This document shows, one piece after another, positions 1-22,689 of a stretch of 22,689 nucleotides of DNA; positions within the stretch are counted from its first letter, which is position 1, and the number at the start of each line of letters is the position of its first letter. The stretch spans positions 1 to 22,689 of the IMG/VR virus record IMGVR_UViG_3300020442_001917. The stretch is one strand, 5' to 3'. The notes under the pieces are model-generated. The model did not search any database, was not told the DNA's origin, and saw nothing but the letters and a program-made list of their open reading frames with translations. The position numbers and the translations under genes were made by a program. This stretch comes from a virus.

Positions 1-46
1 CAACAGATTTTAAGTCTGGTGCGTCTACCGATTCCGCCATACTCGC
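1..46 (-). tRNA. tRNA-Leu (anticodon UAA), partial at window edge
   Basis: Read on the minus strand, the sequence starts at 46 with GCGAGTA, continues into a D-arm with GGAATCGGTAGACGC, and then reaches an anticodon loop CTTAAAA, giving anticodon TAA. The D-arm and anticodon region resemble bacterial tRNA-Leu(UAA). The variable arm, T-arm and 3' end lie beyond position 1, so the gene is cut by the window edge. It sits 5 bases downstream of a second tRNA on the same strand, forming a small tRNA cluster as is common in T4-like cyanophages. Confidence 0.85.
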
Positions 47-51
47 GTAGG

Positions 52-124
52 TGCTTCCTGAGAGGATCGAACTCTCCTTAGGCAAATTATGAGTTTGCTG
101 CATTCACCAGATTGCTAAGGAAGC
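52..124 (-). tRNA. tRNA-Met (anticodon CAU)
   Basis: A complete 73-base cloverleaf can be drawn on the minus strand. The acceptor GCTTCCT pairs with AGGAAGC, and the discriminator is A. The anticodon stem GCAAA/TTTGC encloses loop CTCATAA (anticodon CAT). The T-arm is GAGAG-TTCGATC-CTCTC. No CCA is encoded. The first base pair is G:C and the anticodon stem lacks three G:C pairs, so it is not an initiator type. An elongator Met role is most likely, but a CAU anticodon could also be an Ile tRNA modified with lysidine; sequence reading alone does not separate these. Confidence 0.93.
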
Positions 125-131
125 AAAAAAG

Positions 132-410
132 TCAAGGATAGTATTTCCACTCTTGACTTGGTTCATCACATTCTAATGCCATCTCTACGTTTTCGTCAAG
201 TACCCAAGAATGTTCACTTTCAAGGAATTCACATAATTTACTCCAAGTTTCTGGGGGAAAATCATCAACAAACATTCCCCAACTACCAGGTTCTCCATCA
301 GGTTCCCAAGTAGATATTTTTACATCTGGGAAATCTTCAAAGATAACCTCAACCATCGTTTGTTGGTCTTCTTCAGTCTGACAGTAGATTTTCAGATTGT
401 TCAAGTTCAT
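132..410 (-). CDS. Small acidic protein of unknown function
   Basis: This encodes a 92-residue, strongly acidic protein with many Glu and Asp and several Trp residues (for example TWEPDGEPGSWGMFVDDF near residues 34-51). I do not recognise a family. There is no signal peptide or membrane segment. Its first 38 bases overlap the end of the upstream 59-residue gene (373-552), and the tRNA-Met gene starts 7 bases past its stop, so it is the last protein gene before the tRNAs. Dense packing with small same-strand genes and coding-like amino-acid composition support it as real. A later start at Met19 is possible, because no clear ribosome binding site precedes either start. Confidence 0.6.
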   Translation of the reverse strand: MNLNNLKIYCQTEEDQQTMVEVIFEDFPDVKISTWEPDGEPGSWGMFVDDFPPETWSKLCEFLESEHSWVLDENVEMALECDEPSQEWKYYP

Positions 411-552
411 AAGTTGGTGGGTTCAAGCGACAATATTCATTAAAAGTGATTTTCATCTCTTTATCTGTTAGATTGCAATTCCTTGCTGCTTTTGGAAGAT
501 TCCACTTTGCAGCGAATAACATTTCCATAGATTGTCGGGTTTCTGGTCTCAT
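373..552 (-). CDS. 59-residue protein, possibly helix-turn-helix-like, unknown function
   Basis: The frame opens with ATG at 552 and closes with TGA at 375-373. The protein begins MRPETRQSMEMLFAAKWNLP and is predicted to be mainly helical. The middle (AARNCNLTDKEMKITFNEYC) reads like two helices joined by a turn, similar in layout to a small helix-turn-helix, but no DNA-binding role is shown. It overlaps the start of the 92-residue gene by 38 bases on the same strand. A longer ORF in another frame (461-700) covers part of it. I prefer this frame because its composition is ordinary for a folded protein and it ends in a typical same-strand overlap. There is no strong Shine-Dalgarno sequence. 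Confidence 0.5.
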   Translation of the reverse strand: MRPETRQSMEMLFAAKWNLPKAARNCNLTDKEMKITFNEYCRLNPPTYELEQSENLLSD

Positions 553-617
553 AATTGTAGCACTCTAGGATTTCTTTGTAAAAAGAGTCGTTGTAGATGT
601 TCATAAAAAACCTAATA

Positions 618-647
618 GGGCAAATTTTTGCCGGGATTTTTTTGCCC
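618..647. other. Inverted repeat between small genes
   Basis: GGGCAAA at 618-624 is repeated inverted as TTTGCCC at 641-647. Inside lies a tighter palindrome, GGCAAATTTTTGCC (619-632). On the plus strand a run of seven T follows at 637-643. On the minus strand, the direction of the surrounding genes, a T-rich stretch follows after about ten bases. It lies in the 125-base gap between the genes ending at 678 and starting at 552. It could be a weak terminator or an RNA-processing hairpin; the sequence does not decide between them. Confidence 0.35.
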
Positions 648-677
648 CCATTTTTGGAAATAAAAGTCGATTTTCCC

Positions 678-857
678 TCAGAGAGGGGATGCGTACTCAA
701 TCACGTCTTCGCTTGCTTCTTCGCGGACAAACTGAACCAGGTCAAGGAAAGTATTCATGTTATCAAAGTCAACAACCTTCTCACTGCCTTGGTCTGAGTA
801 CAGTGAGATTTTCCAGTTCATAGGGTCGATGATGACCTTAGAGAGATACTCGTCCAT
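678..857 (-). CDS. Small protein of unknown function
   Basis: An open frame runs from ATG at 878 (66 residues, MSNQPNHMDEYL...), but I choose the internal ATG at 857 (59 residues, MDEYLSKVIIDPM...). A sigma70-like promoter has its -10 box at 886-881, so transcription should begin near 874, after the first ATG. The protein contains WKISLYSDQGSEKVVDFD, then a helix-like segment NTFLDLVQFVREEASEDVIEYA. It has no recognised domain and no membrane segment. The stop codon sits inside a small palindrome, CCCTCAGAGAGGG (675-687). It is the first gene of the small minus-strand unit leading to the tRNAs. Confidence 0.6.
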   Translation of the reverse strand: MDEYLSKVIIDPMNWKISLYSDQGSEKVVDFDNMNTFLDLVQFVREEASEDVIEYASPL

Positions 858-880
858 GTGGTTTGGTTGATTACTCATAT

Positions 881-909
881 ACTATACACGGGTTTGAGGG
901 GCAGGTCAA
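881..909 (-). promoter_or_regulatory. Sigma70-type promoter for the small-gene/tRNA unit
   Basis: On the minus strand, -35 TTGACC (909-904) and -10 TATAGT (886-881) are separated by exactly 17 bases (887-903). This is close to the bacterial housekeeping consensus and unlike the ATAAATA-type boxes found upstream of the late tail genes. It lies in the 50-base gap after the late operon's last gene. It would start transcription near 874 and read the small genes and possibly the tRNAs. An early-expressed unit read by the host polymerase is the natural inference. Confidence 0.65.
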
Positions 910-928
910 GGGCACTAGACCAGTTTGC

Positions 929-1708
929 TTACCGGTTGATGCTATAGATTGAGTTGTCTCCAGGGTAATCCTCAATATTAGTTCCTTCATATTCTACAAT
1001 CAATTTTTCTCCGTCTGCTCTTTCAGCATGAATCAAATAAAAACAATCAATCTTAGAAGCATTACCAGACTTAACTTTAACTCTAGTTCCCCATTCAATC
1101 GCGTCCACAATAAGGTCTTGTGATGTACGAATCTGAGTCAGAGTTACAGTAATCGTTGATGGGTCAACTAATCCTCTCCAGTACTCTGGAAGTTCAATTA
1201 TATTACTGTCTGTAAGTCTTCCTCTAAAATAAACACCTGACTCTGGACCCTCTAAGCACACATGGCGAAGTCTATGACCTTCTTTTGTGGGGTGAGGTAT
1301 ATCAAACGGTTTCCTACTAGTTAAGGTAATACCATTAGCACTCACTTCACTCGCCGTCACAGTTCCAGTAATAGAAATACTTCCCTTACCCGTAATGCCA
1401 TCGGTATCATTAATCTGAAGACTATCAATCTGTGCTGTAGAGTGTCTCCAAGGTCTACATGCACCTGGATACAACGCATTCTGCTTTTCCCACTCCTCCT
1501 CACTCATATTACCAAACCAAATATATGGATAGTTTGAGGTTGCTTTACCCCATCCACTACTAAATTCGGTATTACAATCCCTATTATTACTATGAGGAAT
1601 CATCTCACCAGGAAAATCATGTCCTTCTGGTTGCCCTTCTGTTTGTTTTACTTCTCCCTTTTCATCAAAATTAGATGCTGGTTGTAGAATATTTGGTTCT
1701 TCTGCCAT
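929..1708 (-). CDS. Tail-fibre-tip-like virion protein (paralogue of the next gene)
   Basis: This encodes 259 residues. The N-terminal ~85 residues are polar and include a WFGNMSEEEWEKQNALYPG stretch. The middle (about 93-130) has beta-type repeats such as GITGKGSISITGTVTASEVSANGI. The C-terminal ~125 residues form a domain starting FDIPHPTKEGHRLRHVCLEGP and ending DYPGDNS, which I recognise from cyanophage virion structural proteins. The 257-residue neighbour (1721-2494) has the same C-terminal domain, so the two are tandem paralogues. A very good Shine-Dalgarno, AGGAGG, lies five bases before the ATG. It is the last gene of the long minus-strand operon. A role at the baseplate or fibre tip is inferred; the ligand is unknown. 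Confidence 0.75.
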   Translation of the reverse strand: MAEEPNILQPASNFDEKGEVKQTEGQPEGHDFPGEMIPHSNNRDCNTEFSSGWGKATSNYPYIWFGNMSEEEWEKQNALYPGACRPWRHSTAQIDSLQINDTDGITGKGSISITGTVTASEVSANGITLTSRKPFDIPHPTKEGHRLRHVCLEGPESGVYFRGRLTDSNIIELPEYWRGLVDPSTITVTLTQIRTSQDLIVDAIEWGTRVKVKSGNASKIDCFYLIHAERADGEKLIVEYEGTNIEDYPGDNSIYSINR

Positions 1709-1720
1709 AATTTCCTCCTA

Positions 1721-2494
1721 TTAAATTGAACCTGATTGTAAGTATTCTGAGTTGTCTCCTGGATAATCTTTTGGAGATGTTCCTGGATATTCTGCAATAT
1801 TTCTCTCACAATCTATTCTTTCGCCATAGATGTGATAGTAGCAGTTGATTGGTATTCCTCCATTTGATTGTAAGTATACCACATTATCATTGATTCTCTT
1901 AACAATAATATGCTGATGAGCACCAATCGGAGTTAGATTAACTGTTATTGTAGATGGACTTACTAAATTTTTCCAGTATGGTGGTAGAAAAATTCTATCT
2001 TTGTTGATTACTTTACCACGAACATATACGTCTGCTGTAGCTGCTTCAGGTGCTACGTGACGGAGTCTGTAACCCTCTTTAGTTGGGTGTGGGATATCAA
2101 AGTCTTTCTTGGTAGATAATCTATGACCTCCACAGAATGCCCATACATCTCCACCACTTACAACTAATCCACCAGTCTGAAGTCTAAAATTAACATCAAG
2201 GTTACCCATAACTGCTGCATTTGCAGATACAGCAAGAGAATATGGTTGACTAAGACCCTGACACAATGCACCAGGAACAAAAGGAGGAGTGCAATCTGGG
2301 TCTGGGTTAGCCAAAGGACCAACCATCAAAGTTGCATAGGTAGATGGATAATAAACACCAGCACCAACAACCATGGGACCTTCAACATAAGCAGACCCAT
2401 TAATCTTTGTGTTTCCTTCCTTAATAGCAGGAACAAAACTTTGACCAACCTTAAGTTGGCCACCAATATTCATATCATCAAATCCAAATGACAT
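1721..2494 (-). CDS. Tail-fibre-tip-like virion protein with beta-repeat N-terminus
   Basis: This encodes 257 residues. The N-terminal ~130 residues contain short beta-repeat text such as INGSAYVEGPMVVGAG and MVGPLANPDPDCTPPFVPGA, a pattern familiar from cyanophage structural proteins. The C-terminal part begins KDFDIPHPTKEGYRLRHV and ends DYPGDNSEY, matching the paralogue at 929-1708 along its length (the motif FDIPHPTKEGxRLRHV is nearly identical). AGGAG stands five bases before the ATG, inside the 8-base gap after the 210-residue gene. A virion surface or fibre-tip role is inferred from family resemblance and from its place after the needle gene. Confidence 0.77.
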   Translation of the reverse strand: MSFGFDDMNIGGQLKVGQSFVPAIKEGNTKINGSAYVEGPMVVGAGVYYPSTYATLMVGPLANPDPDCTPPFVPGALCQGLSQPYSLAVSANAAVMGNLDVNFRLQTGGLVVSGGDVWAFCGGHRLSTKKDFDIPHPTKEGYRLRHVAPEAATADVYVRGKVINKDRIFLPPYWKNLVSPSTITVNLTPIGAHQHIIVKRINDNVVYLQSNGGIPINCYYHIYGERIDCERNIAEYPGTSPKDYPGDNSEYLQSGSI

Positions 2495-2502
2495 TTTTAC
2501 TC

Positions 2503-3135
2503 CTATGCGTTGTTATTTTTTCTTTGAATTCGTTGCAAATTATTCTTGGAATCTTTGACGGAACATGCATCAGTAACACCACGAATAATTGAACCATAGA
2601 TTTGCAACTGAGCATTTGCAACTAACTCAGCATCTCCAGAAGTTACTATTGAATATTTGTTCTTGGCATTTACCAGAACTTTGTTTGCGTCAAGGGTGAT
2701 ATTTTCTGTTGCATGGAGTCTAATATTTCCTTTGGAACTATCTTCTCCAGTAGCATTGAATTCAATATCTTTCCCTTCAATCCTTACCTTACCATTCTCA
2801 GCAACAATACATATATTACCATTTCTAGCATGAAGCATCAAGGTGTCTTGTGCCTCTTCGTTATCGTCCCCACAACTAACAGTGAAGTTTCCTGGAGATA
2901 CACTTTGAGTCCATCCCTTTCTTCTTCCTGTCTTGTCCATACAGAAAGAATGTCGTCCATCATGTCCCTGTAAAAGAACTGATGAAGTTACTGAACCGTC
3001 TTCATGGATATGACCGAAGTGAATAGAACCATGGTCATTTCCATAACGAATTGCTGTAAAGTTTGCATCTGCCTGTCCTGTAGAAGAATTTTTATCAGGC
3101 AGTCTTGTTGGTTCTGAGTGTCTTTGTGTTGGCAT
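2503..3135 (-). CDS. Beta-helix tail needle-like protein (gp5 C-terminal domain-like)
   Basis: This encodes 210 residues. The N-terminal ~100 residues are mixed and include FGHIHEDGSVTSSVLLQGHDG. Residues about 100-185 are a run of short beta strands with Gly/Asn turns: NGNICIVAENGKVRIEG, then GNIRLHATENITLDANKVLV, then SGDAELVANAQLQIYGS. This is the look of the intertwined beta-helix in the T4 gp5 needle and VgrG spikes. In T4 that helix is fused to gp5; here the gp5-like protein (9057-10835) lacks it, so this separate protein may supply the needle. It follows the 1959-residue gene by 5 bases and has no clear Shine-Dalgarno, suggesting coupled translation. The fold assignment is by eye. Confidence 0.65.
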   Translation of the reverse strand: MPTQRHSEPTRLPDKNSSTGQADANFTAIRYGNDHGSIHFGHIHEDGSVTSSVLLQGHDGRHSFCMDKTGRRKGWTQSVSPGNFTVSCGDDNEEAQDTLMLHARNGNICIVAENGKVRIEGKDIEFNATGEDSSKGNIRLHATENITLDANKVLVNAKNKYSIVTSGDAELVANAQLQIYGSIIRGVTDACSVKDSKNNLQRIQRKNNNA

Positions 3136-3140
3136 TATAC

Positions 3141-6100
3141 TTAAGTTATGTTATCAGGTGTTCCTGGAATATTAAGTCTAGGATCATTACTCTGAATGTC
3201 CGTACCCTGTCTAAGGATTGCAGAAGGTCTTGTAGTGACCTGTCCAGTGATGCTCTCCTGTAGGGTATCATAGACACGAACAAGTTCGCCTACCGTCTCA
3301 TAAACACCAGCATAACGTAGACCATTCTTAATGAATACCTGACCGTAGTATGCTCTACCATCTATATATCCAGTCTGCTTGAGTCCAACCAGGTCAGTAA
3401 CCTGAATTAATGTAGCAGGATCAACCCCAATAGGATCTCTGACAACTCTAAACTTAGGTCTGAGAACAGCATTGACACCTGTATCAGAAAGAATAGATAT
3501 CGTTGGTGTTTTTGTAAAACCTGATCCTGGATCAATGATATCAACACCAACTACAGTTCCAAATGGTCCAAGAACAAGATTAAGAACTGGATTTCTATTG
3601 CCAGTGTTAGGTATTGCTGTACCAGAACCAGGACCACCAGCACCACCTCCGGCACCAGCACCGCTACCAGCACCTCCACCAAAACCACCATCTCCGCCAG
3701 GTATACCTATTGTTGGATCAGTTGTGCCAGTGGTACTTCCTGTGGGTGGTCCCTCTTTATCTGGATCATAGTTTATAAAACCGCCCCCTGAAGGATCTCC
3801 AAACCCTCCAGTCCCTCCTGGACCACCCAGACCATCTCCACCATCAGGATCAACTATGACAGGATCTTTTGGAGGTAATGGTTCATTAATATCAGGAACG
3901 ATAATATCTGGGAAATCAAATCCACCGATAACTATGACTGGATCTCCTATATCATAGTTGATTCCTGGATTTTCAATAACAATATTATCTAGTTCAAGTG
4001 TAACTGGATAACCAGGTCCAATACCACCAGAGTAACCGACACCTGGAGTTGTAATTACAACATCAGTCACAATACCAACTCCACCAATCTCTTGCGGACA
4101 TGGTGGTGGAATCAGAATAGCAGAAGCACCAACAGGATTCTTTTTCCAAGAACTTTGATCATTAATTTCTGTTGGAACTTGTGCCAGAATCTCAAGACCA
4201 CAATAGACAGGGTTCAATACAAAATTAGTTCCTGGTTGATTAGAGTTTTCTAATGTAATCTCAACGGTCTTCTTACCTTTCGTAAATCTTCTTGTCTTTT
4301 CTTCTATATTGTCACCAACACTCGTTCTCTGAACTCTTCTTCCATCAACTCTAACTGTCATAAAATCATCTGCTTCAGTTCGGAAAGTGTATTGTCCATC
4401 AATAGGGAAATCTACATTCTCCCACTTAAATGTCCATTCTCTTCCTTGAATCTCATCAGTTGCCTGCCTTCCAAAAGCAAAGAAAGGAGATAGATATGGA
4501 CCTAAATGATCCTTTGGATTACGTCCTTTCTTTTTATAACTTGTGATAAGAGGACCCGTATATTTAATTTTACCCTTTCCTTGTGGATTTTTAACTTTCT
4601 TTGGTTTCTCTGCCTCTTCATCAATGGCAGTAGTGAGGATTTTTACATAAGAATCTTCGCCATCAGCAGAACCCTCTTCTTCTGTTGCTATACCACCTCT
4701 ACCAACAAAAACTTCAAGTCTAGTTCCAGCAGGAAGTTTCTCTGAAGCATATGCATAAGCAGCACCGGATCCACCGCCACCACCTTTAATCATTTTTTCC
4801 TTGACCTCAGTCTCAATTTTGATGGTTCTCCTATTACCATCACTGTCATAAAAGAAAGTTTCCCCTTCACCTGTACCAGTTATAACTTCAACTGCCTTAT
4901 CTGCCCTATCAGTATAACCAGATCCACCACCACCAATACAAGAAACTTTTACAGAAGTTCTGTTTAATTTTCCTGGTTCTGTTTGTGGTACTAATACTTC
5001 GTAAGTTCCTGGTTTTGTAAAGGTTCTACTCTTACCAGTACTACCCCAGATAATCTTGACCGCACCATCTCCACCATTTCCAGCACGACCCTTTCCACGG
5101 GATCCACCACCACCGCCGCCATAGATAGCACCATCTCCACCGTCATCATCATCACTCCGGACCTCATTATTACTTCCTCTCTCAGTTCCATTTAAATTAA
5201 CTCCAAAACCACCATCAATCGTGCCTCCCTTTCCGGTCTTTGCGGTTCTGCCATTTCTTAAACCAGCACCACCACCGTTACCACCTTTACTTCCATCCTG
5301 TTCTCCTTCACCGGGGGCACCTCTACCACCTTTTCCTTTCTTTACTTTACCAACCTTAGTTTGTTTTTTGCCTGAGTTTCCACCAAAACCTCCACCAGCT
5401 TGGCAGAGCATTTTTTCTTTAATAATTTCAACATCAATTTCTTCTGCAGTATTCACCCAGTCAGCAGTATCAAAAATTACTTTTGGTTTTTTAACAAAAG
5501 ATTGTTGAGGAGCATTTCTTACCTTAACAGTAATGTTTGTGCTTCCTTGATTGAGAAAAACTTTATTCAATTTTGGAAGTTCTGTTTTGAAACCTTCTAA
5601 ATCAAAGGTTGAACCACCAACAGTAATCGTTCCACTGTTATCGCAAGAACCCCTTACACCATAGAAACCATCATAAGGGATATCAACATTCCAAGTCTTA
5701 GAAAAATCTTTTCCTGACTCTGAACTTTCGGGACTTGACTTTGGTTTGACTGGAGACATCGCAAAACGATTCATAAATTTTGCCCATCTGGAATCATAGG
5801 CAGGGAACCATCTACCACCATCAGAACCTTTGGTAAATCTAGTTGTCCACATTGGATTGTTTGGACATCTACCTTCTTGTGGTGGTGGAGTTTCTTGTGG
5901 AATTGGTGCCTTTGGTGCATTAATAGTTAATGCAAACCCCATTGGATTCTCTTGCCATGATTGTAGATTTTCAAAGTCTACAGTTTGTTCCTGAGATGCT
6001 GTTCTAATATCAATGGCAATACCCATAGGATTACCACTCAGCAAAGTCTTACCTCTTTTCTGGGTAAGTTCTACTCTAATTCTATAACTTCCTTTGGTAA

Positions 6101-9020
6101 AGAATGCTGCCTCTGTTTTTGGTTCTGTAGCACCTACCTTCATTACATACTCATCACCACCCTTCTCTCTATTCTTTAATCCATTTCCAATTCCAATCTT
6201 ACCTTTACCAGATACATTTCCAATAATTACTCTTGCACTATCATCTGCAGCAGCTCTAATAATATAATTTCCATCTTGAGGAAACTCTACTTTCTCCCAC
6301 CTGATAAGATGTTCGCCAGAGTAAGAATCACTGGAAATTACTTCTTCTCCTTCATCTAAAATTTTAGTGCTAGTAATTCTTAAGTCCGCATTATTATCAA
6401 ATCCATTATCAATGTTATCATCGAAACTGATTTTAGTTTTATCAACAGGTCCAAATCCACTAGTAGGACTACCGCCTATTTGTTTGATAAGATACCTTTT
6501 TCCTGCAGTAAACGTAGCAGAACCAGTCTTTTTATCATTCTCTCTCCATTCGCCACTAAGATAGGTTCCATTGTCTCCAATTCTACCTCTTCTTAATCTT
6601 AGTAAGTCCCCATCATTCTCAATACTTATTTCTTTTAATACAAGACCAGAAGTAACTTGGTTATCGTCAATTTTCATTTCAAAATTGACTTTTAATTTAC
6701 CAGCACCAGTTACCTTGAGATAAAGATTGCCACCATCTTCCTCAAAGAATGCCTTAGGTTTTTCTTGCTGAACTACTACTCCAGCAGGGTCAAAGGGAAG
6801 TACAGCATACTTATTGAAGAACCCAGAGACTTTTTTGCCTAGGATTGGTTTTGCCCTGTACAGTTTTCTATCTGCCTTATCAATAGAAGACTTTGTATCA
6901 AAGACAGTTTTAGGAGAACTTTTTCCACCACTTTTTGAATCAGACTTATTAGATTTCATATTGAAGGTATCTGTATCACTTCCCTTCTGAACTTTAAAGT
7001 CTCTATTGGAACCTAAAAGTCTAACATCTTTATCTCCTGCAAGAATTTGAACTTGTCTTACCGCTAATCCAGCACTACTAGGATCATCATCCCACCTGAA
7101 CCGCATCTTAACTGTTCCAGTTCCAATGAGTTTATTGCCATCTTTAGAAAATTTTGCATTGCCACTTAGAATTTCAAGATGTGCGTTAGCATCATCACCT
7201 TTTTCATCATATAATTTTATTGTTTTAAGATCACCACTAACATCTAATTTATTATTTGCAGAATTCAATCCAATATAGGCAATCTTATATTCTACTTCTT
7301 TAGGTTCTTTAGATTCTTCCTCTACCACAGGAGCAGGTTCGGGTAGTTTACTTTCATCTGGACCCGAATTTTCTAGAGATGCTGTGATTGTATAGAGACC
7401 TTCCCTGACTGTCTTTGTGATAGAGATGGGATTTTTTCTATTTCTCTTAAGACCTTTGATTTGTCCTGGAGTAAAGTCCCAGAGACTTCCTTCTGAATTA
7501 CTGAAGTTTATATTACTGAAACTATCAGCAAGAGCATTGAAAGTATACTCTCCATCATAAGGAAAGTATTCTTGCCAGATAAAAGTATATACTTTACCTA
7601 CGTGTGCGCTACCCTCTGCCTCACTCTCAGGTACAGGAGATATTGCATACTTATTCATAAAGGTATCATCAACAACCTCAATAGGATTTCTCTTTGTTGG
7701 GTCTCTGAAGTTAAGTCTATATGTTAAATCATATGTACTTCTTTTATTGCTTCCTTTTCCTGCTGCTTTATCCTTTTCTGTTGCTTTTACCTTCTTCTTA
7801 TCACCTGCCTTAAATTTACCTCTTTGTGCTGTGACTTGAATATCATCGTTGTCATTTGCAGAACCTACGTAATCAGCAAAGATTACTTTACCTGTACCTG
7901 ATCCTCTTTCTACAGACTTGCCACCCTCTTCTTTTACAAGACCTTGCTCAATTGCTCTATCAATATTTTTAACCTTTCTTCTTCTATCAGACGTAACAAT
8001 ATAAGTTGTGTTGACTCTGACTTTTTTGATTGTCCTTCTATATTTTCCGCTTCTATTTTTGTGAGTCACACCCTTAATTTTAAAACTATGAGACCCATCT
8101 TCTGCCTCAAAGTTAAACTCTAAGTCCCTATTCTTTTCAGTACCTTGACCATAAACTTCAAACTCAACAGGAACTAAACCTGTATTCTTTTCTGGTTTGA
8201 GAAGTTCTCCACCCCATGCCCAGTGTTCGACAGGGAAAACTACATTGTTATTTTTATCTTCACCAACAACAACGATAGGTCTTTGACTTCTAGTATCCCA
8301 CCAAGTACCTGTTGATTTTCTCTGAATAAACTCTTGATACTTTTTAATTTCTGACCTGATAGGGTCCTGGAAATAGTTTGCATAGTCATTTGGATTCCAG
8401 TCACCTATAATTTCACCATTTACAGGGTCAAGTCTAACACCATAATCATCTTCATTAAAATTAGGAATCAGAGTTTCTAAATCTAAATCTTCAAACTCAT
8501 CTTCATCACTGTAAGTTTCAAGCAAGGTTGCAGTATCACCTAAGAATGCTTGAGCATTTACTCTAGTTGCCTTTCCAAAAGTATCTTTAATCTCTACGAG
8601 TGGTGGATACTGATATCCAAATCCACCATGAATCAAATCAACAGCAAGGATAGAACCATCACTTCCAACGACGGCATTACCTTGAGCACCAACACCACCG
8701 CCACCTAAAAAATTAACCTCAATCTTATTAACATTTCCTAAATCAAGACTAGGATCTAATCCATCAATACCACCACAGTTGCTGGGGTCGTTCTTTGGTT
8801 TAACATCATCAGCGGTAAGAGCATTTACCTCATTGATGTTCATAAATCTTACTTCATCCCTGTTAGACACAATAAACTGTGTTCCAGGTTCAAGTTTCGC
8901 ATATCTATTGGCTTCAAAAATACTTACGTTGCTGACATAACCTCTCTCTGCAGAGATATACCCAACTCTAATATCTTTTTTTCGTGCGTTTCCAAATAAA
9001 TCGAATGTGGTATCCGCCAT
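3141..9020 (-). CDS. Giant modular virion protein (adhesin/tail-fibre-like)
   Basis: This encodes 1959 residues. The N-terminus (AERGYVSNVSIFEANRYAKL) is of the kind seen in cyanophage structural proteins. A repeated module with FP.DG.Y text recurs near residues 486, 913, 1114 and 1538 (FPYDGEYTF, FPQDGNYII, IPYDGFYGV, FPIDGQYTF), usually preceded by N(K/R)(Y/F)A..P and followed by ADD or a similar turn. It resembles PA14-type beta-sandwich carbohydrate-binding modules. Glycine-rich segments lie at about 1207-1320, 1361-1420 (CIGGGGSGY, GGGGGSGAAYAYAS) and 1722-1798. A motif of the form V..V.I..PG.GY...P occurs near 124, 1651 and 1827. A CATAAATA box lies 34 bases before the ATG. A host-contact role is inferred; the receptor is unknown. 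Confidence 0.75.
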   Translation of the reverse strand: MADTTFDLFGNARKKDIRVGYISAERGYVSNVSIFEANRYAKLEPGTQFIVSNRDEVRFMNINEVNALTADDVKPKNDPSNCGGIDGLDPSLDLGNVNKIEVNFLGGGGVGAQGNAVVGSDGSILAVDLIHGGFGYQYPPLVEIKDTFGKATRVNAQAFLGDTATLLETYSDEDEFEDLDLETLIPNFNEDDYGVRLDPVNGEIIGDWNPNDYANYFQDPIRSEIKKYQEFIQRKSTGTWWDTRSQRPIVVVGEDKNNNVVFPVEHWAWGGELLKPEKNTGLVPVEFEVYGQGTEKNRDLEFNFEAEDGSHSFKIKGVTHKNRSGKYRRTIKKVRVNTTYIVTSDRRRKVKNIDRAIEQGLVKEEGGKSVERGSGTGKVIFADYVGSANDNDDIQVTAQRGKFKAGDKKKVKATEKDKAAGKGSNKRSTYDLTYRLNFRDPTKRNPIEVVDDTFMNKYAISPVPESEAEGSAHVGKVYTFIWQEYFPYDGEYTFNALADSFSNINFSNSEGSLWDFTPGQIKGLKRNRKNPISITKTVREGLYTITASLENSGPDESKLPEPAPVVEEESKEPKEVEYKIAYIGLNSANNKLDVSGDLKTIKLYDEKGDDANAHLEILSGNAKFSKDGNKLIGTGTVKMRFRWDDDPSSAGLAVRQVQILAGDKDVRLLGSNRDFKVQKGSDTDTFNMKSNKSDSKSGGKSSPKTVFDTKSSIDKADRKLYRAKPILGKKVSGFFNKYAVLPFDPAGVVVQQEKPKAFFEEDGGNLYLKVTGAGKLKVNFEMKIDDNQVTSGLVLKEISIENDGDLLRLRRGRIGDNGTYLSGEWRENDKKTGSATFTAGKRYLIKQIGGSPTSGFGPVDKTKISFDDNIDNGFDNNADLRITSTKILDEGEEVISSDSYSGEHLIRWEKVEFPQDGNYIIRAAADDSARVIIGNVSGKGKIGIGNGLKNREKGGDEYVMKVGATEPKTEAAFFTKGSYRIRVELTQKRGKTLLSGNPMGIAIDIRTASQEQTVDFENLQSWQENPMGFALTINAPKAPIPQETPPPQEGRCPNNPMWTTRFTKGSDGGRWFPAYDSRWAKFMNRFAMSPVKPKSSPESSESGKDFSKTWNVDIPYDGFYGVRGSCDNSGTITVGGSTFDLEGFKTELPKLNKVFLNQGSTNITVKVRNAPQQSFVKKPKVIFDTADWVNTAEEIDVEIIKEKMLCQAGGGFGGNSGKKQTKVGKVKKGKGGRGAPGEGEQDGSKGGNGGGAGLRNGRTAKTGKGGTIDGGFGVNLNGTERGSNNEVRSDDDDGGDGAIYGGGGGGSRGKGRAGNGGDGAVKIIWGSTGKSRTFTKPGTYEVLVPQTEPGKLNRTSVKVSCIGGGGSGYTDRADKAVEVITGTGEGETFFYDSDGNRRTIKIETEVKEKMIKGGGGGSGAAYAYASEKLPAGTRLEVFVGRGGIATEEEGSADGEDSYVKILTTAIDEEAEKPKKVKNPQGKGKIKYTGPLITSYKKKGRNPKDHLGPYLSPFFAFGRQATDEIQGREWTFKWENVDFPIDGQYTFRTEADDFMTVRVDGRRVQRTSVGDNIEEKTRRFTKGKKTVEITLENSNQPGTNFVLNPVYCGLEILAQVPTEINDQSSWKKNPVGASAILIPPPCPQEIGGVGIVTDVVITTPGVGYSGGIGPGYPVTLELDNIVIENPGINYDIGDPVIVIGGFDFPDIIVPDINEPLPPKDPVIVDPDGGDGLGGPGGTGGFGDPSGGGFINYDPDKEGPPTGSTTGTTDPTIGIPGGDGGFGGGAGSGAGAGGGAGGPGSGTAIPNTGNRNPVLNLVLGPFGTVVGVDIIDPGSGFTKTPTISILSDTGVNAVLRPKFRVVRDPIGVDPATLIQVTDLVGLKQTGYIDGRAYYGQVFIKNGLRYAGVYETVGELVRVYDTLQESITGQVTTRPSAILRQGTDIQSNDPRLNIPGTPDNIT

Positions 9021-9053
9021 ACTTATAAAAGTATTTCCCTGCTAATATAAGAA

Positions 9054-9061
9054 TATTTATG
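9054..9061 (-). promoter_or_regulatory. T4-late-like promoter box CATAAATA
   Basis: On the minus strand CATAAATA differs from the T4 late consensus TATAAATA by one base. It overlaps the stop codon of the gp5-like gene and lies 34 bases before the ATG of the giant virion protein. The same octamer appears upstream of gp26 and of the amidase-bearing protein, which makes chance less likely in this AT-rich DNA. Confidence 0.5.
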
Positions 9062-10835
9062 AGGTTGGTTGAACTCTTGTGTCAGGTGCAGGGTTGTAAA
9101 CAACCCTCTCTTGTCCCTTCGCTGGTTTTGCAAATGGTTTTGTTTCCGTAGCATCTAAGATTTCACCATCATCAGTAACTCCTTTATTAATAGACTCTGC
9201 ACTAGGCAATTGTGTCTGAGATTGTCCTCCCCCACCACCATCTAAAGTAAAGAAGTCTGATACTGCTAAGTTAGGAGACAAGTCACAACCAAATAAACTT
9301 AACTTTATATTAGTAAACGACATAGCACCAGAAATACTACCAACAATTTTGGATATCTCTTTGGTTATACCATCAATTTGATTTGTAACATTAGCAATCT
9401 CAGATTGGATTTCTCCAACAAAAGCACCTAAGTTTCTTAAGAGTTGGTCATTAGCAGAGTTCACATCATCAACAGTGCTTCTGATTGTAGCAGCAACGAT
9501 ATCCTCAGCATAGCACATAGGAACTCTTGGTGCCGTTTGAAATTCATTTCCACTTAGGACTTGTTGCTTTGCTTTCTTCTCAAGACCTTTTAAATCAATA
9601 CTGTCTGTAAGTTTCTTTAGAATCTGTCCAGCAAGTTTCTTAACAATCTTATTATATAAACAATATGTCAACTGTGTCATCTGTTCTTTCACATCAGCAA
9701 ACAGATGTCTGAAACTTGATGGTATTGTAGATACAACAGTAGTTAATCCTTGATTTACAATCTTAATAATATATTCTGCAATCTTATCATATATTACCTT
9801 CATATATTTTGCCATGGCATTGGCAGCATTTTCAATTTCTTTTGTTATGTTACGAACAGTATTTGATACTGCCTCAACATAACTTTGGAATGATTGCAGA
9901 TACTTATCAATCATTCCAATAAGATTATCTATAATTGTTTGAATACCTTTGACAGCAGAATCTAAATGATTATCTGCTTTCATCATAGGTATTTTGTACT
10001 TATACCTATCATCCCTTTTGATATCTGCAGTGTCAAGTTGATGAATACCATCAACGTGTTCTTTTGTTGCTCCTATTTGTGCAGGAGCAAGTGGAGATGA
10101 CTCTTGCTGTCTCTGTTTCTTCAGAGATTGCTTTACTTTCTTTTTGACAAATTGTGTAAACTCTTGTCCAGTTAATCCCTGCTGTGTTGCCTGAGTTTGT
10201 GCCGCATCAATATACTGTCTTACTACAGGCGAACTGCTATAGTAAGGTTGTAATCCATACTCATTTAATATTGTTTTTGATGCTGCTTCAGAAGTATATG
10301 GAGATATTCCTGGTTTTGTAGTTTGTAATGCCTCATCAGGTAAGACTTCCCTTTCTGATTCTGACTTTGGAATCTTGCCTCTAGCAATACCACTAGTATT
10401 CAGAGAACCAGGTTGCGTATCAGTAACTCTACTATTACCAATTGTAGGAGAAAGAATTGACTGAGAATTATTACCAAGGATTCCCATGATAACAGGGACT
10501 TGCATCTCCTGTCCATCCATAAAGAAACCAAACACCATGTTACCTTGGCGAAGGTTTGCAGACTGAAATGCTTCAGTCTGTCCTCCACCACCAGTAACAG
10601 GATACATAACCTGTGCCCATGGCAAATCCTCAGAGGGAATTGTCTGCTCACCTTGGTCGTGTAGACCAATAATTCTTACCTTATATCTTCTCCCCCAACC
10701 AGGGATTTGTCCTGCATCAGCATACTTACCTGAGAGAATATTATCTCTCCAAACAGAATCGTCTGCAATCTGACCAACCCACCAGTTAAAGGAAGAACCT
10801 AGAAACCCTGGATTAAAACTAGTAGTTCCTTCCAT
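9057..10835 (-). CDS. gp5: Baseplate hub protein, gp5-like, without lysozyme domain
   Basis: I place the start at ATG 10835 (592 residues). A TTG one codon earlier is possible, but it would sit directly against the GAGGA ribosome binding site. Residues about 15-125 match the gp5 OB-fold region: FNWWVGQIAD, YKVRIIGLHDQ, EDLPWAQVMYPV and GNMVFGFFMDGQE resemble the T4 gp5 N-terminus. Unlike T4 gp5 there is no lysozyme domain and no C-terminal beta-helix. Instead, residues about 270-500 are long helices with coiled-coil character, then a disordered tail. Its ATG overlaps the CP12 stop (TGATG), and the gp27-like gene is one gene upstream. It probably forms the hub with gp27, while puncturing and cell-wall functions come from other proteins in the cluster. 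Confidence 0.8.
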   Translation of the reverse strand: MEGTTSFNPGFLGSSFNWWVGQIADDSVWRDNILSGKYADAGQIPGWGRRYKVRIIGLHDQGEQTIPSEDLPWAQVMYPVTGGGGQTEAFQSANLRQGNMVFGFFMDGQEMQVPVIMGILGNNSQSILSPTIGNSRVTDTQPGSLNTSGIARGKIPKSESEREVLPDEALQTTKPGISPYTSEAASKTILNEYGLQPYYSSSPVVRQYIDAAQTQATQQGLTGQEFTQFVKKKVKQSLKKQRQQESSPLAPAQIGATKEHVDGIHQLDTADIKRDDRYKYKIPMMKADNHLDSAVKGIQTIIDNLIGMIDKYLQSFQSYVEAVSNTVRNITKEIENAANAMAKYMKVIYDKIAEYIIKIVNQGLTTVVSTIPSSFRHLFADVKEQMTQLTYCLYNKIVKKLAGQILKKLTDSIDLKGLEKKAKQQVLSGNEFQTAPRVPMCYAEDIVAATIRSTVDDVNSANDQLLRNLGAFVGEIQSEIANVTNQIDGITKEISKIVGSISGAMSFTNIKLSLFGCDLSPNLAVSDFFTLDGGGGGQSQTQLPSAESINKGVTDDGEILDATETKPFAKPAKGQERVVYNPAPDTRVQPTS

Positions 10836-11053
10836 CAATCCTCATAGATTCTACATTCGTCTGCTTCTGGATTCTCATCACAATACATTTCAAATGCAGT
10901 TGGGTCATGGTCTTCATCAGGGTGAGCTGCTTGATACTTTTCAAGATGGTCTAACTCATCCTCAATATGCCTACGACGCTGCGGACTAATGTTCGCGTTC
11001 TCCAGTTCGTCTCTGTCGTCGTTAATGTGTTGTTGGATGCTTCTATCTGACAT
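10835..11053 (-). CDS. cp12: CP12 Calvin-cycle inhibitor (auxiliary metabolic gene)
   Basis: This encodes 72 residues. The C-terminus EMYCDENPEADECRIYED is the CP12 signature, including the Cys pair (residues about 58 and 67) whose disulfide region binds GAPDH. The preceding HIEDELDHLEKYQAAHP corresponds to the CP12 core helix, here degenerate. The N-terminal Cys pair used by many CP12 proteins to engage phosphoribulokinase is absent. In hosts, CP12 links GAPDH and phosphoribulokinase into an inactive complex. Phage CP12 is known in cyanophages and is thought to shut down carbon fixation and favour the pentose phosphate pathway. It starts 5 bases after the gp27-like stop, with AGG eight bases upstream, and its TGA overlaps the gp5 ATG, so it is part of the late tail operon. 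Confidence 0.87.
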   Translation of the reverse strand: MSDRSIQQHINDDRDELENANISPQRRRHIEDELDHLEKYQAAHPDEDHDPTAFEMYCDENPEADECRIYED

Positions 11054-11058
11054 ACGTT

Positions 11059-12393
11059 TTACCTAGTTTTTGGTGTTCTTTCAACAGAATCTCTTACTAA
11101 TAAGAGTTTAGTATAAGTTCCGTTAACGTCAAGATAATGACACAGTTCAGTTATAATATATAGACCACCTGATTGTTCGTTCACTTCATCAGTGTTGGTA
11201 TCTTTTTGTTGAGGTGAATCTATATAAACTGCGTCACCTGCGTGGAGAGAAAAATCTCCAGGAATTACAACCTCTGCTTTAAAAGAAAAGAATTGGTTGT
11301 ATCTCATTATAGATTGATTTAAAACTTTTTCAACCTTAAAGTTTTCTTCCTTTGACTTTTCTAATTGCTGCTCTGTTGTTCCGCCAGGGAGACTGCCAGT
11401 ATCTTTTAAAACATAAGTGGTCCTAGAAAAGTTTTTATTCTCTCCTGTTCTAATTAATTCTGGGTTCTGTGTTGCAAGTTTCTGTCCGCCAGTAGTCAAA
11501 GATGCTTCAGTTTCACCGGAGTTAGGTACTGATACTCTATAAACCCCATTGAAAGGGTCAAAGGTAACCAACCTTGTATCACGCGCACCTACCTTTTCTT
11601 TATCCTCTGCATTTTGTATATTATCTTTAGAAAAAGATAATGCCTTCACATCGTAACCCTCTGGTACTTTCTTTCCACAATCATCGGGGGTATCATTATA
11701 AATGATATATCTTTTAGGAGATTGTCCTAACAATGTGTCAATGGATTTGAAGTGATACCCTTCAGATGTTTCCCAGAAAAAGAAACCAGCAGTCTTACCA
11801 GATGCTGCTGCTTCTCCACTCACAGCAGGAACTGCCTTTTTAGATAACCAATTTATAGTATAGAAAGGTTTCTTAGCATTTCCCATAAAATTATATTCCT
11901 CTTCAAACGTATCATCAACTCCACTAATATCTTTGTCGGTTCCAAGATAATTAGCATCAGTAAGAATCTTCTTTACTGCTTCTGATATCTTACCTTTAAA
12001 CTTCTCATACAATCTTATCTTTTCATTCAGTAAATATTCTTTTGATACTGAAGAGATTGAAACTAACTGACCATGAGTGTCGTCTGATAACGGTGTTATA
12101 TTATTAGCATATAATGTTACCTCAAGTTCATTTCCTTGATTGTCCTCTACAAAAAATCTAGACTTCTCTCCGCCAACTAAAGGAAGACCATCAAGCACCG
12201 TCTTTCCATCTATTGCTCCACCAGTATCAACATATAAAATATTAGAACTTACAGTATTATTCAGCAAACTTTCAAAGTATTGCATTCTAATAATACCACC
12301 AACAAGCTCAGCAGTTTTACCCTCGTTTGAGGCAATACTAAAAGAACGTATTTGTGCGGGTGCTGCTAGTGCTGCTCTTGCGTCCGATGACAT
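11059..12393 (-). CDS. gp27: Baseplate hub protein, gp27-like
   Basis: This encodes 444 residues (T4 gp27 is 391). The early segment IIRMQYFESLLNNTVSSNILYVDTGG followed by LDGLPLVGGEKSRFFVED matches the phage hub-protein pattern (gp27 and gpD-like proteins), in which a strand pair describes a local fluctuation around a target value. Later text SEGYHFKSIDTLL and a C-terminal region FSFKAEVVIPGDFSLHAGDAVYI, then LYIITELCHYLDVNGTYTKLLLVRDS, also fit hub proteins. In T4 gp27 forms a trimeric hub with gp5, and here gp5 is encoded two genes downstream. A weak TTAAATA box lies 18 bases before the ATG; no Shine-Dalgarno is evident. The identification is structural in style rather than by strong identity. 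Confidence 0.72.
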   Translation of the reverse strand: MSSDARAALAAPAQIRSFSIASNEGKTAELVGGIIRMQYFESLLNNTVSSNILYVDTGGAIDGKTVLDGLPLVGGEKSRFFVEDNQGNELEVTLYANNITPLSDDTHGQLVSISSVSKEYLLNEKIRLYEKFKGKISEAVKKILTDANYLGTDKDISGVDDTFEEEYNFMGNAKKPFYTINWLSKKAVPAVSGEAAASGKTAGFFFWETSEGYHFKSIDTLLGQSPKRYIIYNDTPDDCGKKVPEGYDVKALSFSKDNIQNAEDKEKVGARDTRLVTFDPFNGVYRVSVPNSGETEASLTTGGQKLATQNPELIRTGENKNFSRTTYVLKDTGSLPGGTTEQQLEKSKEENFKVEKVLNQSIMRYNQFFSFKAEVVIPGDFSLHAGDAVYIDSPQQKDTNTDEVNEQSGGLYIITELCHYLDVNGTYTKLLLVRDSVERTPKTR

Positions 12394-12413
12394 ATCTTAT
12401 ATTTTATTACTAT

Positions 12414-14927
12414 TTAACCAACAAAACTGAGAATTTCTTTAAAGTTAATAGATGGCGTGGAAGGTGCAGACCTTATTGTAGGTTCTGACTTCATTGGTGC
12501 CTGTGCAATAACTTCCTTACGGTCAATCACAATAACTTCACCTGCAGTTGGGTCATTATAAGAGGCATAGTTCATTAAAATCTCAACTGCCTTCTGTCCC
12601 TCTGCCTTATTAATAGCACTTAAGAATCCAGGAAAGGCAGTTTGAATTGCCATCGTAGAATCCTTATCAATCACAAACTCACCACTGGTAAGCATTGCTG
12701 GTACTTTATCAATACCTTCTTGTCCCGTTACTTCACCGCCAAACTGAAGTCTTTGGAATGCATTATACATTTGCTGGGGTTTGATATGTGCAGCATTATT
12801 TCCAACACCAGCATAGTAACTGATACCAGAATCATCCTTAGGAATTGCTGCCCAGACTTTTGAAAGTCTAAGCATTGCTTCCTTAGGATTTTTTCTTGCC
12901 ATATCCTTTGTTACATCTGCTTGACCAGGACCAATCAAATACTCTGCAATCTTCTTCTGATTCTCTGCATTATACAGTGCAGTGTTGGGGTCTAATCCTA
13001 CTGCCCTTGCTCTATCATTTAAATACTCTGGTAGGTTTTGCCAAGCACCAACAGCACCAGTCGCTTTTCTTGCAACTTCAGCAATCGTCATCTTAGTAGC
13101 ACCAGGTAAGGTAGTGCTGGGATACATCGCTTCATATCCACCACGACCAGCTTCATACTTATAGATGAGATTTAGAACTGGTCCCCATCCACCCTCTACA
13201 ACCTGAGGAACATCAGTAGAAATATCTGCACCAGTAGCAGAATCTCTTTCTGTTGATACTGAACCAGGACCATAAGTAGAACCCTCTTCCATTACCTGAG
13301 GAGATATACCTGCCATACTTTCTATAGTTTGGGTTAAGAACTCCTCAATAGTTGTCGCACCTTTCTTCTTCTCTGTTGTTGTTTCTTCTTTCTTAGACTC
13401 TTCTATGTTTGCTTTGTTCTTAGCAAATAATCCTTTAAAAGTATTACCAACCCACTCAACAAAATTTGATGATGCAACAGAAGAATCCTTGAGAGAGTCT
13501 GCTGATACAATTCCACCATCTTTATAAGCAATTGCCAGGTTACTCTTCAGTTTTTCATCCTGGAATCCTTTTAATAATAAGTTATTAAATCCAGCACCAA
13601 TACTCTTATAATCAGATTGAGATGGATCATCACCAGCAAGTACTTTAGTTGCTGTAGCAAGAACAGGACCAAAGTAATCTATTTGACTGAATGCTTTTGT
13701 AGGACCAGAAAACTTAGATTTCTCATCATCAGTTTTTATCGGGGAAACTTTCTGTTCTCCCTTTGCATAGTTAGGTTTTACTACTCTTTGCTTTGGAGTA
13801 TCCAATGGTTTGATTTGACCACCCTCTTGGCGTCCTTGTATCTCTGCTGGTTGTGGTTCTTTTTCTTTAAAGATTGTATCATATAATAACCCACCAAGTT
13901 CAGCACCAGCAGCACCACCTAAGGCACCACCAATCCAGGTTCCAATACCAGGACCAAGAATAGTTCCAAGTGCTCCACCTAACCACATTCCAAGACCAGA
14001 ACCTACACCTCTGAATGCTGCTTTACCTACAGGGTCACCTGCTATCATTGATAATACAAACTCAATGATACCACCAATGATTGGTACTCTCTTTACAAGA
14101 GGTTTGATAATACTTACCGCACCAGATACAAGTTTTTGAGTTCCTTTAACAGCAGCAGTCCTAGCAAGTTTTTTTCCTCCAATACGGAGAGCAGTTCTCG
14201 TTATAGTCCTACCGGCACCGCGAGCAGCAACACCAGCAGCAACCTTTCCACCTGCGGCAGCAGTTTTTGCTACTTGTTTATTAACACCCTCAGCAACTTT
14301 GATTGCCGTCATTGCAGCAATCACAGCACCATTTAATAATGTGGTCAGGTTACTTGCTATAGAATCAAATCCTTTAGCAGCATCCTCACCGAAGATATTT
14401 GCTACCTGACCTCTTGTCCAATCGTATGCTTTATATCCCCAATCAATAAAGGTAACAAGACCATTAAGAATCTTACCACCAAAGTTAATCAACCATTCAC
14501 CAATTCCTACAAGACCTACAAAGACAGGTTTCAATAGAGGAGCAAACTCTACAAGTCTATAGAGTAGATATCCTCCAAGGACATTCATAAGGAACTGCTT
14601 TATCCTATCAAGGAAACTCATTCCTGGAACCTTAGGCAGGTCTAACTTACCACCAGTATCCTTTGGTTTCTTTTCTAACTTTGCTTCTCTTTTTGACCTT
14701 CTCTCTTGTTGTTCTTCTTTTCTCTTATCGTTTTCTTCTTTCTTCTTGGAAGCAAGAGTTCCCTCTAACAACCCAGCAATGGTAGTCAGTTTCTCCTTGA
14801 TAACTGTTGTCTTCTCTTGGTTCTCTGCTTTCTTGTCACTAAAAGTTGGAACAAGTTTACCTGCAGAAATAACACTTGTTCTTGGTTTTATGATTGCTGA
14901 ATCTGTTGCGCTAGGAAGTAGTTTCAT
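12414..14927 (-). CDS. Tape-measure-like virion protein with lysozyme-like domain
   Basis: This encodes 837 residues. Order: a basic coiled segment with KREAKLEKK (about 79-87); FLDRIKQFLMNVLGGYLLYRL (about 105-125); hydrophobic and glycine-zipper stretches (about 130-350); FLTQTIESMAGIS (about 525-538); then a lysozyme/transglycosylase-like domain (about 581-700) with YKYEAGRGGYEAMYP, AVGAWQNLPEYLNDRARAVG and ENQKKIAEYLI. The Glu in YEAG is a candidate catalytic acid. A later GIDKVPAMLTSGEFVI motif (about 731-746) is typical of tape-measure proteins. The ATG overlaps the upstream stop (TGATGA). It shares these modules with the 945-residue neighbour, so the two appear to be paralogues carrying different hydrolases. 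It may act in tail assembly and in local peptidoglycan cleavage at entry. The lysozyme fold is not proved. Confidence 0.7.
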   Translation of the reverse strand: MKLLPSATDSAIIKPRTSVISAGKLVPTFSDKKAENQEKTTVIKEKLTTIAGLLEGTLASKKKEENDKRKEEQQERRSKREAKLEKKPKDTGGKLDLPKVPGMSFLDRIKQFLMNVLGGYLLYRLVEFAPLLKPVFVGLVGIGEWLINFGGKILNGLVTFIDWGYKAYDWTRGQVANIFGEDAAKGFDSIASNLTTLLNGAVIAAMTAIKVAEGVNKQVAKTAAAGGKVAAGVAARGAGRTITRTALRIGGKKLARTAAVKGTQKLVSGAVSIIKPLVKRVPIIGGIIEFVLSMIAGDPVGKAAFRGVGSGLGMWLGGALGTILGPGIGTWIGGALGGAAGAELGGLLYDTIFKEKEPQPAEIQGRQEGGQIKPLDTPKQRVVKPNYAKGEQKVSPIKTDDEKSKFSGPTKAFSQIDYFGPVLATATKVLAGDDPSQSDYKSIGAGFNNLLLKGFQDEKLKSNLAIAYKDGGIVSADSLKDSSVASSNFVEWVGNTFKGLFAKNKANIEESKKEETTTEKKKGATTIEEFLTQTIESMAGISPQVMEEGSTYGPGSVSTERDSATGADISTDVPQVVEGGWGPVLNLIYKYEAGRGGYEAMYPSTTLPGATKMTIAEVARKATGAVGAWQNLPEYLNDRARAVGLDPNTALYNAENQKKIAEYLIGPGQADVTKDMARKNPKEAMLRLSKVWAAIPKDDSGISYYAGVGNNAAHIKPQQMYNAFQRLQFGGEVTGQEGIDKVPAMLTSGEFVIDKDSTMAIQTAFPGFLSAINKAEGQKAVEILMNYASYNDPTAGEVIVIDRKEVIAQAPMKSEPTIRSAPSTPSINFKEILSFVG

Positions 14928-17764
14928 CAGTAATCAATGATTCCTAAGAGGTTTGCTTTTTCTCTAGATGCAGAGGATGCACTGAAGGCAGGTATCTGAG
15001 TTGCTGTTACCTGACGTTGTGGTGCAGTAGCCTTTGTTCCACCGTCAATCACAGTCACTTTTGGTTTTGATTTTTGTAGCGGAGTAATCTCAGGTATCAC
15101 TGGTTTTGATTTACCAAGTTCAACCTGACCACCTCTCTGTGCTTTAACAGGAGCAGAAACAGTACCTAATTTAGCAGCAATCCTGCTTCGCATTTCTGGT
15201 CCACCTTCACCAATCTTCTGTCCCTTTCTTAACTTATCTAAGTCCCATCTCTCTCCTGTTCCACCCCATATAGTAGGACCATAATTATCTGAAGCATTTC
15301 TACCATCTAAATTAGAACCTGCTTCACCATGAGTCATCACATTTCTAATATTAATATCACCTGCAGTCCAACCCATACTCTTTCCGATAGTTGCTGCCTC
15401 TGTTGCCATTGCATCTAGTTGTGCTTCAGTAGGAGCTTGTGCCATGTTGGTTTCATTTGAACCTCCACCCATTGCTGCTACTGACAATCCAATAGAATTA
15501 GAATTTCTATTGTAAGTATGTCCGCTAGTTCTATCATAATCTACAAGTCTATGTTTCTTACCATCACCAGTAAAGACTGTATGATATGGTCCAACTACAC
15601 TATTATATCCACCAGCAGTCCAGTGCAAGTAAAGTGTCTTACCTTTCTTTGGATATACTCCAGGATTCTTTGCTCCTGGTGGAGTGCTTTGTGATTCTTT
15701 ATTTGCAGTCATTTTTCCTTCACCTCTACCACCATCACTACTACCACCACCAAGCATACTACCAACACCTGCCATAGATGTAATGGCATTCATTAAGAAT
15801 CCAATAATACCACCAGGTTCTTCTTTAGTACCAGTATCACCAGCAACATTAATACCTGGAAGTTGAGTTGCTTCCTTTGCTGCTTCTAACTCTGCTTCTT
15901 TTTGATCCTTTCCTTCAGAGATTGCTTTATTTTTTGCAATCTGAAACTTCTGATTATAATCGTGGAAAGTCTTTGCTTCTGGGTGTGTTGTTATACTCTT
16001 TGGAGGAACTAATTTAGATGCTGATGCTCTGCGACGTTTGTCATTAGTTCTCTGCCTGACAGATAGTTCTTTCTTAGTATTCTCAGAACCAAGAACCATA
16101 TTCCATTCATCTGAACCAGGAGATATGCCTGTCAATGTATCAGACTGACCAAACATATGTCCAAGTGGACCTGCCTTGGTGACAACCTTATTGATTTGTT
16201 TTACAACAACGTTTCCTTCAGGAGAGCGATCATAACCAACCACATATGACTTACCAGAATTACCTGGATTCTCAATATGCCTTGTAGTTTGCATTCCCTT
16301 GCGATACTCTGCAGGGTTAAATGTTACTGGTCCAACAGCACCACCACCCTGAGCATACATAGTGCCCTGCATAATCTTTGGTTCGTTTGTTCCACCACCA
16401 GCAGCATTCATTGCCATCATAGTATCAAGACCATATTTCTGCACAGCACCAGTGCTCATTACAAACTCACCATTGGTAAGCATTGCAGGAACTTTATCAA
16501 TACCAGACTCACCCTTTACTTTGCCACCACCACTGTATTGACCAAATCCTAACATGTCAGCACTGATTGGAGCACCAGTCATTCCACCAAACTCTCTAAT
16601 CTCATCTGCCTGAGATTTGTCTGGGTTATTTTCATCCTTAATTACTGCAGTTCCTTTTTGGTTTGCACTAATTGCCGCAGCTGCAGTGCCCGTGACAACA
16701 GCAGCACCAAGGAAGAGTGGATTCTTAAGAAGTCTCAGAATCTTTGGCGTAAACTTAAACAGTAAACCCGATACGGTTGATATCAACCCACCAAGTTTAG
16801 TTCCAAATAATAAATATCCTCCAAGTAACGCAGGCCAAAAGTCACCTAAGAATCTAATAATATTATCAATCTTCTTCTTGTTATCTGGATCTCCAAACCA
16901 TTCTATCAACTTAAACAGTGCTCTGCCTAAGAATATAGTTGTGAAATACTCAAGTATTTTATCAAAGATAGACTTGACTGGGGCAACAATAGTCTTTGCT
17001 GCCTTCATCAATACAGAATCTTTCTTCTCTAACTTATTTTCTCTGACAGATCTCTTCTCTCTTTCCTCTTTCTTTCTCTCCTTATTTGCTTTCTTCTCTT
17101 CAAGTTTTTGATCCTTCTTTATGACCTCAAGGATATCATCAATACCCTTTAGAATATCATCAAAATTACTTTCTCTTTCTTCTTCTAAAGGATCAACTTT
17201 AATCTTCTGCTGTGTTGGTACAACTAAAGTACCTCCACCAGCACCAAGAGAACCTACCTCTTCCTTATCAGATTCTTTCTTTCTGTTCAGAAAATTTTCA
17301 ACGAATCTACCGAACTTATCACTATCGTTTCTTGTTTTAAACCCTTCTTTTCTTTCCTCACTAGTCAGTTGCTCACCTTCAATGGTGCCTTCTGATATCA
17401 ACTCATCACGATACTTTGCATATCTATCACCAAAGAATTTCTGAGGTACAATCGCACCTGCTTTGATTGTAGTTACCTTTGGTTCTATTGGGGACTCTTC
17501 TTGAATAGAACCTAGTAAATCATCAAGTCCTTCTGGAATATCTTCGTCCTCCTCCTCGCCAACCATATCCCTTGCCATCTCATGTAAGTCGGTATCATTA
17601 CGACCCTGAATGAGTTTACTATCTAAATCACTAGTCTCTTCGGCATCTAAAGAATTATAATACTTAGACAGTATAACAATCTGGTCATCAGAAAGCTTGG
17701 CAACAAGATCCTCTCCCAGCATTCTGCTGTAAGTCTTTCTTATCTGTGCCTTACTTCTAGCCAT
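14927..17764 (-). CDS. Tape-measure-like virion protein with amidase domain
   Basis: This encodes 945 residues. The N-terminal ~250 are charged, and a basic coiled stretch RENKLEKK lies near 240-247. Next comes SIFDKILEYFTTIFLGRALF (about 265-284), then hydrophobic segments (about 302-370), then SGIDKVPAMLTNGEFVM (about 418-434), FLMNAITSMAGVG (about 655-668) and an N-acetylmuramoyl-L-alanine amidase-type domain (about 705-850). In that domain LYLHWTAGG and MTHGE supply likely zinc-binding histidines, with a C-terminal Asp candidate in RWDLDK. The amidase would cut the stem peptide of the host wall. It begins inside the 58-residue ORF by overlap and has no clear Shine-Dalgarno. Its position right after the chaperone pair supports a tape-measure or internal-tail role. 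Confidence 0.75.
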   Translation of the reverse strand: MARSKAQIRKTYSRMLGEDLVAKLSDDQIVILSKYYNSLDAEETSDLDSKLIQGRNDTDLHEMARDMVGEEEDEDIPEGLDDLLGSIQEESPIEPKVTTIKAGAIVPQKFFGDRYAKYRDELISEGTIEGEQLTSEERKEGFKTRNDSDKFGRFVENFLNRKKESDKEEVGSLGAGGGTLVVPTQQKIKVDPLEEERESNFDDILKGIDDILEVIKKDQKLEEKKANKERKKEEREKRSVRENKLEKKDSVLMKAAKTIVAPVKSIFDKILEYFTTIFLGRALFKLIEWFGDPDNKKKIDNIIRFLGDFWPALLGGYLLFGTKLGGLISTVSGLLFKFTPKILRLLKNPLFLGAAVVTGTAAAAISANQKGTAVIKDENNPDKSQADEIREFGGMTGAPISADMLGFGQYSGGGKVKGESGIDKVPAMLTNGEFVMSTGAVQKYGLDTMMAMNAAGGGTNEPKIMQGTMYAQGGGAVGPVTFNPAEYRKGMQTTRHIENPGNSGKSYVVGYDRSPEGNVVVKQINKVVTKAGPLGHMFGQSDTLTGISPGSDEWNMVLGSENTKKELSVRQRTNDKRRRASASKLVPPKSITTHPEAKTFHDYNQKFQIAKNKAISEGKDQKEAELEAAKEATQLPGINVAGDTGTKEEPGGIIGFLMNAITSMAGVGSMLGGGSSDGGRGEGKMTANKESQSTPPGAKNPGVYPKKGKTLYLHWTAGGYNSVVGPYHTVFTGDGKKHRLVDYDRTSGHTYNRNSNSIGLSVAAMGGGSNETNMAQAPTEAQLDAMATEAATIGKSMGWTAGDINIRNVMTHGEAGSNLDGRNASDNYGPTIWGGTGERWDLDKLRKGQKIGEGGPEMRSRIAAKLGTVSAPVKAQRGGQVELGKSKPVIPEITPLQKSKPKVTVIDGGTKATAPQRQVTATQIPAFSASSASREKANLLGIIDY

Positions 17765-17933
17765 TTGCCGTCTGCTGCTTTAATTTTTCATCTTCAAGAT
17801 GCGCTTGTAATAATCCAACATAAACGTCTCGTTCCCAAGGAATAAGATTTTCAATCTCAGTTAATGAATATTTATGGTACTGTATTAAGGCAAAATTGAG
17901 ACGATAGTAACTCTCAAGATCCATATGGATCAT
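17757..17933 (-). CDS. 58-residue gp51-like ORF, probable frameshift extension of gp26
   Basis: The frame runs from ATG 17933 to TAG 17759-17757 and is too short to appear in routine ORF lists. It reads MIHMDLESYYRLNFAL..., and its core SLTEIENLIPWERDVYVGLL resembles the small C-terminal extensions of phage tail assembly chaperones. In T4, gene 51 follows gene 26 directly, so this is its positional counterpart, although T4 gp51 is far longer (249 residues). The ATG lies 2 bases after the gp26 stop and has no proper Shine-Dalgarno (AGG only one base away). It is in the -1 frame relative to gp26 and can be reached by a slip on T TTT TTC, giving a 299-residue fusion. Its stop overlaps the start of the amidase-bearing gene. 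Confidence 0.75.
   Translation of the reverse strand: MIHMDLESYYRLNFALIQYHKYSLTEIENLIPWERDVYVGLLQAHLEDEKLKQQTANG
17869..17876 (-). promoter_or_regulatory. T4-late-like promoter box CATAAATA
   Basis: CATAAATA is found inside the 58-residue ORF, 105 bases before the ATG of the amidase-bearing protein. It is the same octamer as upstream of gp26 and of the giant virion protein. Because it lies within coding sequence it could be coincidental. Confidence 0.35.
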
Positions 17934-17948
17934 GCCTACGCGAAAAAA
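17918..17948 (-). promoter_or_regulatory. Candidate -1 frameshift site with downstream hairpin
   Basis: On the minus strand the last codons of gp26 are AGT TTT TTC GCG TAG, containing the slippery heptamer T TTT TTC (17948-17942). After a one-base backward slip, reading continues CGC GTA GGC ATG ATC into the 58-residue ORF. Ten bases downstream is a perfect palindrome GATCCATATGGATC (17931-17918), able to form a short hairpin that could stimulate slippage. Phage P2 uses a T TTT TTG site in its E/E' chaperone genes (established knowledge), so the arrangement is closely comparable. Confidence 0.7.
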
Positions 17949-18655
17949 CTTGACAGTCCCTCCAGTACAACCATACTCTCTACATTAGTATTTGGATTGG
18001 TTACCGTAATCGTATGAGACAGTTTAGGCATTGTCTCAAAGAACTTCTCAATATCCTTGAACTGTGTGGAGTTCATTGACTCAACAAATTCTTTAATTTC
18101 TTTCTTACTACAATCTGCTGCTGCCCATACTTCATCTTCAGTATAAATCTTATCAATACAAGTTGCAATCAATTCAAACGATTGATCCATCGCATTCTTA
18201 TCACTAAAGTCAAAATTATTCTGAATGAATTGATCCAGTGATGGATACTTCATCTCCATCATAATTGTAGGATCAATTCTGATTTGTTTTTTATGATCTT
18301 CATTCTTCTGAACTTGAATGTCATCAAGATCAATCGTCACAGGAACTTGTGTTTTACCATCATCAGGACAAATAATATTTACTTCAATCTCTTCACCAAC
18401 AGACTTACCTCTGATGTTGAGGAACAGATATTCAATATCAAATGTAGGAAGTTTCTCTACTTTAATACCCTTTGTGATGATGCAACTTTGAATAACCGTT
18501 TTGATTGCATTAGTAATCTGCTTGGAGTTTTCACTTTCCAATGCAATTACAAGTACCTTCTCTTCTTTAACTAGAAATGGTCTATATGTAACTGTTTCTC
18601 CTGTTGATGGCAACTCAAGTTCATATCTTGGCGTAGCAATCTTTGGTAAAGGCAT
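17936..18655 (-). CDS. gp26: Baseplate hub/assembly protein gp26
   Basis: This encodes 239 residues (T4 gp26 is 208). The opening MPLPKIATPRYELELPST, then YRPFLVKEEKVLVIALES, is the hallmark of the T4 gp26 baseplate family. The middle (DIEYLFLNIRGKSVGEEIEVNI.CPDDGKT) and a helical C-terminal part also fit. A good Shine-Dalgarno AGGAC lies six bases before the ATG, and a CATAAATA late-like box 26 bases before it. The gene ends in a T TTT TTC slippery sequence followed by the -1-frame 58-residue ORF, so two products are expected: gp26 and a 299-residue gp26-gp51-like fusion. That suggests a tail-assembly-chaperone role rather than a purely structural one. Confidence 0.87.
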   Translation of the reverse strand: MPLPKIATPRYELELPSTGETVTYRPFLVKEEKVLVIALESENSKQITNAIKTVIQSCIITKGIKVEKLPTFDIEYLFLNIRGKSVGEEIEVNIICPDDGKTQVPVTIDLDDIQVQKNEDHKKQIRIDPTIMMEMKYPSLDQFIQNNFDFSDKNAMDQSFELIATCIDKIYTEDEVWAAADCSKKEIKEFVESMNSTQFKDIEKFFETMPKLSHTITVTNPNTNVESMVVLEGLSSFFA

Positions 18656-18680
18656 AATGTCCTATAAAGTTCAGTGAAAT

Positions 18681-18688
18681 TATTTATG
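18681..18688 (-). promoter_or_regulatory. T4-late-like promoter box CATAAATA
   Basis: CATAAATA on the minus strand lies in the 40-base gap between the tube-fold gene and gp26, 26 bases before the gp26 ATG. It matches the T4 late consensus TATAAATA at seven of eight positions and recurs elsewhere in this operon. Confidence 0.55.
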
Positions 18689-18695
18689 AAGGATT

Positions 18696-19268
18696 CTAAA
18701 ATCCTTCATCCTCTATGACATATCTGAGGTAAGTCATAGACACAGTACATTTCAATACATCTGTAGAACTATATGACAGAGGCATTGAATTTATTGCAAT
18801 AGGATATGCATCATAGAAACTATAATGTAAAGGTCTTCCTTCATCCTTCTCAAACTTAGTCACACCCATATATGTTTTATACTCACTAGGATACTTTACT
18901 TTATAATCATAGTTTGAAAATCTTCTATCATTTCTTTCATTATCACCAACAATAAAATTCATCCACTTTTCAAAGTATCTAATCTGAGAATACTTTTCCC
19001 CTTCAACATAGAATGTTAAATCAAGTCTGTCATCATACATTCTTCTGTATGCATTTCTTTCCGTCACACCATGACGATCACCTGTAATCTCTTGAGTATT
19101 CAGAGATGATCCAGGAAGAGATGCCTCAGAACAAGACATGTGAAACTCATCAATGGATGTGGTGTTAAAAAACTCACTCAATACACTTGGTGTAGCTATA
19201 CTAACTTTAAATTTTGATGTTAGTGATGGTCTTAGCAACGCACTTTTTATTTGTCCTACAGTTGCCAT
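18696..19268 (-). CDS. Tail-tube-fold protein, gp19/gp54-like
   Basis: This encodes 190 residues. The layout resembles the T4 tail-tube fold: an N-terminal strand FKVSIATP; a loop with SCSEASLPGSSLNTQEITGDRHG; a tube-like MYDDRLDLTFYVEGEKYSQIRYFEKWMNFIVG; and a C-terminal IAINSMPLSYSSTDVLKCTVSMTYLRYV, comparable to the end of gp19 where a gap in the sheet is bridged. It is the first gene of the minus-strand hub operon. In T4 the baseplate-proximal tube proteins gp48 and gp54 cap the hub, and gp48 is encoded nearby, so this may be the tube initiator gp54 or a tube paralogue. No Shine-Dalgarno is evident. A divergent 30-base gap separates it from gp4. Confidence 0.68.
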   Translation of the reverse strand: MATVGQIKSALLRPSLTSKFKVSIATPSVLSEFFNTTSIDEFHMSCSEASLPGSSLNTQEITGDRHGVTERNAYRRMYDDRLDLTFYVEGEKYSQIRYFEKWMNFIVGDNERNDRRFSNYDYKVKYPSEYKTYMGVTKFEKDEGRPLHYSFYDAYPIAINSMPLSYSSTDVLKCTVSMTYLRYVIEDEGF

Positions 19269-19275
19269 CTAAATA
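19268..19275 (+). promoter_or_regulatory. Late-like promoter box TCTAAATA for gp4 operon
   Basis: TCTAAATA on the plus strand matches TATAAATA at seven of eight positions and lies 23 bases before the gp4 ATG. It is squeezed into the 30-base divergent gap and touches the start codon of the minus-strand tube-fold gene. It would start the gp4-gp48-gp53 transcript. No equally good box faces the minus strand here. Confidence 0.42.
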
Positions 19276-19298
19276 GTTTTTAAGGTTATATACTATGT

Positions 19299-19742
19299 AT
19301 GGCGGAAAGTAATAAAAGTAAGTACTATCCTTCCTATCCAAAAAAATATAAAGGCGACCCTCGTAATATTATCTGTAGAAGCAGTTGGGAGAGAAAGTTC
19401 TGTAGATATTGTGACTTGAATGAACAGGTTCTTGAGTGGGGTAGTGAAGAATTTTACATTCCTTATATCTCTCCCATTGATAATAGAGTTCACAAATACT
19501 TCCCTGACTTTATTATGAAAGTCAAAGAGAGTACAGGGAGAATTAAAACTTATGTGATTGAAGTGAAACCTATGAAACAATGTGCTCCACCAAAGAAACC
19601 AAAGAAACAAACAAAAGGTTATCTGTATGAGATGAAAACCTATGCTGTCAATCAAGCAAAGTGGAAAGCAGCAAAAGAGTTCTGTGATGATAGAAGAATT
19701 GAATTTAAGATCATAACAGAAGTCGAACTAGGTATCCGATGA
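19299..19742 (+). CDS. gp4: Head completion protein gp4 (PD-(D/E)XK nuclease-like)
   Basis: This encodes 147 residues, close to T4 gp4 (150). The start is ATG at 19299; an out-of-frame ATG four bases earlier leads only to a short dead end. Conserved text includes YYPSYPKKYKGDP, SSWERKFCRYCD and PKKQTKGYLYEMKTYAVN. Glu31 (in WERKF), Asp70 (in YFPDFI) and Glu88-x-Lys90 (in VIEVKP) form a PD-(D/E)XK nuclease-like set, as in TnsA-type proteins. In T4, gp4 acts after packaging to complete the head so that tails can join. It overlaps the next gene by ATGA. Confidence 0.87.
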   Translation: MAESNKSKYYPSYPKKYKGDPRNIICRSSWERKFCRYCDLNEQVLEWGSEEFYIPYISPIDNRVHKYFPDFIMKVKESTGRIKTYVIEVKPMKQCAPPKKPKKQTKGYLYEMKTYAVNQAKWKAAKEFCDDRRIEFKIITEVELGIR

Positions 19743-20089
19743 ATAGAATCGAACCAATACTAGATGATATAAATGCTACTCATGATCAAGAAGACCAGAT
19801 GCTATTGATTATGGATGCATTGAAAGATACTGTAACACCAGTACCAGATGAAGGAACTTTTTGTACCTTTGTTTATAATGCAAAGACTCCTGGAGTCACT
19901 TATGACCAACATCCTTTAGTTGCAGTGACTGATTTATTTCCTTGGGGATTCCGTGGTCTTAATTTTCACTGGCAAGAGCATCGTCAGTATACTTGGGAAG
20001 AGTTAGCAGGTCAAGTTTACATTGTAAATAGAACTGAACTTGATGAACTAATGTCTATACAATATGGAAAGTTCATACTAAATAAATAA
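19739..20089 (+). CDS. Conserved-looking protein of unknown function
   Basis: This encodes 116 residues. I recognise no named family. A distinctive central stretch DLFPWGFRGLNFHWQEHRQYTWEE has clustered aromatic residues and is followed by LAGQVYIVNRTELDEL. It is predicted to be soluble, with no signal peptide or membrane segment. It starts within the gp4 stop (ATGA overlap) and ends 13 bases before gp48, so it is cotranscribed and probably translated by coupling. Its place between the head-completion and tail-tube-cap genes suggests a virion or assembly role, but nothing more specific can be said. Confidence 0.75.
   Translation: MNRIEPILDDINATHDQEDQMLLIMDALKDTVTPVPDEGTFCTFVYNAKTPGVTYDQHPLVAVTDLFPWGFRGLNFHWQEHRQYTWEELAGQVYIVNRTELDELMSIQYGKFILNK
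20081..20088 (+). promoter_or_regulatory. Possible late-like promoter box AATAAATA
   Basis: AATAAATA, within TACTAAATAAATAAAA, overlaps the end of the 116-residue gene and lies 15 bases before the gp48 ATG. It matches TATAAATA at seven of eight positions, but the A-rich setting makes chance likely and the distance to the ATG leaves little room for a ribosome binding site. Confidence 0.25.
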
Positions 20090-20102
20090 AAAACCCTGCG
20101 TA

Positions 20103-21425
20103 ATGGCGATACGAAGATCACAGAGAACGATAGGTAGTATACCGATAGCAACCGTCTTGGAAGTAAATGATGAGACTGGTGAAGCTTTTTTGTATGAAAA
20201 CAAGGGTATCTTTGGTAGAACATTAATCGCAACATCAGATAATGTTGGAGATGAATGGAATGTTACTAACCAATTTCGTAGAACATGGAATAATACTAAT
20301 GGTACAACTTTAAATAATACACAATTTAATGATTTTTTTGACACAGAACTAAGAAAAACTTTTAATAACGATAGGGCATCTCTTATTAATGCACACTCTA
20401 ATAATGATGTAAAAAGAGCACTGAAAGAGGCAGGTGTTCCAGGTGTAAAAGATCCAGAAACTAATACAACATCAGATAATACTACAGATACTCCAACAGT
20501 TGCAGATAATTCAAGGGATCAAGGTGATACTACAAAAACGGCTAGCAATCTTAATTTATCGGGTCTTAGAGGTGTATCAATTTTAGACGGAAAAGGAATG
20601 CCAACAAGCAAGAATTTGAGGTATCCTGTTGATATGTCTGATGAAATGAATAAACTTCAGATTAATATTAGAGAGTATAGTCCTAAAGGAATTGATAATA
20701 AAAAAGGAACTTTCCAAACCGCAGATAGACAGAAAGGAAATATTATAACAACAATCTTCTTACCGATCCCTGGTGGTATTCAGGATCAAAACCAGGTAAG
20801 TTGGGGAAAAGGTGATATGAATGCTCTGCAACAAGCAGCAGCACAGTTTGCTGTAGATACTATTACAAAAGGTGTTGAAGGAGCAAAGCAATCTGCAACA
20901 GAAATTGCTGAAAATATAACCAAAAATACTGGTGATTTAAAAAACCTAGCTGCTGCAGCGATGGCGGGTGCTGCTTCTGGTCTTGGTTCACAGTTACTTA
21001 CAAGACAAACAGGTCTCATTATTAATCCTAATGCAGAACTCTTGTTCCAAGGTCCTTCAATGAGACAGTTTGGATTCTCTTTTAATATGAGTGCTAGAAG
21101 TGAAGGCGAAGCAACATCTATACTGACAATCATTAGAGCACTGAAGCAGGGTATGTCTGTTCGTAGAAGTGAAAGTGGATTATTTTTAATGTCTCCATAC
21201 CTGTTTGAACTTAAGTATCTTGCTGGGTCAGATGCCCTGAACCCAAACTTAAATAAATTTAAGATGTGTGCTATGACTGGATTGAATGTAAATTATACAC
21301 CCAATCAAACGTTCATGGCATTTGAAAATAATATGCCTGTTGCATATCAACTTAATATGCAATTCCAAGAACTTGAACCAATCTTTAATGATGACTACAA
21401 TGCTGACAACTCAATAGGTTTCTAA
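20103..21425 (+). CDS. gp48: Baseplate tail-tube cap gp48
   Basis: This encodes 440 residues (T4 gp48 is 364). The N-terminal ~90 residues form a domain (RRSQRTIGSIPIATVLEVND...). Residues about 100-155 are low-complexity, rich in Asn, Thr and Asp, and probably disordered. The C-terminal part carries gp48 landmarks: INPNAELLFQGPSMRQFGFSF, then IRALKQGMSVRRS, FLMSPYLFELKYL, MCAMTGLNVNYTPNQTFMAF and YQLNMQFQELEPI. A helical Ala-rich segment (about 240-295) precedes these. In T4 gp48 sits on the hub and nucleates the tube. The ATG lies 13 bases after the upstream stop, with no clear Shine-Dalgarno; gp53 starts one base after its own stop. Confidence 0.88.
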   Translation: MAIRRSQRTIGSIPIATVLEVNDETGEAFLYENKGIFGRTLIATSDNVGDEWNVTNQFRRTWNNTNGTTLNNTQFNDFFDTELRKTFNNDRASLINAHSNNDVKRALKEAGVPGVKDPETNTTSDNTTDTPTVADNSRDQGDTTKTASNLNLSGLRGVSILDGKGMPTSKNLRYPVDMSDEMNKLQINIREYSPKGIDNKKGTFQTADRQKGNIITTIFLPIPGGIQDQNQVSWGKGDMNALQQAAAQFAVDTITKGVEGAKQSATEIAENITKNTGDLKNLAAAAMAGAASGLGSQLLTRQTGLIINPNAELLFQGPSMRQFGFSFNMSARSEGEATSILTIIRALKQGMSVRRSESGLFLMSPYLFELKYLAGSDALNPNLNKFKMCAMTGLNVNYTPNQTFMAFENNMPVAYQLNMQFQELEPIFNDDYNADNSIGF

Positions 21426-21426
21426 A

Positions 21427-22089
21427 ATGTCAAACTACTTCAGAAGATTACCAGACTTAGAATACGTTAGTAGATTAAAAGACTCCAAACTGTCTGATTA
21501 TATTGTAGTAAAGAATCTTTTTAAGAAAGGAATCTTAAGAGAAGATATCTATCAGAATCTTGCTACGTTTGAGAAGTATAAAATTATTGGTGATGAGAGA
21601 CCTGATAATGTAGCACAAAAAATATACGGAAATTCTGAACTAGATTGGATCGTCTTAGTATCAAATAATATTATCAACATACAAACTGAATGGCCTATGA
21701 GACAAAATGATCTTGATGAGAATCTTCTTTCAAAGTATGGTACTTATGAAAATCTATACAGTGGTATTCATCATTACGAATCAAAAGAAATCAAAGATGC
21801 TAATGGTGTAGTTCTTCTACCAGAAGGTCTTTGGGTTGATGAAGACTATGAATTCTTCTATACAAATCCTAATGGTATTCTTGAAAGAAGAAGACCTGCA
21901 CTCCCAGTTACAAACTATGAGTATGAAACAAAATTGGAAGATGATAAGAGAAATATAAATCTACTTAAACCAAAGTACGTTAACTTAGTACTTGATGACC
22001 TTAAAGGTATTATGCAATATGAAAAAGGTTCCACTCAGTATGTGAGCAGAACCTTAAAGAGAGCAGATAACGCTAAGTTATATTCTTAA
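21427..22089 (+). CDS. gp53: Baseplate wedge protein gp53
   Basis: This encodes 220 residues (T4 gp53 is 196). The start MSNYFRRLPDLEYVSR and the middle NLATFEKYKIIGDERPDNVAQKIYGNSELDWIVLVSNNIINI, followed by EWPM, are typical of the gp53 family; the DNVA..IYG...LDW..L part resembles a LysM-like fold. In T4 gp53 completes the baseplate wedge and lets wedges join around the hub. It follows gp48 with a one-base gap, so it is translationally coupled. Its TAA stop abuts the stop of the opposite-strand gp32 gene without any spacer or visible terminator. Confidence 0.88.
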   Translation: MSNYFRRLPDLEYVSRLKDSKLSDYIVVKNLFKKGILREDIYQNLATFEKYKIIGDERPDNVAQKIYGNSELDWIVLVSNNIINIQTEWPMRQNDLDENLLSKYGTYENLYSGIHHYESKEIKDANGVVLLPEGLWVDEDYEFFYTNPNGILERRRPALPVTNYEYETKLEDDKRNINLLKPKYVNLVLDDLKGIMQYEKGSTQYVSRTLKRADNAKLYS

Positions 22090-22689
22090 TCACTCATTAG
22101 CAAGACGCTGGAAGTAAGAAAGTGCATCGTCTTCATCGCTGTCTGTAGATGCTTGTGAACTGGAACCAAGGTTGTTCAGTTCAGTCTTCAGGTCTTCAGG
22201 CAGGTCAGATTGCTGTTGACGTGAGGAGAAGTTAGGGGTATAAGAACCACGATCGTTGTCCTCATCAGCAGTCTCTTCGTCGTAGCGAGCAGGTGCTTGT
22301 TTCTGACCCAGAACCATCTTCAGACGCTTCTCAAGTTGCTCATAATCTTTGAATTGATCGGGAGCAGTCAGAGCAGTCAGTGAATATTGCTTCTTCCAAA
22401 TTGCCTCAAGGGCATCGTCATCATCAAGCAGAGGAGACACACGGTCAAACTCAGAACTATCATAGTTCCAATAACCAGCAACCTTCTTCAACTTCAGTTT
22501 GAAGTTTGCACCCTGCCAGAAGTCAAAGGGATTGATGGGTTCTTCATCTTCAAACTCAGGTTGCATTGCTTCCATGATCTTATCAAAGATTTTCTTACCG
22601 AACTTGTAGAGGAAGACTTGACCTTCGTTCTGAGGATTTGCTTTGTCCTGCACAACATAGATGTTGGCATAGTAGGACAGTTTGCGCTT
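22090..22689 (-). CDS. gp32: Single-stranded DNA-binding protein gp32, C-terminal part
   Basis: The last 199 residues are visible; the N-terminus lies beyond the right edge. The first residues in the window, KRKLSYYANIYVVQD, continuing QNEGQVFLYKFGKKIFDKI, correspond closely to the T4 gp32 core, as does PFDFWQGANFKLKLKKV followed by GYWNYDSSEF. The C-terminal ~60 residues are acidic and Ser-rich (DEETADEDNDRGS, STDSDEDDALSYFQRL), matching the gp32 tail that contacts replication partners. An apparent start at 22653 is only an internal GTG; the frame stays open to the window edge. gp32 is a replication protein, so the tail cluster here meets the replication cluster. Confidence 0.93.
   Translation of the reverse strand, partial: KRKLSYYANIYVVQDKANPQNEGQVFLYKFGKKIFDKIMEAMQPEFEDEEPINPFDFWQGANFKLKLKKVAGYWNYDSSEFDRVSPLLDDDDALEAIWKKQYSLTALTAPDQFKDYEQLEKRLKMVLGQKQAPARYDEETADEDNDRGSYTPNFSSRQQQSDLPEDLKTELNNLGSSSQASTDSDEDDALSYFQRLANE

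Follow-up and report, generated by a model that had tools for sequence, protein, structure and literature searches.

A programmed −1 ribosomal frameshift on the heptamer T TTT TTC in all likelihood joins a gp26-like gene to the gp51-like reading frame that follows it in this contig of a T4-like marine cyanophage, yielding a 239-aa short and a 299-aa long form of a probable tail assembly chaperone. The window analysed was the whole stretch of 22,689 nt (IMG/VR record IMGVR_UViG_3300020442_001917, positions 1 to 22,689). The frameshift had been predicted from the letters of the window, and it is now strongly supported by a heptamer and a register that are conserved among relatives and by a gp51 start that is not. 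The argument is carried by what was observed, namely the junction sequence and its register, their conservation, the loss of start codons, the covariation of a stem and natural in-frame fusions (T4 gp51). On this basis, we infer slippage in cells as well as its efficiency: the majority of the ribosomes translating gp26 would stop at its TAG and release the short form, and a fraction would slip back on T TTT TTC with the two tRNA-Phe in tandem (−1), probably aided by the hairpin located 10 nt downstream. The slipped ribosomes would then read Arg-Val-Gly and continue in the gp51-like frame to complete the long form. The comparison with lambda gpG/gpGT and P2 gpE/gpE+E' suggests that both forms may act as chaperones, holding the tape-measure protein and recruiting parts of the tail tube or the baseplate hub. 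The features involved are the following:

18696 to 19268, minus strand: gene upstream of gp26, encoding a tail-tube-fold protein (PF23849, E 1.4e-14), gp54-like by position.
17936 to 18655, minus strand: gp26-like gene, short form (TAC-N type), 239 aa, PF12322 T4_baseplate.
17942 to 17948, minus strand: slippery heptamer T TTT TTC, in the X XXY YYZ register of gp26.
17936 to 17938, minus strand: gp26 stop TAG, one sense codon (GCG, 17941-17939) past the heptamer.
17934 to 17942, minus strand: linker codons CGC GTA GGC (Arg-Val-Gly), decoded only after the −1 slip.
17918 to 17931, minus strand: hairpin GATCC-ATAT-GGATC, the 14-base palindrome GATCCATATGGATC, 10 nt past the heptamer, a probable frameshift stimulator.
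17757 to 17933, minus strand: gp51-like ORF in the −1 frame (TAC-C type extension), 58 aa, whose annotated start codon is not conserved.
14927 to 17764, minus strand: next gene, 945 aa, with an Amidase_2 domain, a probable tape-measure-type protein.

All the statements made beforehand about the sequence of the junction were borne out. The 3' end of gp26 reads AGT TTT TTC GCG TAG, only GC separates this TAG from the ATG of the gp51-like ORF at 17933, which thus begins 2 bases past the stop, and the −1 path runs ...SSFF-RVG-MIHMDLESYY..., giving a fusion of 299 aa. Likewise, no usable ribosome binding site was found, as TGTCAAGTTTTTTCGCGTAGGC, the sequence upstream of the ATG at 17933, lacks a Shine-Dalgarno-like motif, and the perfect 14-base palindrome does lie ten bases past the heptamer, at 17931-17918. 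A tblastn search with the 61-aa −1 reading returned contiguous matches in many cyanophages. The heptamer alone is weak evidence, because 27 in-frame X XXY YYZ heptamers in which Y is A or T occur in the approximately 21.5 kb of coding sequence of this AT-rich window, and therefore the case rests on conservation. The −1 frames of three other in-frame heptamers (one in 2503-3135 and two in 20103-21425) close immediately.

Conservation of the heptamer and of the −1 register was found at both levels of relatedness considered. The heptamer, the codon, the position of the stop and the −1 frame were identical in all of the best 80 relatives in IMG/VR (80/80). After six more family members had been used as queries, which added more distant groups, the set comprised 198 distinct junctions, drawn from a variety of T4-like relatives other than the T4-type and Ackermannviridae-like groups, and T TTT TTN appeared in frame in every one of them (198/198), with N being C in 160, T in 19, A in 18 and G in one. 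Thus, variation at the Z base swaps Phe for Leu while the X XXY YY pattern stays. Moreover, the −1 frame of these junctions ran for 57-67 codons without a stop in all cases where its end lay inside the available sequence, and the gp26 stop was placed 10 nt from the start of the heptamer in 176 of the 198 and directly past the heptamer in 21. An invariant heptamer in all 198 junctions, together with a −1 frame that is always open, is far beyond chance. Among seven named phages, the junctions of YB07, VmeM-32, 1.081.O and D480 carry T TTT TTY and that of XG4 carries T TTT TTA; the canonical heptamer is absent from D492 and K444, whose junctions resemble those of Ackermannviridae. The Ackermannviridae-like group as a whole has the −1 ORF and no canonical heptamer, its junction reading ATTTTC..TAAT.

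The codons used at the heptamer were compared with those of other conserved positions in 132 close relatives. F237 was encoded by TTT in all of them (132/132) and F238 by TTC in the 131 that have Phe, the remaining one having Leu (TTA), while TTT and TTC were mixed in all the other conserved Phe columns. The Ser preceding the Phe pair was encoded by AGT or TCT only, and other conserved Ser columns freely used TCA, TCG and TCC. Furthermore, where the preceding residue was Gly, Asp or Asn, its codon still ended in T (AGT, TCT, GGT, GAT and AAT being seen). Judged from these sequences, the constancy of the codons reflects selection at the nucleotide level, phased for tandem tRNA slippage. Slippage of RNA polymerase on the T6 run, rather than of the ribosome, would also profit from a run of at least six T, which is indeed invariant; however, the run always keeps the phase NNT TTT TTN and its leading T persists through changes of codon, which only tandem slippage on the ribosome needs. 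This strict phase disfavours transcriptional slippage, which we regard as the least probable of the explanations considered, with hardly any weight left to it.

Translation of gp51 on its own was assessed through the conservation of its start codon. At the position of the window's ATG, 92 of the 198 junctions had ATG, and CTN, TTA, TTG or GTC was found otherwise, so efficient independent initiation at 17933 would depend on a site that is not conserved. In particular, 40 of the 198 had no ATG, GTG or TTG before the conserved gp51 core, including those of Synechococcus phage ACG-2014d and Aeromonas 65, and a further 22 had only GTG or TTG there. In these 40, frameshifting is thus the only obvious route to the gp51 part. 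For ACG-2014d, no gp51 is annotated and the ORF has no start codon. As a general mechanism, an independent start of gp51 was rejected on the grounds that start codons are not conserved. A related proposal is that gp51 is made separately by termination-coupled reinitiation at the ATG at 17933, with the heptamer being a by-product of a conserved Phe-Phe pair. The ATG close to the gp26 stop, here and in 92 of the 198 relatives, would suit such coupling, as would the stop/start overlap TAATG of KVP40-type and Vibrio phages. However, fewer than half of the junctions have the ATG, 40 of them lack a start codon altogether, no Shine-Dalgarno sequence is present and the codon choice at the heptamer is invariant, unlike that of other conserved Phe codons. 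Reinitiation is accordingly considered very improbable, and frameshifting remains the preferred reading.

The hairpin downstream of the heptamer was studied in 79 distinct aligned junctions. Standard pairs made up 85.8% of its 5-bp stem, and the stem cells changed on both sides numbered 47, compared to 10.6 in shuffles, none of the 500 shuffles being as high; sliding the stem partner abolished this compensatory signal. The top mutual-information pair of the 60-column region was a pair of the stem. In particular, positions 17928 and 17921 covary (C-G 42, C-A 0, T-G 4 and T-A 8, counts that are not corrected for relatedness), coupling the third position of an Ile/Val codon, where the change is synonymous, to the first position of an Asp/Asn codon on the other side of the loop. 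Regarding folding energy, the 40 nt past the heptamer formed a local MFE minimum (mean of −8.3 kcal/mol), with z < −2 in 41% of cases vs. 2-11% in the other segments compared. Different stems were found at the junction depending on the group (P-HM1, S-PM2, Cr30 and DLP6), and the Methylophilales-type group showed little structure (mean of −3.4 kcal/mol), a strong hairpin thus not being universal. The hairpin would stimulate slippage, and a covarying RNA structure near the usual distance of a stimulator further counts against slippage of the polymerase.

The identity of both parts was established by profile searches. The gp26 protein matched PF12322 in Pfam with an E-value of 4.3e-76 (255.9 bits, cut-off of 24.5) and phrog_150, 'baseplate hub', with 1.8e-80. 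The 58-aa ORF matched phrog_634, 'baseplate hub assembly catalyst' (E 4.4e-26), as well as columns 241-280 of the 282-column phrog_150 profile, just past the part covered by gp26, which was the first sign that some relatives have both in one chain. The gp51 ORF overlaps the 945-aa gene by 8 nt (17757-17764). That a tape-measure gene comes next, as the original prediction had it, agrees with the arrangement of the genes and with a typical motif in the sequence, although the matches of this gene to the phrog tape-measure models are weak (E about 0.002-0.003). On the other side, the place upstream of gp26 is likewise taken by a gp54 or tail tube gene in Aeromonas 65, phi-pp2, 1.081.O and D480.

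Even if the frameshift is real, the pair could serve baseplate-hub assembly only, without being a chaperone of the tape-measure protein. For T4, gp26 and gp51 both count as chaperones of hub assembly, gp51 being an essential protein of unknown function that is not present in the particle (PMC3004832). Moreover, neither fold nor sequence comparisons linked the pair significantly to lambda-type chaperones: hhalign gave no match between gp26 and lambda gpG, so that direct homology of these two found no support in profile comparison, and neither gp26 nor T4 gp51 matched any sequence in the PDB. With the gp26 model (pLDDT 87), the top match out of 350,542 PDB chains was the HK97 tail assembly chaperone 2OB9, with non-significant values (E 0.28, target TM 0.42), which is a hint of a chaperone fold and not proof. 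The model of a T4-type gp51 matched nothing meaningful in the PDB, and in the viral library most of what it retrieved were relatives of gp26/gp51 and phage proteins without a name, along with the 'tape measure chaperone' of Citrobacter phage Moon (E 0.0023). On the other hand, the succession of the tube-fold gene, then gp26-51 and then the long tail gene, the 8-nt overlap and the production of a short and a long form match lambda and P2, and an assignment as tail assembly chaperones has been published, as cited in later articles. A role restricted to the hub is therefore judged unlikely, and a tape-measure chaperone function is preferred.

The adjacency of genes 26 and 51 in T4, to which the original prediction pointed, is real, but the two genes lie on opposite strands and are divergent, so that it is misleading as supporting evidence. 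T4 gp26 consists of PF12322 alone and is a short paralogue, while T4 gp51 has PF12322 (residues 1-201, E 3.9e-52) and a C-terminal tail of the type of the window ORF in one frame, as does gp51 of Thanatos-2. Both phrog_634 and phrog_150 match T4 gp51 and the window ORF alike, and the gp26 alignment matched the alignment of T4-type gp51 with an E-value of 2.9e-11 in a profile comparison; phmmer with the single sequences of T4 gp26, T4 gp51 and the window fusion gave no match, profile methods being required. No slippery heptamer was found in T4-type gp26 genes, which end in GAG TTC TTT GAG and variants of it. By their sequences, the short and long forms of T4 are two separate paralogous genes, and since the long form, gp51, is read in a single frame and gp26 is its short paralogue, no frameshift is needed in T4. 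Accordingly, T4 resembles the window in having PF12322 in both proteins and the same gp51 C-terminal tail, and differs from it in its divergent separate genes, its lack of the heptamer and its in-frame long form. One recoded gene of most T4-like phages corresponds to two divergent T4 paralogues, and this explains the long-standing apparent exception of T4 among tailed phages, the frameshift having been described as conserved in long-tailed phages 'except T4' (Atkins et al. 2016, PMC5009743).

According to later articles that cite it, a 2022 work on the TAC-N/TAC-NC chaperones of T4-like phages (Vladimirov, Gautam and Davidson, Virology 566:9-15) already treats gp26/gp51 as tail assembly chaperones and describes frameshifting in T4-like phages other than the T4 group, so that the main finding is known. 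As cited in PMC12846349, that work takes poly-T signals as the frameshift sites in T4-like TAC-N genes, and as cited in PMC10885494, the two forms come from separate genes in some T4-like phages instead, one of them short and the other long and fused. The proposal that gp26 and gp51 are the T4-type chaperone pair agrees with the work as represented in these two articles, and the window resembles the system described there in its short and long chaperones and its poly-T −1 signal. The additions made here would be incremental, comprising the scale, the codon control, the start-less gp51 ORFs and the covarying hairpin. The 2022 study is also said to name T4 genes 26 and 51. Beyond the published frameshift, we lean slightly towards a picture in which the site of cyanophage-type T4-like viruses is followed after 6-10 nt by a fast-evolving stimulatory hairpin that covaries, gp51 is not translated independently in the lineage, and the Ackermannviridae-like −1 ORF uses a non-canonical site, the recoding signal having been remodelled at least twice (lost in T4 through separate short and long genes, and changed in Ackermannviridae). 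In practical terms, the annotation of two genes is corrected in hundreds of cyanophage genomes, gp51, often missed or shortened in GenBank, being very probably the tail of a frameshift product and not a free-standing catalyst.

Finally, the arrangement was compared with the chaperones of lambda and P2. In lambda G/GT, as in the window, the −1 shift takes place at the 3' end of G and the long form runs into the beginning of the gene that follows, the tape-measure gene H, whereas the heptamer is a different one (G GGA AAG); neither gpG nor gpGT is found in virions (PMC5009743). In P2 E/E+E', which relies on a −1 shift as well (on T TTT TTG), six sense codons separate the heptamer from the stop of E, compared to one in the window. 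The overlap with the next gene is 8 nt long in all three systems: the window, lambda T/H and P2 E+E'/T.

The gp51 gene was either missing from the GenBank records of relatives or begun at an internal codon (Synechococcus phage ACG-2014d and the comparison sequences L086, L087, L090 and L290), which is an annotation artefact caused by the frameshift. The internally started ORFs were annotated as follows:

L086:1555-1674, gp51, 120 nt
L087:2250-2393, gp51, 144 nt
L090:2292-2372, gp51, 81 nt

In the Ackermannviridae and similar relatives (L092, L180-L197, L288 (1423) and L293 (1423)), the gp51-type ORF was retained in the -1 frame, with the gp26 stop in the context TAATG or TAATT, and the canonical heptamer was absent from the gp26 end, its place being taken by A/G ATT TTC, A CTT TTC or G CTT TTT. 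Within the window, the tail-tube-cap gene (20103-21425) also contained two internal heptamers in frame, T TTT TTG and T TTT TTT; both were read, and they were judged ordinary because the -1 frame closed immediately after each of them.

A second region of lower folding energy was observed in relatives around 100 nt 3′ of the heptamer (about 17810-17850 in the window's coordinates). Folding energy there averaged -6.2 kcal/mol, with a mean z of -0.4, and the dip is more likely to come from the conserved IPWER codons than from a selected structure.

The two adjacent long tail genes (14927-17764 and 12414-14927), the first of which carried an Amidase_2 domain, shared the motif GxxGIDKVPAMLTxGEFV, which is typical for tape-measure proteins, and either of them may be the tape measure.

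Finally, in T4 (L094:9803-11229), neither gene 26 nor gene 51 contained a slippery site; they are divergently oriented paralogues, gp26 being the short form and gp51 the long form, encoded in-frame.
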